The notes beneath the pieces are model-generated. The model did no database searches and was not told where the DNA came from. It worked only from the letters and a program-made list of their open reading frames with translations. The translations under genes and the position numbers were made by a program. From Lichenibacterium ramalinae (lineage in GTDB: Bacteria > Pseudomonadota > Alphaproteobacteria > Rhizobiales > Beijerinckiaceae): a DNA stretch of 64,000 nt. The stretch covers positions 124,001-188,000 of the forward strand of contig NZ_QYBC01000011.1 in assembly GCF_004137085.1 (NCBI RefSeq), read 5' to 3'. Shown here one piece after another: positions 1-64,000 of this stretch; within the stretch, counting starts at the first letter, position 1; each line of letters begins with the position of its first letter.

Positions 1-1364
1 TCTACGAGATCCCCTGGGCGGTCGGTGTCAGCCGGCGCTTCACCCGCGACGAGGTGCTGGCCGCCTACCTCGACCACCTGCCCTTCCAGCACGGCATCTT
101 CGGCCTCGAAGCCGCGTCGCGATTCTACTTCGGCAAGGCCGCCTCGGAGCTCGACTATCCCGAGGCGACGCTGATCGAGGTGATGCTGGCGAGCCCGCGC
201 AACGACATAGCGAGCCGCGATCCCGGCACCGTGGCGCGGACCCGAACCCGGGCGCGGGCGCTGCTGCAGGCCCTGGTGCGCCAGGGCGTCATCCCGGCCG
301 CGGCGCTGCGGGAGCGCGAGCATCGCGGCACGCGCGACCTGCCGGACCTCGGCTGCGGCTACCTGCGCGACGCCGTGGCGGGCGAGGTGAAGCGGCTCGG
401 CGCCCCCGTGGGGGCCTTCCGGGCCTACGTGACGGTGGACGCGCTGCGCCAGGACGCCGCCGTCGCGGCGCTCGACGGCGCGGCGGACAGGCTCGCCCGG
501 GCCGGGGCCGGGGCGGCCGCCTTCGTCGGGCTCGACCGGACGGGCGCCATCCAGGCCTTCATGGGCGGGCGCGACTATGCCGTCGACCAGTTCGATCGCG
601 CCGAGCGGGCGCGGCGCTCCCCGGGTTCGCTCGGCAAGGTCCTGGTCCTGGCCGAAGCCTGCGAGCAGGGCCGCGACCTCGATTCAGCCGTCGAGGACTT
701 GGCGCAGCCCGGCGGCCGGCCCCGCGACGCCGATGACCGCTACCTCGGCACGATCAGCCTCGGCGACGCCTTCCGCCTGTCCCGCAACGCCGCGATGTTC
801 GGGCTCGAGCGCGCGCTCGGCTCCGGCGCCGTGGCGGCCCGCGCCGCCAAGCTCGGCCTCGCCGGCGCGCTGCCGCGGGACGGCGGCATCGCCATCGGGG
901 AGTTCACCGCCAGCCCGCTCGCCATGACGGCGCTGCTGGCGACCGTGGCCAACGGCGGCTACCCGGTCGAGCCCCATGCCGTGCGGGGGATCGTGGGTCA
1001 TTACGGGCGCATCCTGTCCTGGCACCGCGACACGCTGCCGGAGCCCGCCCTCAGCGCCCGCTGCGTCGCCATGCTGGACCGGGCGCTGCGCGCCGTCGTG
1101 GCGGACGGCACCGGGCGCCGGGCCGACATCGGCGGCGCACGCGGCAAGACCGGCACCACCAACGCGTTCCGCGATGCCTGGTTCGTGGGCTATGCGGGCC
1201 CGATGGTGGCGGGGGTCTGGCTCGGCAACGACGACGATTCGGCCATGACGCACGTCGAGGGCGGAGGCCTGCCGGCGGACCTGTTCCGGTCCTACCTCGT
1301 CAACGTCGGCCGCGCCCTCGCCCGGCCGCGCGCGCCGGTGGCCCGGATGGCGCAGGGCTGGTAG
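1..1364 (+). CDS. Class A penicillin-binding protein, 5' end outside window
   Basis: Bifunctional peptidoglycan synthase of the inner membrane, which polymerises and cross-links glycan strands in the periplasm. The frame is open from the left edge, so the membrane anchor and the glycosyltransferase catalytic Glu lie outside. The visible part starts in the GT51 domain (FGLEAASRFYFGKAASEL, about nt 100-160) and runs into the transpeptidase domain. There the SxxK motif reads SLGK (near nt 626), SxN reads SRN (near 780) and KTGT is intact (near 1144). The usual PGSAFKP signature reads PGSLGK, slightly unusual but with Ser and Lys kept. The end is short after KTG, with no OB-fold or long tail. A GTG at 54 is only an internal codon. 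Family call is secure; which paralogue (PBP1A or PBP1C type) is not. Confidence 0.88.
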   Translation, partial: YEIPWAVGVSRRFTRDEVLAAYLDHLPFQHGIFGLEAASRFYFGKAASELDYPEATLIEVMLASPRNDIASRDPGTVARTRTRARALLQALVRQGVIPAAALREREHRGTRDLPDLGCGYLRDAVAGEVKRLGAPVGAFRAYVTVDALRQDAAVAALDGAADRLARAGAGAAAFVGLDRTGAIQAFMGGRDYAVDQFDRAERARRSPGSLGKVLVLAEACEQGRDLDSAVEDLAQPGGRPRDADDRYLGTISLGDAFRLSRNAAMFGLERALGSGAVAARAAKLGLAGALPRDGGIAIGEFTASPLAMTALLATVANGGYPVEPHAVRGIVGHYGRILSWHRDTLPEPALSARCVAMLDRALRAVVADGTGRRADIGGARGKTGTTNAFRDAWFVGYAGPMVAGVWLGNDDDSAMTHVEGGGLPADLFRSYLVNVGRALARPRAPVARMAQGW

Positions 1365-1410
1365 CGCCGCGGCCCCGGTTCCCTCGGTCCGGGCCGGACG
1401 GACACCCTAT

Positions 1411-1652
1411 GGAAGGCGCACCACCCGCTGTCCGATCACGTGCCCGTTCTGCAGAACCCGCGACACGATCGAGCCGTCCTCCCTCGCCCGGACAGACTTC
1501 GGACGCCGGGCCCGCATCGAGCGCGGCATCGGTCGACTGAAACGCCTCGAGCGGATCGCTCTCCGATGTGAGGCGAGGTCGAAAAACCCCATCGATCTTC
1601 CGTCGCAATCGTCGCAGGCCTGTGCACGGGACTATCCGTCCACACAGCCTCG
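1411..1652 (+). pseudogene. Decayed C-terminal fragment of an IS5-family transposase
   Basis: In one plus-strand frame, nt 1507 onward reads RARIERGIGRLKRLERIALR, the arginine-rich C-terminal signature of IS5/IS427-type DDE transposases (typically R-x-R-x-E-x-x-I/V-G-x-L-K-R-F-x-R-I-A-L-R-C-E). About 30 codons later the match moves to another frame as VAIVAGLCTGLSVHTA (to about 1652), which corresponds to the family's usual C-terminal end SIVALA...SVHTA. So the fragment carries at least one frameshift and lacks the catalytic N-terminal two thirds. It fills most of the gap between the penicillin-binding protein and the flippase. Recognition is from memory of the family; no terminal inverted repeats were found. 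Confidence 0.5.
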
Positions 1653-1875
1653 GGCCAGCATCCCATCGGCATCGGAATGCGACGATGGCGGCAAGGGCGA
1701 CAGTCGAAGTCGCATTCCGGGCAAGCTTGCCGTAGCGGTTCGCGGCGCGACGAAGCCTTCGAGGCAGCAGACCACGACTTCGGCACTCCACCGACCCTTG
1801 GGGGGCGTCCGATCATCGCGGATCGACCGGCCGAGCCGCGTTGACAGACCGGTTTTTGGATGGTCTCAACGCAGA

Positions 1876-3612
1876 ATGCTCGACTATCATCCGCTAGTCC
1901 AACGGGCCGTGTCCGGCCTGGCACAGTCGACCATCGAGACCCGGCGGGCTATCTATGAACGCGCCCTGGCGGCCCTGGTCGACCAGCTTCGGCGCATGGA
2001 ACCGCCGGTTGCGGAAGCGGATATCGCGCGGGAATGCGCGGCCCTCTACGAAGCCATCGCGCGGGTCGAGAAGGCTGTCGCCGAAGCAGCGACAGCAGCA
2101 GCGATCAAGGCCGAGCCGCCTGCCGCCCCGTTACGCGACGGACAGCGCCAGTTCGCCCTCAACGCCGCCGCGTCGTGGATCGCGAACGGCGTCAAGGCCG
2201 TCACCCAACTCGTCATGCTGCCGGTGATGGCCCACCTTCTCAACCCGTTGGACTACGGCCTCTACGCCCTCGCGCAGCCGACCGTGATGTTCTTCGTCAT
2301 GGTCGCGGAGAGCGGGATCGGCACCTCGCTCGCGCGGGAAGACGAGTCCAACACCCTCGTGTGGTCGACCGCCTACTGGGTGCTGCTCGCGAGCTTCTCC
2401 ACCATGGCGCTTGGCGTCGCCGGGTCCGGCCTGGTCCTCGCCGCGGTCACGGGGCAGCAGAAGCTCGTCGGCCTGATGATGCTGCTGTCCCTGTCGCTTC
2501 CGCTGATGGCGGTCTCCGTGCCGTGCGTCGCCCGGATCACCGGGCGCGGCAACCTCACGCTTCACTCCTGGGCCGACATTGCCAGCGCGCTCTCGTCGGC
2601 CGTCGTCGCCGTCACGCTCGCCGTGCTCGGCTTCGGCGTGTGGAGCCTCGCCGGACAGTACTTGACCACCTACGCGGTCCGCGCCGTCGTCGTGAACCTC
2701 ATCGCGTTCAAAGCCCCCACGCTCGAGTTCAAGTTATCCGCCCTGCACGGTCACCTCGCCATGGGAAGCGCCCTCCTGTCGCGTCGCCTCGGCGAACTCG
2801 TGGCGCGATCGGCCGAGAATGCCCTCTTCGAACACGTCCTTGGCGCGCGGCTCCTGGGCTCCTACGCCATCGCCAACCAGGCCTCGCGCTTCGCTTGTGA
2901 CGTCGTCACGAACCCGCCGATCGGCGCCCTCTATGCCCATGCGATCCGCGGCCACCGCGACACGGTGGGTTCCCTCCACGCGAGGCTCGTCACGGTGCTG
3001 TCCGCCCTCCTCATCCCGGCCGCGGTTCTCGCGGCGGTCGCGGCCCCGCGGCTGCTCCCCTTCGTGCTTGGCCCCAAGTGGACGACGGCCGCCCCGCTGT
3101 TCCAGCCGATCGTCGTCGGTTATGCGATCCTCGCCATCGCGGGGCTCAACGACGCCATTCTGATGAGCAACGACCTGACCAAGCGAGCCACTGTCCCCGC
3201 CCTCTGGGCAGCCGCCGCCCGGATCGGGGCCGTGGCCTTGGCTCCGTGGCTTGGCGCTGTCGGGACCGCGTGGGTCGTCGGCGCGATCTTCCTCGTCCAT
3301 ACATTCGCGCTCACGGCGTCCGTGCCTCGCTCTCTCACGGAGGGGCTCGGGGGTGCCTTCGGAGCCCAGCGGGGCCCGCTGCTCGCCTCCCTGGTGGCGG
3401 GCGCCGCGGCCTACGCGGTCCTGAGCATGGGGGACGGTCTCGCCAACCTCGCGGCTTCGCTCGCGGTCGGCGGCCTGGTCTACGCGGCAGCGCTCTCCAT
3501 CGTCGCCGGACCGGCCCTGCGCGGCGAGGTGGCGACGGCCTTCGCGTTGGTGCGGCGCCTCGGAAGCCTGAGATCACCGACCCGGAGAGGGCTGGCCGTG
3601 AAGCCTCAATAG
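1876..3612 (+). CDS. Wzx-like polysaccharide flippase with extra N-terminal helical domain
   Basis: Integral membrane protein of the MOP superfamily (oligosaccharide flippase, PF01943/PF13440 type), expected to move lipid-linked oligosaccharides across the inner membrane. About 12-14 hydrophobic segments run from residue ~95 to the end. The family-like entry is AASWIANGVKAVTQLVMLPV with LLNPLDYGLYALA after it, equivalent to the usual RxxTxxxLGPxxYGxxA. Residues 1-75 are different: a charged helical segment beginning MLDYHPLVQRAVSGL and containing RRAIYERALAALVDQLRRM, like an N-terminal segment I know from hypothetical Hyphomicrobiales proteins. ATG 1876 was chosen because this segment begins there; a TTG at 1798 is possible but would add an unrelated arginine-rich stretch. 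Decayed IS fragments lie on both sides, and a family 2 glycosyltransferase lies downstream, suggesting an exopolysaccharide or O-antigen role. Confidence 0.8.
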   Translation: MLDYHPLVQRAVSGLAQSTIETRRAIYERALAALVDQLRRMEPPVAEADIARECAALYEAIARVEKAVAEAATAAAIKAEPPAAPLRDGQRQFALNAAASWIANGVKAVTQLVMLPVMAHLLNPLDYGLYALAQPTVMFFVMVAESGIGTSLAREDESNTLVWSTAYWVLLASFSTMALGVAGSGLVLAAVTGQQKLVGLMMLLSLSLPLMAVSVPCVARITGRGNLTLHSWADIASALSSAVVAVTLAVLGFGVWSLAGQYLTTYAVRAVVVNLIAFKAPTLEFKLSALHGHLAMGSALLSRRLGELVARSAENALFEHVLGARLLGSYAIANQASRFACDVVTNPPIGALYAHAIRGHRDTVGSLHARLVTVLSALLIPAAVLAAVAAPRLLPFVLGPKWTTAAPLFQPIVVGYAILAIAGLNDAILMSNDLTKRATVPALWAAAARIGAVALAPWLGAVGTAWVVGAIFLVHTFALTASVPRSLTEGLGGAFGAQRGPLLASLVAGAAAYAVLSMGDGLANLAASLAVGGLVYAAALSIVAGPALRGEVATAFALVRRLGSLRSPTRRGLAVKPQ

Positions 3613-3944
3613 CTCGTCGGCGGAGACTCCGACCGCGTCGACAGGCCGGCGCTGACATCGGCCGCGGGGCCGGCGGCTGCCCAGGCGATGCGCAGGCGGG
3701 GCCGGGATTCCACGATCCTGGAGACGACGTCGAGAGGGCGAAGGCGCAGCCTGTTGGATTCAGCCTTGGCAAGGTCGCGGACGTTAGGGAAGGTATCCCT
3801 GACGTCTAGCATGGACCAAAAGGCGGCGATGTGCAGCACGAGGCGGACCTGGTCGGCGAGGCCGAACACGCACTGCGGGCCGTTGTTCTCGCACCACGCC
3901 ATGGCCTTAAGCCGCTCATGATGGCAGGATTCCACAACAGTCAT
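3606..3944 (-). pseudogene. IS1380-family transposase remnant with internal deletion
   Basis: The 112-codon frame begins with CHHERLKAMAWCENNGPQCV, matching the IS1380 transposase core (usual form SHYGRPEAMDWCExNG..YIFGLAGN). It then jumps directly to DQVRLVLHIAAFWSMLDVRD, which belongs near the C-terminal end of that family (NQVRLVLHTAAYWLMLxVRD). Roughly 100-120 residues between the two blocks, including catalytic acidic residues, are missing without loss of frame. Upstream of the first codon the frame meets a stop, so the N-terminal third is also gone. It cannot encode an active transposase. Its end overlaps the flippase stop region by a few bases on the opposite strand. Good motif match, from memory only. 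Confidence 0.62.
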
Positions 3945-4289
3945 GCGTCAGCGTCACGAGTGTCTCGACGTGACATCCAGAGCATCGTCTTGCAGCTGAC
4001 TCTGCCGTCTACTGACGTCTAGAGTTCTACAGCGTCAGAATGACGTCACATCGGTGGAATGTCGCAGTCATCGTCGGTTTCCGATTCAAAACGGATCGAC
4101 ATTGAACCATCCAGGACCCAGCGGGGCCAGCTTACCGGACGGTTGTTTGCAAGGGACCATCCTTTGATACCCAGGTGAGGGCGCCAGCCTGCATCACATG
4201 CCGGGGCGCTTGCCAAAGGAGAAGCGGGCTGCATAATCCGAGACACAACCAGTTCCCGAGAACGCGTTCACGAGAGCCAAGTAATTTTG
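3945..4289. other. Intergenic, no gene recognised
   Basis: This stretch is visibly less GC-rich than its surroundings and lies between the IS1380 remnant and the glycosyltransferase. Short open frames on both strands show no recognisable protein. The decamer TGACGTCTAG occurs here (near 4013) and again in the adjacent remnant (near 3800). It probably holds the promoter of the glycosyltransferase, but no convincing -35/-10 pair was seen. Confidence 0.4.
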
Positions 4290-5324
4290 ATGACCCAAAC
4301 CATTAAGCTCGCCATCATTGTCCCCTGCTACAATTATGGGGACTATGTCGGCGAGGCGATAGCCAGCGTGGCCTCGCAACTGCGCGACGACTGCGAGCTT
4401 ATCGTCATCGACGACGGCTCGACGGACGGGTCCTGGAGCGTGATCAGCGACGCCGGCGTGCGCGCCGTGAGGATCTCCAACGGCGGCGCGATCGGCGCCT
4501 GTGTCGCCGGGCTCGACCTCACGACCGCACCGCACGTCCTGTTCCTCGACGCCGACGACAAGCTGAAACCCGGAGCCCTCGATGCGATCCTGTCGCGGCT
4601 CGACCCGGAGGTCGCCAAGCTCCAGTTCGCCCTGACCCGCATCGACGCGCGGGGCGAATGGATCAGCGGGGCCGTGCCGGCCCTCGACGACTACCGGGAA
4701 AGGGAGGCGCTCGCCGTCCGCGTCGCCAAGACCGGGGTGTACCGGAGCCCGCCGACCTCCGGCAACGTGTTCCGGCGGGACGTCGCCGACCTCATCCGGG
4801 AGATCGACTACGAGCGCTACGTCGACGGCGTGCTGCTCTATGCCGCGCCCTTCACGGGCGACGTCGTGAGCGTGTCGGAGGAGCTCGGCTGCTACCGCGT
4901 GCACGGCCGCAATGTCGCCAACACGGTCCACAAGTCCGACGCCGTCGGCATCCGCAACAACGTCGAGCGCTTCATCAAGCGCATGGAGCACCTCAAGGTC
5001 GTCGCGCGTCGCCTGGGCTGGGAGGGCGACCTCTTCGACCCGCACGACGTCTTCGTGACGCGTGAGCGGAAGTTCTACCTCGAAGTCGTCTCGGGCCGCC
5101 GCCCGTCGCTGTCCTGCCTCGTGCCGCTCCTCGTGAGGCTCACCGACGAGCGTCTGGAGGCCAAGAACAAGCTGGGCCTTGCCGCGCTGTTCGTGCTGGC
5201 GGCAGTGCTGCCCAACGGCCGAGCGACGGTGTTGATCAACTACAGGCTCAAGATCACCGGGCGCTCGGCCACGGGGTTCCTGCGCGAGGTCGCCACCTCC
5301 AACCCGCGCGCTCGGGCCCCCTGA
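4290..5324 (+). CDS. Family 2 glycosyltransferase
   Basis: GT-A fold glycosyltransferase, 344 residues. The N-terminal nucleotide-binding strand-loop (LAIIVPCYNYGDYVGEAIAS, residues ~6-25), the acidic patch VIDDGSTDGSW and the DXD-type metal site FLDADDK (about residue 90) are all present. The substrate cannot be told from sequence. A hydrophobic stretch near residues 290-315 may contact the membrane. ATG 4290 follows an in-frame TTG by one codon and is the better start. The gene sits 677 bp after the flippase on the same strand, with IS fragments on both sides, so the two probably belong to one acquired surface-polysaccharide module. Confidence 0.88.
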   Translation: MTQTIKLAIIVPCYNYGDYVGEAIASVASQLRDDCELIVIDDGSTDGSWSVISDAGVRAVRISNGGAIGACVAGLDLTTAPHVLFLDADDKLKPGALDAILSRLDPEVAKLQFALTRIDARGEWISGAVPALDDYREREALAVRVAKTGVYRSPPTSGNVFRRDVADLIREIDYERYVDGVLLYAAPFTGDVVSVSEELGCYRVHGRNVANTVHKSDAVGIRNNVERFIKRMEHLKVVARRLGWEGDLFDPHDVFVTRERKFYLEVVSGRRPSLSCLVPLLVRLTDERLEAKNKLGLAALFVLAAVLPNGRATVLINYRLKITGRSATGFLREVATSNPRARAP

Positions 5325-5616
5325 GAAGCATCCTGTGATGGACGTCTGGATGCGGGCCCGACGGTGGACGTGGGGCGACAACCTCGGCAGCGGCTCACCA
5401 TCGCGCCCCAACGACCCGAACCGGCTTCGCCTGACACCCCCCTGACACGAGCCGACGCCTGAACACGGCACGTCCTCGGCCACCCCTCCGGCGCCGCGCC
5501 TTCGAACGTCGACCCGGCATCGACGTCCCGAGCCCATGACGCTCTCCTCGGCCCCCTTGTCCCACGTGGTCGACGATGGGGAGGTCCGCGCACCAGGTCG
5601 CGCGACGCAGCGGTGA
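5325..5616. other. Intergenic, 3' of glycosyltransferase
   Basis: No gene recognised on either strand. Long open frames here are arginine-rich shadows produced by the base composition. The minus strand continues from the IS5-type fragment at 5617-5757 and may hold further unrecognisable transposase sequence. Confidence 0.35.
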
Positions 5617-5757
5617 GCGCCAGTCGCCGACACGCCGGAACGCCGGAACCCGCTTGCCGGACCGCTGGGGCAAGTCGCGCCACGGGCCGCCCGTCCGCGC
5701 CATCCACGACAGGGCCTCGACGACGAGCCCGCTGCCCGTCCCGCTCCGTCCAGGGGC
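5617..5757 (-). pseudogene. Decayed N-terminal fragment of an IS5-family transposase
   Basis: On the minus strand about 45 codons read LVVEALSWMARTGGPWRDLP followed by QRSGKRVPAFRRVGDW. This is the N-terminal block of IS5/IS427 transposases (usual form DRLxVEAVLWxARTGxPWRDLPxRFGxWNTVxRRFxxW). Beyond the final Trp the similarity stops abruptly and no catalytic DDE residues follow in any frame. It lies just upstream of the nicotinamidase gene. It is the opposite end, and on the opposite strand, from the IS5-type fragment at 1411-1652, so the two may come from different insertions. Confidence 0.5.
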
Positions 5758-5938
5758 GGCCTGCCCCAGCGAGACAGCTCGATCCGCACCCATCGACCGG
5801 ATTCGTGCACCCCCGCAGCCCCGCGCGTGTGTCATGCTGGTGCCGACACACGCCAGCCCAACGCTGCGAGCCTGTTCGCCGGCTCCGGTCCAATCCCCGC
5901 GTCACCAACAGCCCGACAGGCTCCAGGAGCCCCGCCGC

Positions 5939-6592
5939 ATGATCCGCATCGACCCCGAAACCGACGTGCTGGGCCTGATCGACATCCAACCGACCTTCAT
6001 GCCGGGCGGGGAGCTGCCGGTGGCCGGGGGCGACGCCGTGGTGCCGATCGCCGCCCGGCTCGCCCGCGACGTCTTCGCCCACGCCTTCGCCACGCAGGAC
6101 TGGCACCCCGCCGGCCATGTCTCCTTCGCGTCGACCCACGGGGCGGCACCGTTCAGCACGATCGCCCTGCCCTACGGCGACCAGGTCCTCTGGCCCGACC
6201 ATGCCGTCATCGGCAGCGCGGGCGCGGCGCTGCACCGGGACCTGCCGCTCGACCGGGTCGAGGCGATCGTGCGCAAGGGGTTCCGGCCCGGGATCGACAG
6301 CTATTCCGCCTTCCGCGACAACGATCGCACGAGCCTGACCGGGCTCGGCGGCTGGGTGAAGGAGCGCGGCTTCCGCCGGCTGTTCTTCTGCGGCCTCGCC
6401 CTCGACTTCTGCGTGTTCTGGTCGGCGCAGGACGCGCGGGCGCTGGGCTACGACGTCGTCGTCGTCGAGGACGCCTGCCGGGCCATCGCGGCCCCGGCGC
6501 CGGGCGGCGGCACGACGCTGGACGCCGCCCGCGCCGCCCTGCGGGCCAGCGGCGTCCAGCTCGTCGACGCCGACGGCCTCGTGCCGGCCTAG
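5939..6592 (+). CDS. pncA: Nicotinamidase / pyrazinamidase
   Basis: Hydrolyses nicotinamide to nicotinate for NAD salvage in the cytoplasm. 217 residues, the usual family length. The isochorismatase-fold catalytic triad is visible as Asp in LGLIDIQPTFMPGG, Lys in IVRKGF and Cys in GLALDFCVFWSAQDA. The metal-binding motif TQDWHPAGHVSF is present. The ATG at 5939 has CCAGGAG just upstream. The last four bases overlap the stop region of the convergent amine oxidase gene. Confidence 0.93.
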   Translation: MIRIDPETDVLGLIDIQPTFMPGGELPVAGGDAVVPIAARLARDVFAHAFATQDWHPAGHVSFASTHGAAPFSTIALPYGDQVLWPDHAVIGSAGAALHRDLPLDRVEAIVRKGFRPGIDSYSAFRDNDRTSLTGLGGWVKERGFRRLFFCGLALDFCVFWSAQDARALGYDVVVVEDACRAIAAPAPGGGTTLDAARAALRASGVQLVDADGLVPA

Positions 6593-7869
6593 ACTTTGCC
6601 GGCCCGGGCCCCGCCGTCCTGAGCCCTGCCGCCCTTGGCCCGGGCCGCCAGCAAGGCTTCGGCAGCCGAAACGCCCGACTCATAGGCGCCGTGCGCCGTG
6701 GTGAACCGCGTCGGGTGGGTGGCCTCCCCGGCGAAGAACAGGCGCCCGTCGACCGGCTCCGCCAGCCGCGCCCGCGCGCCGGCCGAGCCCGGCATCGCAT
6801 AGGCATAGGCGCCCAGGATGTGCGCTTGCCGGCCCCAGCCGGTGAGGTGCAGGGGCGTCACCGCCCGGGCGGCCTCCCCGCCGAGCTGCGAGCGCAACTC
6901 GCCGCGGGCGAAATCGAGCGCCGCCGCGGTGCCGGCGCGCGACAGGTCGCGGGCGAGGTCGCCGCCCATGAAACATTCCACGATCGGCCGGCCGAAGGGG
7001 CGGAAATGGTAGGCGGCGGTGCGGGCGGTCGCGCTCGACCCCAGGCAATAGTCTTCGGCGGGGAACAGGCCGGGGTCGGACACGCCGAGCCAGAGCTTCT
7101 CGACCGAGCCGAGAGGCAGGAGGGCCGCGGCTTCCACCTTGCCGGGCAGGCCGGGGCGGAACCGCAGGCCCTCGGCCGCCAGCACGCTCGTCGAGGCCGT
7201 CACCACCACGGCACCGGCCTCCACCGTGCCGCGCGGGGTCTCGATGCGCACCGGGCCGGCGCCGGAATGGTCGATCAGCGTCACGGGCGTGTCGAGCACG
7301 GCCGGCAGGTCGCGCCCATGGTGCGCCACGAGGCGGCCGTAGCCTTCGGCGACGCGCCAGTCGTCGCCCTCGCCGGGGCGGTAGTCGCCCGAGTCGCGCA
7401 CCGACACGCGGTCGAGTTCGGCGCCGCTCACATAGGTCGAGACCGCGTCGAGCAGTCCGCGCCAGGGGCTCCCGGCGGGCACGAGGTCGGACAGCGGCCC
7501 GTCGGCGCCGCGCGCCGTGGCCTCCTCGGCCCGCTGGCGGAAGGCTTCGACGGCGTCGACGTAGCCGGCCTGCTCCTCGGGCGTGAGGCCGAGGTCGCGC
7601 TCCTCCTCGTCCCAGGGCGCGGGGCGGCGGTCCACCGTGAAGCCCTCGGCGTCGGCGATGGCCGTCCACACGTTGGTGAGGCCGCTGTGGAGCCAGGCGC
7701 AGCCGAGGTCCATGGGCATGTCGCCCCCGACCGTGAGGGCCCGCCCGCCGAGACGGGGCTTGGCCTCGATCAGCAGGACCGAGAGCCCCGGTTCGTCGAG
7801 GAGCCGCCGCGCCGCCGCGATCCCGGCGGCGCCGCCCCCGATCACCGCCACATCCACCCTGTCCTGCAT
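6589..7869 (-). CDS. FAD-dependent amine oxidase (flavin monoamine oxidase family)
   Basis: 426 residues with the N-terminal Rossmann FAD site VAVIGGGAAGIAAARRLLDE followed by LLIEAKPRLGGRALTV, the signature of the NAD(P)-binding_8/amino-oxidase family (PF01593). The C-terminal flavin-binding block GRLFFAGEATHPTRFTTAHG contains the typical FAGE(A/H)T. No signal peptide is seen, so it is probably cytoplasmic. The substrate (a mono- or polyamine, or an amino acid) cannot be assigned. It converges on pncA with a 4-bp overlap and lies 116 bp downstream of prs on the same strand. Confidence 0.85.
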   Translation of the reverse strand: MQDRVDVAVIGGGAAGIAAARRLLDEPGLSVLLIEAKPRLGGRALTVGGDMPMDLGCAWLHSGLTNVWTAIADAEGFTVDRRPAPWDEEERDLGLTPEEQAGYVDAVEAFRQRAEEATARGADGPLSDLVPAGSPWRGLLDAVSTYVSGAELDRVSVRDSGDYRPGEGDDWRVAEGYGRLVAHHGRDLPAVLDTPVTLIDHSGAGPVRIETPRGTVEAGAVVVTASTSVLAAEGLRFRPGLPGKVEAAALLPLGSVEKLWLGVSDPGLFPAEDYCLGSSATARTAAYHFRPFGRPIVECFMGGDLARDLSRAGTAAALDFARGELRSQLGGEAARAVTPLHLTGWGRQAHILGAYAYAMPGSAGARARLAEPVDGRLFFAGEATHPTRFTTAHGAYESGVSAAEALLAARAKGGRAQDGGARAGKV

Positions 7870-7985
7870 GCCCTCGCCCGCCCTGCGCCCGTCCTGGCGC
7901 TATCTGGCCTGGGGACGGCGACGAGACAAGGGCGGGAGCGCGCGGGGCGGGAGCGCGACGGCGCGGCGGCCTGGGAGGCCGGCGG

Positions 7986-9032
<1,047 letters not shown>

Positions 9033-9239
9033 ATTGTCCTCTCAGCGGATCGGCAGGACCGGCGCGGTCGCCCGTGATCTGGAGCCCGGCCGTCGCGCGG
9101 CCCGGGCGTTCGGTCCGCCACGGCATCCGACCGGATCCGAGGCAGGGGCGTCATATCAGCGTTATGGTCCTGGAACAACGCGTCGCAGGGGGGCGTTGCC
9201 CTGCCCTGTCGAGGAGGCGGGGCTCGGGTCGCCGTGGCC

Positions 9240-10391
9240 TCACCGCACCACCAGGGCGAGGTCGGGGGCGTTGAGCGGCTCGGCCCCCGCCGCCGTGACG
9301 AGCGAGGTGCGTCCGAGGCACAGGGCGGTGCCGCTGTCCGAATCCATGAGAATCATGTGGAGAAAGAAGACGCCGCCCGCCGGCACGACGAAGGGATTGG
9401 CGTCGTAGAACATGGGCGCGTCCATCCAGGACGGCGCGAAGGTCGCGCCGAGGCTGTATCCGCAGGCGTTGAGCCGGTGGGCGCCGAGCCCGTGGGCGTC
9501 GAGCACGCCGGCATGGGCGGCGAAGACGTCGCCGGCGGTGCGGCCGGGCCGCAGCTCGGCCTCGCAGGCCCGCAGCGCCTCGCGAGCCGCCTCGTGGTAG
9601 GCGGCGTGCAACGGCCGCGGGCGCCCCACCACGTGGGTGCGCATGATGGCGGCGTGGTAGTGCCGGTAGGCGCCCGCGAATTCCAGCGTGATCTGGTCGT
9701 CGGCATCGAGCCGGCGGCGCCCGGCCTTCGACCGGCACAGCAGCGCGTCCCCGCCCGAGCCGATGATGAACGGGTTGCCGGGTTCCTCGCCGCCGCCCCC
9801 GAAGACGGCCGCGTGCTGCGCCGCCAGGATGGCGGCCTCGTCGGCGCCGGGCGCCAGCAGGTCCACGGCGGCGCGGTCGGCCGCGTCCGAGAGGGCGGCG
9901 GCGCGGCGCACGTAGGCGATCTCGGCGGCGGACTTCTCGACCCGCAGCGAAGGGATCAGGGCGGTGGCGTCGCGGGTCTCGACGCGGCCTTCGAGCGCGG
10001 CCGCGAGCTTCAGCCCATCGGCATAGGGCAGGCCGTGGGCGCCGAACTCGACGCCGAGCCGCCGGCCCGCGAGGCCGAGGTCGGCCAGCATGGCGGCGAG
10101 GTCGCGGGCCGGCTCCGCGGCGGCGCCGTCGCGCCACACGCGGATGTCGGTCAGCGTGGAGGTGCGCTGCGCCTGCCGCAGGTCGGCCGAGCGGGTCAGC
10201 AGCGCGCTGCGGCCGTCCGCGCCGACGTAAAGGCACTGGAAGAAGCAGAAGCCGAAGCTGTCGTAGCCGGTCAGCCAGTACATGCTGTTCTGCGAGAACA
10301 GCAGCAGGCCGTCGAGATCCCGCTCGGCCAGCGCCGCCGAAAGGCGGGCCTGGCGGGCGGCGAATTCGGCCGGCGTGAAATGCAGCGACAT
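9240..10391 (-). CDS. M24 (pita-bread fold) protein, creatinase/DoeA-like, probably metal-independent
   Basis: 383 residues: an N-terminal creatinase domain (about 1-140, with GLLLFSQNSMYWLTGYDSFG) and a C-terminal pita-bread domain. True aminopeptidases carry the ligands D, D, H, E and E. Here the first site reads ITLEFAGAYRHYHAAIMRTH, where the usual D-A-G...D is lost, and the last reads DSGTALCLGRTSLVTAAG, where the usual Glu is lost. This pattern is known in creatinase and ectoine-hydrolase-like members that act without bound metal. So an amidinohydrolase or amidohydrolase role is more likely than Xaa-Pro peptidase. The neighbours give no pathway hint. Confidence 0.78.
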   Translation of the reverse strand: MSLHFTPAEFAARQARLSAALAERDLDGLLLFSQNSMYWLTGYDSFGFCFFQCLYVGADGRSALLTRSADLRQAQRTSTLTDIRVWRDGAAAEPARDLAAMLADLGLAGRRLGVEFGAHGLPYADGLKLAAALEGRVETRDATALIPSLRVEKSAAEIAYVRRAAALSDAADRAAVDLLAPGADEAAILAAQHAAVFGGGGEEPGNPFIIGSGGDALLCRSKAGRRRLDADDQITLEFAGAYRHYHAAIMRTHVVGRPRPLHAAYHEAAREALRACEAELRPGRTAGDVFAAHAGVLDAHGLGAHRLNACGYSLGATFAPSWMDAPMFYDANPFVVPAGGVFFLHMILMDSDSGTALCLGRTSLVTAAGAEPLNAPDLALVVR

Positions 10392-10438
10392 GGGGCGGCT
10401 CCGTGGCAGCGATCGGCGCCACCCCTACCCCGGGCGGT

Positions 10439-12076
10439 TCACCGCTGCCAGCGCAGTCCCAAGAGCGCCACGTTCTGGCCGAAGCTCGCGCCCGCCAACG
10501 TGCTGTTCAGCCGTTCGTGGTTGAAGCTGGCGGTGGCGACGAGCGAGCGCGACAGGCGATACTCGGCCTTGAGCGTCTCGGACAGGGTGTTCTCCGTGAT
10601 GGGCACGCCGACGTATTCGGTATTGAGATACGAGATCGCGCCCGTGATGGTGAGGTTGCGCATCAGCGCGTGGGTGACTTCCAGCGTGACCGACCTGGAT
10701 TCGGTGCCCGACGCCCCCGCCACCGTGGTCTCGTCGAAGCTCGTGGCGGCGCGGAAGCTGATGGCGGTCAGCGGCGTCGCGGCGTAGCTGAGTGCGCCGT
10801 TGAACACCGGGCTGGCGATGCTCTTCAGCCGCGCGTCCTCGTAGCTGCGGCCGCCGTAGCCGGCCGAAACCTCGCCCGACAACAGGCGCGTCAGCTCGAA
10901 CGTCGAGCCGACCTGCCCGGTGGCGCCGACCGAATCCCGTCGGTAGCCGGTGTAGTCGAGGTCGCTGTCGTGCAGGCGGTCGTCGGCGAAGAGGTCCACG
11001 AAGGGCCGCAGCACCGGCGTCATCTCGTAGGTCGCGCGCAGGCGCAGGCCGGCATCGTTGAAGTTCTCGCTGGCGAGGTCCTGCAGGACGCCGCCGGTGC
11101 CCTGGGCATTGTCGTAGGCGGTGCGGTCGAGCGAGCCGTGGAGCGCGAGGTCCAGCCGCCCGAACTGCTCCGCACCGCCCACCGCGCCGCCGAAGGTCGA
11201 GATGAGGGGGCGGCCCTGGGCGCCGTTGACGACCTCGGGCGAGCCGACCCGCTGCGTGTCGAGGGCGAAGCGGGCCTCGGCATCGAGGGTCGTGTCGCGG
11301 TCGACGTCGAAGCGGTAGTCGGCGAGGCCAACGGCGTCGGGGCGGTTGGCTTCGGGGGCGGAGAAGAAGGCGTCGTAGCCGCCGTGGAAGCTGGCGGTCA
11401 GCTGGTTGCGCGACCACTGGGACGCGAGGCCGAAGCCGCCCTCGGTCCGCTCGAAGGCGGAGGGGCGCAGCCCGGTCTGGATCTGGTCCGGGTTCGAATC
11501 GAAGCCGAAGCTCTGCGTGACGTAGGGGGTGAGGCGCAGCGAACCGACATCGTAGCCGATCGCGTCGAAGGGCGTGTCGTCGATGCGGGTGCGCAGCCGC
11601 GCCGTGATGGGCAGCGCCGCCACCGTGGGGCCGGGGCGGAGCGCGTCGCCCACCGTGTCGATGGCGGCGCCGGAGCCGCGCAGCCGCAGCGAGGCCGGAT
11701 AGGCCTGGAGTTCGGGCAGCGGCGGCGGCCCGACACGCGGCCTCCTGACACGGTCCTCGGTCTTGGCGGTGCCCTTGGGCGGCGCGAAACGGCCGCGCGG
11801 CCGAGCGGCGGGCGTGCCGCCGGCCGCCGACGTGCCGGCCGGGTCGGCGCCCGGCAGGGCGGGCGGCGGAGCGCCGGCGGCGTCGAGGTCGCCGCCGACG
11901 GCCGCGGCCCCGCCCGCGGCGCCGTCGACCGATCCGCGCAGCGACGGGATGGTCGTGGACAGGCCGCCGCTGGTCTGCTGCGCGGAGGCCGGCGCCACCG
12001 CGGCGACGGCGGCGGCGAGGCCGGCGACCTGCAGCATCCATCCGCATCCGGCCGGGCGGCGATTCCTCGAAGACAC
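10439..12076 (-). CDS. Outer-membrane beta-barrel protein
   Basis: Secreted protein of about 545 residues. With the GTG start at 12076, preceded by GGAAAGGGCGG, the signal peptide is n-region SSRNRRPAG, a hydrophobic core LQVAGLAAAVAAVA and a cut after PASA. An in-frame ATG at 12121 would add 15 residues. After a Pro/Ala/Gly-rich linker (to about residue 130) the remainder alternates polar and hydrophobic residues in barrel-like strands (LRLTPYVTQSFGFDSNP, LSGEVSAGYGGRSYED) and ends LGLRWQR with an aromatic near the terminus. This fits the BBP2-type putative porin family (PF10082). Function is unknown. It is divergent from kpsF across 160 bp. Confidence 0.8.
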   Translation of the reverse strand: MSSRNRRPAGCGWMLQVAGLAAAVAAVAPASAQQTSGGLSTTIPSLRGSVDGAAGGAAAVGGDLDAAGAPPPALPGADPAGTSAAGGTPAARPRGRFAPPKGTAKTEDRVRRPRVGPPPLPELQAYPASLRLRGSGAAIDTVGDALRPGPTVAALPITARLRTRIDDTPFDAIGYDVGSLRLTPYVTQSFGFDSNPDQIQTGLRPSAFERTEGGFGLASQWSRNQLTASFHGGYDAFFSAPEANRPDAVGLADYRFDVDRDTTLDAEARFALDTQRVGSPEVVNGAQGRPLISTFGGAVGGAEQFGRLDLALHGSLDRTAYDNAQGTGGVLQDLASENFNDAGLRLRATYEMTPVLRPFVDLFADDRLHDSDLDYTGYRRDSVGATGQVGSTFELTRLLSGEVSAGYGGRSYEDARLKSIASPVFNGALSYAATPLTAISFRAATSFDETTVAGASGTESRSVTLEVTHALMRNLTITGAISYLNTEYVGVPITENTLSETLKAEYRLSRSLVATASFNHERLNSTLAGASFGQNVALLGLRWQR

Positions 12077-12236
12077 GTGGCGCCCGCCCTTTCCGGAGAC
12101 CTGCAGCGATGACCGGAACATTGACGGGGCATGGTTAACGCCCGGTTGCGCGGCAGGCCGCGGCGCCGCATGGCCCGCGCGTCGGGGCGTGTCGTCGTGG
12201 CGTGCAATGCGGTCGCCGCGGTGGTATGGGGCCGGC

Positions 12237-13241
12237 ATGTCGCTGCCCGTCCCCGGTCCCGCCGTGTCGCCCGCCATCGTCTCCGCCCTGCGGACGCTGC
12301 GGCTGGAGCGGGCCGGCATCGCGGCGCTGGAGGCGGCGCTGGCGGGCCCCACCCCGCGGCTCGGCGACGAGTTCAGCTCCGCCGTCGCCCTGCTCCTCGG
12401 CCTCCGGGGGCGCGTCGTCGTCACCGGCATGGGCAAGTCCGGCCACGTCGGCCGCAAGCTCGCCGCCACCCTCGCGTCGACGGGGACGCCGGCCTTCTTC
12501 GTCCATGCCGCCGAGGCCAGCCACGGCGACCTCGGCATGATCCACGCCGACGACGCCGTTCTGGCCCTGTCGTGGTCGGGCGAGACGGCCGAACTCGCCG
12601 CCGTCATCACCTATGCGCGGCGCTTCGCCCTGCCGCTCGTGGCGGTGACGTCGAACCCCGACAGCGCGCTGGGCCGCCAGGCCGACCTGTGCCTGACGCT
12701 GCCGAAGAGCGAGGAGGCCTGCCCCAACGGCCTCGCCCCCACGACCTCCACCACCATGCAGCTCGCCATGGGGGACGCGCTGGCGGTGGCGCTGCTGGAG
12801 GCGCGCGGCTTCTCGGCCCGGGATTTCAAGACGCTGCACCCCGGCGGCAAGCTCGGCAGCCAGCTCACCTACGTGCGCGACGTGATGCATGTGGGCGACG
12901 CCGTCCCGCGCGTGACGGCGGGGTCCGGCATGGCCGAGGCCGTGATGGAGATGACGGGCAAGCGCTTCGGCTGCATCTGCGTCGACGATGCCGGCGGGCG
13001 GCTCGCCGGCATCGTGACGGACGGCGACCTGCGCCGCCACATGGGCCCGGGGCTGATGGCGCTCCGGGTCGAGGAGGTCATGAGCCGCCATCCCCTGACG
13101 ATCGGCACCGAGGCCCTGGCGGCCCAGGCGCTCGCCCTGCTCAACGGGCAGCGCCGCAGCGTCCTGCCGGTCGTCGACCCCGACGGGACCGTGGTGGGCA
13201 TCCTCCACATCCACGACCTTTACGCGATTGGCGTGGCGTAG
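12237..13241 (+). CDS. kpsF: Arabinose-5-phosphate isomerase, KpsF/GutQ family
   Basis: Interconverts ribulose 5-phosphate and arabinose 5-phosphate, the first committed step toward Kdo for lipopolysaccharide. 334 residues: a SIS domain at about 35-190 with VVVTGMGKSGHVGRKLAATL, SWSGETAEL and SEEACPNGLAPTTSTTMQLA, followed by two CBS motifs (VRDVMHVGDAVPRV, then VEEVMSRHPLTI). ATG 12237 gives the usual length; an in-frame ATG at 12207 is possible. It is followed by a convergent signalling gene. Confidence 0.93.
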   Translation: MSLPVPGPAVSPAIVSALRTLRLERAGIAALEAALAGPTPRLGDEFSSAVALLLGLRGRVVVTGMGKSGHVGRKLAATLASTGTPAFFVHAAEASHGDLGMIHADDAVLALSWSGETAELAAVITYARRFALPLVAVTSNPDSALGRQADLCLTLPKSEEACPNGLAPTTSTTMQLAMGDALAVALLEARGFSARDFKTLHPGGKLGSQLTYVRDVMHVGDAVPRVTAGSGMAEAVMEMTGKRFGCICVDDAGGRLAGIVTDGDLRRHMGPGLMALRVEEVMSRHPLTIGTEALAAQALALLNGQRRSVLPVVDPDGTVVGILHIHDLYAIGVA

Positions 13242-13330
13242 CGGCACGCCGGAGCCCTCGAAGCGGCCGGTGTCACGGAGCCGGCGCGTGTCGGCGGCGG
13301 CCCCGCACTGGCGGGGCATGCCGGCGGCGG

Positions 13331-15787
13331 TCAGGCGGCCGCGAGACCCTGCAGGGTGGGGGCGGACAGTTCGAAGATCATGCGGCCGACGGGCTCGGGT
13401 CGGCCGAAATGATAGCCCTGCACCTGGTCGCAGCCCGCGGCCTGGAGCTGGGCGAATTGTTCGGGCGTCTCGACGCCCTCGGCCGTCGTCGTCATGCCGA
13501 GGCTCGCCCCCAGCGCCGCGATGGAGCGCACGATCTTGATGCAATCCGGCCGCGTCGACATCTCGCGCACGAAGGACTGGTCGATCTTGATCTTGTCGAA
13601 GGGGAAGCGGCGCAGGTAGCTCAACGACGAATAGCCGGTGCCGAAATCGTCCATGGCGATGCGGATGCCGAAGCTGCGCAGCTCGTGCAGGGCCGCGAGC
13701 GAGCCGTCGCTGTCGCTCAGCAGCACGCTTTCGGTGATCTCGAGTTCGAGCCGCGTCGGCTTCAGGCCGGAGCGCAGCAGCGCGTCCTTGACGGTGCCGA
13801 CGAGGTCCCGCGAGCGGAACTGGGCCGGCGACAGGTTGACCGCCACCGACAGGTCCCGCGGCCAGCGCGCCGCCTGCGCGCAGGCTTCGCCCAGCACCCA
13901 GGCGCCGATCTCCCCGATGAGGCCGATCTCCTCGGCGACCGGGATGAAGACGGCGGGCGACACGAGGCCCCGCACCGGGTGGCGCCAACGCAGCAACGCC
14001 TCGAAACCCACGATGGAGATGGCGCGCGCGCAGACGAGCGGCTGGAAGAACACCTCGAACTCGCCGTTGGTCAGCGCCAGGCTGAGGTCGATCTCGAGGG
14101 CGCGGCGCGACTGGCGGGCCGCGTCCATGTCGGGCTCGAAGACCAGCGCCTGGTTCTTGCCGCGCAGCTTGGCCTGGTAGAGCGCGAGGTCGGCGTTCTT
14201 CATGAGTTCGTCGCCGCTCGCCCCGTCGCCCGGCGCGCTAGCGACGCCGATGCTGGCCGTGACGAAGAGCACGAGCCCGTCGATGTCGTAGCGCTCGCCG
14301 AGGATGTGCAGCAGCCTGTCGGGCAGGGCCTTGCCGCTCGGCCCGGACTCGCCGCGGAGCTGCAGGATGGCGAACTCGTCGCCGCCAAGCCGCGCCACGA
14401 TATCGCCCTCCCGCACCGCATGGCCGAGCCGTCGGCCGACCTCGCGCAGGAGCGCGTCGCCCACATGGTGGCCGAAGCTGTCGTTGATGTTCTTGAACCC
14501 GTCTAGGTCGAGGCAGATGACCGTGAAGGAGGTTCCGCCGGTTTCGGCCATGGCCATGGCGGCGTCGAGCTGTTCGCCGAAGAAGAAGCGGTTGACGAGG
14601 CCGGTGAGCCCGTCGTGATGGGCGAGGTAGGTGATCTGCGCCTCGTCGCGGCGCCGCTGGGTGATGTCCTCGTAGGTGGCGACCCAGCCGCCGTCCGGCA
14701 TGGGCTGGTGGGACACCGAGACGATGCGGTGCTCGTCGTCGTCCTGGACGAAGCCCGCCGCGATGCCGCGCGCCTGGAGCTGGCGGTGGCGGGCATGCAG
14801 CTTCGACAGGTTCGGGTCCCGGCTCCGCGCGATGAGGTCGGAGAACAGGATGCCGGGCACCGGCGTCAGGGCCAGCGCGAAGAGGTCGGAGAAGCGCTGG
14901 TTGCACACGACCAGCCGCTCGCCGGCGTCCACCATGCAGAGCGCCTGGGACATGTTGTTGAGGGCCGCGTCGAACCGCGCGTTCTGGATGCCGATCTCGC
15001 GGTCGCGGCGCTGCAGGACCTCGTTGCGCTGCTGCAGCTCGGCATTGACCGTGCTGACCTCGCCGTTGGCGCGCTCCAGCCCGTCGGACGCGCGGCGGAG
15101 GTCCCGGGCCAGCGTGTTCAGCCCGTCCCGGGCCCGCAGGAGCTGGCGGTTGTGCCAGCCGACGGCCAGGAGCAGGGCCGTGCCGAAGGTGAAGAGCCCC
15201 GCCACGACGGCGGAAAAGATCCAGAACAGCCGCACGAGCTCGCGCTGGTCCTCGGCGACCTTCTCGCTGCCGTAGCGGTTGGCCGAAGCCGCGAGCGCCA
15301 CGAGGCGGGCGTCGAGCGGCTCCATGACGGCGAGGGCGGCCCGGCCGACGCCGGGCTTGTCGATCCGGTCGATCATCGGCTGCAGCCGCGTCACCGCGAT
15401 GGCGAGGTCCCGCACCGTGGCCTCGTCGTCGGGGTCGAGCATCGTGAAGGCGTGGAACTCGCCCTGCGCCATGACGGACACGCGGTTCACCAACACGTCG
15501 TAGCGCAGCCCGACCTCGTCGGCATCGACGCCCGAGCCCGGCACCGCGGCGGAAGCGATGCGCTCCTCGAGGCGCCCGAACTCCCCGTTGGCCTGGCTGG
15601 CCAGCCAGCAGATGTTGTAGCGAGACACCTGCTTCAGCGCGTCCTGGCGCTGGGAGATCAACGACGACACCAGACCGGCAGCCGCCAGCAGGACGCACAT
15701 GGCGCCGAAGAAGACGAACTTCCCGGTCCTGATCGACCAAACGTCACGCCGGCGCGGCACGCTGAGGTCGAGGGTCGCTCCTGACAT
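13331..15787 (-). CDS. Membrane-bound GGDEF-EAL c-di-GMP enzyme with PAS domain
   Basis: 818 residues. Two membrane segments (about 25-45 and 190-215) bracket a periplasmic region of about 145 residues, a likely sensor. A short coiled coil leads to a PAS fold (about 270-385), then GGDEF (motif near residue 467) and EAL (near 595). Both catalytic sites look intact: RLGGDEFAI with an RxxD inhibitory site REGD five residues before it, and FEALLRWRHP, ELEITES, DDFGTGYSSLSY, KIKIDQSF in the EAL part. So it may both make and degrade c-di-GMP, with product inhibition possible. It lies just downstream of the pterin gene at 15806 on the same strand, with an 18-bp gap. Confidence 0.93.
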   Translation of the reverse strand: MSGATLDLSVPRRRDVWSIRTGKFVFFGAMCVLLAAAGLVSSLISQRQDALKQVSRYNICWLASQANGEFGRLEERIASAAVPGSGVDADEVGLRYDVLVNRVSVMAQGEFHAFTMLDPDDEATVRDLAIAVTRLQPMIDRIDKPGVGRAALAVMEPLDARLVALAASANRYGSEKVAEDQRELVRLFWIFSAVVAGLFTFGTALLLAVGWHNRQLLRARDGLNTLARDLRRASDGLERANGEVSTVNAELQQRNEVLQRRDREIGIQNARFDAALNNMSQALCMVDAGERLVVCNQRFSDLFALALTPVPGILFSDLIARSRDPNLSKLHARHRQLQARGIAAGFVQDDDEHRIVSVSHQPMPDGGWVATYEDITQRRRDEAQITYLAHHDGLTGLVNRFFFGEQLDAAMAMAETGGTSFTVICLDLDGFKNINDSFGHHVGDALLREVGRRLGHAVREGDIVARLGGDEFAILQLRGESGPSGKALPDRLLHILGERYDIDGLVLFVTASIGVASAPGDGASGDELMKNADLALYQAKLRGKNQALVFEPDMDAARQSRRALEIDLSLALTNGEFEVFFQPLVCARAISIVGFEALLRWRHPVRGLVSPAVFIPVAEEIGLIGEIGAWVLGEACAQAARWPRDLSVAVNLSPAQFRSRDLVGTVKDALLRSGLKPTRLELEITESVLLSDSDGSLAALHELRSFGIRIAMDDFGTGYSSLSYLRRFPFDKIKIDQSFVREMSTRPDCIKIVRSIAALGASLGMTTTAEGVETPEQFAQLQAAGCDQVQGYHFGRPEPVGRMIFELSAPTLQGLAAA

Positions 15788-15805
15788 GGCGGCGGCTCGC
15801 CTCTC

Positions 15806-16306
15806 TCAGGCGGGGGAGAAGAGGGCAGAGTTTCCGCCGTGCTCGCGGACCTCGACGCTTTCCAGCCACACGCGGCCCTGCGTCGCCGAGCGGACCATCT
15901 CGCCCACCTTGGCATGGACGATCCGCGCCGTGGCCTCGCAGCCCACGGCGGGAACGATGCGCACATCCGCCAGCCCGGCCGCGCCGAGCGCTTCGAGCCG
16001 CGCGCGCTCGGGGTCGTCCTCCGACACCAGGAGCGTGTGGTCGAACATCTCGTGCAGCCACTGGCGCACGGGCTTCAGCCCGCCGAAGTCGAAGCACCAG
16101 TGCCGGTCGTCGAGCTCCCGCGCCGCGAAGACGAACTTGAAGGCCAGCGCGTAGCCGTGCAGAAGCCGGCAATGGGAATGGCCGGCACGCCACTGGCGGA
16201 AGGTGCAGGACAGCCCTTCGTTGTGGTCGTAGGTCTTGGTCGAGCGATAGATCCCGCCCGCGGCGGGATCGACCTCGAGGCCGGCGGGATCGAAGAGCTG
16301 GTTCAC
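15806..16306 (-). CDS. 6-carboxytetrahydropterin synthase-like protein (QueD / PTPS family)
   Basis: PTPS-fold enzyme, 166 residues, expected to convert 7,8-dihydroneopterin triphosphate to 6-carboxytetrahydropterin on the way to queuosine. Seen are YRSTKTYDHNEGLSCTFRQW, the zinc-site region GHSHCRLLHGYALAF, FDFGGLKPVRQWLHEMFDH and the terminal EVREHGGNSALF. The classical HGH zinc motif reads HGY, which is usual for this alphaproteobacterial subgroup. GTG 16306 has a clear GGAGGG ribosome site about eight bases before it. FolE, the enzyme making its substrate, lies next door upstream on the same strand. Confidence 0.85.
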   Translation of the reverse strand: MNQLFDPAGLEVDPAAGGIYRSTKTYDHNEGLSCTFRQWRAGHSHCRLLHGYALAFKFVFAARELDDRHWCFDFGGLKPVRQWLHEMFDHTLLVSEDDPERARLEALGAAGLADVRIVPAVGCEATARIVHAKVGEMVRSATQGRVWLESVEVREHGGNSALFSPA

Positions 16307-16324
16307 CTGTGTGACCCTCCGCTA

Positions 16325-16381
16325 GAGCAGTATCGGCTTTCTCCGAGTCGCCTTGGCGACTCCAAGCCGATGGAACTGCTC
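16325..16381. repeat. Long palindrome (hairpin 1 of 2) between folE and queD
   Basis: Outer arms GAGCAG (16325-16330) and CTGCTC (16376-16381) enclose ATCGGCTT...AAGCCGAT, which encloses GAGTCGCC...GGCGACTC around a 2-nt loop. The nested arms make one interrupted stem of about 22 pairs. It could be a transcript-processing hairpin or a REP-like element. No T-run follows, so an intrinsic terminator is unlikely. Confidence 0.7.
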
Positions 16382-16393
16382 GCCATTCGAGAG

Positions 16394-16428
16394 CTGGAGC
16401 GAATTCGCCGAAGGCGAAGGCGCTCCAG
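16394..16428. repeat. Palindrome (hairpin 2 of 2) between folE and queD
   Basis: CTGGAGC (16394-16400) pairs with GCTCCAG (16422-16428), enclosing TTCGCC (16404-16409) and GGCGAA (16413-16418). It begins 13 bp after the first hairpin, so the intergenic spacer is nearly all secondary structure. Confidence 0.7.
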
Positions 16429-16439
16429 TGTCGGCGCGC

Positions 16440-17111
16440 TCAACCGGCGCTGCGCTCCAGCATGGCGCATTCCTGCAGGAACTCCGACTTGAGCTGCGGA
16501 TCGCTGGCGAGGTCGCCGTAATAGGTCGTGTTGACCATGCGGCTCGCCCGCGACGCCCGCACCCCACGATGGCTCTTGCACATGTGCACGGCGCTGATCC
16601 GCACGGCGAGGCCGCGCGGCGCCGTGTTGTCGACGATGAAGCGTTCGATCTGCTTCACCAGCTCCTCCTGGATCTGCAGCCGCGACGAGAAATAGTCGAC
16701 GATGCGGTCGTACTTCGACAGGCCGATGATCTTGCCGTCCGGCGCCGGCAGGATGCCGATCACGGCGTGGCCGAAGATCGGCATGAGGTGGTGGGCGCAG
16801 GTCGACCGGACCTCGATCGGGCCCGTCACGATCAGCTGCTCGCACCGCTCGACGTTGTCGAAGTCGGTGATCTTGGGCGGCGAGGAGAACCGCCCCTTCA
16901 TCATCTCCTCGACGAACATTTTCGCCACGCGGGACGGTGTGTCGCGCGTATTGTGATCGTTGCGATGGTCGATCATCAGCACGTCGAACAGCTCTTCGAG
17001 CTTTCGCGCCGCAGCGTCGCGCATCGCCAGTTTATCGGACTCCCGCATATATCCGGCGATCGCCTGGTTACCCAGGCTCGCAGCCGCCACGGCCTCGACG
17101 ATGTTGTTCAC
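16440..17111 (-). CDS. folE: GTP cyclohydrolase I
   Basis: Converts GTP to 7,8-dihydroneopterin triphosphate, the entry to folate, tetrahydropterin and queuosine synthesis. The zinc ligands are visible as Cys and His in VRSTCAHHLMPIFGHA and Cys in VHMCKSHRGVR; the frequent form CxSARG reads CKSHRG. With the GTG at 17111, preceded by GAGGG, the protein is 223 residues, the usual length; a GTG at 17150 would add 13. It probably forms a unit with the QueD-like gene 133 bp downstream, although two strong hairpins separate them. Confidence 0.93.
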   Translation of the reverse strand: MNNIVEAVAAASLGNQAIAGYMRESDKLAMRDAAARKLEELFDVLMIDHRNDHNTRDTPSRVAKMFVEEMMKGRFSSPPKITDFDNVERCEQLIVTGPIEVRSTCAHHLMPIFGHAVIGILPAPDGKIIGLSKYDRIVDYFSSRLQIQEELVKQIERFIVDNTAPRGLAVRISAVHMCKSHRGVRASRASRMVNTTYYGDLASDPQLKSEFLQECAMLERSAG

Positions 17112-17179
17112 GGCATCAACCCTCAGCGCTGTCGCTTTGAGTAGGAACACAGAGACTCGTGAAGATTGCGTTTCCTACA

Positions 17180-17208
17180 TTGACATCGGTTCTGTGACAT
17201 CAATGGAT
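17180..17208 (+). promoter_or_regulatory. Possible promoter for the molybdopterin-domain gene
   Basis: TTGACA at 17180-17185 matches a -35 box exactly. After 17 bases ATGGAT at 17203-17208 is a weak -10. It lies in the divergent gap between folE and the gene at 17284 and would give a leader of about 70 bases. Confidence 0.35.
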
Positions 17209-17283
17209 TCGCCGGTGCAAAAACGTTTCTTTAGCAAATCCGTCCGACTCCTGAGAGCGGAATCAATATCGAGGACACCACCG

Positions 17284-17805
17284 ATGTTCAACTCCCAGAT
17301 GAAGCGCGCATCTCTGGCACTCCTGTTGCTCATGGCCCTGCCCGCCGGGCAGGCGGCCCGGGCCGGCACCCTGCCGGCGCCGACCGGCAAGCCGATCCTG
17401 ACGATCTCGGGCCAGATCTCCGAGACGAACAGCGGCGACACCGCCCAGTTCGACCGCGCCATGCTGGAGAAGCTCGGCATGGTGACGATCGTGACGAGCA
17501 CGCCCTGGTACCAGGGCCCCATGACGTTCGAGGGCGTGCCCATGGACAAGCTCATGGCCGACGTGGGCGCCAAGGGCCAGCGCGTCGTCGCCTATGCGCT
17601 GAACGACTACACGACCGAGATCCCCATGGAGGACTTCGCCAAGCACCACGCCATCCTGGCACTGAAGCGCAACGGTGAATACATGCCGGTGCGCGACAAG
17701 GGTCCGCTCTTCGTGGTCTATCCCTACGACAGCGAGCCCGAACTCAAGAGCCAGATCTTCTACAGCCGCTCGGCCTGGCAGGTGGCCCGGCTGGTGGTGA
17801 AGTAA
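17284..17805 (+). CDS. Small secreted molybdopterin-binding-domain protein
   Basis: 173 residues: a signal peptide (SLALLLLMALPAGQAARA, residues ~10-27) and one oxidoreductase molybdopterin-binding domain (PF00174, sulfite-oxidase type). Family-like blocks are MTFEGVPMDKLMADVGAKG, VVAYALNDYTTEIPMEDF and KGPLFVVYPYD. Full sulfite oxidases bind molybdenum through a Cys; no Cys occurs in the mature part here, so it may bind the cofactor differently or have lost catalysis. Proteins of this size occur across Hyphomicrobiales without assigned function. Confidence 0.75.
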   Translation: MFNSQMKRASLALLLLMALPAGQAARAGTLPAPTGKPILTISGQISETNSGDTAQFDRAMLEKLGMVTIVTSTPWYQGPMTFEGVPMDKLMADVGAKGQRVVAYALNDYTTEIPMEDFAKHHAILALKRNGEYMPVRDKGPLFVVYPYDSEPELKSQIFYSRSAWQVARLVVK

Positions 17806-17827
17806 CGGCGGCGCCCCTCCCGAACCG

Positions 17828-20506
17828 TCACGGCGCGCGCCGCATCAGCAGGTTGGCGACCAGCGCCGTCCACCCAGTCTGGTGGGAGGCGCCGAGCCCC
17901 TCGCCGGTGTCGCCGTGGAAATATTCGTGGAAGAGGCCGTGTTTCTCGACCACGCCGCCGCGCGCCGCCGCCCGGGCCAGGGCGGCCGGCCGGCCCCCGC
18001 CCTCGCCCACGAAGAGGCGGGCGAGGCGGCGGGCCAGTTCGTCGGCGACCTCGCCGAGGTCCAGCATGGTCCCCGAGCCGACCGGGCATTCGACCGTGAA
18101 CTCCGGCCCGTAATAGCTGTGGAACTGCCGCAGGGCGTCGATCAGCAGGAAGTTCAGCGGCATCCAGACGGGGCCGCGCCAATTGGAATTGCCGCCGAAC
18201 AGGCCGCTGGTCGATTCTCCCGGCGTATACTCCACGGTGTAGCGCGCCCCGCCCCGGTCGAGGATGAAGGGCTCGGCGCCGTGGGCCTTCGACAGCGAGC
18301 GCAGGCCGAAATCGGACAGAAACTCGGTCTCGCTGAGCGCCCGCCGCAGCAGCCGCTTCAGCCGCGAGCCGCGCAGCAGCGAGAGCAGGTGGCGCTCCCC
18401 CTCGCCGCGCTCGTTCCAGCGCGACACCAGCGCGGCCAGCTCCGGCCTGAACTTGAGCAGCCAGCGCAGGCGCCGGGTGAAGTCCGGCAGCTTGGCGAAG
18501 ACGCTCTCGTCCAGCACTTCGACGGCGAAGATGGGGATCAGCCCCACCATGCTGCGCAGCCGCAGCGGCACGTGATGGCCGTCCGGCTGGCGCAACGTGT
18601 CATAGAAGAAGCCGTCGGCATCGTCCCACAGCGACACGCCGTCGGCGCCGATATGCGCCATGGCGCCGGCGATCGCCATGAAGTGCTCGAAGAACTTCGT
18701 CGCGATATCCTCGTAGGCGCGGTTCACCTGCGCGAGTTCGAGCGCGATGCGCAGCAGGTTCAGGGCATACATGGCCATCCAGGCCGTGCCGTCGGCCTGG
18801 TCGATGATGCCGCCGTCCGGCACGGGTTCGGAGCGGTTGAACGGCCCGATGTTGTCGAGGCCGAGGAACCCGCCCTGGAAGATGTTGCGGCCCCCGGCGT
18901 CCTTCTGGTTCACCCACCAGGTGAAGTTGAGCATCAGCTTGTGGAGGATGCGCTCGAGGAAGGCGGTGTCGGCCACGCCGGTCGTGGCGCGGTCGATCTC
19001 GAAGACCCGGAAGGCGGCCCAGGCGTGGACGGGCGGGTTCACGTCGCCGAAGTTCCACTCGTAGGCGGGCAGCTGGCCGTTGGGATGCTGGTACCAGGGG
19101 CGCAGCAGCAACAACAGCTGGTCCTTGGCGAAGGCACCGTCGACCGGCGCCATGGCGACGCAGTGGAAGGCGAGGTCCCAGGCGGCGTACCAGGGGTATT
19201 CCCACTTGTCCGGCATCAGGATGACGTCGGCGTTGGTGAGGTGCTCCCAATCGGCGTTGCGGCCGCGGCGGCGGGAAGCGGGCGGCGGCGGGTTGACGGG
19301 GTCGCCCTTCAGCCAGACCGGCACGTCGAAGATATAGACCTGCTTGGACCACAGCAGCCCCGCGACCGCCTGCCGGTGCACGGCGCGGGCGGCGGGATCG
19401 GCGATGCCCTCCTGCAGGGCGGCGAAGAAGGCGTCGGCCTCGTGGCGCCGCAGCCCCATCGTCGCGTCGAAATCCGCGAAGGGCCGGGCGGCATCGGCGG
19501 CGGGGCGGAAGCGCAACCGCAGCACGGCCTCGCCGCCGGGCGGCAGCGTCAGCACGGCATGGGCGGCGACCTTGCTGCCCGAACCCGTCACGGCATCCTC
19601 GCGCCCCTCGACCACCAGGGCGTTGATGCCGTCCTTGAAGGGCCCCTCGGCCTCCTCGCCGAAGAGCAGCGGGCGGTTGGTGTCGTTCTCGGTGAAGCGC
19701 CAGGGCACGGCCCGGTCGATCGACAGGCGCCGCGCCGGCATCTCGGGCCGTTGCGCCAGGACGGAGCCGTCGCTCGCCGGGCTGATCCAGGCGCGTTTGG
19801 CGGATGCCGCCTCCATGCTGGTGCGGCCGGCGCTGGGGCGCTCCGCATCGCCGGCCCACGACCAGGTGTTGCGCGCCCAGAGCTGCGGCAGCACGTGCAG
19901 CCGCGCCGGGGCCGCCCCCGCATTGCGCAGCGACACCCGCATCAGCAGGTCCTCGGGCCCCGCCTTGGCATATTCGACCGTGACGTCGACGAAGGCGCCG
20001 CCCTCGAGCACGCCGGTGTCGGGCAGCTCGTATTCCGGCTCGTCCCGGCCGCGCCGCGCGTTGACGGCCGTCAGCTCCGCGTAGGGGAAGGCCGCCAGCG
20101 GGTAGCGATAGACGAAGCGGTTGTAGGAATGGGTCGGCGTCGCATCCGCGTAGTGGTAGACCTCCTTCACGTCCTCGCCGTGGTTGCCTTCCCCGTTGGC
20201 GAGGCCGAAGAGCCGCTCCTTCAGGATCGGGTCCCGCCCGTTCCAGAGCGCGACGCCGAGGCACCAGCGCTGCTGGTCGTCGCAGAAGCCCGCGAGCCCG
20301 TCCTCCCCCCAGCGATAGGCGCGCGAGCGCGCGTGGTCGTGCGGAAAGGAGCCCCAGGCGTCCCCCTCGGCGCTGTAGTCTTCGCGCACCGTCCCCCATT
20401 GCCGTTCGCCGAGGTAGGGCCCCCAACGCCGCCACGCGACGCCATCGGCGATCTCGGCCAGGCGGCGGCCTTCGGCAGTGGCGCGGACGGGATGGGGACT
20501 GCTCAA
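17828..20506 (-). CDS. Glucosidase of the GH63 / MGH1-like family
   Basis: 892-residue cytoplasmic glycoside hydrolase of the (alpha/alpha)6-barrel type related to mannosyl-oligosaccharide glucosidase. Recognisable blocks are WGPYLGERQWGTVREDYSAE at the N-terminus, SHPHD-like SFPHDHARSRAYRWGEDG, the central DKWEYPWYAAWDLAFH and the C-terminal NSNWRGPVWMPLNFLLI. No signal peptide is seen. The likely substrates are small alpha-glucosides such as glucosylglycerate or related solutes, which is inference only. The start is a TTG at 20506 because no ATG or GTG fits the conserved N-terminus. Confidence 0.82.
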   Translation of the reverse strand: MSSPHPVRATAEGRRLAEIADGVAWRRWGPYLGERQWGTVREDYSAEGDAWGSFPHDHARSRAYRWGEDGLAGFCDDQQRWCLGVALWNGRDPILKERLFGLANGEGNHGEDVKEVYHYADATPTHSYNRFVYRYPLAAFPYAELTAVNARRGRDEPEYELPDTGVLEGGAFVDVTVEYAKAGPEDLLMRVSLRNAGAAPARLHVLPQLWARNTWSWAGDAERPSAGRTSMEAASAKRAWISPASDGSVLAQRPEMPARRLSIDRAVPWRFTENDTNRPLLFGEEAEGPFKDGINALVVEGREDAVTGSGSKVAAHAVLTLPPGGEAVLRLRFRPAADAARPFADFDATMGLRRHEADAFFAALQEGIADPAARAVHRQAVAGLLWSKQVYIFDVPVWLKGDPVNPPPPASRRRGRNADWEHLTNADVILMPDKWEYPWYAAWDLAFHCVAMAPVDGAFAKDQLLLLLRPWYQHPNGQLPAYEWNFGDVNPPVHAWAAFRVFEIDRATTGVADTAFLERILHKLMLNFTWWVNQKDAGGRNIFQGGFLGLDNIGPFNRSEPVPDGGIIDQADGTAWMAMYALNLLRIALELAQVNRAYEDIATKFFEHFMAIAGAMAHIGADGVSLWDDADGFFYDTLRQPDGHHVPLRLRSMVGLIPIFAVEVLDESVFAKLPDFTRRLRWLLKFRPELAALVSRWNERGEGERHLLSLLRGSRLKRLLRRALSETEFLSDFGLRSLSKAHGAEPFILDRGGARYTVEYTPGESTSGLFGGNSNWRGPVWMPLNFLLIDALRQFHSYYGPEFTVECPVGSGTMLDLGEVADELARRLARLFVGEGGGRPAALARAAARGGVVEKHGLFHEYFHGDTGEGLGASHQTGWTALVANLLMRRAP

Positions 20507-20565
20507 GGATGCGGCTCCGGCACGCGACGACGACGGCCGGCGCCCGCCACCCTTTCACGATCCGT

Positions 20566-20604
20566 GCCGCCGCGGGACGCGCCGCCGCGGGACGCGCCGC
20601 CGCG
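20566..20604. repeat. Short tandem repeat, 15-bp unit
   Basis: GCCGCCGCGGGACGC occurs at 20566-20580 and exactly again at 20581-20595, followed by a partial third copy. It lies in the 197-bp divergent gap between the glucosidase and the hydrolase. Confidence 0.6.
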
Positions 20605-20703
20605 CCTGCCCGGATGTTTCGTGACGGCATGGACGGTCCCCAAACGGCGTCTCGCACGTTGGGACCTCCGATCGCCCACCGGCGAGCACGGGAACCCAGC
20701 GCC

Positions 20704-21642
20704 ATGGACATCCTTCCTCCCAAGCACGAGACCGTCACGCACGGGACCACGCGCCTCCACGTCGCCCGGCTCGAGGCGCTGGAGCGTCCCGAGGCCGGCG
20801 GCCGCGACACCGGGGACGGCCGCACGCTGCTGTTCCTGCACGGCTGGCCGGAGTTCTGGTGGACGTGGTCGCCCGTGATGGAGCGGCTGTCGGCGCTGGG
20901 CTACGATTGCGTGGCGCCGGACCTGCGCGGCTTCGGCGACAGCGACAAGCACCCCGAGGGGCGCTCCGCCGAGGTCGGCCCCGGCGTTCATGCCGGCGAC
21001 GCCCTGGCGGTGCTCGACGCGCTGAAGCTCGGCCGCGTCGGGGTCGTGTCGCACGACGTCGGCGCCTACGCGGCCCAAAGCCTCGCCCGGCTGGCACCGG
21101 AGCGGCTCGCCGGCCTGTTCTTCTTCAACTGCCCGCATCCCGGCATCGGCCCGCGCGGCGGCGCGCCCGCGATGCTGAAGGAGATCTGGTACCAGAGCTT
21201 CAACCAGCTGCCGCTGGCGGCCGAGCTGGTGGGGGCCTCGCGCGACACGATCCGGACCTATATCGGCACGATGCTGCGCCACTGGGCGGGCGGCAACCCG
21301 GCGGCCTTCGACGACGACACGGTCGAGCGCTTCACCGACAATTTCGCCAAGCCCGGCAACCTGCAGGGCGGCTTCAACTGGTACATCAGCCAGGGTGCGG
21401 ACCGCATCCGCATGCTCGAAGGCCAGGCGCCGAAGCCGGCGCCCATCGCGGTCCCGACCTGCGTGCGCTGGGGCGACCGCGACCCGATCCTCCCCGCCGC
21501 CTGGGGCGACACGCTGGGCGACACCTTCGCGGATCTCGACTTCGAACCCTTCACCGGGCTCGGCCACTTCCCCCACCGCGAGGACCCGGACCGCGCCGCC
21601 GCGGCGGTCGACGCCTTCTATCGCGACCGGCTCGGGGGCTGA
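20704..21642 (+). CDS. Alpha/beta hydrolase, epoxide-hydrolase-like
   Basis: 312 residues. The oxyanion motif LFLHGWPEFWWTW resembles the HGFPE of epoxide hydrolases. The nucleophile elbow is SHDVGAYAA, with Asp as nucleophile, which places it in the epoxide hydrolase/dehalogenase branch rather than among serine hydrolases. The acid is probably in RDPILP and the base His in GLGHFPHRE. No signal peptide. The substrate is unknown. ATG 20704 opens the conserved region; an upstream extension would be low-complexity. Confidence 0.82.
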   Translation: MDILPPKHETVTHGTTRLHVARLEALERPEAGGRDTGDGRTLLFLHGWPEFWWTWSPVMERLSALGYDCVAPDLRGFGDSDKHPEGRSAEVGPGVHAGDALAVLDALKLGRVGVVSHDVGAYAAQSLARLAPERLAGLFFFNCPHPGIGPRGGAPAMLKEIWYQSFNQLPLAAELVGASRDTIRTYIGTMLRHWAGGNPAAFDDDTVERFTDNFAKPGNLQGGFNWYISQGADRIRMLEGQAPKPAPIAVPTCVRWGDRDPILPAAWGDTLGDTFADLDFEPFTGLGHFPHREDPDRAAAAVDAFYRDRLGG

Positions 21643-21763
21643 ACGTCCCTGGACGATCGCGCGTAACCCCGGAAACGGAGGTGATGCCGTCGGCGGTTGC
21701 GGACGGCATCCGGGCCCGGGTCGGAACCGGCTCCGAGACCCGAGCCGGCGCGCCCGCGCCGGG

Positions 21764-22465
21764 TCAGCCGCAGGCGAGCTTGTCGCAGCGCTTCATGTCG
21801 GCGACGGCCTTCTGCATCGCGTCCGGGCCCGGGTAGCCCAGGATGCCGATGTTGCCGAGCGAGAAGGACGGCGTCGCCTCGAAGCCGAGCGAGCGCGCGA
21901 GGTCCACCTGGCGCCGGATGACGGCGCCCACCTGCGGCAGGTCGGCGGCGGCCTCGACCGCCTTGGCGTCGAGACCCATCTCGCCCACCACAGCCAGGGC
22001 GAGAGGGCCGTCGATGGGGCCGGGCTTGGCGTAGACGGCCTGGTGGAAGGCATAGGCCTTGGCGGGCCCGGCGCCGCGCAGCACGGCCTGCTGCACCTTG
22101 GCGGCCTGGACCGAGCCGAGGCTCAGGATGGGGTTGTTGACGAGGCCGAGCCGCAGCCCCGGGTTCATGCGCAGCAACGCGTCGAGGTCCCCCTCGGCCT
22201 TGCGGCAGAACGGGCAATTGTAGTCGAAATATTCGACCAGGATCACGTCGGGGTGCTGCGCGCCGGTCCACACCACCCCGGGCAGGCCCTCGGTCGAGAG
22301 GTCGGACGGCAGGCGGTAGTTGTAGACCTGACGGCCGTCGTCGGCCGTGAAGGGGAACAGGCTTCCGGCCTGGGCGAGGGCGCGCCCGGCCGTTCCCGCG
22401 GCGACGCCCAGCACCAGGGCGCCTCGCCAGGCAGCATCGAGGATGTTGCGTCGATCCACCACCAT
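21764..22465 (-). CDS. DsbA-family thiol:disulfide oxidoreductase
   Basis: 233 residues with an N-terminal export signal (RRNILDAAWRGALVLGVAAG, Tat-like RR) ending near ALAQAG, and a thioredoxin fold with inserted helices. The active site is CPFC (about residues 84-87, in EYFDYNCPFCRKAE) and the cis-Pro is in EATPSFSLG. A single extra Cys pair (KRCDKLACG) closes the protein. It probably acts in periplasmic disulfide formation. Divergently placed to the lytic transglycosylase. Confidence 0.87.
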   Translation of the reverse strand: MVVDRRNILDAAWRGALVLGVAAGTAGRALAQAGSLFPFTADDGRQVYNYRLPSDLSTEGLPGVVWTGAQHPDVILVEYFDYNCPFCRKAEGDLDALLRMNPGLRLGLVNNPILSLGSVQAAKVQQAVLRGAGPAKAYAFHQAVYAKPGPIDGPLALAVVGEMGLDAKAVEAAADLPQVGAVIRRQVDLARSLGFEATPSFSLGNIGILGYPGPDAMQKAVADMKRCDKLACG

Positions 22466-22590
22466 TCCGCCGTCCTCGCCGCCTCGATCGGGAGGCTCTT
22501 ACCGCGGCATGGTGAACGGGTTGTCAACCGGTGCCGCCCTAGGCTCCGTCAGGGCCGGACATGCGGCCGCAGGACATCCGGGGTGCCGTC

Positions 22591-23655
22591 ATGGCGAGGT
22601 CTGTCACGTCGAAGAAGCTGCGCTGCGCCGTCCTGGCCGTGCTCGGGCTCGCCGCCACCGAGGCCGCCCTGGCGGTGGCCGCGCCGGTGCCGGCCCGGGC
22701 GGCCGCGGCCCGCACGGTCGACTTCGACGCCTTCGTCCGGTCGCTCTGGCCCGAGGCCCGGGCCCACGGCGTGTCGCGGGCGACCTTCGACGCCGCCTTC
22801 CTGGGCGTCACGCCGGACCCGGCGGTGATCGAGAAGACCCGCAGCCAGGCCGAGTTCCGCAAGACCGTCGGCGAATACCTCGACACCGCCGTGTCGGAGA
22901 AGCGGATCGCGCTCGGCAAGGAGAAATACGCGACCTTCTCGCGCTGGCTCGCCAAGGCCGAGGACCGCTTCGGCGTGGACCGCTACATCATCATGGGGGT
23001 GTGGGGGCTCGAGACGAAATACGGCACCTACACGGGCAACGACTACGTCATCCGCTCCCTCGCGACCCTGGCCCATGCGGGCTACCGCGGCGCCTATTTC
23101 CGCACCGAACTCATCAAGGCCCTGGTGATCCTGCAGGAAGGCCACGTCGACCCGGCCCACATGATGGGCTCCTGGGCGGGCGCCATGGGCCAGACGCAGT
23201 TCATGCCCTCGAACTTCAAGCCCTATGCGGTGGATTTTGAGAACCACGGGCGGCGCGACATCTGGACCAGCGTGCCCGATGCCGTGGGGTCGACCGCCAA
23301 TTTCCTGCGCAAGCACGGCTGGATCCCGGGCGAGACCTGGGGCTACGAAGTGGTGCTGCCGGGCGGCGGCATGGCGAGCCCGCCCGACCACTACGTGCCC
23401 TTCGCCACCTGGGCCGACCGCGGGCTGCGCCGGGCCGACGGGGGCGAGATGCCGCGCCAGGGCCGCGCCGCCCTGCTCCGCCCCGCGGGCGCGGCCGGGC
23501 CGGCCTTCCTCGTCACGCCCAACTTCAAGGTCATCAAGAGCTACAACAACGCGACCTCCTATGCGCTCGGCGTCTGCCTGCTCGGCGACCGCATCGCCGG
23601 CTGGGGTCCGTTGAAGGGTCGCTGGCCCGGCGCTACGGTGGCGCAGACCCGGTGA
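22591..23655 (+). CDS. Lytic murein transglycosylase (MltB/SltB family, GH103)
   Basis: Cleaves the glycan strand of peptidoglycan with formation of 1,6-anhydro ends. 354 residues with a signal sequence (CAVLAVLGLAATEAALAVAA). The catalytic Glu is in VWGLETKYG and the family block AGAMGQTQFMPSNFKPYAVD follows. The C-terminal part (about 270-354) continues the MltB fold, with PNFKVIKSYNNATSYALGVC. No peptidoglycan_binding_1 repeat is present. An alternative ATG at 22561 adds ten residues. The DUF459 gene begins 39 bp downstream. Confidence 0.9.
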   Translation: MARSVTSKKLRCAVLAVLGLAATEAALAVAAPVPARAAAARTVDFDAFVRSLWPEARAHGVSRATFDAAFLGVTPDPAVIEKTRSQAEFRKTVGEYLDTAVSEKRIALGKEKYATFSRWLAKAEDRFGVDRYIIMGVWGLETKYGTYTGNDYVIRSLATLAHAGYRGAYFRTELIKALVILQEGHVDPAHMMGSWAGAMGQTQFMPSNFKPYAVDFENHGRRDIWTSVPDAVGSTANFLRKHGWIPGETWGYEVVLPGGGMASPPDHYVPFATWADRGLRRADGGEMPRQGRAALLRPAGAAGPAFLVTPNFKVIKSYNNATSYALGVCLLGDRIAGWGPLKGRWPGATVAQTR

Positions 23656-23694
23656 GGACCGGGCTTGGTTGAGCTGCAGGGTCCCGTGACACGC

Positions 23695-24810
23695 ATGATC
23701 GACAGCCGCCCCCGCGCGGGATGGGCCGCGCCCGCCGCGCGGGCACTTTCGGCCGCGACGGTGCTGTTGGCCGCGACGGTGCTGCCCGGCGCGGTTTCGC
23801 CGGCGGCGGCGGCCGAGGCTGCGGCCGGCCGCCCGGCGGGCGAGGCTGCACCCGGCCGCCCCGCGGCCAGGCCCGGACCGGCGCCGCCCCTCGTGCTGGT
23901 GGTGGGCGACCGCTTCGCGACCGCCCTCGCCGACGGGCTCGATCCCGACCCGACCGTCGTGGTGGCGCGCACGACGGGCGACGCCTTCGGGCTCACGCGT
24001 CCCGGCTACGCCGAGTCCCTCGGCACGATCCGCGAGCGCCTGGCGCGCCCGGACCGTCCGGCCCTCGCCGTGATGATGGTGGGGACCGACGACCGCGACC
24101 CGCTGTCCGACGCCTCGGGCCGCTTCGAGCCCGGCACGCCCGGCTGGGCGCGGCTCTACGGCGAGCGCGTCGACGCCATCTCGGCCCTGTTCCGCGACGC
24201 CGGCGTCCCGCTCGTGTGGATGGGCCTGCCGGCGGTGCGCTCGGCCACGCTGTCGGCCGATCTCGTGCGCCAGAACGGCATCATCCGCGATCGCGCCGCC
24301 AAGGACGGCGCCAGCTACGTCGACAGTTTCGACGGCTTCACCGACGATGCCGGCCGTTACAGCCCGGTCGGCCCCGACGTCGACGGCGCCACCGTCAAGC
24401 TGCGCCGGGCGGACGGGCTCGGCTTCACCCGCGCCGGCGCGCGCAAGCTCGCCAGCTTCCTCGCGCCCGAGGTCGCGCGGCTCGGCCGCTCCACGGCCGC
24501 GGCCAGCGCCAACGACGTCGCGAGCCTCACCATCGACCGCGCCCGCGGCTTCGATGCGGCCCTCGACATCGACGTCAACGCCCAGATCCGGCGGGAAGCC
24601 GCCCGGGCCGCCGGCCAGCCCGAACCGGCGGCCGGGCCGGGTCCGGCGAGCGGGCCCGCCGCCGGCCCGGTGCTGCCGCTCACCGCCGCCCCGACGGCGC
24701 CCGACGGGCAACTGGCCAGCCTCGCGCCCCCGCAGGGCGCCCCGCCCGCCGCCGAACCCGCGACGCCCCGGCCCGGGCGGGCCGACGACTTCTCATGGCC
24801 GCGGAACTGA
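23695..24810 (+). CDS. DUF459 / SGNH-fold protein, apparently catalytically dead
   Basis: Secreted, Ala/Pro-rich protein of 371 residues. An N-terminal signal and linker (to about residue 62) lead to an SGNH-hydrolase fold of the DUF459 type (VVARTTGDAFGLTRPGYAES, VPLVWMGLP, VDSFDGFTDDAGRYSPVG). Two catalytic positions look replaced: the block-I GDS reads GDRFA (Arg at residue 73), and the terminal DGIHFT reads DGLGFT (Gly at 243 for His). The tail (from about 300) is low-complexity Pro/Ala/Gly. Upstream GTG (23686) and TTG (23665) starts are possible. It follows the lytic transglycosylase, a common pairing in the order, so a structural or regulatory role at the cell wall is likely. Confidence 0.78.
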   Translation: MIDSRPRAGWAAPAARALSAATVLLAATVLPGAVSPAAAAEAAAGRPAGEAAPGRPAARPGPAPPLVLVVGDRFATALADGLDPDPTVVVARTTGDAFGLTRPGYAESLGTIRERLARPDRPALAVMMVGTDDRDPLSDASGRFEPGTPGWARLYGERVDAISALFRDAGVPLVWMGLPAVRSATLSADLVRQNGIIRDRAAKDGASYVDSFDGFTDDAGRYSPVGPDVDGATVKLRRADGLGFTRAGARKLASFLAPEVARLGRSTAAASANDVASLTIDRARGFDAALDIDVNAQIRREAARAAGQPEPAAGPGPASGPAAGPVLPLTAAPTAPDGQLASLAPPQGAPPAAEPATPRPGRADDFSWPRN

Positions 24811-24819
24811 GGCGGGGCA

Positions 24820-24846
24820 GCGCCGGATCCGCACCCGATCCGGCGC
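24820..24846 (+). terminator. Hairpin at the 3' end of the DUF459 gene
   Basis: GCGCCGGATC (24820-24829) and GATCCGGCGC (24837-24846) form a perfect 10-bp stem with a 7-nt loop, starting ten bases after the stop codon. No T-run follows, so it may act as a 3' stabiliser or a factor-assisted terminator. Confidence 0.6.
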
Positions 24847-24875
24847 TTGACGACGGCTGCGACCGGTGCTAGCCC
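24847..24875 (+). promoter_or_regulatory. Probable promoter of the ilvB leader
   Basis: TTGACG (24847-24852) with 17-base spacing to TAGCCC (24870-24875). The -35 is good and the -10 weak. Its position, directly after the hairpin and about 30 bases before the leader peptide, fits an attenuated ilv transcript. Confidence 0.4.
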
Positions 24876-24903
24876 TTTTGCGATAGCAGCGAGTGTGGCG
24901 GCG

Positions 24904-24954
24904 ATGTCGACGAACCTTATCGTAATTCTGGCGCCTGGAGCGGATCGAGACTGA
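24904..24954 (+). CDS. Leader peptide of the ilvB attenuator
   Basis: A 16-codon frame encoding MSTNLIVILAPGADRD. Five consecutive codons specify Leu-Ile-Val-Ile-Leu (ctt atc gta att ctg), exactly the amino acids whose synthesis starts with the downstream acetolactate synthase. Several of these codons (ctt, gta, att) are rare in such a GC-rich genome, which would increase ribosome stalling. The stop codon falls inside a strong hairpin, and an intrinsic terminator lies about 30 bases further on, as in classical ilv attenuation. The frame is too short for usual gene finders. Confidence 0.85.
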   Translation: MSTNLIVILAPGADRD

Positions 24955-24969
24955 CGTCTCGGCATCCGC
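24940..24969 (+). promoter_or_regulatory. Pause/antiterminator-region hairpin of the ilvB leader
   Basis: GCGGAT (24940-24945) pairs with ATCCGC (24964-24969), and inside it GAGAC (24947-24951) pairs with GTCTC (24956-24960). The leader stop codon TGA is at 24952-24954 in the loop. A ribosome reaching the stop would disrupt this stem, while one stalled at LIVIL would leave it free. Confidence 0.65.
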
Positions 24970-24984
24970 TTTCGGCGCATACCC

Positions 24985-25006
24985 AGGCCCCTCGCGGGCC
25001 TTTTTT
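24985..25006 (+). terminator. Intrinsic terminator (attenuator) before ilvB
   Basis: AGGCCC and GGGCCT form a 6-bp GC-rich stem around the loop CTCGC, followed directly by a run of six T. It lies 40 bp before the ilvB start codon and after the leader peptide, so it must be read through for ilvB to be expressed. Confidence 0.85.
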
Positions 25007-25046
25007 ATTGCCCAAATTCCTGACGATCTGAGCCTGGAGCTTCCCC

Positions 25047-26822
25047 ATGTCGAGACAGATGACCGGCGCCGAGATGGTCGTGGCCGCCCTGGAGGACCAG
25101 GGCGTCGACACGATCTTCGGCTATCCCGGCGGCGCCGTCCTGCCGATCTACGATGCCCTGTTCCAGCATCCCAACGTCAAGCACGTGCTGGTGCGGCACG
25201 AGCAGGGCGCCGGCCATGCGGCCGAAGGCTATGCCCGCTCCTCCGGCAAGGTCGGGGTGCTGCTGGTCACGTCGGGGCCCGGCGCCACCAACGCCGTGAC
25301 GGCGCTGACCGACGCGCTGCTCGATTCGATCCCGCTCGTCTGCATCACCGGCCAGGTGCCGACCCACCTCATCGGCTCGGACGCGTTCCAGGAGTGCGAC
25401 ACCACCGGCATCACGCGCCACTGCACCAAGCACAACTACCTCGTGCGCCGCATCGAGGACCTGCCCCGCATCCTGCACGAGGCCTTCTGGGTCGCGTCGC
25501 ACGGGCGGCCGGGTCCCGTCGTCATCGACATCCCCAAGGACGTGCAGTTCGCCTCCGGCACCTATGTGGGGCCGCAGAACATCGTCCACCGCACCTACCA
25601 GCCGGTGGTCAAGGGCGAGATGGACCGCATCCGCCAGGCGGTCGCCATGATGGCGGCGGCCAAGCGGCCGGTGTTCTACACGGGCGGCGGCGTCATCAAC
25701 GCGGGTCCGGAAGCCTCGAAGCTGCTGCGCGAACTCGTGGCGCTGACGGGCTTCCCGGTGACGTCGACGCTGATGGGCCTCGGCGCCTACCCGGCCTCGG
25801 GGCCGAACTGGCTCGGCATGCTAGGCATGCACGGCACCTACGAAGCCAACCACGTCATGCATGATTGCGACCTGATGATCGCCGTCGGGGCCCGTTTCGA
25901 CGACCGCATCACCGGGCGGCTCGACGCCTTCTCGCCGGGCTCGCAGAAGATCCACATCGACATCGACCCGTCGTCGATCAACAAGGTCGTCAAGGTCGAT
26001 CTCGGCATCGTGGGCGATTGCGGCTTCGTGCTCGACGACATGGTGCGGCTGTGGCGCTCGGAGGGCCACGGGGCGGACCGCGCCGCCCTGGCGGACTGGT
26101 GGGAGCGGATCGAGGGCTGGCGCCGCCGCAACTCGCTCGGCTTCACCAATTCCCGCACCACCATCAAGCCCCAGCACGCCATCCGGCGCCTCTACGAGCT
26201 GACGAAGGACCGGGACACCTACATCACCACCGAGGTCGGTCAGCACCAGATGTGGGCCGCCCAGCATTACGGCTTCGACAAGCCCAACCGCTGGATGACG
26301 TCGGGCGGGCTCGGCACCATGGGCTACGGCCTGCCGGCCGCCATCGGCGTGCAGATGGCGCATCCCGGGGCGCTCGTCATCGACGTGGCGGGCGAAGCCT
26401 CGATCCTCATGAACATGCAGGAGATGTCGACGGCGCTGCAGTATCGCCTGCCCGTGAAGGTGTTCATCCTCAACAACAGCTACATGGGGATGGTGCGCCA
26501 GTGGCAGGAGCTGCTGCACGGCTCGCGCTACTCGGAAAGCTATTCCGAAGCCCTGCCCGACTTCGTGAAGCTGGCCGAGGCCTATGGCGGCGTCGGCATC
26601 CGCTGCGACGACCCGGGGGAGCTCGACGCCGCGATCCTGCGCATGATCGACACGCCCCGCCCGGTGATCTTCGACTGCGTGGTGGAGCGGGAAGAGAACT
26701 GCTTCCCGATGATCCCGTCGGGCAAGGCCCACAACGAGATGCTCCTCCCCACCGGCATCGACGACTGGGGCGCCCCCGACCTCGGCGCCGTCATCGACGA
26801 GAAGGGCAAGATGCTGGTCTAG
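25047..26822 (+). CDS. ilvB: Acetolactate synthase, large subunit
   Basis: Thiamine-diphosphate and FAD-dependent enzyme joining two pyruvates (or pyruvate and 2-oxobutyrate), the first common step of Val, Leu and Ile synthesis. 591 residues, normal length. Domain order is the TPP-PYR domain (FGYPGGAVLPIYDALF, HEQGAGHAAEGYARSSGKVG, with the ThDP-activating Glu), the central FAD domain, and the TPP-PP domain with GEASILMNMQEMSTA and NNSYMGMVRQWQ. Its expression is probably controlled by the leader-peptide attenuator directly upstream. The small subunit normally follows directly, but here a DUF559 gene and palindromic repeats intervene. Confidence 0.97.
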   Translation: MSRQMTGAEMVVAALEDQGVDTIFGYPGGAVLPIYDALFQHPNVKHVLVRHEQGAGHAAEGYARSSGKVGVLLVTSGPGATNAVTALTDALLDSIPLVCITGQVPTHLIGSDAFQECDTTGITRHCTKHNYLVRRIEDLPRILHEAFWVASHGRPGPVVIDIPKDVQFASGTYVGPQNIVHRTYQPVVKGEMDRIRQAVAMMAAAKRPVFYTGGGVINAGPEASKLLRELVALTGFPVTSTLMGLGAYPASGPNWLGMLGMHGTYEANHVMHDCDLMIAVGARFDDRITGRLDAFSPGSQKIHIDIDPSSINKVVKVDLGIVGDCGFVLDDMVRLWRSEGHGADRAALADWWERIEGWRRRNSLGFTNSRTTIKPQHAIRRLYELTKDRDTYITTEVGQHQMWAAQHYGFDKPNRWMTSGGLGTMGYGLPAAIGVQMAHPGALVIDVAGEASILMNMQEMSTALQYRLPVKVFILNNSYMGMVRQWQELLHGSRYSESYSEALPDFVKLAEAYGGVGIRCDDPGELDAAILRMIDTPRPVIFDCVVEREENCFPMIPSGKAHNEMLLPTGIDDWGAPDLGAVIDEKGKMLV

Positions 26823-26830
26823 CTGATGCT

Positions 26831-26873
26831 CCTTCTCCCGTGAAACGGGAGAAGGTGGCCCGGCGAAGCCGGG
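26831..26873. repeat. Palindromic element upstream of the DUF559 gene
   Basis: Two consecutive hairpins: CCTTCTCCCGT (26831-26841) with ACGGGAGAAGG (26845-26855), then CCCGGC (26859-26864) with GCCGGG (26868-26873). The layout copies the two-hairpin plan of the 48-bp repeat 20 bp further on, with a diverged sequence. It lies just after the ilvB stop. Confidence 0.75.
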
Positions 26874-26893
26874 TCTGACGCGGGGAAGCGCCG

Positions 26894-26941
26894 CCCTTCT
26901 CCCCTCCGGGGAGAAGGTGGCCCGAAGGGCCGGATGAGGGG
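26894..26941. repeat. 48-bp palindromic repeat, upstream copy of an inverted pair
   Basis: Contains CCTTCTCCCC/GGGGAGAAGG (stem 26895-26917) and GGCCCGAAGGGCC (26919-26931), ending GGATGAGGGG. Its reverse complement matches the copy at 27335-27382 at 47 of 48 positions. This is the REP-like CCTTCTCCCC...GGATGAGG family common in Hyphomicrobiales. Confidence 0.85.
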
Positions 26942-26951
26942 ATCGGGGGGC

Positions 26952-27413
26952 ATGGAACGTCCAGCATCGGCCACCCGACGCGCCCGCTCCCTGCGGCGCG
27001 ACATGACCGATGTCGAGCGTTGGCTCTGGAGCAAGCTCAGGGACCGCCGCCTCGGCGGTTACAAGTTCGTCCGGCAACTGCCTGTCGGTCCCTTCTTCGC
27101 AGACTTCGCCTGCCGTGACGCGATGCTGATCGTCGAACTCGACGGTTCGCAACATGCGGAGAGCCTCCGGGACCACCTCCGGGACACCTTCCTCCTGAGC
27201 CAAGGCTTCGGCGTCCTCCGGTTCTGGAACCATGAGGTCGCCGGCGGGATCGCCGACGTCTGCGAGACCATTCTGGCCGCGGTCGAGAAGCGTCTCACCC
27301 CTCACGACCGCTTCCGCATACCCGCACCCGAGAACCCCTCATCCGGCCCTCCGGGCCACCTTCTCCCCGGAGGGGAGAAGGGCGCCACCTCCACCGACCG
27401 AGACACCCCATGA
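26952..27413 (+). CDS. DUF559 endonuclease-like protein
   Basis: 153 residues of the DUF559 family (COG2852), a small PD-(D/E)XK-nuclease-like fold related to very-short-patch-repair enzymes. Family blocks are MTDVERWLWSKLRDRRLGGY, KFVRQLPVGPFFADFACRDA, LIVELDGSQHAE with the catalytic-type E/D, and GFGVLRFWNHEV. The last ~27 residues (from about PENPSSGPPGHL) are encoded by the downstream palindromic repeat and are probably not part of the fold. The stop overlaps the ATG of ilvN (ATGA). ATG 26952 follows GATCGGGGGG. It lies between ilvB and ilvN inside inverted repeats, so it looks like an inserted unit. Cellular function is unknown. Confidence 0.85.
   Translation: MERPASATRRARSLRRDMTDVERWLWSKLRDRRLGGYKFVRQLPVGPFFADFACRDAMLIVELDGSQHAESLRDHLRDTFLLSQGFGVLRFWNHEVAGGIADVCETILAAVEKRLTPHDRFRIPAPENPSSGPPGHLLPGGEKGATSTDRDTP
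27335..27382. repeat. 48-bp palindromic repeat, downstream copy of an inverted pair
   Basis: Inverted copy of 26894-26941 with one mismatch (CTCC for CTTC in the small loop). It lies within the 3' end of the DUF559 reading frame and ends 27 bp before the ilvN start codon. Confidence 0.85.
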
Positions 27414-27973
27414 ACGCGCTCACGCCGCCGCCCGCCTCCCCGCCCTCGCCCTATTCGTCGGCGTTGGCCACCTCCAACACCGAGCCCCACACGCTGTCGG
27501 TGCTCGTCGACAACGAGCCCGGCGTGCTGGCCCGCGTGGTCGGGCTGTTCGCGGGGCGTGGCTACAACATCGAGAGCCTGACGGTCGCCGAAGTGGCGCA
27601 TGCCGAGCACCAGTCGCGCATCACCATCGTGACCTCCGGCACGCCCGAGGCCGTGGAGCAGATCCGCCACCAGCTGGAACGGCTCGTGCCGGTGCACCGC
27701 GTCACCGATCTCACCATCAAGGGCCATTTCGTCGAGCGCGAGCTCGCCATGGTGAAGGTGCGGGGCAAGGGCGAGAACCGCATGGAGGCGCTGCGCCTGT
27801 CGGAAGCCTTCCGGGGCCGCGTCGTCGACGCCACGACCGAGAGCTTCACCTTCGAGCTGACCGGCTCGCCCTCCAAGATCGACCAGTTCGTCGAGCTGAT
27901 GCGCCCCGTCGGCCTCGTCGAAGTGTCGCGCACCGGCGTGGCGGCCATTTCGCGCGGACCGGACGGGATGTGA
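27410..27973 (+). CDS. ilvN: Acetolactate synthase, small (regulatory) subunit
   Basis: 187 residues. The ACT domain (TLSVLVDNEPGVLARVVGLF, then GRGYNIESLTVAEV) binds valine for feedback inhibition, and the C-terminal ALS_ss domain follows (ELAMVKVRGKGENR, GLVEVSRTGVAAISRG). It works as a complex with IlvB. The start ATG overlaps the DUF559 stop, so translation may be coupled to that gene rather than to ilvB. Family call is secure; many genomes use the name ilvH for the same gene. Confidence 0.96.
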   Translation: MNALTPPPASPPSPYSSALATSNTEPHTLSVLVDNEPGVLARVVGLFAGRGYNIESLTVAEVAHAEHQSRITIVTSGTPEAVEQIRHQLERLVPVHRVTDLTIKGHFVERELAMVKVRGKGENRMEALRLSEAFRGRVVDATTESFTFELTGSPSKIDQFVELMRPVGLVEVSRTGVAAISRGPDGM

Positions 27974-27977
27974 TCCC

Positions 27978-28574
27978 GTGACCGGCGCGCTGCTCTGGGC
28001 CCTGGTGATCTTCTGCTTCGTCAGTTCGATCACGCCCGGTCCCAACAACCTCATGCTGATGACGTCGGGCGTGAATTTCGGCGTGCGGCGCACCCTGCCG
28101 CACATGTTCGGCATCGCGCTCGGCTTCACCCTGATGGTGGTGCTGGTGGGACTCGGCCTCGCCGGCATCTTCGCCCGGTTCCCGGTGCTGCTCGTGGCCA
28201 TGAAATGGGTCGGGGCCGCCTATATGGTGTACCTCGCCGTCAAGCTCGCCACGGCGGCACCGCTGAAGCCGACCGGGGCGAGCGGCGACCCCATGACGTT
28301 CCTGCAGGCCGCCGCCTTCCAATGGGTCAACCCGAAGGCCTGGATCATGGCGCTGACCGGCGTCGCCACCTATACCGACCCCGGCGACTACACCCGCACG
28401 GTGCTGCTGGTGGCGCTGGTCTTCGGCATCGTGAACCTGCCCTGCATCACCTCCTAGGCCCTGTTCGGCACGGCCCTGCGCCACGCCCTGCAGCGGCCGG
28501 CCGTGCTGCGCGCCTTCAACTGGACGATGGGCGCGCTGCTCATCGCGTCGCTCTACCCAGTCTTCACCGAATAG
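27978..28574 (+). pseudogene. LysE-family amino-acid exporter interrupted by an amber codon
   Basis: The frame encodes a RhtB/LysE translocator: SITPGPNNLMLMTSGVNFG near the N-terminus, the conserved FQWVNPKAWIMAL, and six expected membrane segments. After PCITS, codon 160 is TAG (28455-28457), where the family usually has a Trp (TGG). Past it the same frame continues with ALFGTALRHALQRPAVLRAF and a last membrane segment to a second stop at 28574, giving a normal 198-residue protein. So a single G-to-A change separates it from an intact gene. A truncated 159-residue product would lack the last helix. It begins four bases after ilvN and was probably co-transcribed with it. Confidence 0.85.
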
Positions 28575-28610
28575 CCTTGACTCATCGGTGACGGCATCAA
28601 ACCTACCGGG

Positions 28611-28919
28611 ATGGCGATCACCTTCGACCCGCGCAAACGCGACGACACCCTCCTGGATCGAGGGCTCGATTTCGACACGGCGGTCGAGGTGTTCGAGAAC
28701 GGAACCGTCGACATTCCTGATCGACGGCGGGACTATGGCGAGGAGCGCGTCATCAGCGTCGGTTTCCTGCGTGACCGCATGGTCATCGTCGTCTGGACGC
28801 AGCGCGGCGAGGCTCGCCACGTCATCTCGATGAGGAAAGCCAATGGACGGGAACAAGAGAGATATTCCGCTCGATTTGGAACGGATCGACGCCCACGTGA
28901 TCTCGGACCGGGAATATGA
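28611..28919 (+). CDS. brnT: BrnT-family ribonuclease toxin
   Basis: 102 residues of the RelE-like BrnT family: ITFDPRKRDDTLLDRGLDF, VFENGTVDIPDRRRDYGEER and the C-terminal block VVWTQRGEARHVISMRKAN, in which the R/H-rich end forms the mRNA-cleaving site. It is the toxin of a type II module. The gene overlaps brnA by 77 bp, the usual toxin-first order. The tail beyond REQERY (about 20 residues) is encoded within the overlap and is probably not conserved. Confidence 0.88.
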   Translation: MAITFDPRKRDDTLLDRGLDFDTAVEVFENGTVDIPDRRRDYGEERVISVGFLRDRMVIVVWTQRGEARHVISMRKANGREQERYSARFGTDRRPRDLGPGI

Positions 28920-29115
28920 AGAGATTCCCGAACTGACCGACGAGGACTTCGCGCGCGGGGTCTGGACGCCAAGCCCGGCGACCCAGTCGCCCCTGACGGC
29001 CCCCTACCATCTGCTGGTCGACGCCGACGTCGTCGCGCGCTTCAAGGCCACCGGTCAGGGCTGGGAACGGCGCATCCATCTCGCGCTCCGACGGGCTGCC
29101 GACGCGATCGGCTGA
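28843..29115 (+). CDS. brnA: BrnA-family antitoxin
   Basis: 90 residues. The N-terminal part carries YEEIPELTDEDFARGVW, and the C-terminal ribbon-helix-helix-like half carries LLVDADVVARFKATGQGW and ERRIHLALRRAADAI. Both are BrnA signatures. It neutralises BrnT and is expected to repress the pair's promoter. Start ATG 28843 lies inside brnT. Confidence 0.86.
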   Translation: MDGNKRDIPLDLERIDAHVISDREYEEIPELTDEDFARGVWTPSPATQSPLTAPYHLLVDADVVARFKATGQGWERRIHLALRRAADAIG

Positions 29116-29193
29116 CACGGCTTACCGGCCGGCTTCACGCGGCTCCGCTCCGCGAACATGCCGCTCCGTCGTCCCGCCCCGCCCCGCCGGCGG

Positions 29194-30078
29194 TCAGGCG
29201 GGGCGGCGCAGCACGAAGGCGGTCGCGTCCCACAGCCGCAACGGCCGATCGCCCGCCCGCTCCAGCGACAGCCCGTGCCGCGCCGCGGCGGCGGTGAGGC
29301 CGGCGGGATCGCCCCGGTAGGAATAGTTGAGGATCACGGCCGCGCCGCCCGGCCGCAGCACGCGCGCGATCTCGGCGACGTGCCGCTCGGCGAGCCCGGC
29401 TTCGACGAGGTAGGGGAAGACGTCGGCGGCCAGCACGAGGTGCCGCGACCCGTCCGCCACGCCGTCGAGGTCCCGCCCGGTGCCGACCGCGTAGCGCACG
29501 TTGCCGTGGCGGGAGCGCCGTCGCGCCTCCGCCACCATGCCGGCGGAAAGGTCGATCCCCAGCACGCCCCGCAGATGCGGCGCCAGCGCCTCCGCGAACC
29601 GCCCCATGCCGCAGCCGAGGTCGAGCGCGTCGCGCTCCGGCCCGAGCAGGCCCCAGGCCTCGAGCGTCCCGACGACCTCCGCCGTGGCTTGCGCCAGCAA
29701 CCCGGCATCGCCGAGCGCGTAGAGGGCGACGCCGGCTTCCGGCGACGCCGCGGCGAGCCTGTCGAAACCGTCCCGCCAATGGGCGAGCGTCGCCTCGGGC
29801 GAGGCGAGGTCCGGCGCGTGGTCGACGCTGTCGGCGACGGCATGGACGGTGCGCCAAGCGTCGGGATGGGCGGCGAACAGGCGGGCGACCTCGGCGAGGC
29901 CCCGCCCCGCGCCTTCCGCCAGCTCCGCCGCAGCCAGCTCCGCCGCCGCCAGCCCCGCTTCCGCCAGCGCCTGCTCGGCCGCATCCCGCGAGGGCGCTGC
30001 CATGAGGAGGTGCATCAGCGCGACGTTGGGCGGCACGTCGCCGCGCAGGCGCCCCAGCAGCGCGGCGGCGAGGCTCAC
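29194..30078 (-). CDS. Class I SAM-dependent methyltransferase (last gene of four-gene coupled operon)
   Basis: 294 residues. The SAM-binding motif I is DALDLGCGMGRFAEALAPHL, followed by VLGIDLSAGMVAEARRRS and the motif VLRPGGAAVILNYSY. The N-terminal ~110 residues form a separate helical part (AEQALAEAGLAAAELAAAEL) with no family match known to me. GTG 30078 overlaps the stop of the preceding gene by four bases (GTGA). The substrate is unknown; from its neighbours it may methylate an amino-sugar product. Confidence 0.83.
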   Translation of the reverse strand: MSLAAALLGRLRGDVPPNVALMHLLMAAPSRDAAEQALAEAGLAAAELAAAELAEGAGRGLAEVARLFAAHPDAWRTVHAVADSVDHAPDLASPEATLAHWRDGFDRLAAASPEAGVALYALGDAGLLAQATAEVVGTLEAWGLLGPERDALDLGCGMGRFAEALAPHLRGVLGIDLSAGMVAEARRRSRHGNVRYAVGTGRDLDGVADGSRHLVLAADVFPYLVEAGLAERHVAEIARVLRPGGAAVILNYSYRGDPAGLTAAAARHGLSLERAGDRPLRLWDATAFVLRRPA

Positions 30079-31100
30079 GGGGCGGAGCCCCGGCGCAGCA
30101 AGCGCCGCAGGTTGACGCGGTCGATCGCGCCCCACTCGTATTTGTAGGCTTCCCGGCCCCGCAGCAGGTTCAGCTCCCCGGCGCCATCCGCCATCATCGT
30201 CTCCAGCGCGTGGCCCATCAGCACCGTGCCGGGGCTCTCGAAGGCGAAGGCCGGGTCGAGGCCGCCGAGATAGGCGTAGAGGCGGCACCCGCGCCGCAAT
30301 CCGTGGAACACCCCCGCCACCCTGCCGTCGATGCGCAGCAGCGTGGAGTAGAGCAGGCCGGCGGCGGCGAGGCGCGGCACCGCGGCGCCGTGGAAGGCCT
30401 GCACGGTGGGGTCGGCGAGCACGCCCGCCTCGCCGCGGCTCTGCCAACGGGCTGCGTGCAGGCGGAACAGGGCGTCGAGGTGGTCGGGCGCCGAGGCGGG
30501 CGTGGCGGTCTCGACGACGGCGGCGCGGCGCTCGGCCCGATGCCGGGCCATGCGCAGCTTGCGCAGCTTGCCGGGGGGGACGACGGCCCCGATGGCGGGG
30601 GCGTCGTCCCCCCAGGCGAGCACGGGGCAGCGACTCTGCTCGGCGCGATCGTCGCCCCAGCCCGCCGGGACGCGCCATCCCAGGGCGGGCGATTCCGGCG
30701 GCAGTTCCTCGAGCGACAGCAGGTCCCAGCCGTCGAGCGCCGCGAGGGCGGCGAGGACGACCGCGCCGACATCGGGGGCGCGGTCGGTACCGACTTCGGC
30801 CCCGACGTCGGGCGCGACCAGCATGTCGAGGTCGTCCGACAGGCCGATGCCGAGGGGCAGCAGCCGCCGGCTTGCGACCTCGAGGTAGAGCGGGGCCAGC
30901 GCAACCAGCCGCGGTCCGTGCCGCACCGCCACGGTGCGCAGGGGGCCCGGCCCGAAGCCGTCCCACCAGGGCAGCAGCCAGGCCGGCGAGCGGAACGGCG
31001 TCGCGGCCGGGCAGCGGCCGAACAGGTCCCACCACTCGGCTTCGAGCGCGTGGAGGGCCGCGGCATCGGTCAGCACCTCGGCGCGCAGCACCGCCGTCAT
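30075..31100 (-). CDS. FemAB/GNAT-like N-acyltransferase (Acetyltransf_6 type)
   Basis: 341 residues with the double-GNAT architecture of the BioF2-like/Acetyltransf_6 family (PF13480): an N-terminal half with FRSPAWLLPWWDGFGPGPLR, and a C-terminal half with LFRLHAARWQSRGEAGVLAD and LRIDGRVAGVFHGLRRGCRL, then RGREAYKYEWGA. Such proteins transfer an acyl or aminoacyl group to an amine. Its ATG overlaps the stop of the glycosyltransferase by four bases (ATGA). In context the acceptor could be the amine freed by the PIG-L deacetylase. Confidence 0.82.
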   Translation of the reverse strand: MTAVLRAEVLTDAAALHALEAEWWDLFGRCPAATPFRSPAWLLPWWDGFGPGPLRTVAVRHGPRLVALAPLYLEVASRRLLPLGIGLSDDLDMLVAPDVGAEVGTDRAPDVGAVVLAALAALDGWDLLSLEELPPESPALGWRVPAGWGDDRAEQSRCPVLAWGDDAPAIGAVVPPGKLRKLRMARHRAERRAAVVETATPASAPDHLDALFRLHAARWQSRGEAGVLADPTVQAFHGAAVPRLAAAGLLYSTLLRIDGRVAGVFHGLRRGCRLYAYLGGLDPAFAFESPGTVLMGHALETMMADGAGELNLLRGREAYKYEWGAIDRVNLRRLLRRGSAP

Positions 31101-32140
31101 GGCCCTGCCCCGGCGAGGCGTCGGTAGAGCGCGAGGTAGCGCGCCGCCATGTCGGCCTCGTCGAAGCGCGCGCGCGCCTCGGCACGGCACCGCTCGGGGT
31201 CGATGGCGCCGGCGCGCCCGATCGCCGCCGCCATGGCGTCGACACCCGTGACGAGGAAGCCGGTCTCCCCCTCCACGACGGCATCGGCGATCGCGCCGTT
31301 GGGGAAGGCCACGACGGGCGTGCCGCAGGCGGCGGCCTCGCGCACCACGAGCGACGAGGTTTCCGCGGCGAGGCTCGGCACCAGCAGGCAGCGCGCCGCC
31401 GCGAGCAGCCGGCGCTTGCGGGCGAAGCCCACCGGCCCGAGGAAGCGCCGCCGCGCGTCGAGCCTCGGCCGCACCTCGTCCTCGAAGTAGGCGCGGTGGG
31501 CCGCGTAGCCGTAGACCTCGCCCGCCACCAGAAGCGGCACGTCCGCCCGGTGTGCGGCCTCCAATGCGAGATGGATGCCCTTCTCGGGGCAGATGCGGCC
31601 CAGCACCAGCGCGAAGCCGCGCCGGGCGTGGCGGGCCGCGGCGAGGCGGCCGACCGGCACGCCGTTCTCGATCGGGGCGACGAGGGCGGGCGACGGTGGG
31701 CAGGCGGCGTGCTGGGCGGCCGAGACGCAGTTGAGAAAGGTGCCGGGCCGCGCCGGCCTCAGCGCATCGGCGCCGTACCAGGCGGGCGGCAGGTGCAGCG
31801 TCGCCAGCACGGGCGAGCCAGGTGGCGGCAGGTAGGCGGCGAAATCGATGCCGTGCAGGTGGACGAGGTCGACGCGGGTCCGCGCCAGCACCCCGGCGAT
31901 GGCGGCCCGGTTGGCGGCCTGGGCCCCGGCCTTGGCGGCGTCGTCGAGCGTCCCCGCCGCCCAGGGGATCGGGGCGAGGTCGCCGGCGACGTGCGATCCC
32001 TCGGGCGCCACCACGACCGAGCGGTGGCCGGCCGCCACCAACGCCCGGTCGAGCGCCGCCAGCACCTGTTCGGAGCCGCCGGTGCTGTCGGGCGAGACGC
32101 GCGCCAGCGGATAGGAGACGCTCAGCACCGTGAGGCTCAC
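31097..32140 (-). CDS. GT4-family glycosyltransferase
   Basis: 347 residues, GT-B fold. The glycine-rich acceptor-side motif is DSTGGSEQVLAALDRAL, the central region has VDLVHLHGIDF, and the C-terminal nucleotide-sugar site has PSLAAETSSLVVREAAACGT with the EX7E motif (E...E). ENGV and GRICPEKGIHLALEAA are typical of the family. GTG 32140 overlaps the PIG-L stop by four bases. MshA and BshA, which start mycothiol and bacillithiol synthesis, belong to the same family. Confidence 0.88.
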   Translation of the reverse strand: MSLTVLSVSYPLARVSPDSTGGSEQVLAALDRALVAAGHRSVVVAPEGSHVAGDLAPIPWAAGTLDDAAKAGAQAANRAAIAGVLARTRVDLVHLHGIDFAAYLPPPGSPVLATLHLPPAWYGADALRPARPGTFLNCVSAAQHAACPPSPALVAPIENGVPVGRLAAARHARRGFALVLGRICPEKGIHLALEAAHRADVPLLVAGEVYGYAAHRAYFEDEVRPRLDARRRFLGPVGFARKRRLLAAARCLLVPSLAAETSSLVVREAAACGTPVVAFPNGAIADAVVEGETGFLVTGVDAMAAAIGRAGAIDPERCRAEARARFDEADMAARYLALYRRLAGAGP

Positions 32141-32916
32141 GGCGCGGCGCCGGCGAGGCCGAGGTCCGCCTCGGCGGCGCGCACCGCCGCCAGCCATCCG
32201 GCCCAGTCGAGGCCCCAGCCGTGGCGCTCGTAGAGCAGGTCGCCGCCGTGGGGCCGGCGGGTGAAGTCGTGCGGCGGAGCCCGGCGCAGCAGCTCGCGGT
32301 CGAGCGCGAAGCCCGCCAGCGTGGCGCCCTGCGTGGCGTGGCAGGCCGCCATGCGGCGCTTCCGCTCCAGCTCCGCAGGCGACAGGGCGAGCCGATGCTC
32401 GGCGCCCCCGCCGGGCGGGAACAGCTGCCTGGCCCAGCCCTCGGGGGCCGCGTGGTAGAAGGGCATCTCGAAGACCGGCGTGGCGCCGCCGGCGAGCCGC
32501 ACGGCCGCGTGGACGGCGAAGGCAACGGCGTCGTGGTCCGGGTGCCCCCCCTCGTAGGCGTGGGTCAGCACGGCGTCGCATCCCGCCACGCGCGGGACGA
32601 GGCGGCGCGCCACATCGGCGAGGGCGAAGGCGGCCCCCTGGTCGGCCACGCCGAACCCGTGGTGGCGATCCGCCGGCACGCCGGCCAGCGCCAGGGCATG
32701 GCGGGCTTCGCGCCAGCGGGCCGCCGCGTAGTCGGCCGGCGTGTCGAAACCGTGCCGGCGCGCGTCCTCGCCGTTCCGCGGCGCCCCGTCGGTGACGTGG
32801 ACGACGGCGGCATCGGAGAGCCGCGACAGCAGCGCGCCGCAGCCCAGCACCTCGTCGTCGGGATGGGCCACGACGACGAGCCAGCGGCCCGCGAAGGCGG
32901 GAAGGTCCGGCGTCAC
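32137..32916 (-). CDS. PIG-L family N-deacetylase
   Basis: 259 residues of the LmbE/PIG-L zinc deacetylase family, which removes acetyl from GlcNAc-type sugars (MshB, BshB, PIG-L). The metal-binding motif is VVVAHPDDEVLGCGALLSRL, with the Asp as base. The second motif HPDHDAVAFAVHAAVR carries the third zinc ligand. GTG start at 32916, 24 bp after the DapA-like gene. It opens a run of four genes each overlapping the next by four bases, which argues for tightly coupled products. Confidence 0.9.
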   Translation of the reverse strand: MTPDLPAFAGRWLVVVAHPDDEVLGCGALLSRLSDAAVVHVTDGAPRNGEDARRHGFDTPADYAAARWREARHALALAGVPADRHHGFGVADQGAAFALADVARRLVPRVAGCDAVLTHAYEGGHPDHDAVAFAVHAAVRLAGGATPVFEMPFYHAAPEGWARQLFPPGGGAEHRLALSPAELERKRRMAACHATQGATLAGFALDRELLRRAPPHDFTRRPHGGDLLYERHGWGLDWAGWLAAVRAAEADLGLAGAAP

Positions 32917-32940
32917 TGTCCCGCCGTCACCGGTCAGGAA

Positions 32941-33864
32941 TCACTTGCCCCAGCGGAGCGCCAACGGCTGCAGCGTTTCGGCGATCTCGAGCAGGCCCGC
33001 CTTGGTGGCGGGATGCAGCGGCTCGAAGGGATGGCGGACGTGGTCGCTGTCGATCACGCCGCCCGCCATCATCACGGTCTTGGCGGCGCGCAGGCCGCAC
33101 TGCCGGTTCTCGTAGTTGATGAGCGGCAGGCACTTGGCGTAGAGCGCCGCGGCCGTCTTGCGGTCGCCCGCGAGATGGGCCGTGACGATGGGCTTGATGA
33201 GGTCGGGCAGCAGCGCGCTCGTCATGGTGCCGGTGGCGCCGGCGTCGAGGTCGGCCATCAGCGTGATGGCTTCCTCGCCGTCCCACGGGCCCTCGATGGC
33301 GTCGCCGCCGGCCGCGATCAGCGCCCGCAGCTTGGCGGCTGCCTGCGGCACCTCCACCTTGAAGTAGCGGACCAGCGGCACTTCCTTGGCGAGCCGCACC
33401 AGGAACGGCACCGACAGCGCCACGCCCGACAACGGCGCGTCCTGCACCATGATGGGCAGCTTGGCGGCGTCGGCGATGCGGGCGAAATGCTCCACCATCA
33501 GGTTCTCGTCGGCCCTGAGGCCGTTGCCGTGATAGGGCGGCATCAGCATCAGCATGGCGGCGCCCGAGGCCGCCGCCTTGCGCCCGCGCTCCGCCGCGAT
33601 GGCGGTGGCGTAGTGCGAGCAGGTGACGATGACCGGCACCCGGCCCCCCACCTGGTCGATGCTGGCCTCGACCAGCTGGTCGCGCTCGGCATCGGTGACG
33701 GCGAACTGCTCGGAATAGTTGGCGAGGACGCAGATGCCGTCGACGCCCTGATCGACCATGCAGTCCATCACCCGGCGCTTGCCGGGGAGGTCGAGGTCGC
33801 CGTTCGCCTTGAAGGGCGTCGGGGCCACGGGAAAGATGCCGGTGAGGGGGATGGCGGTGGTCAC
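32941..33864 (-). CDS. DapA-family (DHDPS/NAL superfamily) aldolase or dehydratase
   Basis: 307-residue TIM barrel. The N-terminal entry is IFPVAPTPFKANGDLDLPG. The catalytic Tyr is probably in MPPYHGNGLR and the Schiff-base Lys in YFKVEVPQ. The substrate loop that reads GTTGE in true DapA reads ANYSEQ here, so it is not a lysine-pathway enzyme. Members with this loop act on, or are predicted to act on, 2-keto-3-deoxy sugar acids. It lies 24 bp upstream of the PIG-L gene on the same strand and may share its transcript. A GntR-type dyad lies 93 bp before the GTG start. Confidence 0.82.
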   Translation of the reverse strand: MTTAIPLTGIFPVAPTPFKANGDLDLPGKRRVMDCMVDQGVDGICVLANYSEQFAVTDAERDQLVEASIDQVGGRVPVIVTCSHYATAIAAERGRKAAASGAAMLMLMPPYHGNGLRADENLMVEHFARIADAAKLPIMVQDAPLSGVALSVPFLVRLAKEVPLVRYFKVEVPQAAAKLRALIAAGGDAIEGPWDGEEAITLMADLDAGATGTMTSALLPDLIKPIVTAHLAGDRKTAAALYAKCLPLINYENRQCGLRAAKTVMMAGGVIDSDHVRHPFEPLHPATKAGLLEIAETLQPLALRWGK

Positions 33865-33956
33865 GTGTCTGCTCCCGGCCGCGGCGCTCGGTTCGGCGCG
33901 CATCGGACGCGGCCAGGATTACGGCCATCGGTCGCGGCCGTAAAGCCCAGGCACAT

Positions 33957-33969
33957 ATTGTCCGACAAT
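33957..33969. promoter_or_regulatory. Putative GntR-family operator
   Basis: ATTGTCCGACAAT is a perfect dyad around a central C and fits the TnGTnnnACnA consensus of FadR/FCD-type GntR regulators, which often govern sugar-acid and amino-acid catabolism. It lies upstream of the DapA-family gene. No GntR gene is in the window. Confidence 0.5.
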
Positions 33970-34260
33970 CAATGCCCGCCGGTTGGGCAGCCGCCGACCT
34001 GGGAACGGCGGCAGTCTGATCGACCCTTGGGCAGCCGGGGCCGGCGCCCGCCTGACCGGGGCTGGCATAGGGCTTGCTCGTCCTAGCGCCGAATGCCGGG
34101 TCCCGAGTCTCGTGCCGGCAGGGATCATGCAACACGGCACGCCGCGCGCGCGACCGCCGACCGGGGGGCACTCCGGGCGATCGCCCGTCCGGTCCGGCCC
34201 GCCGGGACCGGACGGCGGACGCCGCGCGACCGACGGCGCCAGCCGCACAGGGTTGACAGG
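33970..34260. other. Divergent intergenic region before nirA
   Basis: Between the GntR-type dyad and nirA. GC-rich, with no gene recognised on either strand. It must carry the promoter of the nitrite reductase operon, but no recognisable box was seen. Confidence 0.35.
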
Positions 34261-36018
34261 ATGGGCATGGATTTCACCTCCGACCAGAAGCACTGGCTGG
34301 ACGGCTTCGCCTCCGGCCTCGGCGCCATGCGGTCGATCGGCCGGGCGCCCGCCAGCGCCGCCGCGGCCGAGCCGACCGGGCCCGACGCCGAGCAGCTGAA
34401 GGCCCAGGACCGGCAGGTCGCGGCCGGCAAGAAGTTGGCCGACCAGGAGAAGTGGAAGCGGGCCGAACACCCGTTCGAATCCTACGACAGGCTGAAGGCC
34501 GTCGCGCTCACGGGGGCGCGCCCGAAGCCGGAGGACAATTTCCGCTGGCGCTACCACGGGCTCTTCTACGTGGGCCCGGCGCAGGACAGCTACATGTGCC
34601 GCATGCGCGTACACAACGGCATCCTGAAGCACTGGCAGTTCGCCGCCATCGCCGACCTCGCCGACCGCGACGGCGGCGGCTATTCCCATGTCACGACGCG
34701 CTGCAACCTCCAGGTCCGTGAGATCCAGCCGGAGCGCGGCTCGCATTTCCTCGAAGGGCTCGCCGATGTCGGCATCATCCCGCGCGGGGCGGGTGCCGAC
34801 AACATCCGCAACGTGACGGGCTCCGCCACGGCCGGGATCGACCCCGACGAACTCCTCGACACGCGGCCCCACGCCAAGGATTGGCACCACCACATCCTCA
34901 ACACCCGCGTCATGTACAACCTGCCGCGCAAGTTCAACGTGAGCTTCGACGGCGCCGGCAAGATCGCCACGCTGGAGGACACCAACGACATCGGCTTCCA
35001 GGCCGTGCGGGTGATGGAAGGCGCGCCGATCCCGGCCGGCGTCTACTACCGCCTCGCCATCGGCGGCATCTCGGGCCACAAGGACCTGGCGCGCGACACC
35101 GGCGTGGTGCTGCCGCCCGGCGACTGCATCAGGATCGCCGACGCCATCATCCGGGTGTGGTCGGAGCACGGCGACCGCACCAACCGCAACCATTCCCGCA
35201 TGAAGTACGTGCTGGACGCCTGGGGCTTCGACAAGTTCCTGGCCGCCGTCGAGGAAAAGCTCGGCGACAAGCTCACCCGGCTCGACGCCGCCCATGTGGC
35301 GCCCCGCCCCGCCTACGACCGGCTCGGCCATATCGGCGTCCACCCGCAGCGGCAGGCGGGCCTCAACTACGTCGGCGTCGTGCTGGAGGCGGGCCGCCTG
35401 TCGACCGACCAGATGCGCGCCGTGGCCGAGATCTCGCGCCGCCACGGCGACGGCGACATCCGCCTGACCGTTTGGCAGAACTTCCTCCTGTCGGGCGTGC
35501 GCGACGAGGACGTCGACGCCGTGCGCGCCGCCGTCAGGGCCGTCGGCCTCGACACCGAGGCGTCCACGATCCGCGCCGGCCTCGTGGCCTGCACGGGCTC
35601 CTTCGGCTGCAAGTTCGCCAACGCCGACACCAAGCGCAACGGCAACGAGATCGTGGCCCACATCGAGCCGCGCGTGCCGATGGACCAGCCCGTGAACGTC
35701 CACCTGACGGGGTGCCCGAATTCCTGCGCCCAGCACTACATCGGCGACATCGGGCTCATCGGCGTCAAGGTGCCGATCGGCGACGACGACACCGTGCCGG
35801 GCTACAACATCCACGTAGGCGGCGGCTTCGGCACCGAGGCTTCGATCGCCAAGATGATCTACCCCGACACCAAGGCCGAGGACGCGCCGGCGCGCGTCGA
35901 GGCCCTGCTCAAGGCCTATCTGGCGCACCGCGCCGAGCCGACGGAAAGCTTCCACAGCTTCGCCAACCGCCACGAGGTCGAGGCCCTGAAGAGCCTCGCT
36001 GAAGGGATGCCCGCATGA
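34261..36018 (+). CDS. nirA: NirA-family ferredoxin-type nitrite (or sulfite) reductase
   Basis: 585-residue siroheme and [4Fe-4S] enzyme that performs a six-electron reduction, most likely nitrite to ammonia in assimilation. The cluster/siroheme cysteines are C444-x5-C450 (ACTGSFGC) and C485-x3-C489 (TGCPNSCAQ). Arg/Lys-rich sites that hold siroheme (VTTRCNLQVREI, RTNRNHSRMKY) are present. The first residues hold FTSDQKHWLDGF, also found near the start of the next gene product. The stop overlaps the next start (ATGA), so the flavoprotein is its likely electron donor. A sulfite-reductase role cannot be excluded. The start could also be ATG 34267. Confidence 0.9.
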   Translation: MGMDFTSDQKHWLDGFASGLGAMRSIGRAPASAAAAEPTGPDAEQLKAQDRQVAAGKKLADQEKWKRAEHPFESYDRLKAVALTGARPKPEDNFRWRYHGLFYVGPAQDSYMCRMRVHNGILKHWQFAAIADLADRDGGGYSHVTTRCNLQVREIQPERGSHFLEGLADVGIIPRGAGADNIRNVTGSATAGIDPDELLDTRPHAKDWHHHILNTRVMYNLPRKFNVSFDGAGKIATLEDTNDIGFQAVRVMEGAPIPAGVYYRLAIGGISGHKDLARDTGVVLPPGDCIRIADAIIRVWSEHGDRTNRNHSRMKYVLDAWGFDKFLAAVEEKLGDKLTRLDAAHVAPRPAYDRLGHIGVHPQRQAGLNYVGVVLEAGRLSTDQMRAVAEISRRHGDGDIRLTVWQNFLLSGVRDEDVDAVRAAVRAVGLDTEASTIRAGLVACTGSFGCKFANADTKRNGNEIVAHIEPRVPMDQPVNVHLTGCPNSCAQHYIGDIGLIGVKVPIGDDDTVPGYNIHVGGGFGTEASIAKMIYPDTKAEDAPARVEALLKAYLAHRAEPTESFHSFANRHEVEALKSLAEGMPA

Positions 36019-37643
36019 GCGCCGCGCCGCAGATCACCGTCACGATCCCCGACACCGCCCCGTTCTCGCCCGAGCAGCGCTCCTGGTTGTCGGGCTTCTT
36101 CTCGGCCTCCGTCGCCGCCATGGCGGCCGAGGGGCCGCCGACGGCGTCCAACGATTCCGCCGCCACCACGGTCGACGGGCCGATCCTGGCCACCAACGAC
36201 GAGGCGCCCTGGCACGACCCGTCCATGGAGCCCGACGCCCGCATGGAGATGGCCAAGGACCGGCCGATCGCGCCGCGGCTCATGGCCGCCATGGCGCAGC
36301 AGGATTGCGGGCAATGCGGCTACAATTGCGCCGACTATGCCAACGCCATCTTCCTGCACAACGAGGAGCGGCTGAACCTGTGCGCCCCGGGCGGCAAGGT
36401 CACGGCGCGCCTGCTGAAAGGCCTCGCGGTCGAGCTCAACGACATCAACGGCGACAAGACCGCCGCCGACGTCGGCGCGGCCGAGGGCGGCAAGTCGCGC
36501 GCCGTCGAGAGCGCCCAGGCCGACGTCATCCCAGGCACGTCGCGCGAGGCGCCCGCCACGGCGGTCTTCAAGTCGCGCCGCCGGCTGAACCAGGAAGGCT
36601 CCGCCAAGGACACCTGGCACGTCGAGTTCGATCTGTCGCAGAGCGGCGTCAGCTACGTGGTCGGCGACAGTTTCGGCGTGTTCCCCAAGAACAACCAGGG
36701 CCTCGTCGACCAGATCATCGCCATGCTGGGCGCCTCGCACCTGACCGAGATCGCCGGCAAGACGCTGCGCCAGGTCCTGCGCGAGGACGTGGACCTCGGG
36801 CTGGCGCCCGATTCGCTGTTCGAGCTGTTCTCCTACATCTCGGGCGGCAAGAGCCGCGAGAAGGCGCGCGCCCTCGCCAAGGGCGAGGACCCGGACGGCG
36901 ACGCCGCGCAGCTCGACGTGCTGGCGGTGCTGCACAAATTCCCCAACGTCCGCCCCCATCCGGAAGCCTTCGTCGACGCGCTGTCGCCGCTGCAGCCGCG
37001 CCTCTATTCCATCTCGTCGTCGCCGAACCTGAACCTCGGCGGGCTGTCGCTGACGGTGGATGCCGTCCGCTACCAGATCAACAAGCGCAAGCGCACCGGC
37101 GTCGCCTCGACCTGGCTGGCCGATTCCGTCGAGCCCGGCGAGGCGCTGAAGGTCTACGTCCAGAAGGCGCACAACTTCGCCCTGCCCGACGACAAGGCCA
37201 AACCCGTCATCATGGTGGGGCCCGGCACCGGCGTCGCCCCGTTCCGCGCTTTCCTGCAGGAGCGCAAGGCGTCCCAGGCGCCGGGCCGCAACTGGCTGTT
37301 CTTCGGCCACCAGAAGTCGGCGACGGACTTCTTCTACCGCGAAGAGCTCGAGGAGATGCGCAAGGAGGGTGTGCTGTCCCGCCTGTCGCTCGCCTGGTCG
37401 CGCGACGCCGGCCAGAAGTTCTACGTGCAGGACCGCATGCGCGAGGTCGGCACCGACCTGTGGCGCTGGCTCGAGGACGGCGCCCACGTCTACGTCTGCG
37501 GCGACGCCAAGCGCATGGCCAAGGACGTCGAAGCCGCGCTGGTCGACATCGCCGCCACCGCCGGCAACAAGACCACCGACGAGGCCGTGGCCTTCGTGAG
37601 CCAGCTCAAGAAGGACAAGCGCTTCCAGCTCGACGTCTATTGA
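36015..37643 (+). CDS. NADPH-dependent reductase with [4Fe-4S] domain in place of flavodoxin (CysJ-like)
   Basis: 542 residues, expected to pass electrons from NADPH through FAD and an iron-sulfur cluster to NirA. Order: a short N-terminal motif (FSPEQRSWLSGF, residues 17-28), a low-complexity linker, an Fe-S module with C98-x2-C101-x3-C105 and C123 (DCGQCGYNCADYAN, LCAPGG), then a CysJ/CPR-type FAD domain (PRLYSISSSPN) and an NADPH domain (VGPGTGVAPFRAFLQER, YVCGDAKRMAKDVEAAL). The terminal residues FQLDVY are as in CysJ. No FMN-binding flavodoxin domain is present. It converges on the DadA-like gene with a 7-bp overlap. Confidence 0.88.
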   Translation: MSAAPQITVTIPDTAPFSPEQRSWLSGFFSASVAAMAAEGPPTASNDSAATTVDGPILATNDEAPWHDPSMEPDARMEMAKDRPIAPRLMAAMAQQDCGQCGYNCADYANAIFLHNEERLNLCAPGGKVTARLLKGLAVELNDINGDKTAADVGAAEGGKSRAVESAQADVIPGTSREAPATAVFKSRRRLNQEGSAKDTWHVEFDLSQSGVSYVVGDSFGVFPKNNQGLVDQIIAMLGASHLTEIAGKTLRQVLREDVDLGLAPDSLFELFSYISGGKSREKARALAKGEDPDGDAAQLDVLAVLHKFPNVRPHPEAFVDALSPLQPRLYSISSSPNLNLGGLSLTVDAVRYQINKRKRTGVASTWLADSVEPGEALKVYVQKAHNFALPDDKAKPVIMVGPGTGVAPFRAFLQERKASQAPGRNWLFFGHQKSATDFFYREELEEMRKEGVLSRLSLAWSRDAGQKFYVQDRMREVGTDLWRWLEDGAHVYVCGDAKRMAKDVEAALVDIAATAGNKTTDEAVAFVSQLKKDKRFQLDVY

Positions 37644-38953
37644 CGGGCCGGGGCGGTCCCGGCGCCGGCGGCCTCGGACACGGTGAGGTTATCGGGCCCG
37701 TGCCAGCCGAACCGCTCCATCCGGTAGGGCGCAGGATCGGTGAAGGGCGTCTCGCCGGTCATCATCTCGGCGAGGAGCCGGCCCGACACCGGTCCCAGCG
37801 TCAGGCCGTGGTGCTGGTGGCCGAAATCGAGCCACAGGCCCTGGTGCTTCGGCGCCCGCCCGATCACCGGCAGCATGTCGGGCAGGCAGGGACGCGAGCC
37901 CATCCAGGGCATGTCCTCGAGCGGCTCGGCCAGCGGGAACAGGCCGCGGGCCTTGGGGATGGCCCGCTCCATCTGCACGGGCGTCATCGGGGCCTCGCGG
38001 CGGGCGAATTCCGCACCCGTGGTGAGGCGGATGCCGCGGTCCATCGGCGCCAGGAGATAGCCGCCGTCCGCGTCGAGCACCGGGTGGTTCAGCACGGCGT
38101 TGCCGCGCGCCCGGAAATGCAGGTGGTAGCCGCGCTTGATGCCGAACGGCAGGCGGTAGCCGAGCTTGCGGTAGACGAGGTCCGACCACGGCCCCAGCGC
38201 CACCACGGCATCGCGGGCCTGAAGCCAGCCGTCGCGCGTCTTCACGCGCCATCCCGGCGCCTGCTCCTCGAGCGTGGCGGCATCGCCCTTCATGAAACGG
38301 CCGCCGCGCTGGAGGAAGAGCGCGTTGTAGCGCTCGACCAGCCCGCCGGGGTCGGACACGGCTCCGGGATCCCGGAAATGCAGCGCCCCGATCATGCCGG
38401 CGGCGAGGTGCGGCTCGCGCTCGGCGAGGCCGGCGGCGTCGAGCGTGTCGATCTCGAGCGCGAAGCCGCGCAGCCGCTCGGCATCCCGCAGGCCCTTGTC
38501 GAAGCTGCGCGGCGTCCGGAACCCCTTGATCCAACCGACCTTGCGCATGAGGCCCGTGCTGCCCGAAGCCGCCATCAGGCGCTCGTGCTCGGCGAGCGAG
38601 CGCTCGATGAGGGGGCGGGCCGAGCGGGCGATGCGCTCGACCCCCTTGGGCGAGGAGTTGAACCAGTACCGCACCAGGAAGGGCGCCAGTCCCGGCAGCG
38701 CCGAAGCGTGGTAATGCGCATCCGTCGTGCGGTTGAGGGCGTAGCGCGCCAGCGAGGCGAGGTCGCGCGGGAAGGCGTAGGGGTAGATCGACGACCGCTC
38801 GATCAGCCCGGCATTGCCGTAGCTGGTGCCCATGCCGGCCTTGGGTGCCCGTTCCACGAGCACCACGTCGCGGCCCCGCTCCTGCAGGTGCAGCGCCGCC
38901 GAGACGCCCACGATCCCGGCGCCCAGCACCACGACATCGGCCCTGTCACTCAT
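37637..38953 (-). CDS. FAD-dependent oxidoreductase, D-amino-acid dehydrogenase (DadA) type
   Basis: 438 residues of the DAO family (PF01266). The N-terminal FAD site is VVVLGAGIVGVSAALHLQER and the partner GTSYGNAGLIE follows. The C-terminal block GLWLDFGHQHHGLTLGP is typical of DadA-like membrane-associated dehydrogenases. The substrate is probably a D-amino acid or an N-methylated amino acid; none can be fixed. Divergent from the MFS gene, across a gap that contains a perfect 8-bp dyad. Confidence 0.85.
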   Translation of the reverse strand: MSDRADVVVLGAGIVGVSAALHLQERGRDVVLVERAPKAGMGTSYGNAGLIERSSIYPYAFPRDLASLARYALNRTTDAHYHASALPGLAPFLVRYWFNSSPKGVERIARSARPLIERSLAEHERLMAASGSTGLMRKVGWIKGFRTPRSFDKGLRDAERLRGFALEIDTLDAAGLAEREPHLAAGMIGALHFRDPGAVSDPGGLVERYNALFLQRGGRFMKGDAATLEEQAPGWRVKTRDGWLQARDAVVALGPWSDLVYRKLGYRLPFGIKRGYHLHFRARGNAVLNHPVLDADGGYLLAPMDRGIRLTTGAEFARREAPMTPVQMERAIPKARGLFPLAEPLEDMPWMGSRPCLPDMLPVIGRAPKHQGLWLDFGHQHHGLTLGPVSGRLLAEMMTGETPFTDPAPYRMERFGWHGPDNLTVSEAAGAGTAPARQ

Positions 38954-39094
38954 GCCGCACTCCCGTCCGCGCCGGCCGTGCCCCTGCGGCACCCGCTCCG
39001 CTCCCGACGGCGGCGTCGCCGCCCCCGGCCGGGATGCCGAGCCTATTACAAAGCCCGTGCCGCGTCCCAGCGGTTCCCGGGGCGAGCCTGCGAA

Positions 39095-39114
39095 GGTTAA
39101 AAGCATTTTTAACC
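39095..39114. promoter_or_regulatory. Perfect AT-rich dyad, candidate operator
   Basis: GGTTAAAAGCATTTTTAACC: eight-base arms separated by four bases, an AT-rich island in a GC-rich genome. It lies in the divergent gap between the DadA-like gene (start 38953) and the MFS gene (start 39169), where one regulator could control both. Confidence 0.55.
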
Positions 39115-39168
39115 CCGGGCCCGCCGCCGCCCCTGCAAAGGTCGCGATCCGACGCTAAACCCAGTCCC

Positions 39169-40641
39169 ATGTCCGACAAATCCAAGACCCACCGCCCGCT
39201 GGTCCTGGCCTCCGTCATGGCGGCCATGTTCATGATCGCCATCGAGGCCACGATCGTATCGACGGCCATGCCGCAGATCGCCGGCCAGCTCGGAGACCTC
39301 CACCTCTACGCCTGGGTGTTCTCGGCCTTCCTGCTGACCCAGACCGCCACGACCGTGGTGTTCGGCAAGCTCAGCGACCTTTATGGACGACGCCCCGTGC
39401 TTCTGGTCGGCATCGCCGTGTTCCTGGTGGGGTCGCTGCTCTGCGGCTTCGCCTGGTCCATGCCGTCCCTCATCGTGTTCAGGCTGATCCAGGGCGTCGG
39501 CGCCGGCGCCATCCAGCCCATCGGCATCACGGTGGTGGGCGACCTCTATTCGGCGCACGAGCGCGGCAAGATCCAGGGCTACCTCGCCTCCGTGTGGGGC
39601 ATCTCGTCGGTGCTGGGGCCGCTCGCCGGCGGGCTCATCATCCAGCACATCTCCTGGTCCTGGATCTTCTGGATCAACCTGCCGATCGGCGCCATCGCGG
39701 CAGCCGGCTTCGTGCTGTTCCTGCACGAGGGGGTCGAGCGGCAGGCGCGGTCGGTCGACGTGGCGGGCGCGGCCCTGTTCACGGTGGCGATCGCGTCCCT
39801 GATGATGGCGCTGACCGAGGCCGGCACGTCGGACGCCGCCACGCTGTGGCCAAGCCTCGTCTTCGTCGCCGCCACCGTGCTCTTCGTGCTGCAGGAGCGG
39901 CGGGCCGCCGACCCGATGCTGGATTTCGGGCTCTGGGCGCAGCGCCCCATCCTCACCGCCAATGCCGCGACGCTGCTGTCCGGCATGACCATCATCGGCC
40001 TCACAACCTTTCTGCCGATGTTCGTGCAGGGCGTGATGCGCCAGTCGCCGCTGGTGGCGGGCTTCGCCCTGACCATGATGGTGTTCGGCTGGCCCATCGG
40101 CGCCACGCTGGCGGCGCGCAACTTCGTGCGCTTCGGCCTGCGGCCGACGCTGCTGCTCGGCGCCGTGCTGCTGCCGGTGGGCGCCGTGGCCTTCGTGGTG
40201 CTGGGCGCCACCTCGTCGCCGGTCCTGGCGGGGCTTGGGTCCACCGTGATGGGCTTCGGCATGGGCTTCCTGTCCACGGCCGCCATCGTCATCATCCAGG
40301 ACTCGGTGGCCTGGGCGCAGCGCGGCTCCGCCACCGCCTCCAACATCTTCGCCCGGAACCTCGGCTCGACGCTCGGCGCCACAGTTCTCGGCACGGTGCT
40401 CAACTACGGCCTCGCCCATCCGGCCACCGGCCCTTCGGTGAGCTCCGACCAGCTCCGCCGCCTGCTCGACGCGCCCGACAGCCTCGCCGAGACAGCCGAT
40501 GCCGTGCGGGGCGCCCTCGGCCAGTCGCTGCACGTGACCTTCTGGGGCATCTTCGCCATCGCGGTGCTGACGCTGCTCCTGTCCCTGCTGGTGCCCCGCG
40601 TGGCGCTGACCGAGGGGCCGCGCGAACTCGTCGTCGAATGA
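39169..40641 (+). CDS. MFS exporter, DHA2 (EmrB/QacA) family
   Basis: 490 residues with about 14 membrane segments. Motif A is GKLSDLYGRRPVLL, motif D1 is EATIVSTAMPQIAGQL, and the motif C region is LGPLAGGLI. These place it in the 14-helix drug:H+ antiporter family. It probably exports a small toxic compound or amino-acid derivative. ATG 39169 is about 55 bp after the AT-rich dyad. Confidence 0.9.
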   Translation: MSDKSKTHRPLVLASVMAAMFMIAIEATIVSTAMPQIAGQLGDLHLYAWVFSAFLLTQTATTVVFGKLSDLYGRRPVLLVGIAVFLVGSLLCGFAWSMPSLIVFRLIQGVGAGAIQPIGITVVGDLYSAHERGKIQGYLASVWGISSVLGPLAGGLIIQHISWSWIFWINLPIGAIAAAGFVLFLHEGVERQARSVDVAGAALFTVAIASLMMALTEAGTSDAATLWPSLVFVAATVLFVLQERRAADPMLDFGLWAQRPILTANAATLLSGMTIIGLTTFLPMFVQGVMRQSPLVAGFALTMMVFGWPIGATLAARNFVRFGLRPTLLLGAVLLPVGAVAFVVLGATSSPVLAGLGSTVMGFGMGFLSTAAIVIIQDSVAWAQRGSATASNIFARNLGSTLGATVLGTVLNYGLAHPATGPSVSSDQLRRLLDAPDSLAETADAVRGALGQSLHVTFWGIFAIAVLTLLLSLLVPRVALTEGPRELVVE

Positions 40642-40886
40642 GAGACGGTGAAGGCATGCCCTGGGCTCCGACGTCGCCGCGGCATCCCGCGATGTCGTCG
40701 GCGGGCGTGCCGGCACCGTCGCGCTTCAGCGCCAGACCCTGACGGGGCCCGTCCTCCCGCGCCGGGCCGCCTCGGCCCGGAACGCTTCCGCCCTCGACGC
40801 ATCCGCCCCGGCCCGGCGGCGCCATCCACAGGCCCCGGCGGAAGCCCCGCTTCAACGACGGCCCGGCAGGCCCTATCGTGCCGGGC

Positions 40887-42023
40887 ATGACCAGACCGAT
40901 CCCGCTCCTCCTCGCCTCCACCCTGCTGGCTTCCGCCGCAGCCCTCGCCGCCCCTGCCGCAGCCCTCGCGGCCGACGACGTCCGCATCGCCGTCGCGGTG
41001 CCGCGCACCGGCACGGTGGCGACGGCGGGGGACCAGGTGGTGGCGGGCGCCCGGCAGGCCGCCAAGGCCATCAACGCCGCGGGCGGCGTCGGCGGGCGCC
41101 GCATCGTGCTCGACATCGAGGACGATGCCTGCGACCCCAAGCAGGCCATCTCGGTCGCCAACCGCATCGTCGGCGAGGGCATCACGCTGGTCGACGGCCA
41201 CACCTGCTCGGCGGCCTCCATCGCGGCCTCGCCCATCTACGCCGAAGCCGGAACCGTGATGATGTCGCCGGCCTCCGTCAGCGCCAAGCTGACCGACACC
41301 GCAGCCGCCCGGGGCTGGAGCGACATCTTCCGCGTCTACACCCGCGACGACGTGCAGGGCGAGCTGATGGGCCGCTTCATGGCGGAGCGCTTCAAGGGGA
41401 AGGTCGTGGCCTTCGTCGACGACAAGGGCACCTACGGCAAGGGGCTGGCCGACAGCGTGCGCGCCGCCTTCGAGGCGCATGGCGGCAAGGTGGCGTTCCG
41501 CGAGGGCATCAACCCGGGCGAGAAGGACTATTCGGCCGTGGTGAGCAAGCTCAAGGCCATTGGGGCCGAGGCGGTCTATTACGGCGGCTATCCGCCGGAA
41601 GGCGGGCTCATCCTGCGGCAGGCCGCCGACCAGCACTTCCACCCCGTCTTCGTCACCACCTCGGGCTTCGCCGCGCCCGAGTTCGCCTCCATCGCGGGCG
41701 CAGCGAGCGAGGGGACGATCTTCCCCTTCCCGCCCGACCCGTCGAAGAAGCCCGCAGCCGCGGGGGTGCTCGACGCCTTCAAGGCCGACGGCATCGTGCC
41801 GGACGGCTTCACGCTGTTTTCCTACGCCACGATCCAGGCCCTGGCCGAAGGCGTCAAGCGCGCCGGCGGCACGGACGGCAAGGCCGTGACGGCCGCGCTG
41901 CGCGGCTCCGCCCCGATCGACACCGTGATCGGCCCGCTGCGCTTCGACAAGAAGGGCGATGCCGAGGGCATCGTCTACGAGATCGACGTTTGGAAGGGCG
42001 GCCGCTACGCCCCGATGGACTGA
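40887..42023 (+). CDS. Branched-chain-amino-acid-type ABC substrate-binding protein (solitary)
   Basis: 378 residues: a signal peptide (LLLASTLLASAAALAAPAAA) and a type 1 periplasmic binding fold (VRIAVAVPRTGTVATAGDQV, FVDDKGTYGKGLADSVRAAF, DYSAVVSKLKAIGAEAVYYGG). It resembles LivJ/LivK. No permease or ATPase gene is near, unlike the second family member at 52450. It could use the permease of that cluster or a distant one. Confidence 0.88.
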   Translation: MTRPIPLLLASTLLASAAALAAPAAALAADDVRIAVAVPRTGTVATAGDQVVAGARQAAKAINAAGGVGGRRIVLDIEDDACDPKQAISVANRIVGEGITLVDGHTCSAASIAASPIYAEAGTVMMSPASVSAKLTDTAAARGWSDIFRVYTRDDVQGELMGRFMAERFKGKVVAFVDDKGTYGKGLADSVRAAFEAHGGKVAFREGINPGEKDYSAVVSKLKAIGAEAVYYGGYPPEGGLILRQAADQHFHPVFVTTSGFAAPEFASIAGAASEGTIFPFPPDPSKKPAAAGVLDAFKADGIVPDGFTLFSYATIQALAEGVKRAGGTDGKAVTAALRGSAPIDTVIGPLRFDKKGDAEGIVYEIDVWKGGRYAPMD

Positions 42024-42040
42024 CGGTGCCGTAACGGAAT

Positions 42041-42081
42041 CCGCGAGCCCGACAGCATTGCTTTTCCGTCCGGGCTCGCGG
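42041..42081 (+). terminator. Hairpin after the solitary LivK-type gene
   Basis: CCGCGAGCCCG (42041-42051) and CGGGCTCGCGG (42071-42081) form a perfect 11-bp stem with a 19-nt loop, 18 bp after the stop. No T-run follows, but the loop contains CTTTTCC. Probably a transcript 3' end. Confidence 0.6.
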
Positions 42082-42333
42082 GAGCGTCTTCGGCCCGGCC
42101 GCCTCGCGCCGGGCCGCGACGAGGCTCGCCTGCAGCGCCGGCCGTTCTTCGACCTATTGGGTTCAATTCATCGGTGGCACGGCATCGCAATGGTCCATGC
42201 CCAGGATTTCATCAATTTATCATAAGTTGTCGATGGTTTTTACAATCGCGTAACGTGTTCTTCAGACGTAGGTCGTTAGCCTCGCTGTCGCGAGGGGCCG
42301 CGGCCCCGTCGTCGGAAGCGGGGCGCGATCAGC
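42082..42333. other. Intergenic region upstream of the light/c-di-GMP operon
   Basis: The first part is GC-rich. From about 42150 to 42290 it becomes clearly AT-richer, with runs such as TTTATCATAAG and GGTTTTTACAATCG. This is the likely promoter region of the gene at 42334, but no single -35/-10 pair is convincing. No gene seen. Confidence 0.4.
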
Positions 42334-44097
42334 ATGCACGGGGTGATACCGGTCCTGGGCGATGGCGAGGTCCTGCATGGTGCCGGGCCCGGCGGCGTCG
42401 CCGCCGCCAGCCTGCCCGACGCCGCCGCGCTGTCGGCCTATGTCGAGTCGTTGCGCCACGGGCTGATCCTGGTGGGGCAGGACGGCCGCGTGGCGCTGTG
42501 CTCGCGGGAAGCCCACCGCCTCCTCGGCATCGCGGTCGGGATACGGGTGGTGGGTCGCCCGGTGCTCAGGCTGCTGGGTCCGCCCGCCGGCGGGCGGGAC
42601 GACCGCCGCCGTTTGGCCGCCCACCTTCGCCATGCGTTGCGCGGGCGCGAACCCGTCTCCTTCGACGCGGCACTCGGCCCGATGCCGGTCTCGCTCGACC
42701 TGTCGCCCCTGCCCGACGGCGGCTGGTCGGTGGCGATCGAGGAGGCGGCGAGCCGCGCCGCAGCGCGCCGCGCCGCGGCCGGCGGCTCCGAAGACACGCT
42801 GACGGGCCTCGCCAACCGGGCCGCCTTCGGCCGGCGCCTCGAGGAGGCCCATGCCGGCCTGTCCCGCACCGGCACGCCCTTCGCCGTGCTGGCGATCGAC
42901 CTCGACCGGTTCAAGCACGTCAACGACACGCTCGGCCACGAACTCGGCGATGCCGTGCTGCGGGTGGTGGCGCAGCGCCTCCGCGCCGTGGTGCGGGACG
43001 GGGACTGCGCGGCGCGGCTGGGGGGCGACGAGTTCGCCGTGCTGCAGGTCGGCGTCGCGGATGCGGGCGAGGCCGAAGTGCTGGCGCGGCGCATCGTCGA
43101 CCTGCTGGGGCGCGCCTATGTCGTGCAGGGCCACCTCGTGGCCATCGGGGCCAGCGTCGGCATCAGCCTCGCCGGCCCGGACGCCGTGCCGCCCGAGCAC
43201 CTGCTGCGCCATGCCGATCTCGCGCTCTACCGGGCCAAGGCCGACGGGCGCGACACGTTCCGCTTCTTCGAGCCCGTCATGGACGAGCGCCTGCGGGCGC
43301 GGCGGGAACTCGAGCTCGACCTGCGCAAGGCGCTGGCGCTGCGCCAGTTCGAGCTGCACTTCCAGCCCCAGATGAACCTGTCGACCGACAGGCTGGTGGG
43401 CTGTGAGGCGCTGATCCGCTGGCGCCACCCGACGCGGGGCATGGTGTCGCCGGCCGAGTTCATCCCCCTCGCCGAGGAGACGGGGCTCATCGTGCCGATC
43501 GGCGAATGGGTGGTGAGGACTGCCTGCCGGGAAGCCGTGCTCTGGCCCGAAAGCCTGTCGGTGGCGGTGAACCTGTCGCCGGCGCAGTTCAAGAGCCGCA
43601 AGCTCGTCGAGGTCGTGGCGTCGGCCCTGTCGAGTTCCGGCCTGGCGCCGCGGCGGCTGGAGCTCGAGATCACCGAAGGCGTGCTGCTGCAGGAGAACGA
43701 GGCCAACCTGGCAACGCTGCACGCGCTGCGCGACCTCGGCCTGCGCATCTCCATGGACGACTTCGGCACCGGCTATTCGTCCCTCAACTACCTGCGCTCG
43801 TTCCCCTTCGACAAGATCAAGATCGACCGCTCCTTCGTGGCCGACATCTCCACCAAGCCCGACTGCGTCGCCATCATCCGGGCCATCGCGAGCCTCGGCC
43901 TCAGCTTCGGCATGACCACGGTGGCGGAGGGCGTCGAGACGGCGGACCAGATGCGCCGCATCCGCGACGAGGGCTGCACCGACGTCCAGGGCTACCTCAT
44001 CAGCCGCCCCGTGCCGGCTCCCGACATCCTGCGATTGCTCGACCGCCAGGGCGCCGCCGCCCACGTCCTCCAACCTGCCTCGGAAGCGCTCCGATGA
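42334..44097 (+). CDS. GGDEF-EAL c-di-GMP enzyme with N-terminal PAS-like domain, partner of BLUF protein
   Basis: 587-residue soluble protein. A PAS-like domain (about 35-130, SLRHGLILVGQDGRVALCS) precedes GGDEF (motif RLGGDEFAV near residue 230, inhibitory site RDGD just before it) and EAL (near 357; CEALIRWRHP, ELEITEG, DDFGTGYSSLNYL, KIKIDRSF). Both active sites appear complete, so it may be bifunctional. Its stop overlaps the start of the BLUF gene (ATGA). The pair recalls Rhodopseudomonas PapA/PapB, where a BLUF protein controls an EAL phosphodiesterase. Confidence 0.92.
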   Translation: MHGVIPVLGDGEVLHGAGPGGVAAASLPDAAALSAYVESLRHGLILVGQDGRVALCSREAHRLLGIAVGIRVVGRPVLRLLGPPAGGRDDRRRLAAHLRHALRGREPVSFDAALGPMPVSLDLSPLPDGGWSVAIEEAASRAAARRAAAGGSEDTLTGLANRAAFGRRLEEAHAGLSRTGTPFAVLAIDLDRFKHVNDTLGHELGDAVLRVVAQRLRAVVRDGDCAARLGGDEFAVLQVGVADAGEAEVLARRIVDLLGRAYVVQGHLVAIGASVGISLAGPDAVPPEHLLRHADLALYRAKADGRDTFRFFEPVMDERLRARRELELDLRKALALRQFELHFQPQMNLSTDRLVGCEALIRWRHPTRGMVSPAEFIPLAEETGLIVPIGEWVVRTACREAVLWPESLSVAVNLSPAQFKSRKLVEVVASALSSSGLAPRRLELEITEGVLLQENEANLATLHALRDLGLRISMDDFGTGYSSLNYLRSFPFDKIKIDRSFVADISTKPDCVAIIRAIASLGLSFGMTTVAEGVETADQMRRIRDEGCTDVQGYLISRPVPAPDILRLLDRQGAAAHVLQPASEALR

Positions 44098-45020
44098 ACG
44101 AACTCTACCGCCTGGTCTACACGAGCCGGAACCTGCTCGTGGGGGACGAGGACGCCCGCGTCTCCGCCGTGGCCGAGATCCTGGCGCGGTCCCAGGCCAA
44201 CAACGCCCGGGTGGGGGTGACGGGCGCGCTGCTGTTCAACGGCGGCTATTTCGCCCAGGTGCTGGAAGGCCCGCGCGTCGCCGTCGAAGCCACCTTCGAG
44301 CGGATCCAGCGCGATCCGCGCCACAGCGACGTGGCGGTGCTGCAATGCGAACCCGTGGAGGAGCGCGGCTTCCCGCACTGGTCGATGAGCTTCATCGGCC
44401 ATTCGCCGCGGGGCCGTGCCCTCTGGGCCGAGATCGCCGGGCGCACGGGTTTCGACCTCGGCCGCATCGACGGCGATGCCCTCTTCGCCACGCTCCACGC
44501 CATCGTGCTGGAGGAGGAGGGCGTCGAGCCGCAGCGCGGCGAGCCGGCCGCGATCGCGGCGCCGTGGCGCGGACCCGAGCGGCCCGAGCCGCGGCCGTCC
44601 GCACCGCGCGGCGCTTCGGATCGCGGCGATCCGGAGCGGGTGGAGGGGCTCGATGTCGCGCGGCTGCGCGCCGAACTCGGCGTGCTCGCCGAGCAGGTCG
44701 CGGCCGAACAGACAGGGGCGAGCGGCCCGGTGCTTGCCGCCCTCCCCGCCCCGCCGCCGGTGGCCGCCCCGGCCGTGGAGGACAAGGCCGTCGCGGTGCT
44801 GCGGGCGGCGCTCGATGCCGAGCGGGCCCGCACCACGGCGCTGCGCCGCGACCTCGACGAGGCCCGCATCGCGCTCGCCGTGGCGAGCGACCGCGGCGAG
44901 GCCCAGGCGCGCCGCGCCGAGATCTGGGCCGAGCGGGCCCGGGCCTTGGCGACGGCGCTGTGCCGCGAGCCCGAAGCGGCACAGGCCGAGCCCACGCTCC
45001 CGGTCCGCCGCAGCGCGTGA
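44094..45020 (+). CDS. BLUF-domain blue-light photoreceptor with C-terminal coiled coil
   Basis: 308 residues. The BLUF domain (about 1-100) keeps the flavin photocycle residues Tyr9 (LVYTSRN), Asn37 (NNARVGVTGALL) and Gln55 (FAQVLEG), plus Trp96 and Met98 (FPHWSMSFIG). A variable Pro/Arg/Glu-rich linker (about 140-190) leads to a helical, coiled-coil-like tail (about 190-295, VAVLRAALDAERARTTALRR) that could bind a partner. Start ATG 44094 overlaps the stop of the GGDEF-EAL gene, which is the obvious partner. Confidence 0.9.
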   Translation: MNELYRLVYTSRNLLVGDEDARVSAVAEILARSQANNARVGVTGALLFNGGYFAQVLEGPRVAVEATFERIQRDPRHSDVAVLQCEPVEERGFPHWSMSFIGHSPRGRALWAEIAGRTGFDLGRIDGDALFATLHAIVLEEEGVEPQRGEPAAIAAPWRGPERPEPRPSAPRGASDRGDPERVEGLDVARLRAELGVLAEQVAAEQTGASGPVLAALPAPPPVAAPAVEDKAVAVLRAALDAERARTTALRRDLDEARIALAVASDRGEAQARRAEIWAERARALATALCREPEAAQAEPTLPVRRSA

Positions 45021-45091
45021 CGCCGCTCGGCCGGCGGTGAGGTCGCGCCGGTCGGACGGCGGGACGGCCCGCCGACGGGCCGGTGTCGCCG

Positions 45092-46393
45092 TCAGCCGAA
45101 GACCCGCGCGAAGATCGTGTCGACGTGCTTGGTATGGTAGCCGAGGTCGAAGAGCGGCTTGAGGGCCTCGGGTGGCAGCACGGCCGTCACCTCGGGGTCG
45201 GCCTTGAGGAACTCCAGGAAGTCGCCTTCCCCGCGCCACACCCGCATGGCGTTGCGCTGCACCAGCCGGTAGCTGTCCTCGCGCGACACGCCGCCCTGCG
45301 TCAGCGCCAGCAGCACGCGCTGCGAGTGGACCAGGCCGCCGAGCCGGTCGAGGTTCTTCCGCATGTTGGCCGGGTAGACCAGCAGCTTGTCGACGACGCC
45401 CGTCAGGCGCGCCAGCGCGAAGTCGAGCGTGACGGTGGCGTCCGGCCCGATCATGCGCTCGACCGACGAGTGCGAGATGTCGCGCTCGTGCCAGAGCGCC
45501 ACGTTCTCCAGCGCCGGCACCACCATGCCGCGCACCAGCCGGGCGAGGCCGGTGAGGTTCTCGGTCAGCACCGGGTTGCGCTTGTGCGGCATGGCGGAGG
45601 AGCCCTTCTGCCCCTCGGAGAAGAACTCCTCCACCTCCAGCACCTCGGTGCGCTGCAGGTGTCGGATCTCGATCGCCAGCCGCTCGATCGACGACGCCAC
45701 GACGCCGAGCACGGCGAAGAACATGGCGTGACGGTCGCGCGGGATCACCTGGGTCGACACGGGCTCGACCGTCAGCCCCATGGCCTTGGCGACGTGCTCC
45801 TCGACCCTGGGATCGATGTTGGCGAAGGTGCCGACGGCGCCCGACAGCGCGCAGGTGGCGATCTCGGCGCGGGCCTGCACGAGCCGCTCGCGGTTGCGCG
45901 AGAACTCCGCATAGGCCTGGGCGAGCTTCAGCCCGAAGGTGACGGGCTCGGCATGGATGCCGTGCGAGCGGCCGATCGTCGGCGTCAGCTTGTGCTCGTG
46001 GGCGCGGTGCTTCAGCGTCGCCAAGAGCGCGTCGACGTCGGCGATCAGCATGTCGGCGGCGCGGCTGAGCTGCACGGCGAGGCAGGTGTCGAGCACGTCC
46101 GACGACGTCATGCCCTGGTGGACGAAGCGCGCCTCCGGCCCGACGATCTCGCCGAGATGGGTCAGGAAGGCGATGACGTCGTGCTTGGTTTCACGCTCGA
46201 TGGCGTCGATGCGGGCGACGTCGAACGTCGCGTTCCGCCCCTTGGCCCAGATGGTCTCGGCCGCCGACTTCGGGATGACGCCGAGTTCGGCCAGCGCGTC
46301 GCAGGCATGGGCCTCGATCTCGAACCAGATGCGGAACCGGGTCTCGGGCTCCCACAGCGCCACCATGGCGGGACGGGAATAGCGGGGGATCAT
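45092..46393 (-). CDS. purB: Adenylosuccinate lyase
   Basis: Cleaves fumarate from SAICAR and adenylosuccinate in purine synthesis. 433 residues. The fumarase/aspartase-superfamily signature is GSSAMPHKRNPV, with the catalytic Ser loop; the catalytic His regions are MTSSDVLDTCLAVQL and TIGRSHGIHAEPVTFG. It begins MIPRYSRPAMVALW as in other alphaproteobacterial PurB proteins. Convergent with the BLUF gene. Confidence 0.97.
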   Translation of the reverse strand: MIPRYSRPAMVALWEPETRFRIWFEIEAHACDALAELGVIPKSAAETIWAKGRNATFDVARIDAIERETKHDVIAFLTHLGEIVGPEARFVHQGMTSSDVLDTCLAVQLSRAADMLIADVDALLATLKHRAHEHKLTPTIGRSHGIHAEPVTFGLKLAQAYAEFSRNRERLVQARAEIATCALSGAVGTFANIDPRVEEHVAKAMGLTVEPVSTQVIPRDRHAMFFAVLGVVASSIERLAIEIRHLQRTEVLEVEEFFSEGQKGSSAMPHKRNPVLTENLTGLARLVRGMVVPALENVALWHERDISHSSVERMIGPDATVTLDFALARLTGVVDKLLVYPANMRKNLDRLGGLVHSQRVLLALTQGGVSREDSYRLVQRNAMRVWRGEGDFLEFLKADPEVTAVLPPEALKPLFDLGYHTKHVDTIFARVFG

Positions 46394-46632
46394 GGGGGGC
46401 TCCGGGAGCGTGGGGGGCTGGGCTCTCCTTTAAGGGGTGAGGGAGGGGGGCGCTAGCTTGGGACGGGGGCGCGCCAGGGTGGAGATGGAGGTGGGACGTG
46501 GCAGGGGCGGACGTTGGCGGGCAGCCAACTTCCGGGCTTTCGGGATCGCGCCCTTCAGGGCTGGTTGGCGGCGATGTCTGGATTTCTGTGACGCGGACAA
46601 ACCGCTTGCCGGCGACATGCTGGCAGACCTGA

Positions 46633-48399
46633 TTAGTTGAATCGGAGCCCGAACAAGCCGCCCGTTTCGGTAGCATCGGTGAGCTTGGTCGGGCGCACGA
46701 AAGCGTCGACATCGAACCCTGGACGGAAGCCATCTCGGGGCAGCGCATCCGAGTTCATCGTGACGATGTATTGATAACCAACCGACGCCGCGTGGTCGGC
46801 GCCGAGCTGGAGCGCCTTGGCCACCTGGCGCTCGTCCACGCCATCAAAGAGATGGCTGTCATGGACGAGGAATCCCGGACCCATTCCGCGCCGGGTCGCG
46901 AGGTCGGCGAGCATCAGATCGAAGCAGAAAATCTGCATGTTGGTGATCCCCTTGCTTCGCTGGGCATCGATACGGACGTCAACGGTCGGGCCGTTCGGGG
47001 TCGCGCTGATCGTTAGGCTCCCCGCCTTCTCGTAGAGAGCGTTCGAGAGTTCTTCGAACGTGAGGATCGCCTCGGAGATGAGTTCCGACCGTTCGTGAAG
47101 ATCGGTCTGAAGCGCTTTGAGCAAGCGAGCGCGCTCGATTTCCAGCTCGACCTTGGTGCTCTCGATCCGCTCGGCAGTGGCGAGACGCTGTCGTAGGCCT
47201 TCGGCCTCCGCCTCGGCCCGGCCAGCCTCCTCCTGAAGTCGAGCGAAGTGCTCCAGCGCGCCACCCGATCGCAGCATGCCCATAAGTTGACGACGGCGGT
47301 CGTCGAGCTGCTCGCGTCTGCGGTCACGGTCGGCAATACGTGCCTCGGCCGTTTCGACCTCGTTGGCCAGGTGCGCGCGACGGTTCTGGACCACAGCTTG
47401 GTGAAACGCGGCAACCTCATCGAAGCGCCGGCCGACGGTGCCCGGCAAGATGACGCCGGCCTCGCGGTAGAGGCGATCGAGGTTGTTGGCCGCGGGCGGC
47501 TGCTCGCTGCTGATAGCGTCCCGCAGCTGGAGGATCAGCTCGCGGTCGATCGTATTCTCGTCGTTGAGGCCCGAGATGTCTCGCGTGAGCACGGAGGCTT
47601 CGCGCTCGAACTCGGCATATTCGGGAACGACGTTGAAGGAGGCGAGCTGTTCGGCGAGGCGCCGCGATCGGGCCTCGGCGATGGTCAGCCGGGTGCGCAG
47701 ATCCGCCGCCGTCCCGAAATAGCGCCCGAGGCCGCCTTCCTTCGCGGCCTTGCGCAGCTCGGCCATGGCCTTTTCCTGCGTGCGGACTTCCTGGAACTCC
47801 TGCGGGAGACGGGCATCGAGGCCGAGCAGGTAGGATATGGCGACCTGCTGGTCCCAGGCCTGCTGCATGCTCGCTTGTTGGGTTGGTGCGACGAGCCCGC
47901 CGCTGTTTTGGCGACGCGCGAAGTAGGAAAACAGCGACCTGAATGTCGGTCGGAACCGCGGCTGATCGTTGCCCTCGTCGTTCCCGCTCAGGAAGAAGAA
48001 CATGCTGCCGAGGAGCGCGCGCCATTGCTCGTTGGTAAAGACCAAGTCGCCTGTTTTGGCATCGAGGCTGGGTTGCAGCGGCCACGCAGACGTGTCGCCC
48101 TGAAGGCGGACGCGCGACGGCTTGATGCCCGAGCGAGTCACATCGACGATCGCTCCGCCGACGTCGACGCGGGCTTCGAACGCCCAAGACATCAGTTCGG
48201 GCGACCGAAAGATGCTGTCCTTGTCGGCGTTCCCGCCGAAAAGGAAGTGGATCAGCTCCACGAAGCTCGTTTTGCCCGCGCCGTTGCGCGACTGGCGATC
48301 GTTGGCGCCCTCGCTCTTATCGGCGAGGAGAATGTTCAACCCCGGCCCGAAGGTCAGGGCTTTGAAGCTGGCCAGTTCGCTGCTGATGCTATGAATCAT
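46633..48399 (-). CDS. ABC-3C system ATPase (DUF2326, SMC-like ABC ATPase)
   Basis: 588 residues. An N-terminal ABC half with Walker A NGAGKTS (residues 39-45), a long coiled-coil middle (about 230-470, e.g. LIHFLFGGN before it and REQLDDRRRQLMGMLR within), and a C-terminal half with the DUF2326 signature FLVHDSHLFDGVDERQ, which acts as Walker B/D-loop. This is the ATPase of ABC three-component (ABC-3C) systems, predicted from comparative genomics to be conflict (defence) systems. Its ATG overlaps the middle-component stop by four bases. Base use is noticeably less GC-biased than in neighbours, suggesting acquisition. The start follows the conserved MIHSISSELASFK. Confidence 0.88.
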   Translation of the reverse strand: MIHSISSELASFKALTFGPGLNILLADKSEGANDRQSRNGAGKTSFVELIHFLFGGNADKDSIFRSPELMSWAFEARVDVGGAIVDVTRSGIKPSRVRLQGDTSAWPLQPSLDAKTGDLVFTNEQWRALLGSMFFFLSGNDEGNDQPRFRPTFRSLFSYFARRQNSGGLVAPTQQASMQQAWDQQVAISYLLGLDARLPQEFQEVRTQEKAMAELRKAAKEGGLGRYFGTAADLRTRLTIAEARSRRLAEQLASFNVVPEYAEFEREASVLTRDISGLNDENTIDRELILQLRDAISSEQPPAANNLDRLYREAGVILPGTVGRRFDEVAAFHQAVVQNRRAHLANEVETAEARIADRDRRREQLDDRRRQLMGMLRSGGALEHFARLQEEAGRAEAEAEGLRQRLATAERIESTKVELEIERARLLKALQTDLHERSELISEAILTFEELSNALYEKAGSLTISATPNGPTVDVRIDAQRSKGITNMQIFCFDLMLADLATRRGMGPGFLVHDSHLFDGVDERQVAKALQLGADHAASVGYQYIVTMNSDALPRDGFRPGFDVDAFVRPTKLTDATETGGLFGLRFN

Positions 48400-48641
48400 A
48401 GGGTAGCCTTCCGGAGAAGACCGCGGTCGAGTTCGATAGCTCCGATGATGAATAGGAGATCGAGCGCGAGAACGAACCAGTCGTAATTGATGGGGGCAGG
48501 CTCGCCAGAGTCGCCACGTTTCGCGCGAACGTCGTCCCACAAACGCGATACGGTCATCGGCTCGCGCAGAGAGACGAGGAGATCACCGCCTACGGTGAGA
48601 AGCGCCCGGTCAGGGCGGAGATGCTTCGTCGGCAGGATCAT
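48396..48641 (-). CDS. ABC-3C system middle component (MC6-like)
   Basis: 81 residues starting MILPTKHLRPDRALLTVGG, with LREPMTVSRLWDDVR and INYDWFVLALDLLFIIGAIE. This is the pattern of the small ABC-3C middle component 6, a winged-helix-like linker between effector and ATPase. It overlaps the effector gene by four bases at its start and the ATPase gene by four bases at its end, so all three are probably made in fixed ratio. Confidence 0.85.
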   Translation of the reverse strand: MILPTKHLRPDRALLTVGGDLLVSLREPMTVSRLWDDVRAKRGDSGEPAPINYDWFVLALDLLFIIGAIELDRGLLRKATL

Positions 48642-49558
48642 GCGTTCGTGTCCTGAACGACATCCTCGAAAATGTCACAGCGCTCGAAAAAGTAGGAGAG
48701 GACGGCGAGCACTGCACCCTGGTGCGACGGCTCGCCCTCCATGCCGCCGGCGAAAGTTTGGAGTTGGCCGAAGATGTGGTCCGGGTCGAGATCAACCGCC
48801 TTCAGAGCTTGGTAGCGGGCGCGGAAGGCCTCTGCGACATCCTCACCGAAACTCGGATCGGGCCAAGCGTCGAAGAAGTCTTGCACGAGCTTCTCACGAC
48901 GCCGTCCCTGACGGAGCAGCAGCGCCGCATCTGGTGAAAGCGCGTTGTGCTGGAGCTTGGTCGCCGAAGGGGCGGCGAGCGGCGGCTCGGCCCCCGGATC
49001 GCGCCGCTGGATCGCGATCAGGACCGGGCGCAGGTTCGTGAAGTCGAGCCGCTCAAGAGTGCGCTGAGAGGGCACGACGCCAAACAGGTCTTCGAGCTGA
49101 TGGAGTGCGAGCCGCATGGCAACAGCACGCATTTCCGCCTCGCCGAAGACGGCGATGGTGACTGCAGGGATGGCGGCGCGCAGCTCGTCAAGCCTGCGCA
49201 CGGCCTCGGCGGGAAGGCCGCGCACGTCGTTATGGACAAGCTCCCAGCGCCGCATCTTCGCGCCCCAGTGGGTGAGGGCGCCGGCAAGGTCCTCGTCGAT
49301 CTTCGCGAGCAGTTCGGCGAGCTTGGTAGAATCTGGCGCGTAAGCCTGGAACACGGTGCCGTCGCTCGGCCGGAAGCCATCGCATTTGAGGTCGCCCTTC
49401 GAGCCATAAGGACGCACCGGCTCGAAGTCGCCGGTGAAGCCGTGGGCCATCAAGCGCGCGAACAAGCTCTCGAACGCCTTGCCTTTCTCGCGAAGGAAAG
49501 CGTTCTCAAATTTCAGCCCGTAAAAGCTGCGTTGGGTATCGTCCAAGCCGTCCCTCAT
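48638..49558 (-). CDS. ABC-3C system effector: restriction-endonuclease-like domain plus ABC-3C C-terminal domain
   Basis: 306 residues, first gene of the operon. The N-terminal part (about 1-80) looks like a PD-(D/E)XK nuclease of the Mrr type: KGKAFESLFARLM with Glu30, YGSKGDLKCDGF with Asp56 and Lys58, then VFQAYAP where Mrr-type enzymes have QxK. The remainder is the ABC-3C C-terminal domain (CTD7-like) that couples to the middle component and ATPase. ATG 49558 follows GGTCCGGGGG; further in-frame ATGs upstream (49585) are less likely. Domain naming is from memory of the ABC-3C classification. Confidence 0.8.
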   Translation of the reverse strand: MRDGLDDTQRSFYGLKFENAFLREKGKAFESLFARLMAHGFTGDFEPVRPYGSKGDLKCDGFRPSDGTVFQAYAPDSTKLAELLAKIDEDLAGALTHWGAKMRRWELVHNDVRGLPAEAVRRLDELRAAIPAVTIAVFGEAEMRAVAMRLALHQLEDLFGVVPSQRTLERLDFTNLRPVLIAIQRRDPGAEPPLAAPSATKLQHNALSPDAALLLRQGRRREKLVQDFFDAWPDPSFGEDVAEAFRARYQALKAVDLDPDHIFGQLQTFAGGMEGEPSHQGAVLAVLSYFFERCDIFEDVVQDTNA

Positions 49559-50177
49559 GCCCCCGGACCGTCCTGCGCATCCCATCTCTCTTCGTGTAGG
49601 GGCCGGGTCCGCCGTCGTCGATGACGATAGCGGGCCTTCTGGCTCCTTGTCCCCTATCGTCGTCGACCGCCCTCCGGCGCACCTGCCGAGAAAAGCAGTC
49701 ACCCAGCGCTCGCCTGCCGATCCGACAGTTTGCGATCACGCGGTCATGACGCGTCTGCTGCAGCCGAGCTAGACGACAAGGGTCTGCATCGGCCACAGAG
49801 CGATGATCAAACGCTCGACGCCACGGCCCTCGCCGTCGGCGACCGTTCCTTCCCGGTCAGCTCGATCGCTCTGATGCTGCGCCGGATGGCGCCCTCGATG
49901 AGGCTGCCCGTTCCACATCTCCCACAACCGAGGACAGTAGTCGATCATTGACTCGGGTTGGAATGCACGCTGATTCCCCCATTGCCACTCTCAACATGCC
50001 TTAGTTGCCGGCACGTTCCCAAGCCGAAGAACACTCGTGATCCGAGGCGTGTAGAGGTGACAGCGCGTCATCAAATGAGGTCGAGGAGAGTGTTGATCAA
50101 ACAGCCTCGTCAGACTGTCCAAGAACAAACATTCCGGATATCGGCTTGGGGGTAGAAACAGCCGTCTGCGCTTCTCC
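49559..50177. other. Intergenic between ABC-3C and HigBA
   Basis: About 620 bp with clearly lower GC in its second half (49950-50140). Short frames on both strands show no recognisable protein. Fragments near 49810-49900 (minus) hint faintly at IS66-type sequence, but not enough to call. It carries the ABC-3C promoter, for which no clear box was found. Confidence 0.4.
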
Positions 50178-50501
50178 TTATGCTGCCCCCTCCCCCCACG
50201 CCACCCGCAGCGTCGAGATGCGCGTCACGTCGACCGACCGCTCGGCGGGCCAAAGGTCATGGGCGTCCTGCAGGCGCAGCCACACGCTCGGGCCGTTGCC
50301 GCAGAGCTTGCCGATCCGGAGCGCCATCTCGGGCGAGATGGCTGCCCGCCCCGACAGGACGCGGTGCAGCGCCGGCCGGGTGACGCCGAGATGGCGCGTC
50401 GACGTCGAAACCGGTCGCCCGAGGCCGGGCAGCACATCCTCGCGCAGGATCTCCCCCGGGGTGAACGGGCCGTCGGGCCGGGTCGCGGCGCACGTCGTCA
50501 T
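50178..50501 (-). CDS. higA: HigA-family antitoxin
   Basis: 107 residues, Xre-type helix-turn-helix: FTPGEILREDVLPGLGRPVS, then LGVTRPALHRVLSGRAAISP and ALRIGKLCGNGPSVWLRLQD, the standard HigA blocks (HPGExLxE...LGVSRxxLSxLLNGRxxIS). It neutralises HigB and probably represses the pair. Its ATG overlaps the toxin stop. Confidence 0.9.
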   Translation of the reverse strand: MTTCAATRPDGPFTPGEILREDVLPGLGRPVSTSTRHLGVTRPALHRVLSGRAAISPEMALRIGKLCGNGPSVWLRLQDAHDLWPAERSVDVTRISTLRVAWGEGAA

Positions 50502-50797
50502 CCTCCATGGTGATCCTCCAGGCCGACCTCCACGGCGTCCTCGCCGAAGGTGATGCGCCAGTCGCGCAAGGCGACGATCGAGAACCGTCCGGCTCGGTCG
50601 CCGGTGAGCGCGTGACAGCCGTAGGACACCGCGTCCATGTCGTCGGGCCTCGTGGCCTGGTCGAGGAGCGAGAGCTGCCGACGGACCTTGCGCGCCCAAT
50701 CGGGGCGCAGGCCAGAAGCGTCGCTCCGGGTCCAGCACCGTTTCAGGGCGCGGCTGCGGAAGCTCAGGATGACGGCCGTGACTGTGGCGCGAGGCAC
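50498..50797 (-). CDS. higB: HigB-family ribonuclease toxin
   Basis: About 99 residues, RelE-like fold. Family blocks are LSFRSRALKRCWTRSDASGL, YGCHALTGDRAGRFSIVAL and the end DWRITFGEDAVEVGLEDHH. The start is uncertain: GTG 50797 gives a few extra residues before the conserved LSFRSRAL, and no ATG is available. Toxin-first order with a one-base-shared stop/start to higA is normal. Confidence 0.85.
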   Translation of the reverse strand: MPRATVTAVILSFRSRALKRCWTRSDASGLRPDWARKVRRQLSLLDQATRPDDMDAVSYGCHALTGDRAGRFSIVALRDWRITFGEDAVEVGLEDHHGG

Positions 50798-50927
50798 GAC
50801 GTCGAACGAGCCGCCCCAGATCCGTTTTGCCGAACGGCTGCCTTGCCCTCCGCGCCCCCATCCGCCATGCTGCGCGGCAACAAAGCATGGCAGCCATGAC
50901 GCGGCCGGGGCACAGCGGGGGGGACGC

Positions 50928-51675
50928 GTGGCGGAGGACTTCATCCTCACGACGCAGGGGTTGGCGAAGACGTTCCGGGGCATCGTGGCGGTCGACGGGG
51001 TCGACCTCGCCGTGCAGCGGGGCTCCATCCACGCGCTCATCGGCCCCAACGGGGCCGGCAAGACGACCTGCTTCAACCTCCTCACCAAGTTCCTGTCGCC
51101 GACGCGCGGCCGCATCAGCTTCAACGGGCGCGACATCACCCGCACCAGCCCCGCCGACGTGGCGCGCCTGGGCCTCGTGCGCTCCTTCCAGATCTCGGCG
51201 ACCTTCCCGCACCTTTCCGTGCTGGAGAACGTGCGCATCGCCCTGCAGCGGCAGCGGGGCGACAACTTCGACTTCTGGCGCTCCGAGAAGCTGCTGCGCC
51301 GCTACGATGCCGAAGCCTTCGGCCTCATCGAACAGGTGGGGCTGGCGGGCCACGCCGACGGGCGCGCCGCCGACCTGTCCTACGGCCGCAAGCGCGCGCT
51401 GGAACTCGCCACCACCCTGGCGCTGTCGCCCGAGCTGATGCTGCTCGACGAGCCCATGGCGGGCATGGCCCACGAGGACATCGACCGCACCGCGGCCCTC
51501 ATCCGGCGTGCCGCCAAGGGGCGCACCGTGCTGATGGTGGAGCACAACCTGTCGGTCGTGGCCTCGCTCAGCGACCGCATCACGGTGCTGGCCCGGGGCC
51601 GGGTGCTGGCCGAGGGCACCTACGACCAGGTGTCGCGCGACCCCCGCGTGGTCGAAGCCTATATCGGGGTGGGGC

Positions 51676-51683
<8 letters not shown>
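50928..51683 (+). CDS. livG: Branched-chain amino acid-type ABC transporter ATPase
   Basis: 251 residues. Walker A is GPNGAGKTTCFNLLTK, the signature-like motif is LSYGRKRALELA (LivG-type LSxGxxR variant) and Walker B is LMLLDEPMAGM. The long loop after Walker A (ARLGLVRSFQISATFPHLSV) is typical of LivG. GTG 50928 follows GCGGGGGGGA. First gene of a complete transporter operon. Confidence 0.92.
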
Positions 51684-52422
<739 letters not shown>

Positions 52423-52449
52423 AGCAGAAACGAAACGGGAGTGGAACGG

Positions 52450-53655
52450 ATGCTCAAGCGGGTCCTGATGGCGGCGACGGCCGCGACGGCGCTCCTCGGC
52501 GCGGCGGTGCCGGCCTTCGCCGACGTGTCGGTCAAGATCGGCGTGCTCAACGACCGGTCCGGCCCCTACCTCGACATCTCCGGCGAACCCTCGGTCAATG
52601 CCGCCAGGATGGCGGTCGAGGACTTCGGCGCGGAGAAGAAGGGCATCCACGTCTCCTTCGTCACCGCCGACCACCAGAACAAGCCCGACACGGGCTCGAA
52701 CATCGCCCGCCAATGGTTCGACCAGGACGGCGTCGACGTCATCGTGGACGTGCCGAACTCCGGCGTCGCCCTCGCCGTCGCCAAGGTGACGCGCGAGAAG
52801 AACAGGATCTTCATGAATTCGGGCGCCGGCACGTCGGTGCTGACGGGTGAGCAATGCTCGCCCAACACCGTGCACTGGACCTACGACACCTACGCGCTGG
52901 CGAAGAGCACGGCGACCTCCATCCTCAAGGAGGGCGGCAAGAGCTGGTACTTCCTCACCGCCGACTATGCCTTCGGCCACGCCCTGCAGGCGGATGCCAC
53001 CAAGTTCGTGAAGGCGGCGGGCGGCACCGTGACGGGGTCGGTCGACACGCCCTTCCCGTCGAGCGACTTCTCCTCCTTCCTGCTCCAGGCCCAGGGCTCG
53101 GGTGCCCAGGTCATCGGCCTCGCCAATGCCGGCTCCGACACGGTGAACTCCATCAAGCAGGCGGCCGAGTTCGGCGTCGTGTCGGGCGGGCAGCGGCTCG
53201 CCGGGCTGCTGGTCTTCATCACCGATGTCCATGCCCTCGGCCTGCAGGTCGCCCAGGGGCTGAACCTCACCACGGCCTTCTATTGGGACCGCGACGACGG
53301 CACCCGCGCCTGGACCCGGCGCTACGAGGCGGTCAACGACGGCAAGGTCCCCACCATGGACCAGGCCGGCGTCTACGCGTCGGTGCTGCATTATCTCAAG
53401 GCCGTCGACGCCCTGAAGGGCAAGGACACTGCCGCCGTGATGGCCAAGATGCGCGAGATCCCCACCGACGACCCGCTCTTCGGCCACGGCCAGCTGCGCA
53501 TCGACGGGCGCGTCACCCACGACATGTACCTCTACCAGGTCAAGACGCCGGCCGAGTCCAAGGGCAAATACGACTATTACAAGCTGCTGCAGACGATCCC
53601 AGCGGCCGAGGCGTTCCGCCCGCTCGCCGAGGACAATTGCCCGCTGGTCAAGTAG
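52450..53655 (+). CDS. livK: ABC transporter substrate-binding protein (LivK type)
   Basis: 401 residues with a signal peptide (LMAATAATALLGAAVPAFA) and a type 1 periplasmic binding fold: VSVKIGVLNDRSGPYLDISG, then SWYFLTADYAFGHALQADAT. The substrate is an amino acid or related compound, not fixed. It lies between the ATPase and permease genes. ATG 52450 is preferred over GTG 52441. Confidence 0.9.
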   Translation: MLKRVLMAATAATALLGAAVPAFADVSVKIGVLNDRSGPYLDISGEPSVNAARMAVEDFGAEKKGIHVSFVTADHQNKPDTGSNIARQWFDQDGVDVIVDVPNSGVALAVAKVTREKNRIFMNSGAGTSVLTGEQCSPNTVHWTYDTYALAKSTATSILKEGGKSWYFLTADYAFGHALQADATKFVKAAGGTVTGSVDTPFPSSDFSSFLLQAQGSGAQVIGLANAGSDTVNSIKQAAEFGVVSGGQRLAGLLVFITDVHALGLQVAQGLNLTTAFYWDRDDGTRAWTRRYEAVNDGKVPTMDQAGVYASVLHYLKAVDALKGKDTAAVMAKMREIPTDDPLFGHGQLRIDGRVTHDMYLYQVKTPAESKGKYDYYKLLQTIPAAEAFRPLAEDNCPLVK

Positions 53656-53682
53656 GCCCGGGCGGCGAGGCGGAGAGCCGAC

Positions 53683-54570
53683 GTGCACACCATCCTCGGC
53701 ATCCCCACCCAGGTGCTGTTCGGCCAGCTGACGCTGGGACTCATCAACGGCGCCTTCTACGCCCTGCTGAGCCTCGGCCTCGCCGTGATCTTCGGCCTGC
53801 TCAACATCGTCAACTTCAGCCACGGCGCCCTCTACATGATGGGCGCCTTCGCCGGCTACCTGCTGCTGAACCTCCTCGGCGTGAACTATTGGGGGGCGCT
53901 GGTCCTCGGCCCCGTCATCGTGGGGGCCTTCGGCATGGTGCTGGAACGGCTGATGATCTCGCGCCTCTACAGGCTCGACCCGATCTACGGGCTGCTGCTC
54001 ACCTTCGGCCTCGCCCTCATCATCCAGGGCCTGTTCCGCAACGCCTACGGCGTGTCGGGCCTGCCCTATGCGGCCCCGCCGCAGCTCACCGGAGCCGTGA
54101 ACCTCGGCTTCATGGTGCTGCCGATCTACCGCGGCTGGGTCATCGTGGCGTCGCTGACGGTGTGCCTCGCCACCTGGTTCACCATCGAGCGGACCAGCCT
54201 CGGGGCGACGCTGCGCGCCGCGACCGAGAACCCCGTGATGGTGTCGGCCTTCGGCATCAACGTGCCGCGCCTCGTCACCCTCACCTACGGCTTCGGCGTC
54301 GGGCTCGCCGCGCTGGCGGGCGTGCTGGCGGCGCCGATCTATTCGGTGAACCCCAACATGGGGTCGGACATCATCATCGTGGTCTTCGCCGTGGTGGTGA
54401 TCGGCGGCATGGGGTCGATCCTCGGCTCGGTCGTCACCGGCTTCGCGCTCGGGCTCTGCGAGGGGCTGACCAAGGTGGTCTACCCGCAGGCCTCCGCCAC
54501 CGTCATCTTCGTCATCATGATCGCCGTGCTGATGGTCAAACCCAACGGCCTCTTCGGGAGGGCAGCGTGA
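53683..54570 (+). CDS. livH: ABC transporter permease (LivH type)
   Basis: 295 residues, about eight membrane segments. Typical blocks are GLINGAFYALLSLGLAVIFG, NFSHGALYMMGAF and the C-terminal VVVIGGMGSILGSVVTGFAL. GTG start. Its stop overlaps the next start (GTGA). Confidence 0.92.
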   Translation: MHTILGIPTQVLFGQLTLGLINGAFYALLSLGLAVIFGLLNIVNFSHGALYMMGAFAGYLLLNLLGVNYWGALVLGPVIVGAFGMVLERLMISRLYRLDPIYGLLLTFGLALIIQGLFRNAYGVSGLPYAAPPQLTGAVNLGFMVLPIYRGWVIVASLTVCLATWFTIERTSLGATLRAATENPVMVSAFGINVPRLVTLTYGFGVGLAALAGVLAAPIYSVNPNMGSDIIIVVFAVVVIGGMGSILGSVVTGFALGLCEGLTKVVYPQASATVIFVIMIAVLMVKPNGLFGRAA

Positions 54571-55571
54571 ACCGCAGTGAAGCCGCGGCAGCCCCGGTCG
54601 CCGCTCCGGTGCCGACCGCCGGGCACGCCGGGTCGCCGCGCCGCGACGACGGCGCGCTCCACGCCATGCTGTTCGCCGGGCTGGTGGCGGCGCTGCTCGT
54701 GGCGCCGTTCCTCGCCTATCCGGTCTTCGTGATGCGGGTGATGTGCTTCGCGCTCTTCGCCTCGGCCTTCAACCTCCTGCTCGGCTACGGCGGGCTCCTG
54801 TCCTTCGGCCATGCCGCCTATTTCGGCCTCGCCAGCTACGTCTGCGCCTTCGCGGCGCGGAGCTGGGGCGTCGATCCCGTGGCCGCCATCCTGCTCGGCA
54901 CGCTGGCCTCGGCGGCGCTCGGCGCCGTCTTCGGCGCGATCGCCATCCGGCGCCAGGGCATCTACTTCGCCATGATCACCCTGGCCCTGGCTCAGATCGT
55001 GTATTTCGCGGCGCTGCAGGCGCCCTTCACCGGGGGCGAGGACGGCATCCAGGGCGTGCCGCGCGGCCGCCTGCTCGGCCTCGTCGACCTCGCGCCGGAC
55101 GCGACGCTCTACGGTCTCGTGCTGGTGGTGTTCGTCGCCGGCCTGCTCGCCATCTACCGCATCGTCCACTCGCCCTTCGGCCAGGTTCTGCGCGCCATCC
55201 GGGAGAACGAGAGCCGGGCGCTGTCGCTGGGCTATCGGGTGGACCGCTACCGCCTCGCCGTCTTCACCATGTCGGCGGCGCTGAGCGGGCTCGCCGGCGC
55301 CACCAAGGCCCTGGTGTTCCAGCTGGCCTCGCTGACCGACGTGCATTGGACCATGTCGGGCGAGGTGGTGCTGATGACGCTGATCGGCGGCATGGGGACG
55401 ATGTTCGGTCCGACCGTCGGGGCGCTGGTCTTCATGGCGCTGGAGTTCTACCTCGCCTCCATCGGCTCCTGGGTCACCGTGGTGGAGGGCGCGGTCTTCG
55501 TCGTCTGCGTCCTGGCCTTCCGGGAAGGGGTCGTGGGCGTGCTGGCGCGGCGGCTGGGCCGGCCGCTGTAG
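54567..55571 (+). CDS. livM: ABC transporter permease (LivM type)
   Basis: 334 residues with about nine membrane segments: AFNLLLGYGGLLSFGHAAYF, IRRQGIYFAMITLALAQIVY, and the cytoplasmic loop VLRAIRENESRALSLGYRVD that contacts the ATPases. It carries a polar N-terminal extension of about 30 residues. Last gene of the livGFKHM operon. Confidence 0.92.
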   Translation: MNRSEAAAAPVAAPVPTAGHAGSPRRDDGALHAMLFAGLVAALLVAPFLAYPVFVMRVMCFALFASAFNLLLGYGGLLSFGHAAYFGLASYVCAFAARSWGVDPVAAILLGTLASAALGAVFGAIAIRRQGIYFAMITLALAQIVYFAALQAPFTGGEDGIQGVPRGRLLGLVDLAPDATLYGLVLVVFVAGLLAIYRIVHSPFGQVLRAIRENESRALSLGYRVDRYRLAVFTMSAALSGLAGATKALVFQLASLTDVHWTMSGEVVLMTLIGGMGTMFGPTVGALVFMALEFYLASIGSWVTVVEGAVFVVCVLAFREGVVGVLARRLGRPL

Positions 55572-55619
55572 CGGCCCCCCGGCCCGCCGCCCCTCGTCAC
55601 TCCGCCCCTTGCCCCTACG

Positions 55620-57287
55620 TCAGCGGGCGTCGGCCAGCATCATCTCGGCGCCCTTCTCGGCGATGCCCGCCGTCGGCGTGTTGGTGTTGCCCGACGTGAT
55701 GGTGGGCATGATGGAGGCGTCGATCACCCGCAGCCCCGCGATGCCGAACACCCGCAGCCGGGCATCGACCACGGCCTCGGGTTCGTCCGGCGTCCCCATC
55801 CTGGCGGTGCCGACGGGGTGGAAGATCGTGGTGCCGATGTCGCCGGCCGCCTTGGCCAGCGCCGCGTCGTCGTCGCCCACGGCCGGGCCCGGCAGGTATT
55901 CCTCGGGCCGGAACCGCGCCATGGCGGGCTGGGCCATGAGGCGCCGCGTCGCCCGGATGGCGTCGGCGGCGACGTGGCGGTCGGCTTCGGTCGACAGGTA
56001 GTTGGGCGCGATCGCGGGCGCGGCCGCGGGGTCGGCCGAGCGGGGCCGCACCGTGCCGCGCGAGGTCGGCCGCAGGTTGCAGGCGCTGACCGTGATGGCG
56101 GGGAACCGGTGCAGCGGCTCGCCGAACCGGTCGAGCGACAGCGGCTGCACGTGGAACTGGATGTTGGCGCGGTTCTGTTCCGGCCCGGACCGCATGAAGA
56201 TGCCGAGCTGCGAGGGCGCCGCCGTCAGCGGGCCGCGGCGGCGGAACGCGTAGTCGAGCCCCATCAGGGCGCGGCGCGGCAGGTCGTGGTAGCTTTCGTT
56301 CAGCGTGCGGGTGTTCGAAACCTTGAAGATGGCGCGCTGCTGCAGGTGGTCCTGCAGGTTGGCCCCGACGCCGGGCCGCGCCAGCACGGTCTCGATGCCG
56401 ACCGGCGCCAGCCAGTCGGGCCGACCGATACCGCTGAGCTGCAGGATCTGCGGCGAGCCGATGGCGCCCGCCGCCAGCACGACCTCGCCGCGCACCCGGG
56501 CCTCGACCTCGCGCCCGTCCTGCCTGTAGCGCACCCCGACGGCCCGGCCTTCGGCGACGAGGATGCGCTCCACCATGACGCCGGTCTCGAGGCGCAGGTT
56601 GGGGCGCTTCAGCGCGGGCTTGAGGAAGCCCCGGGCCGCCGACCAGCGCCGGCCCCGCTTCTGGTTGACGTGGAAATAGCCCGCGCCCTCGTTGTCGCCC
56701 GTGTTGAAATCGGGGATCGCCGGCACGCCGAGCTCGCCCGCGGCTTCCCGCACGGCGTCGAGGATCGGCCAGGAAACGCGCGCCTCCTCGATGCGCCATC
56801 CCCCGCCCGCGCCGTGATGTTCGCCGTCGCCGAGGAAATGGTCTTCGAGCCGGCGGAAACACCCCACCATGTCGGACCAGCCCCAGCCGGGCAGGCCCAT
56901 GGCACGCCAGCCGTCGTAGTCGGCCGCCTGCCCCCGCATGGAAATCATGCCGTTGATGGCCGAGCAGCCGCCGATGACCTTGCCGCGGGGGTAATGCAGG
57001 GCGCGGCCGTTGAGCCCCGGCTCCGCCTCGGTCCTGAACATCCAGTCGGCGCGCGGGTTGCCGAGGGCGAAGAGGTAGCCGACCGGGATGTGGAACCAGA
57101 TCCAGCTGTCGCGACCCCCGGCTTCGAGCAGCAGCACGCGCCGCCGCGGGTCCGCGGACAGGCGGTTCGCCAGGATGCAGCCCGCCGTTCCGGCACCCAC
57201 CACGACGTAGTCGTAGTCCCCGTCGATGCGCTCCACGGCCGCCCTCCCGTTCAGCGCGCGGTCGAGCGCGCGCCCTTCCGCGATCAT
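55620..57287 (-). CDS. GMC-family oxidoreductase (choline-dehydrogenase-like)
   Basis: 555 residues. The FAD site is DYVVVGAGTAGCILANRLSA, then RVLLLEAGGRDSWIW. The GMC signature 1 is PRGKVIGGCSAINGM, and the C-terminal catalytic His region is TTIFHPVGTARMG with TNTPTAGIAEKGAEM. These enzymes oxidise alcohols such as choline, polyethylene glycol or sugar alcohols; the specific one is unknown. It precedes the livM end convergently. Confidence 0.92.
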   Translation of the reverse strand: MIAEGRALDRALNGRAAVERIDGDYDYVVVGAGTAGCILANRLSADPRRRVLLLEAGGRDSWIWFHIPVGYLFALGNPRADWMFRTEAEPGLNGRALHYPRGKVIGGCSAINGMISMRGQAADYDGWRAMGLPGWGWSDMVGCFRRLEDHFLGDGEHHGAGGGWRIEEARVSWPILDAVREAAGELGVPAIPDFNTGDNEGAGYFHVNQKRGRRWSAARGFLKPALKRPNLRLETGVMVERILVAEGRAVGVRYRQDGREVEARVRGEVVLAAGAIGSPQILQLSGIGRPDWLAPVGIETVLARPGVGANLQDHLQQRAIFKVSNTRTLNESYHDLPRRALMGLDYAFRRRGPLTAAPSQLGIFMRSGPEQNRANIQFHVQPLSLDRFGEPLHRFPAITVSACNLRPTSRGTVRPRSADPAAAPAIAPNYLSTEADRHVAADAIRATRRLMAQPAMARFRPEEYLPGPAVGDDDAALAKAAGDIGTTIFHPVGTARMGTPDEPEAVVDARLRVFGIAGLRVIDASIMPTITSGNTNTPTAGIAEKGAEMMLADAR

Positions 57288-57325
57288 AGGGGAAACCGGG
57301 GCCGCGGGGGAAGCGGCCCCCGCCT

Positions 57326-58441
57326 TCAACGCTGGCCGAAGCTCGCGTCGCGGAACAGGTCCTTGTAGGCGCGCGGCTGCGAGCGCCAATATTGCTTCGG
57401 CGCCCGCACCTGGGCGCCGAGCGCCGCCGCGGCGTGCCAGGGCCAGCGCGGGTCGTAGAGCATGGCGCGGGCCAGCGACACGGCATCGGCGTCCCCGCCC
57501 GCCACGATGGCCTCGGCCTGTTCGGGCTCGGTGATGAGCCCCACCGCCATGACGGGGATCGAGACCGCACGCTTCACGGTCGCGGCGAAGCCCACCTGGT
57601 AGTTGGGGCCGATTGCGATGGCCTGGTGCGGCGACACGCCGCCCGACGACACATGCACGGCGGCGCAGCCCCGCGCCTCCAGCTGGCGCGACAGCGCCAC
57701 CGTGCCGTCGACGTCCCAGCCGCCCGCCACCCAATCGCTGGCGGACACGCGCATCCACACCGGCATGTCGGCCGGCACGGCGGCCCGGACCGCGTCGAAG
57801 ACCTCCAGCGGGAAGCGCATGCGGTTCTCGAGGCTGCCGCCGTAGGCGTCCGTGCGCCGGTTGGCCAGCGGCGACAGGAACTGGTGCAGCAGGTAGCCGT
57901 GGGCGCCATGCAGCTCGATGCCGTCGAGGCCGAGCCGTGCCGCGCGGGCGGCGGCGGCGGCGAAGTCGCGCTTCACCCGGTCGAGCCCGTCGCCGTCGAG
58001 CGCCGTCGGGGGCCGTTCCCCCTCGCCGTGCGGCAGGGCCGAGGGCGCCTCGGTCTGCCAGCCTCCGGGCGCGTCCGGGGCGATCTGGTCGCCGCCGTCC
58101 CAGGGCGCCCGGCTCGATGCCTTGCGTCCCGCATGGGCGAGCTGGACGGCGACCGGCATGGGCGAATGGCGCCGCATCGCCGCCAGCACCCGCCCGAGCG
58201 CGGCCTCGGCGGCGTCGGAATAGAGGCCGAGGTCGGCGGGGGTGATGCGGCCCTCGGGCGACACGGCGGCGGCCTCGGTGATGAGCAGGCCCGCGCCCGA
58301 CAGGGCCAGCGTGCCGAGATGCATGGTGTGCCAGTCGGTGGCGCAGCCGTCCTCGGCGGAATATTGGCACATGGGCGCCACGACGATGCGGTTCTCGAGG
58401 GCGAGCGCCCCGAGCTGCAGGGGTTGGAACAGGTGGCTCAC
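57326..58441 (-). CDS. Old-yellow-enzyme family NADH:flavin oxidoreductase (YqjM/class III type)
   Basis: 371-residue TIM barrel with FMN. The class-III markers are APMCQYSAEDG (redox-tuning Cys), AVQLAHAGRKAS and the catalytic-pair region GIELHGAHGYLLHQFLSPL, followed by NRRTDAYGGSLENR. It reduces activated alkenes (enones, nitro compounds) with NAD(P)H. GTG start at 58441. It lies 38 bp upstream of the GMC gene on the same strand, so both are probably one transcript. Confidence 0.92.
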   Translation of the reverse strand: MSHLFQPLQLGALALENRIVVAPMCQYSAEDGCATDWHTMHLGTLALSGAGLLITEAAAVSPEGRITPADLGLYSDAAEAALGRVLAAMRRHSPMPVAVQLAHAGRKASSRAPWDGGDQIAPDAPGGWQTEAPSALPHGEGERPPTALDGDGLDRVKRDFAAAAARAARLGLDGIELHGAHGYLLHQFLSPLANRRTDAYGGSLENRMRFPLEVFDAVRAAVPADMPVWMRVSASDWVAGGWDVDGTVALSRQLEARGCAAVHVSSGGVSPHQAIAIGPNYQVGFAATVKRAVSIPVMAVGLITEPEQAEAIVAGGDADAVSLARAMLYDPRWPWHAAAALGAQVRAPKQYWRSQPRAYKDLFRDASFGQR

Positions 58442-58839
58442 GGGGTCGACCTCGGGGTGGCGGGGCGGGAAGCACGGGGCCGTCGAGGGCGGTCCGGCGC
58501 GGAGGCGAGGGACGGCCGGACGGCGCGCCCGGCGGCACCATACGCCGGGGAGCGCGTCCGGCGCAGCCCGGTCACGGCGGTGTCGGGCGGTGGGGCGCCC
58601 TCCGTCCGGCAGCTTCGGCCCCCTCGCGCGGTCCGCCCCGGCGGCGCCGGGACGCGTCGAGCGGGGTCGCCGCCGCGGGAGCAGCGCTGCAAACGTCAAC
58701 GCCGTCGCCGCGGTGCGGGATCGATGCGCCGGTCCGAAATGTCCCGCCCGGCCGACCCCGCCGGTCCACCCTCGACATCCGCCGCCCCAGAGGGCATGGA
58801 CACGGGCAGAATCCGTCCGACCAGACTGCAAAGCACCCT
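58442..58839. other. Divergent intergenic region, OYE/sulfotransferase
   Basis: About 400 bp, very GC-rich, with only composition-driven shadow frames. No gene, repeat or clear promoter seen. It must hold divergent promoters for the flavoenzyme and sulfotransferase genes. Confidence 0.35.
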
Positions 58840-59766
58840 ATGAACAACGGCATCCACTTCCTGTCCGGCCTTCCCCGCTCCGGATCGACGCTGCTCGGCG
58901 CGCTGCTGAAGCAGAACCCGAAACTGCATTCCGGCATGTCGAGCCCGGTCGGCGCCCTGATCGGCCGCGTGCAGGGCGCCATGGGGCCGCGCAGCGAATT
59001 CGCCTCCATGATCGGCGACAAGCAGCGCCGCGACATCCTCCAGGCGGTGTTCGAGGGCTTCTACAAGGACGTGCACGGCGCCAAGACCGTGATCGACACC
59101 AACCGCGCCTGGTGCGCCAAGCTGCCGCTCATCCACGCGCTCTATCCCGACGCCAAGATGATCGTCTGCGTGCGCGACCTCGTCTGGATCGTCGACAGCT
59201 TCGAGCGCGTGCTGCGCAAGAACGCGCTCGGCGTCTCCAAGATGTTTCAGCAGAAAGACGCCCTCACGGTCCACACCCGGGTCAACTCGCTGGCCTCCCC
59301 CGGCGGCACGGTCGGCTTCGCCTGGAACGCCACGCAGGAAGCCTTCTACGGCGAGTTCTCCGACAAGCTGATCCTGGTCGACTACGAGGCGCTGTGCCGC
59401 GAGCCCCAGCGCACCATGGAGCTGATCTACGCCAAGCTCGGCCTCGAACCCTTCGAACACGACTTCGAGAACGTCGTCTATTCCGAGGGCGACAGCTTCG
59501 ACGCCGACCTCGGCGTGCCGGGGCTGCACACGGTGGGGCGCAAGGTGCGCTTTTCGGAGCGTCCCACCATCCTGCCGCCCGAACTCTACGAGCGCTTCTC
59601 GGGCCGGAACTTCTGGCGCCGGCCGGGCGGCAACCCGCGCGGCGTCGAGGTGATCCTGCCCTCGGTCCCCAAGGATGGGCCGCGCCGCCCCATGGCGCCG
59701 AACCCCGGCATGAACCAGGGCGGCCGCATGGGCATGGGCCGCATGCGCCCGCCCGCCGGAGCCTGA
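58840..59766 (+). CDS. Sulfotransferase-family protein
   Basis: 308 residues. The 5'-phosphosulfate-binding loop LSGLPRSGSTLLGALLKQNP opens the protein and the 3'-phosphate region is DAKMIVCVRDLVWIVDSFER, so it should use PAPS. It is closest to the cytoplasmic sulfotransferase-3 group of bacteria. The last ~40 residues are a low-complexity tail rich in Met, Gly, Pro and Arg (NPGMNQGGRMGMGRM), not part of the fold. The acceptor is unknown. Confidence 0.85.
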   Translation: MNNGIHFLSGLPRSGSTLLGALLKQNPKLHSGMSSPVGALIGRVQGAMGPRSEFASMIGDKQRRDILQAVFEGFYKDVHGAKTVIDTNRAWCAKLPLIHALYPDAKMIVCVRDLVWIVDSFERVLRKNALGVSKMFQQKDALTVHTRVNSLASPGGTVGFAWNATQEAFYGEFSDKLILVDYEALCREPQRTMELIYAKLGLEPFEHDFENVVYSEGDSFDADLGVPGLHTVGRKVRFSERPTILPPELYERFSGRNFWRRPGGNPRGVEVILPSVPKDGPRRPMAPNPGMNQGGRMGMGRMRPPAGA

Positions 59767-59862
59767 CCGGCCCGGGCGCTACCGGACGCTCACCCGCCAC
59801 TTCCGTCCACGGCCCTCTCGGTGCTACAGCATGGGCGGGCGCGTCGAACTGCGGATGACGGG

Positions 59863-60738
59863 ATGCGACGCTTGACGATATGGGGCACGGCCGTGGCGAT
59901 GGCCGTCCTCGGGACGATGCCGGCAGCCGCGGCGGAGCCGGGGATCACCCCTGTCCAATACGGCGGCCCCATGATGGGTGATCCCATGATGGGCGGGCCG
60001 ATGATGGGTGGCCCCGGCTACGGCATGCCCGATGGCGACCCGGGTCCGGGGCCCTTCATGGATCCGGGCCCCTACGGCGGGAGCCCCGATGGCGGGGGGT
60101 TCCAAGGCGGAGGCCCCTACGGTGGCGGGCCGGCCCGGCGCCGAGCCAGCCGCGGCCCCATGGGTCCGTTCCGCAGCTACCACGGCTTCCGCATCGACGT
60201 CGGCGGGGCCGAAGGCCGGATACGCCTCGACGGTGCCATCGCGGCCGTGCACGACCAGATCGACATCGTGGACCGGTCCGGCGTCGGCCCCGCCATGCTG
60301 GCGCGGTTCCGCGCCGTGCCGATCCGCATCTCGGTCAGCTTCGCGGGCGGCGGCAGCCACTACAGCGGCGGGTCGGAAGTGACGTTGGGATCGCTGCAGG
60401 CGAACGACACCCGGCCCGTGCTGCTGCACGAATACATGCATGTGCTCGAATACAGGACCTTCCCGGGCGGCTTCCGCAACGCGACGGTGCGCCGCTTCTT
60501 CGACGAGGCGCGGGCGCGCGGCCTGTACCCGCCGGAGGCCTACATGATGTCGAACCCCGCGGAGTTCTTCGCCGTGACGGCGAGCTGCTTCCTCAACGGC
60601 ACGGTGGCGCGCGACCCCTACACGCGGGACACGATCCGGACGCGGCAGCCGGATTACTACGCCTACCTGTCCCGCCTGTTCGGCCCGCGGCCCGACAGCG
60701 CCGCCGTGGGCACGACGGCCGCCGTCGCGGCACGGTGA
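59863..60738 (+). CDS. Secreted HExxH (gluzincin-like) metallopeptidase candidate with Met/Gly/Pro-rich linker
   Basis: 291 residues. A signal peptide (WGTAVAMAVLGTMPAAAA) is followed by a low-complexity segment (about 27-100) built of GGPMMG, GGPGYG and PYGG units. The C-terminal domain has HEYMH (His189, Glu190, His193) and a downstream NPAEFFAV with Glu234, the usual third zinc ligand spacing of gluzincins such as the MtfA (M90) group and lethal-factor-like proteins. It is a putative exported peptidase. Substrate and exact family are unknown. An upstream GTG (59821) would precede the signal peptide and is unlikely. Confidence 0.72.
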   Translation: MRRLTIWGTAVAMAVLGTMPAAAAEPGITPVQYGGPMMGDPMMGGPMMGGPGYGMPDGDPGPGPFMDPGPYGGSPDGGGFQGGGPYGGGPARRRASRGPMGPFRSYHGFRIDVGGAEGRIRLDGAIAAVHDQIDIVDRSGVGPAMLARFRAVPIRISVSFAGGGSHYSGGSEVTLGSLQANDTRPVLLHEYMHVLEYRTFPGGFRNATVRRFFDEARARGLYPPEAYMMSNPAEFFAVTASCFLNGTVARDPYTRDTIRTRQPDYYAYLSRLFGPRPDSAAVGTTAAVAAR

Positions 60739-60751
60739 CGGCGGGCCCGGA

Positions 60752-60961
60752 TCAGCCGGCCGGTTTCGCGCCGGCGTCCAGCATCGCCACGACCTCCTGC
60801 GGGGTCTCCTTCACGGGCACGATGCGGGCCGCGTCCTTGTCGACCGCCGTGGTCAGCAACACGGCGCCGCCGGTCTTGTTGGGGGCGATCACCACGACCT
60901 GGTCCATGTTGACGTGGATGGTCACGCCGGTGTTGGCCTGGGTGAGCCGAAGAAATCGCAT
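60752..60961 (-). CDS. Small conserved protein, FlbD-like fold
   Basis: 69 residues: MRFLRLTQANTGVTIHVN, then VVVIAPNKTGGAVLLTT and VKETPQEVVAML. The pattern of short strands followed by ETPxEVxxM resembles FlbD-type small proteins and similar Hyphomicrobiales hypotheticals. Function unknown. Convergent with the metallopeptidase gene. Confidence 0.6.
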   Translation of the reverse strand: MRFLRLTQANTGVTIHVNMDQVVVIAPNKTGGAVLLTTAVDKDAARIVPVKETPQEVVAMLDAGAKPAG

Positions 60962-61103
60962 GCCGCAACGGTCCCGTTCGAGGCCGGCCCACGGGCCGGC
61001 GTGATCTGGGGCCGCTTATGCGCGCGGCATCCCGCTGCCGCAAGGCGACCGAAACCGTCCCGCATCGCCGGACGTTGACGACGAGACTGGAAAGGGCCGA
61101 ACC

Positions 61104-61844
61104 ATGACGGGCGACAAGCAGCACGACGCCACGACCGAATTCAACGAGGCGCTGGCGGCGGGCTTCACGGCGCGAAACTTCGACGGCCTTGGGCCCTTCT
61201 ACACGGAGGATGCCCGCATCCTTCCGCCCCGGGGCAAGTTCCTCGACGGGCGCACGGCCGCCAGCGGCTTCTGGCGGGGCGTCGCCAACCGCTTCGCCTC
61301 CGCGACCTTCACCACCGTGGACCTGAAGCCGCTCGGCGACACCGCGCGGCGCGAAGCCGGCACCTACGTGATGGCGACGGCCGACGGCACGCCCACGGAC
61401 GGCAAATACGTCTTCGTCTGGCAGCTCGTCGATGGGGAATGGCAGATCGAGAGCGCCATCTGGAACCGCAACGGCGAACCGGCGGCCGGCGGTCGTCGAC
61501 CCGGGCAGGGCCAAGGCCAAGGCCAGGGTCAGCGCCAGGGCAGCGGCCGGGGCCAAGGTGGCGGACAAGGCGGGGGACAGGGCGGCGGGCCAGGCGCCGG
61601 ACAGGGGGGTTATCGCCAGGGCGGCGGCTACCGCCAGGGCGGAAACGGCGGCCCAGGGGCCGGCGGCGGCTATCGGCAGGGAGGCGGACGCCCGTCGTTC
61701 CAGGCCGGCGGCGGCGGGGCCGGCGGCCCGCGGCGGGGACAGGGCGGGGGCGGCCAAGGCGGCGGCAATCAAGGTGGGGGCGGTCAAGGCGGAGGCGGCC
61801 TCTACGAGGGCAACGGCGGCCTTTACAACGGTCAGAAGGACTGA
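61104..61844 (+). CDS. SnoaL-like (DUF4440/SgcJ-type) protein with long Gly/Gln-rich tail
   Basis: 246 residues. A compact cone-fold domain (about 8-125) of the SnoaL/DUF4440 type, with FTARNFDGLGPFYTEDARIL and DGKYVFVWQLVDGEWQIESA. The tail (from about 130) is almost pure Gly, Gln and Arg (GQGQGQGQGQRQGSGRGQ). No signal peptide is seen. Catalytic function is doubtful; the fold is often used for small ligands. The next gene is a paralogue that is exported. Confidence 0.8.
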   Translation: MTGDKQHDATTEFNEALAAGFTARNFDGLGPFYTEDARILPPRGKFLDGRTAASGFWRGVANRFASATFTTVDLKPLGDTARREAGTYVMATADGTPTDGKYVFVWQLVDGEWQIESAIWNRNGEPAAGGRRPGQGQGQGQGQRQGSGRGQGGGQGGGQGGGPGAGQGGYRQGGGYRQGGNGGPGAGGGYRQGGGRPSFQAGGGGAGGPRRGQGGGGQGGGNQGGGGQGGGGLYEGNGGLYNGQKD

Positions 61845-61911
61845 GCCGCCCTCGCGCGCCTCGTCGGGGCCGGCGCGGGCCGGCCGTCACCACCACATCG
61901 GAACCAATCGC

Positions 61912-62421
61912 ATGCGGAAACTCTTGATCGCCCTCCTACTCTGCGGCGCGGCAGCCCCTGCCGTGGCGCAGGACGTCTCGGGCGCGCGCGAAGCCAGCGG
62001 CAAGTTCACGGCGGCCTTGGCCAGCGGCGACGCCCAGACGGCTGCCTCCTTCCTCACCGATGGCGCCGTGGCGCTGCCGCCGGGCCGCGGCCCCATCAAC
62101 GGCAAGGCCCAGATCCAGCAGTTCCTGGGCAACATGACCCGGGCCGTGAAGAACCTGAAATACACCACCGACGACCTGCAGCCGATCGACGACAACACCG
62201 CCCGCGAGGTCGGCACCTTCGCCTTCAAGATGCAGAACAACACCGTCGACGGCAAATACCTGCTGATCTGGACCAAGGTCGGCGGTGACTGGAAGGTCGC
62301 CGCCGACATGTGGAACCGCAGCGCCACCGGCGGCAAGGGCGGCCGCGGCGGCGGTCGCCAGGGCGGGACGGGTGCCGGCGGCCGGTCCGGCGGTGCCGAG
62401 GGTGCCGGCGACGCCGAGTGA
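61912..62421 (+). CDS. Secreted SnoaL-like paralogue with short Gly-rich tail
   Basis: 169 residues: a signal peptide (LIALLLCGAAAPAVAQ), a SnoaL/DUF4440 domain (about 20-135) and a Gly/Arg tail (GGKGGRGGGRQGGTGAGG). It shares with the preceding protein the block DGKYxxxW...G(E/D)W...WNR at the end of the domain, so the two are paralogues. One lacks and one has an export signal, so they probably act in different compartments. Confidence 0.8.
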   Translation: MRKLLIALLLCGAAAPAVAQDVSGAREASGKFTAALASGDAQTAASFLTDGAVALPPGRGPINGKAQIQQFLGNMTRAVKNLKYTTDDLQPIDDNTAREVGTFAFKMQNNTVDGKYLLIWTKVGGDWKVAADMWNRSATGGKGGRGGGRQGGTGAGGRSGGAEGAGDAE

Positions 62422-62482
62422 CGCCGGAGCGCGGCGGCCGAACAAGGCACGGCGCCGCGCGTTGAGCGCGGCAGGAGGCGCC

Positions 62483-63484
62483 ATGCTCATCACACTCAAG
62501 CCGCTGTCGGACCAGACCGTGGTCATCACCGGCGCGTCGAGCGGCATCGGGCGCGTCACCGCGCGGGAAGCGGCCCGGAGGGGTGCGCGGGTCGTGTTGA
62601 CGGGGCGCGACGAGGCCGCGCTGCGCGACCTCGCCGAGGAGATCGCCACCCACGGCGGCGCGGCACGCCACCTCGCCGCCGACGTGGCGGATCGCGACGC
62701 CATCGAGGCCGTGGCGGCGCTCGCCCGCTCGGCCTTCGGCGGCATCGACACCTGGGTCAACAACGCCGGCGTGGCGCTGTTCTCGCGGCTCGAGGACACG
62801 GTGGAGGCCGATGCGCGCCGCCTCTTCGACACGAACTTCTGGGGCACGGTGCACGGGTCGCTGGCGGCGTTGAAGACGCTGAAGCAGACCGGCGGCGCGC
62901 TCGTCAACGTCGGCAGCGTCGTGGGCGACTTCGGCGTGCCGGTGCAGGGCATGTATGCCGCCAGCAAGCATGCCGTGAAGGCCTTCACCGACAGCCTGCG
63001 CATCGAGCTCGAAGCCGAGGGCGCGCCCGTGTCGGTGACGCTGGTCAAACCCGCCGCGGTGGCGACGCCGATCGTCGACAACGTCGGCAACACGACCGGG
63101 CGCGAGGCGCGTCTTCCCGCGCCCCATTACGCGCCCGAAGAGGTGGCGCATGCCATCCTCTACGCCGCCGAACACCCGCAGCGGGACATCTACGTCGGCG
63201 GCACCGGCCGGCTGATGTCGTTCCTCGCCCAGGCGGCACCCCACCTCGCCGACAAGGTCAGCGCGCGCTTCGGCGAGGACGCCCAACTCGGGGCCCCCCA
63301 GGTGACGCCCGGCGGCAACCTCCACGCGCCCGGCGAGCACCGCGAGGCTTCGGGGGAGCGGGGCCGGCGCAGCCTCTACACCAGGGCCACGCTGGACCCG
63401 AACTCGCCGGTCGCGGCCGCGACGGCGGCGAGCGGCGCCCTGTTCGACCTCGCCCTGTCGATCCTGGCGCCGAGGAAGCGGTGA
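62483..63484 (+). CDS. Short-chain dehydrogenase/reductase (SDR)
   Basis: 333 residues. NAD(P) site VVITGASSGIGRVTAREAAR, NNAG motif VNNAGVALF, and the catalytic Tyr/Lys in MYAASKHAVKAFTDSL. The C-terminal ~90 residues form an extension beyond the normal SDR core (~250), ending near LILAPRKR-like ALSILAPRKR. AGGAGGCGCC is a strong ribosome site before ATG 62483. Substrate unknown. The next gene starts in its stop codon (GTGA). Confidence 0.9.
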   Translation: MLITLKPLSDQTVVITGASSGIGRVTAREAARRGARVVLTGRDEAALRDLAEEIATHGGAARHLAADVADRDAIEAVAALARSAFGGIDTWVNNAGVALFSRLEDTVEADARRLFDTNFWGTVHGSLAALKTLKQTGGALVNVGSVVGDFGVPVQGMYAASKHAVKAFTDSLRIELEAEGAPVSVTLVKPAAVATPIVDNVGNTTGREARLPAPHYAPEEVAHAILYAAEHPQRDIYVGGTGRLMSFLAQAAPHLADKVSARFGEDAQLGAPQVTPGGNLHAPGEHREASGERGRRSLYTRATLDPNSPVAAATAASGALFDLALSILAPRKR

Positions 63485-63948
63485 GCGACGCCGCCCCGCC
63501 CGAAGCTGCGGCCGAAGCCGGACGGGCGCTGCCCTTCGGCCTCGGCCTCGCTGGCCTGATCCCGTTCTGGGCGCTGGCGGTCGCCCGCGTGACCGGCTGG
63601 CCCCCGGGCCTGCCGCCCGGCACCATCGACGTGCTGCTGGCGACCTACGCCGCCACCATCCTGTCCTTCCTCGGCGGCATCCGCTGGGGCGCGGCGCTGC
63701 GGCCGCCCGGCGGCGTTCCCGTCGCCACCGACTACGTGTTCGGCGTGCTGCCGCAACTCTTCGGCTGGGGGGCGCTGTTCCTGCCCGGACCCTGGCGCTT
63801 CGCGGCGCTGGGCCTCGGCATCCTGGTGCTCGGCCCCATCGACCGCAACCTCGTGGCGCGGGGGCTGGCGCCCGCCTGGTTCGGTCGGCTGCGGATGATC
63901 CTCAGCCTCGGCGCCGGCGCGGCCCTGCTGCTGGCGGCCGTGGCGTGA
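63481..63948 (+). CDS. DUF3429 membrane protein (TMEM69-like)
   Basis: 155 residues, about five hydrophobic segments, with ILSFLGGIRWGAALR, the family mark of DUF3429. GTG start overlaps the SDR stop. Function is unknown in bacteria; it is often found beside SDR genes in alphaproteobacteria. Confidence 0.85.
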   Translation: MSDAAPPEAAAEAGRALPFGLGLAGLIPFWALAVARVTGWPPGLPPGTIDVLLATYAATILSFLGGIRWGAALRPPGGVPVATDYVFGVLPQLFGWGALFLPGPWRFAALGLGILVLGPIDRNLVARGLAPAWFGRLRMILSLGAGAALLLAAVA

Positions 63949-63954
63949 GCCGGG

Positions 63955-64000
63955 CTATTGCTGCTTGGCGAGGGCGTCGAGCGCCTGGGCGAGGCCGCGG
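63955..64000 (-). CDS. Partial gene, C-terminal end only
   Basis: The minus strand shows an open frame ending RGLAQALDALAKQQ and a stop at 63955-63957. The rest lies outside the window. The composition suits a helical C-terminus. No family can be named. Confidence 0.4.
   Translation of the reverse strand, partial: RGLAQALDALAKQQ

Follow-up and report, generated by a model that had tools for sequence, protein, structure and literature searches.

The leader described here lies directly upstream of ilvB in a 64,000-nucleotide stretch of Lichenibacterium ramalinae DNA (contig NZ_QYBC01000011.1; the whole stretch is referred to as the window) and is very likely a ribosome-mediated transcription attenuator of ilvB(N). 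By all comparative signs the element is real and functional, and sequence comparison supports well its interpretation as a Leu/Ile/Val leader-peptide attenuator of ilvB. Leader-peptide attenuation of alpha-proteobacterial ilv operons was predicted earlier. The element adds a member to this group and leaves the basic view of amino-acid attenuation unchanged; its interest lies mainly in the re-reading of the Rfam entry Atu_C8, in the choice of control codons and in the missing antiterminator.

Organization of the ilvB leader

The features are listed in Table 1. The leader peptide, MSTNLIVILAPGADRD, is encoded by ATG TCG ACG AAC CTT ATC GTA ATT CTG GCG CCT GGA GCG GAT CGA GAC TGA. Among the control codons, CTT (2.4% of Leu codons), ATT (2.5% of Ile codons) and GTA (0.3% of Val codons) are rare in the window genes while ATC (95.9% of Ile codons) and CTG (49.5% of Leu codons) are common, the reference being the 38 gene calls of the window (16,273 codons). 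A ribosome-mediated attenuator is expected to have a short frame in which codons for the amino acids made by its operon are clustered, and an intrinsic terminator that separates the leader from the first structural gene; both are present.

Table 1. Features of the ilvB leader and of the genes downstream (window positions)
Feature	Position	Strand	Description
Promoter-like sequence, sigma-70 type	24847..24875	+	TTGACG-N17-TAGCCC; from sequence and TTGAC in relatives
Leader peptide ORF	24904..24954	+	MSTNLIVILAPGADRD; 16 codons; Leu/Ile/Val run in 77/77 distinct family sequences
Control codons	24916..24930	+	CTT ATC GTA ATT CTG, Leu-Ile-Val-Ile-Leu, consecutive
Hairpin A	24931..24978	+	MFE fold; covariation in three helices
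Hairpin A, outer helix	24931-24935/24974-24978	+	
Hairpin A, long inner helix	24937-24951/24956-24972	+	
Intrinsic terminator	24985..25006	+	AGGCCC-CTCGC-GGGCCT + T6; stem 24985-25001, T6 25001-25006
Post-terminator motif	25007..25013	+	ATTGCCC (consensus RTTGYCY); conserved in family
ilvB	25047..26822	+	Acetolactate synthase large subunit, regulated gene; NCBIfam NF006581, 1114.6 bits (cut-off 974)
ilvN	27410..27973	+	Acetolactate synthase small subunit; NCBIfam NF008864, 225 bits

Immediately after the control codons comes the outer 5′ arm of hairpin A; in the MFE fold the TGA of the leader (24952-24954) sits in the hairpin loop. Because of this placement, hairpin A would be affected differently by a ribosome that sits on the control codons than by one that has reached the stop codon. 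The fold energy (z -2.2) is modest evidence taken alone. The terminator stem was the sole terminator-like site detected by a terminator scan of positions 24780-25100, and 40 nt separate the end of its T6 run from the ilvB ATG (25047). The first-pass annotation had proposed a 16-codon leader with five branched-chain codons in a row, three of them rare, a stem over the stop codon and a GC stem with a T6 run 40 bp before ilvB. Direct reading of the sequence, the MFE fold and the codon counts of the window bear out each of these, the three rare codons being CTT, ATT and GTA.

Upstream, the promoter-like sequence places the expected transcription start near 24882. It was not flagged by a generic E. 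coli-type promoter scan; TTGAC is found at the equivalent position in 29 of the 36 family genomes, mostly with a 17-nt spacer. Downstream, the RTTGYCY motif adjoins the T run and lies past the expected 3′ end of the terminated RNA. Its TTG is invariant in all 36 family genomes, and the combined pattern GGNCCT6NTTGCCC has a single exact match in the genome. The GCCC of this motif could pair with the GGGC of the terminator 3′ arm.

Conservation and covariation in the family

The ilvB protein was found in 60/60 relatives, whose upstream DNA was then read. Within the family, 36/36 genomes carry, ahead of ilvB, a short frame containing a Leu/Ile/Val run, then a hairpin and then a GGxCC-T6 terminator. 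A covariance model, R1, was built from 30 of these 36 leader sequences. It has one match in the present genome and matches 190 of 199 family genomes (168 of the 171 good ones), nearly always once per genome; the nine genomes without a match are mostly less complete assemblies. Conservation of the frame and stems in close relatives, the absence of which had been named as an argument against the attenuator, is thus widespread. Strong matches include Chelatococcus, Methylocystis, Methylocella, Microvirga, Bosea and Methylobacterium. When extended to the whole class the search recovered almost only family members, so that R1 is a family-level and not a class-level model. The result is a family-wide set of ilv attenuators (about 95% of the sampled genomes) together with a usable covariance model. 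One genome (G058) carries two leader copies (L083 and L091), each ahead of its own ilvB-like gene, and another (G262) has two R1 matches (L146 and L147).

The coding content of the leader is also conserved. Among the 77 distinct family sequences, 76 have a Leu/Ile/Val run of at least three codons and 70 have Leu, Ile and Val all present in the run, and the spacing between the start codon and the run differs only by multiples of three. GTA accounts for 90 of the 103 Val codons in these runs, against 0.3% in the window genes, and CTT for 62 of the 92 Leu codons, against 2.4%. The leader strongly favours the rarest valine codon, GTA, and its control codons are biased towards rare ones. Elf and Ehrenberg have argued that attenuation is sensitive only with a particular choice of synonymous codons (PMC1183508). 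GTA and CTT clearly illustrate, in a natural system, the use of rare codons as control codons.

Covariation analysis of the leader in relatives, which had been suggested as a check, was carried out with the same 77 sequences and supports the hairpins. Two-sided changes were observed in 18 of the 22 pairs; double-changed cells number 176, compared with 53.7 in shuffles, and none of 500 shuffles reached the observed values on any of five measures. Overall, 89.6% of paired cells are complementary, a proportion which falls to about 50% when the partners are slid by one column and to about 50% or less over all slid structures, and the top pairs in an all-pairs mutual information analysis are the predicted pairs. 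The alignment was fitted to the covariance model, which favours the structure; MAFFT alone gives matching blocks. Hairpin A includes three covarying helices with 16 of 17 pairs changed on both sides. The terminator varies less than hairpin A. Its helix is 94.3% paired, and GGxCC-T6 is conserved in the family. Conservation and covariation together rule out chance.

Proposed mechanism and search for an antiterminator

In the mechanism that we propose, transcription would begin at about 24882 and a ribosome would translate the 16-codon leader. With plentiful charged Leu-, Ile- and Val-tRNAs the ribosome would proceed as far as the stop codon within hairpin A, with termination of RNA polymerase at 25001-25009 to give an RNA of about 128 nt. 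Scarcity of any one of these charged tRNAs would halt the ribosome on CTT-ATC-GTA-ATT-CTG and more polymerases would read through into ilvB. Both the response to amino acids and its direction are inferred from known attenuators.

In the classical scheme, the stalled ribosome frees a segment which captures the 5′ arm of the terminator. A conserved alternative pairing of this type, excluding the terminator, was sought in five ways and none was found, it being understood that an invariant or species-specific pairing would escape folding and covariation. All-pairs mutual information across the family alignment and consensus folding of truncated alignments revealed no conserved antiterminator pairing. 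Duplex energies between the terminator arms and each upstream region showed nothing conserved above shuffles: the best-supported duplex, between the regions labelled R1-inner and R3, is strong in absolute terms (mean -10.7 kcal/mol) yet barely exceeds what composition gives (z -0.35 against shuffles). Pairing was also computed for the terminator 5′ arm at a point where its 3′ arm is not yet present: the value was 0.59 for a ribosome on the final BCAA codon, 0.56 for one at the stop and 0.62 in shuffles, and 18 more distant leaders gave 0.51 against 0.46. The identical calculation for E. coli trpL, a positive control with its sequence verified against E. coli genomes, gave 0.71 stalled and 0.03 at the stop. 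The trpL leader and the present element have in common a leader peptide, an early hairpin and a terminator, whereas a clear antiterminator emerges from the stalled-state calculation for trpL only. Finally, hairpin A extends into the terminator arm less often than it does in shuffles, a significant avoidance. An equilibrium test was dropped because it does not discriminate, the trpL terminator being retained in all states, and because the pair register was off in many sequences.

The "full ilv attenuation architecture" of the first-pass annotation is therefore too strong a term: the frame, codons, hairpins, terminator and position stand, but the five approaches did not reveal a conserved antiterminator. 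With this limit, we retain the attenuator as very likely. That no conserved antiterminator is visible raises the mechanistic question of how ribosome stalling is passed to the terminator.

One possible though doubtful answer is that there is no classical antiterminator and that hairpin A itself sets terminator efficiency through pausing or stacking, remaining folded if the ribosome stalls early and melting once the ribosome reaches the stop in the loop. This is a sub-model of the attenuator explanation rather than an alternative to attenuation. It would account for the presence of two hairpins that are strongly conserved and do not overlap, the first of which encloses the stop codon, and agrees with the lack of a conserved alternative pairing in folding and covariation. 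However, it depends on these negative results, which an antiterminator of invariant bases or one varying between species would escape, and the complementarity of R1-inner and R3 noted above is strong in absolute terms. A combined version, in which a two-hairpin attenuator without an exclusive antiterminator is read by hairpin A standing or melted and Atu_C8 may act in trans as well, appears improbable.

Relationship to Atu_C8 and to other leaders

The window matches Rfam family RF02502 (Atu_C8, "Rhizobiales sRNA") with 24.3 bits (E 0.0064), below the gathering threshold of 50. Strong matches to RF02502 lie some 80-200 nt ahead of ilvB in Agrobacterium, Rhizobium, Sinorhizobium, Mesorhizobium, Aminobacter and Mycoplana. 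R1 was run on the first four of these, where its matches coincide with the Atu_C8 sites, and intermediate relatives match both models. Examples of Atu_C8 at the ilvB leader position are L239 301-420, L237 298-418 and L205 323-443, and an ilvB start was recognised within 130 nt for 22 of the 27 order-level Atu_C8 matches examined. These sites encode BCAA-rich leaders such as MKNLNVLIVVGRRMGRMV and MKIATVLIVVGKRMGRMV. Like the window element, Atu_C8 lies upstream of ilvB with a similar leader peptide and a two-hairpin layout; they differ in that Rfam types Atu_C8 as an sRNA gene whereas the window element is a leader scoring below the gathering threshold. The sequence comparison indicates that the two are homologous. 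Because Atu_C8 sits before ilvB, encodes BCAA leaders and is matched there by R1, it is very probably a terminated ilv leader and not a free-standing sRNA gene, and its Rfam description could be revised. Matches to the Rfam families SorY, isrK, AgvB and Cupriavidus-1 were far below threshold and were treated as chance.

The conserved RNA might conversely be mainly a stable, Atu_C8-like sRNA that termination sets free to act in trans, the leader frame being of secondary importance. The classification of the homologous family as an sRNA gene, the conservation of hairpin A beyond the needs of a terminator and that of the motif past the T run would all fit such an RNA. It is nevertheless very improbable: the element is directly before ilvB in nearly all cases examined, and the in-frame Leu/Ile/Val run is kept in all 77 sequences.

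The attenuator reading finds further parallels in known systems. BCAA-dependent attenuators were reportedly predicted for the alpha-proteobacterial ilvIH operon by Vitreschak and colleagues in 2004. The window element resembles these in operon, position, bacterial class and leader-peptide attenuation, although the family differs. As expected for the alpha-proteobacterial ilvB/ilvI leader family, a homologous leader is located directly before the gene for the biosynthetic acetolactate synthase large subunit and is kept in relatives. One article lists an S. meliloti "ilvIH cis regulatory" element with reference to Vitreschak et al. 2004 (PMC2573895). Another shows, citing Tarleton et al. 1994, that the Caulobacter ilvL leader attenuates its operon (PMC4117421); as described there, the ilvBN/ilvIH leader of Caulobacter crescentus shares BCAA codons and a rho-independent terminator with the window element. 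The ilvBNC attenuator of Corynebacterium glutamicum is reported to use CUU (Leu) and GUA (Val) control codons (PMC11857589) and resembles the window element in these codons, in its adjacent hairpins and in its operon. In contrast, a boundary GCC is shared there by the antiterminator and the terminator (PMC11857589), and no such overlap is conserved in the family of the window element.

Genomic context of the operon

The upstream ORF ends at 24810, so that the terminator near 25000 could simply serve that gene, with the short frame arising by chance; this is scarcely credible given the family-wide conservation of the frame, the Leu/Ile/Val codons and hairpin A, and the promoter-like sequence which separates the gene from the leader. 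The upstream gene (23665-24810) has weak similarity to PatB-like peptidoglycan O-acetyltransferases (31 bits, cut-off 580).

The ilvB gene encodes the large subunit of the biosynthetic acetolactate synthase, and ilvN probably shares its transcription unit. An ORF with a DUF559 domain (26934-27413) stands between the two genes and is flanked by palindromic CCTTCTCCC/GGGAGAAGG repeats (region 26828-27413). The sequence CACCTTCTCCC is present three times, against 0.02 expected. The DUF559 ORF and the repeats may represent the insertion into the operon of a small element, mobile or REP-like. Similar repeats were observed near ilvB at the loci L003, L006 and L014.

Follow-up and report, generated by a model that had tools for sequence, protein, structure and literature searches.

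A BLUF photoreceptor gene overlapping a PAS-GGDEF-EAL gene in Lichenibacterium ramalinae: a probable blue-light-controlled c-di-GMP unit

Introduction

Does a BLUF protein encoded immediately after a c-di-GMP enzyme control that enzyme, and if so, which of its activities? The question is raised by two genes of Lichenibacterium ramalinae located in a stretch of 64,000 nucleotides of contig NZ_QYBC01000011.1 (hereafter the window), in which an earlier note had described a blue-light/c-di-GMP two-gene unit. In BLUF proteins, blue light switches a Tyr/Gln hydrogen-bond network, and there are stand-alone BLUFs, PixD and AppA for instance, whose partners are not enzymes. Short BLUFs represent 64% of BLUF proteins and Methylobacterium is rich in them; the passages of the same paper available to us do not mention partner genes (PMC4844311). 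We found no paper on BLUF/GGDEF-EAL gene pairs in the open-licence PMC literature, seen in part.

Results

The gene pair and its surroundings

The coordinates of the pair, 42334-45020, and the overlap of the BLUF start with the enzyme stop were found to be as the earlier note had given them, with an ATGA at the junction (Table 1). The gene located 5' of the pair encodes a periplasmic binding protein and the one located 3', on the opposite strand, adenylosuccinate lyase (both by Pfam), which limits the unit to two genes. The promoter-like match occurs once in the region, versus a mean of 0.0 in shuffled versions of that region. The source genome (5.8 Mb) belongs to the Lichenibacterium/Lichenifustis genus group, whose two genera are associated with lichens in the literature that we have seen in part. 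It contains one BLUF match, 29 EAL matches and one phytochrome PHY match; reaction-centre genes, sought in this genome, gave no match. The window also holds a second GGDEF-EAL match at 13331-14962 on the minus strand, 47% identical to the BLUF-linked enzyme, with one stop within the aligned region.

Table 1. Features of the gene pair, in positions of the window
Feature	Positions	Strand	Basis
Sigma-70-like promoter match TTATCA-18-TACAAT, 88 nt 5' of the enzyme start	42217..42246	+	Consensus match only
PAS-GGDEF-EAL protein, 587 aa	42334..44097	+	Open frame and Pfam
PAS_4 match, residues 38-129	42445..42720	+	Pfam, weak (26 bits, cut-off 23.1)
GGDEF domain, residues 154-307	42793..43254	+	Pfam
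I-site RDGD, residues 221-224	42994..43005	+	Sequence reading
GGDEF motif, residues 230-234	43021..43035	+	Sequence reading
EAL domain, residues 329-559	43318..44010	+	Pfam and signature residues, all checked ones present
GGAAG, possible ribosome-binding site of the BLUF gene within the enzyme 3' end	44082..44086	+	Inferred from the letters
ATGA, overlap of enzyme stop (TGA 44095-44097) and BLUF start (ATG 44094-44096)	44094..44097	+	Sequence reading
BLUF protein, 308 aa	44094..45020	+	Open frame and Pfam
BLUF domain, residues 4-98, with Tyr9, Asn37, Gln55, Trp96 and Met98	44103..44387	+	Pfam and alignment
Helical cap, helices 105-118 and 127-141	44406..44516	+	AlphaFold, fold search, alignment
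Variable linker, residues 143-225, one helix 188-208	44520..44768	+	Low-confidence AlphaFold, alignment
Conserved single C-terminal helix, residues 226-298, coiled-coil-like	44769..44987	+	AlphaFold, alignment

The enzyme and the sensor

In the first protein, Pfam recognized EAL (E=4e-75), GGDEF (E=1.8e-42) and PAS_4 (E=1.1e-5). All EAL signature residues that we checked are present (E of EAL, N of NLSP, E of EIT, DD, K of KID, E of AEG and Q of QGY, which we take to be the catalytic residues). Motif reading and Pfam agree with the earlier claim that the GGDEF and EAL sites are both intact, and so is the I-site; with both domains and their catalytic residues, the protein is a predicted GGDEF-EAL enzyme. 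Among GGDEF-EAL paralogues of this genome, the best is 58% identical to it (residues 147-570). The nearest BLUF-linked enzymes of sister genomes (L003, L004, L005, L007) reach 63-68% over longer stretches, and two more remote BLUF-linked ones (L006, L008) 53-55%.

BLUF is the sole Pfam match of the second protein (E=4.5e-29; 100.8 bits for a cut-off of 25). The four residues Tyr9, Asn37, Gln55 and Trp96 singled out earlier are indeed kept, Met98 is present also, and we observed that all five are invariant in 138 of 138 aligned BLUFs. These Tyr, Asn, Gln and Trp/Met positions are the photoactive and flavin-contact residues of BLUF domains. By its domain score and these residues, the protein is, at the sequence level, a BLUF photoreceptor (PF04940). 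An AlphaFold model (pLDDT 81, pTM 0.51, 58 alignment rows) has the BLUF fold with a two-helix cap, and a fold search with it gave PixD and BlrB among the first matches, helical cap included. In or beside this cap, residues 119, 121, 141 and 142 are conserved mainly in enzyme-linked BLUFs. Moreover, Glu69, Gln72, Asp121 and Glu142 are common to BLUFs that are enzyme-linked, fused or next to HD-GYP, whereas 19 unlinked BLUFs mostly have other residues there. Positions 69, 72, 121 and 142 are candidates for a contact surface and may count in favour of a sensor-enzyme unit, though common descent explains the sharing too.

Beyond the cap, the earlier reading of a long variable linker followed by a coiled-coil tail in place of an output domain stands: the linker varies and is modelled with low confidence, and the tail is one long helix of 73 residues with pLDDT mostly 91-97. 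In 49 tailed proteins this helix is conserved around ALxxERxRTTxLR and WAxRARxLA, and the linker is again variable. Lichenibacterium minor has two BLUFs (L021 and L022), one of them without tail.

Pairing with a c-di-GMP enzyme among relatives

An initial scan of genome contigs with a single protein as query gave no relative. From a profile scan of named genomes the best 80 of 328 relatives were kept, a sample which leans to close relatives. In 74 of these 80 best-matching loci, a GGDEF-EAL frame lies directly 5' of the BLUF gene on the same strand and ends between 135 nt before and 8 nt past the BLUF start; four of them (L038, L044, L070, L094) show this frame only in part. The others comprise three GGDEF-EAL-BLUF fusions, two loci with an HD-GYP gene instead, and one (L091) with neither partner, whose nearest checked long upstream frame is a glycosyl hydrolase. 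In L094, a plasmid record, the GGDEF-EAL partner is split into several frames by decay or sequencing error.

Within the genus group, five of six genomes have a match; in all five, the best BLUF adjoins a GGDEF-EAL frame, and two genomes carry two such pairs each. The six weaker BLUFs of G002, a Lichenifustis genome, have no adjoining GGDEF-EAL frame. Three remote BLUF genes of this genome (L010, L012, L016), without enzyme neighbour, are closely similar to one another. Some BLUF match was present in 146 of the 397 genomes of the order survey. Thirty loci were read, and 14 of them, the window included, are paired, whereas the remaining 16, more remote, are unpaired. Because the more remote BLUFs of this survey are mostly unpaired, we conclude from these sequences that the pairing belongs to one BLUF group and not to all BLUFs.

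The pairing is seen across Hyphomicrobiales, Sphingomonas and Skermanella relatives, and also on plasmids. Of four annotated plasmid records opened, two (Aureimonas, Sinorhizobium) place an EAL-family gene immediately 5' of BLUF; the two others (Comamonas, Sphingobium), whose BLUFs are more remote, have no EAL-family gene at this place.

In the Methylobacterium group, a tailed-BLUF profile (E 1e-30) matched 70 of 111 genomes, giving 85 rows. From these rows 80 stretches were fetched; the loci of G320, G223 and G201 had already been read, one row lies inside L271, and row G484:C46:9596 is left out of the census, as are L298 and one frame of L280, which have a coiled-coil match without a BLUF domain. 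Among the resulting 81 BLUF-domain frames, 75 (56 tailed, 19 short) follow directly on a GGDEF-EAL frame, with only the enzyme end readable and the remainder N in L230, L232, L266 and L038. Two more have HD-GYP upstream, two are fusions of BLUF, five PAS domains, GGDEF and EAL, and two (the second copy in L236, and L303) have no c-di-GMP enzyme partner. A remote further pair type was noticed in L271, L297, L299 and L302, where a 148-aa BLUF follows a different GGDEF-EAL frame with an identical spacing of 17 nt.

Chance pairing is rejected by the counts in named relatives and in Methylobacterium. It is likewise very improbable that the two genes are mere neighbours, adjacent without a functional link, since the pairing recurs in relatives from Hyphomicrobiales, Sphingomonas and Skermanella and on plasmids, with ATGA overlaps or short gaps, and since fusions exist.

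We also compared the tree distances of BLUFs and enzymes. For 107 pairs the correlation is r 0.55, and for 50 short pairs r 0.69, with 0 of 2000 permutations as high in both cases. The 57 tailed pairs give r 0.33 (89 of 2000 permutations as high) when two pairs with a swapped enzyme are included, and r 0.91 (0 of 2000) for the 55 pairs without them. Joint vertical descent alone could be sufficient for such a correlation. The proposal of a blue-light/c-di-GMP two-gene unit is supported, at the level of sequence, by the conserved adjacency, the fusions in both orders and the correlated trees.

Fusions and exchange of the enzyme

Five natural BLUF/GGDEF-EAL fusions were found, in both domain orders. 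L086, L087 and L104 (Sphingomonas) are single open frames GGDEF-EAL-BLUF (Pfam was run on L086 only); in an AlphaFold model of a Sphingomonas fusion (pLDDT 91, pTM 0.70), the individual domains are predicted with confidence. L300 and L301 (Methylobacterium group) are single proteins of ~1220 aa with an N-terminal BLUF, five PAS, GGDEF and EAL.

Other tailed BLUFs stand beside a different enzyme. In L072 and L073 the upstream gene is HD-GYP by Pfam, and these frames contain HD and HHE..DG.GYP motifs, the latter being the HD-GYP motif; L228 and L271 are the same units, with gaps of 32-33 nt. In L050 and L056 the partner is an enzyme of GAF-PAS-GGDEF-EAL type (Pfam run on L050). The last part of the L073 tail diverges and may carry an indel. 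The four BLUFs with an exchanged enzyme form one supported clade within the tailed group (SH-aLRT 99 in a quick tree), so that a tailed sensor changed its enzyme, each time for another c-di-GMP enzyme. HD-GYP genes are also close to three further GGDEF-EAL/BLUF pairs (after the pair in L224, ~0.8 kb before it in L272 and L273). Altogether, an HD-GYP gene lies within 4.5 kb of 5 of 58 tailed loci versus 0.25 expected by chance, as we roughly estimate from some three HD-GYP genes in a genome of 6 Mb. A BLUF/HD-GYP unit of two genes would be a novelty, but the direct pair comes from two genomes only.

On quick, unrooted trees, the tail label changes twice on the BLUF tree (137 rows) and three times on the enzyme tree (107 rows), which is consistent with one gain of the tail in the Methylobacterium/Lichenibacterium group and one loss in L021, plus the enzyme swap. 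Because the tail is kept where the enzyme is swapped, it is not tied to the window-type enzyme; this retention suggests that the tail self-associates or meets a third partner, and not that it is adapted to this enzyme. The idea of the tail as a dock for the enzyme's PAS domain is disfavoured, as the extension is kept in BLUFs beside HD-GYP.

One could then imagine that the pair is co-expressed for convenience, the BLUF signalling elsewhere through its helical tail and the enzyme being run by its PAS domain. Indeed, the enzyme has its own PAS sensor, and all four BLUFs with an exchanged enzyme keep a tail that is not fitted to one enzyme. We nevertheless consider this unlikely, in view of the five natural fusions with GGDEF-EAL, of exchange partners that are c-di-GMP enzymes every time, and of the short form without tail, which is still paired (38 of 85 paired BLUFs).

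Hydrolysis or synthesis

Both regions are readable in 81 partners (45 of 47 of tailed BLUFs, 36 of 38 of short ones); L044, L038, L070 and L094 were left out of the residue counts, their enzyme being hit by a contig end, an N run or broken frames. All 81 have the checked EAL residues intact. An intact GGDEF is seen in 76 (44/45 tailed, 32/36 short), and an intact I-site in 41/45 tailed and 22/36 short. Light could control synthesis, with GGDEF as the regulated output and EAL trimming the product, given how often GGDEF and the tailed-type I-site persist. However, GGDEF is degraded in five partners and EAL in none, the two enzymes of the Lichenibacterium minor pairs both read GGDAF at the GGDEF site, and the HD-GYP replacements are hydrolases by family, so that we regard control of synthesis as quite improbable. 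Because EAL is always intact and HD-GYP substitutes for it, hydrolysis looks like the conserved, guarded output. The earlier suggestion of a potentially bifunctional enzyme holds in that both sites are intact and synthesis is possible in the window enzyme; selection, for its part, appears to guard hydrolysis most.

Discussion

Probably, the gene pair is a blue-light-controlled c-di-GMP unit in which the BLUF protein sets the turnover of its partner in a direct complex. The layout, the fusions and the enzyme exchange all favour the view that sensor and enzyme are directly linked and that hydrolysis of c-di-GMP is the output; for the photocycle, the complex, the direction of the light effect and the role of the tail, we infer from known BLUF proteins. 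By this analogy, the BLUF protein would bind FAD and blue light would switch the Tyr9/Gln55 hydrogen-bond network. The change would run through the beta-sheet and the helical cap into the enzyme held in the complex and alter its c-di-GMP turnover, light most likely raising phosphodiesterase activity. The GGDEF domain would either add an activity of its own or bind GTP and serve regulation. The C-terminal helix would multimerise the sensor, perhaps the complex, or bind a further factor.

If this is true, light commonly acts on c-di-GMP through a two-gene module in Methylobacterium and in lichen-associated and other Alphaproteobacteria, a module which we did not find described for these bacteria in the accessible portions of the open-licence PMC literature. 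A sensor that stays in place while its enzyme is replaced would illustrate how unrelated phosphodiesterase folds can come under the control of a BLUF. Since the tail is kept across PAS-GGDEF-EAL, GAF-PAS-GGDEF-EAL and HD-GYP partners, we tentatively put forward, as a possibility that we hold to be less than even, that the tailed BLUF places c-di-GMP hydrolysis under light control as a portable regulator, able to drive such unrelated folds, its tail kept and its enzymes swapped, and that the HD-GYP pair is the first BLUF/HD-GYP light unit. Structural studies and optogenetics could make direct use of the natural fusions, which are already single chains.

Among known systems, BlrB (2byc) is the closest to the window BLUF by sequence (E=9.5e-20), and BlrB (2byc) and PixD (1x0p, 8i98) are the closest in fold, helical cap included (TM to target about 0.8); their chains of about 140 residues are without the long C-terminal helix. 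PixD is not known to have a c-di-GMP enzyme as its partner. BlrP1 of Klebsiella and BluF/YcgF of E. coli share with the pair a BLUF coupled to EAL and a homologous BLUF domain (3gfx, E=1.5e-10). In BlrP1, BLUF precedes EAL, and the Sphingomonas fusions, with BLUF C-terminal, have the reverse order. Unlike these single-chain proteins, of which BlrP1 is described as a light-activated phosphodiesterase in the parts of PMC8846402 that we saw, the window has two frames with an ATGA overlap and the enzyme upstream, fused in relatives only. The BLUF-GGDEF/EAL protein of Methylomicrobium alcaliphilum has the three shared domains but, according to an excerpt of PMC4844311, in one chain.

The system to which the pair had been likened, PapB-PapA, also has a separate BLUF encoded with a c-di-GMP phosphodiesterase partner. 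A review describes the two proteins as a heterotetramer, the light-induced changes of PapB being passed on to PapA via the C-terminal helices (PMC8846402, seen in part). In the same extracts PapB is described as short, whereas the window BLUF has a linker and the 73-residue helix, and PapA is termed a solo EAL protein, whereas the window partner is PAS-GGDEF-EAL with an intact GGDEF. The resemblance thus holds in layout, and the difference named along with it, GGDEF plus EAL versus solo EAL, is real.
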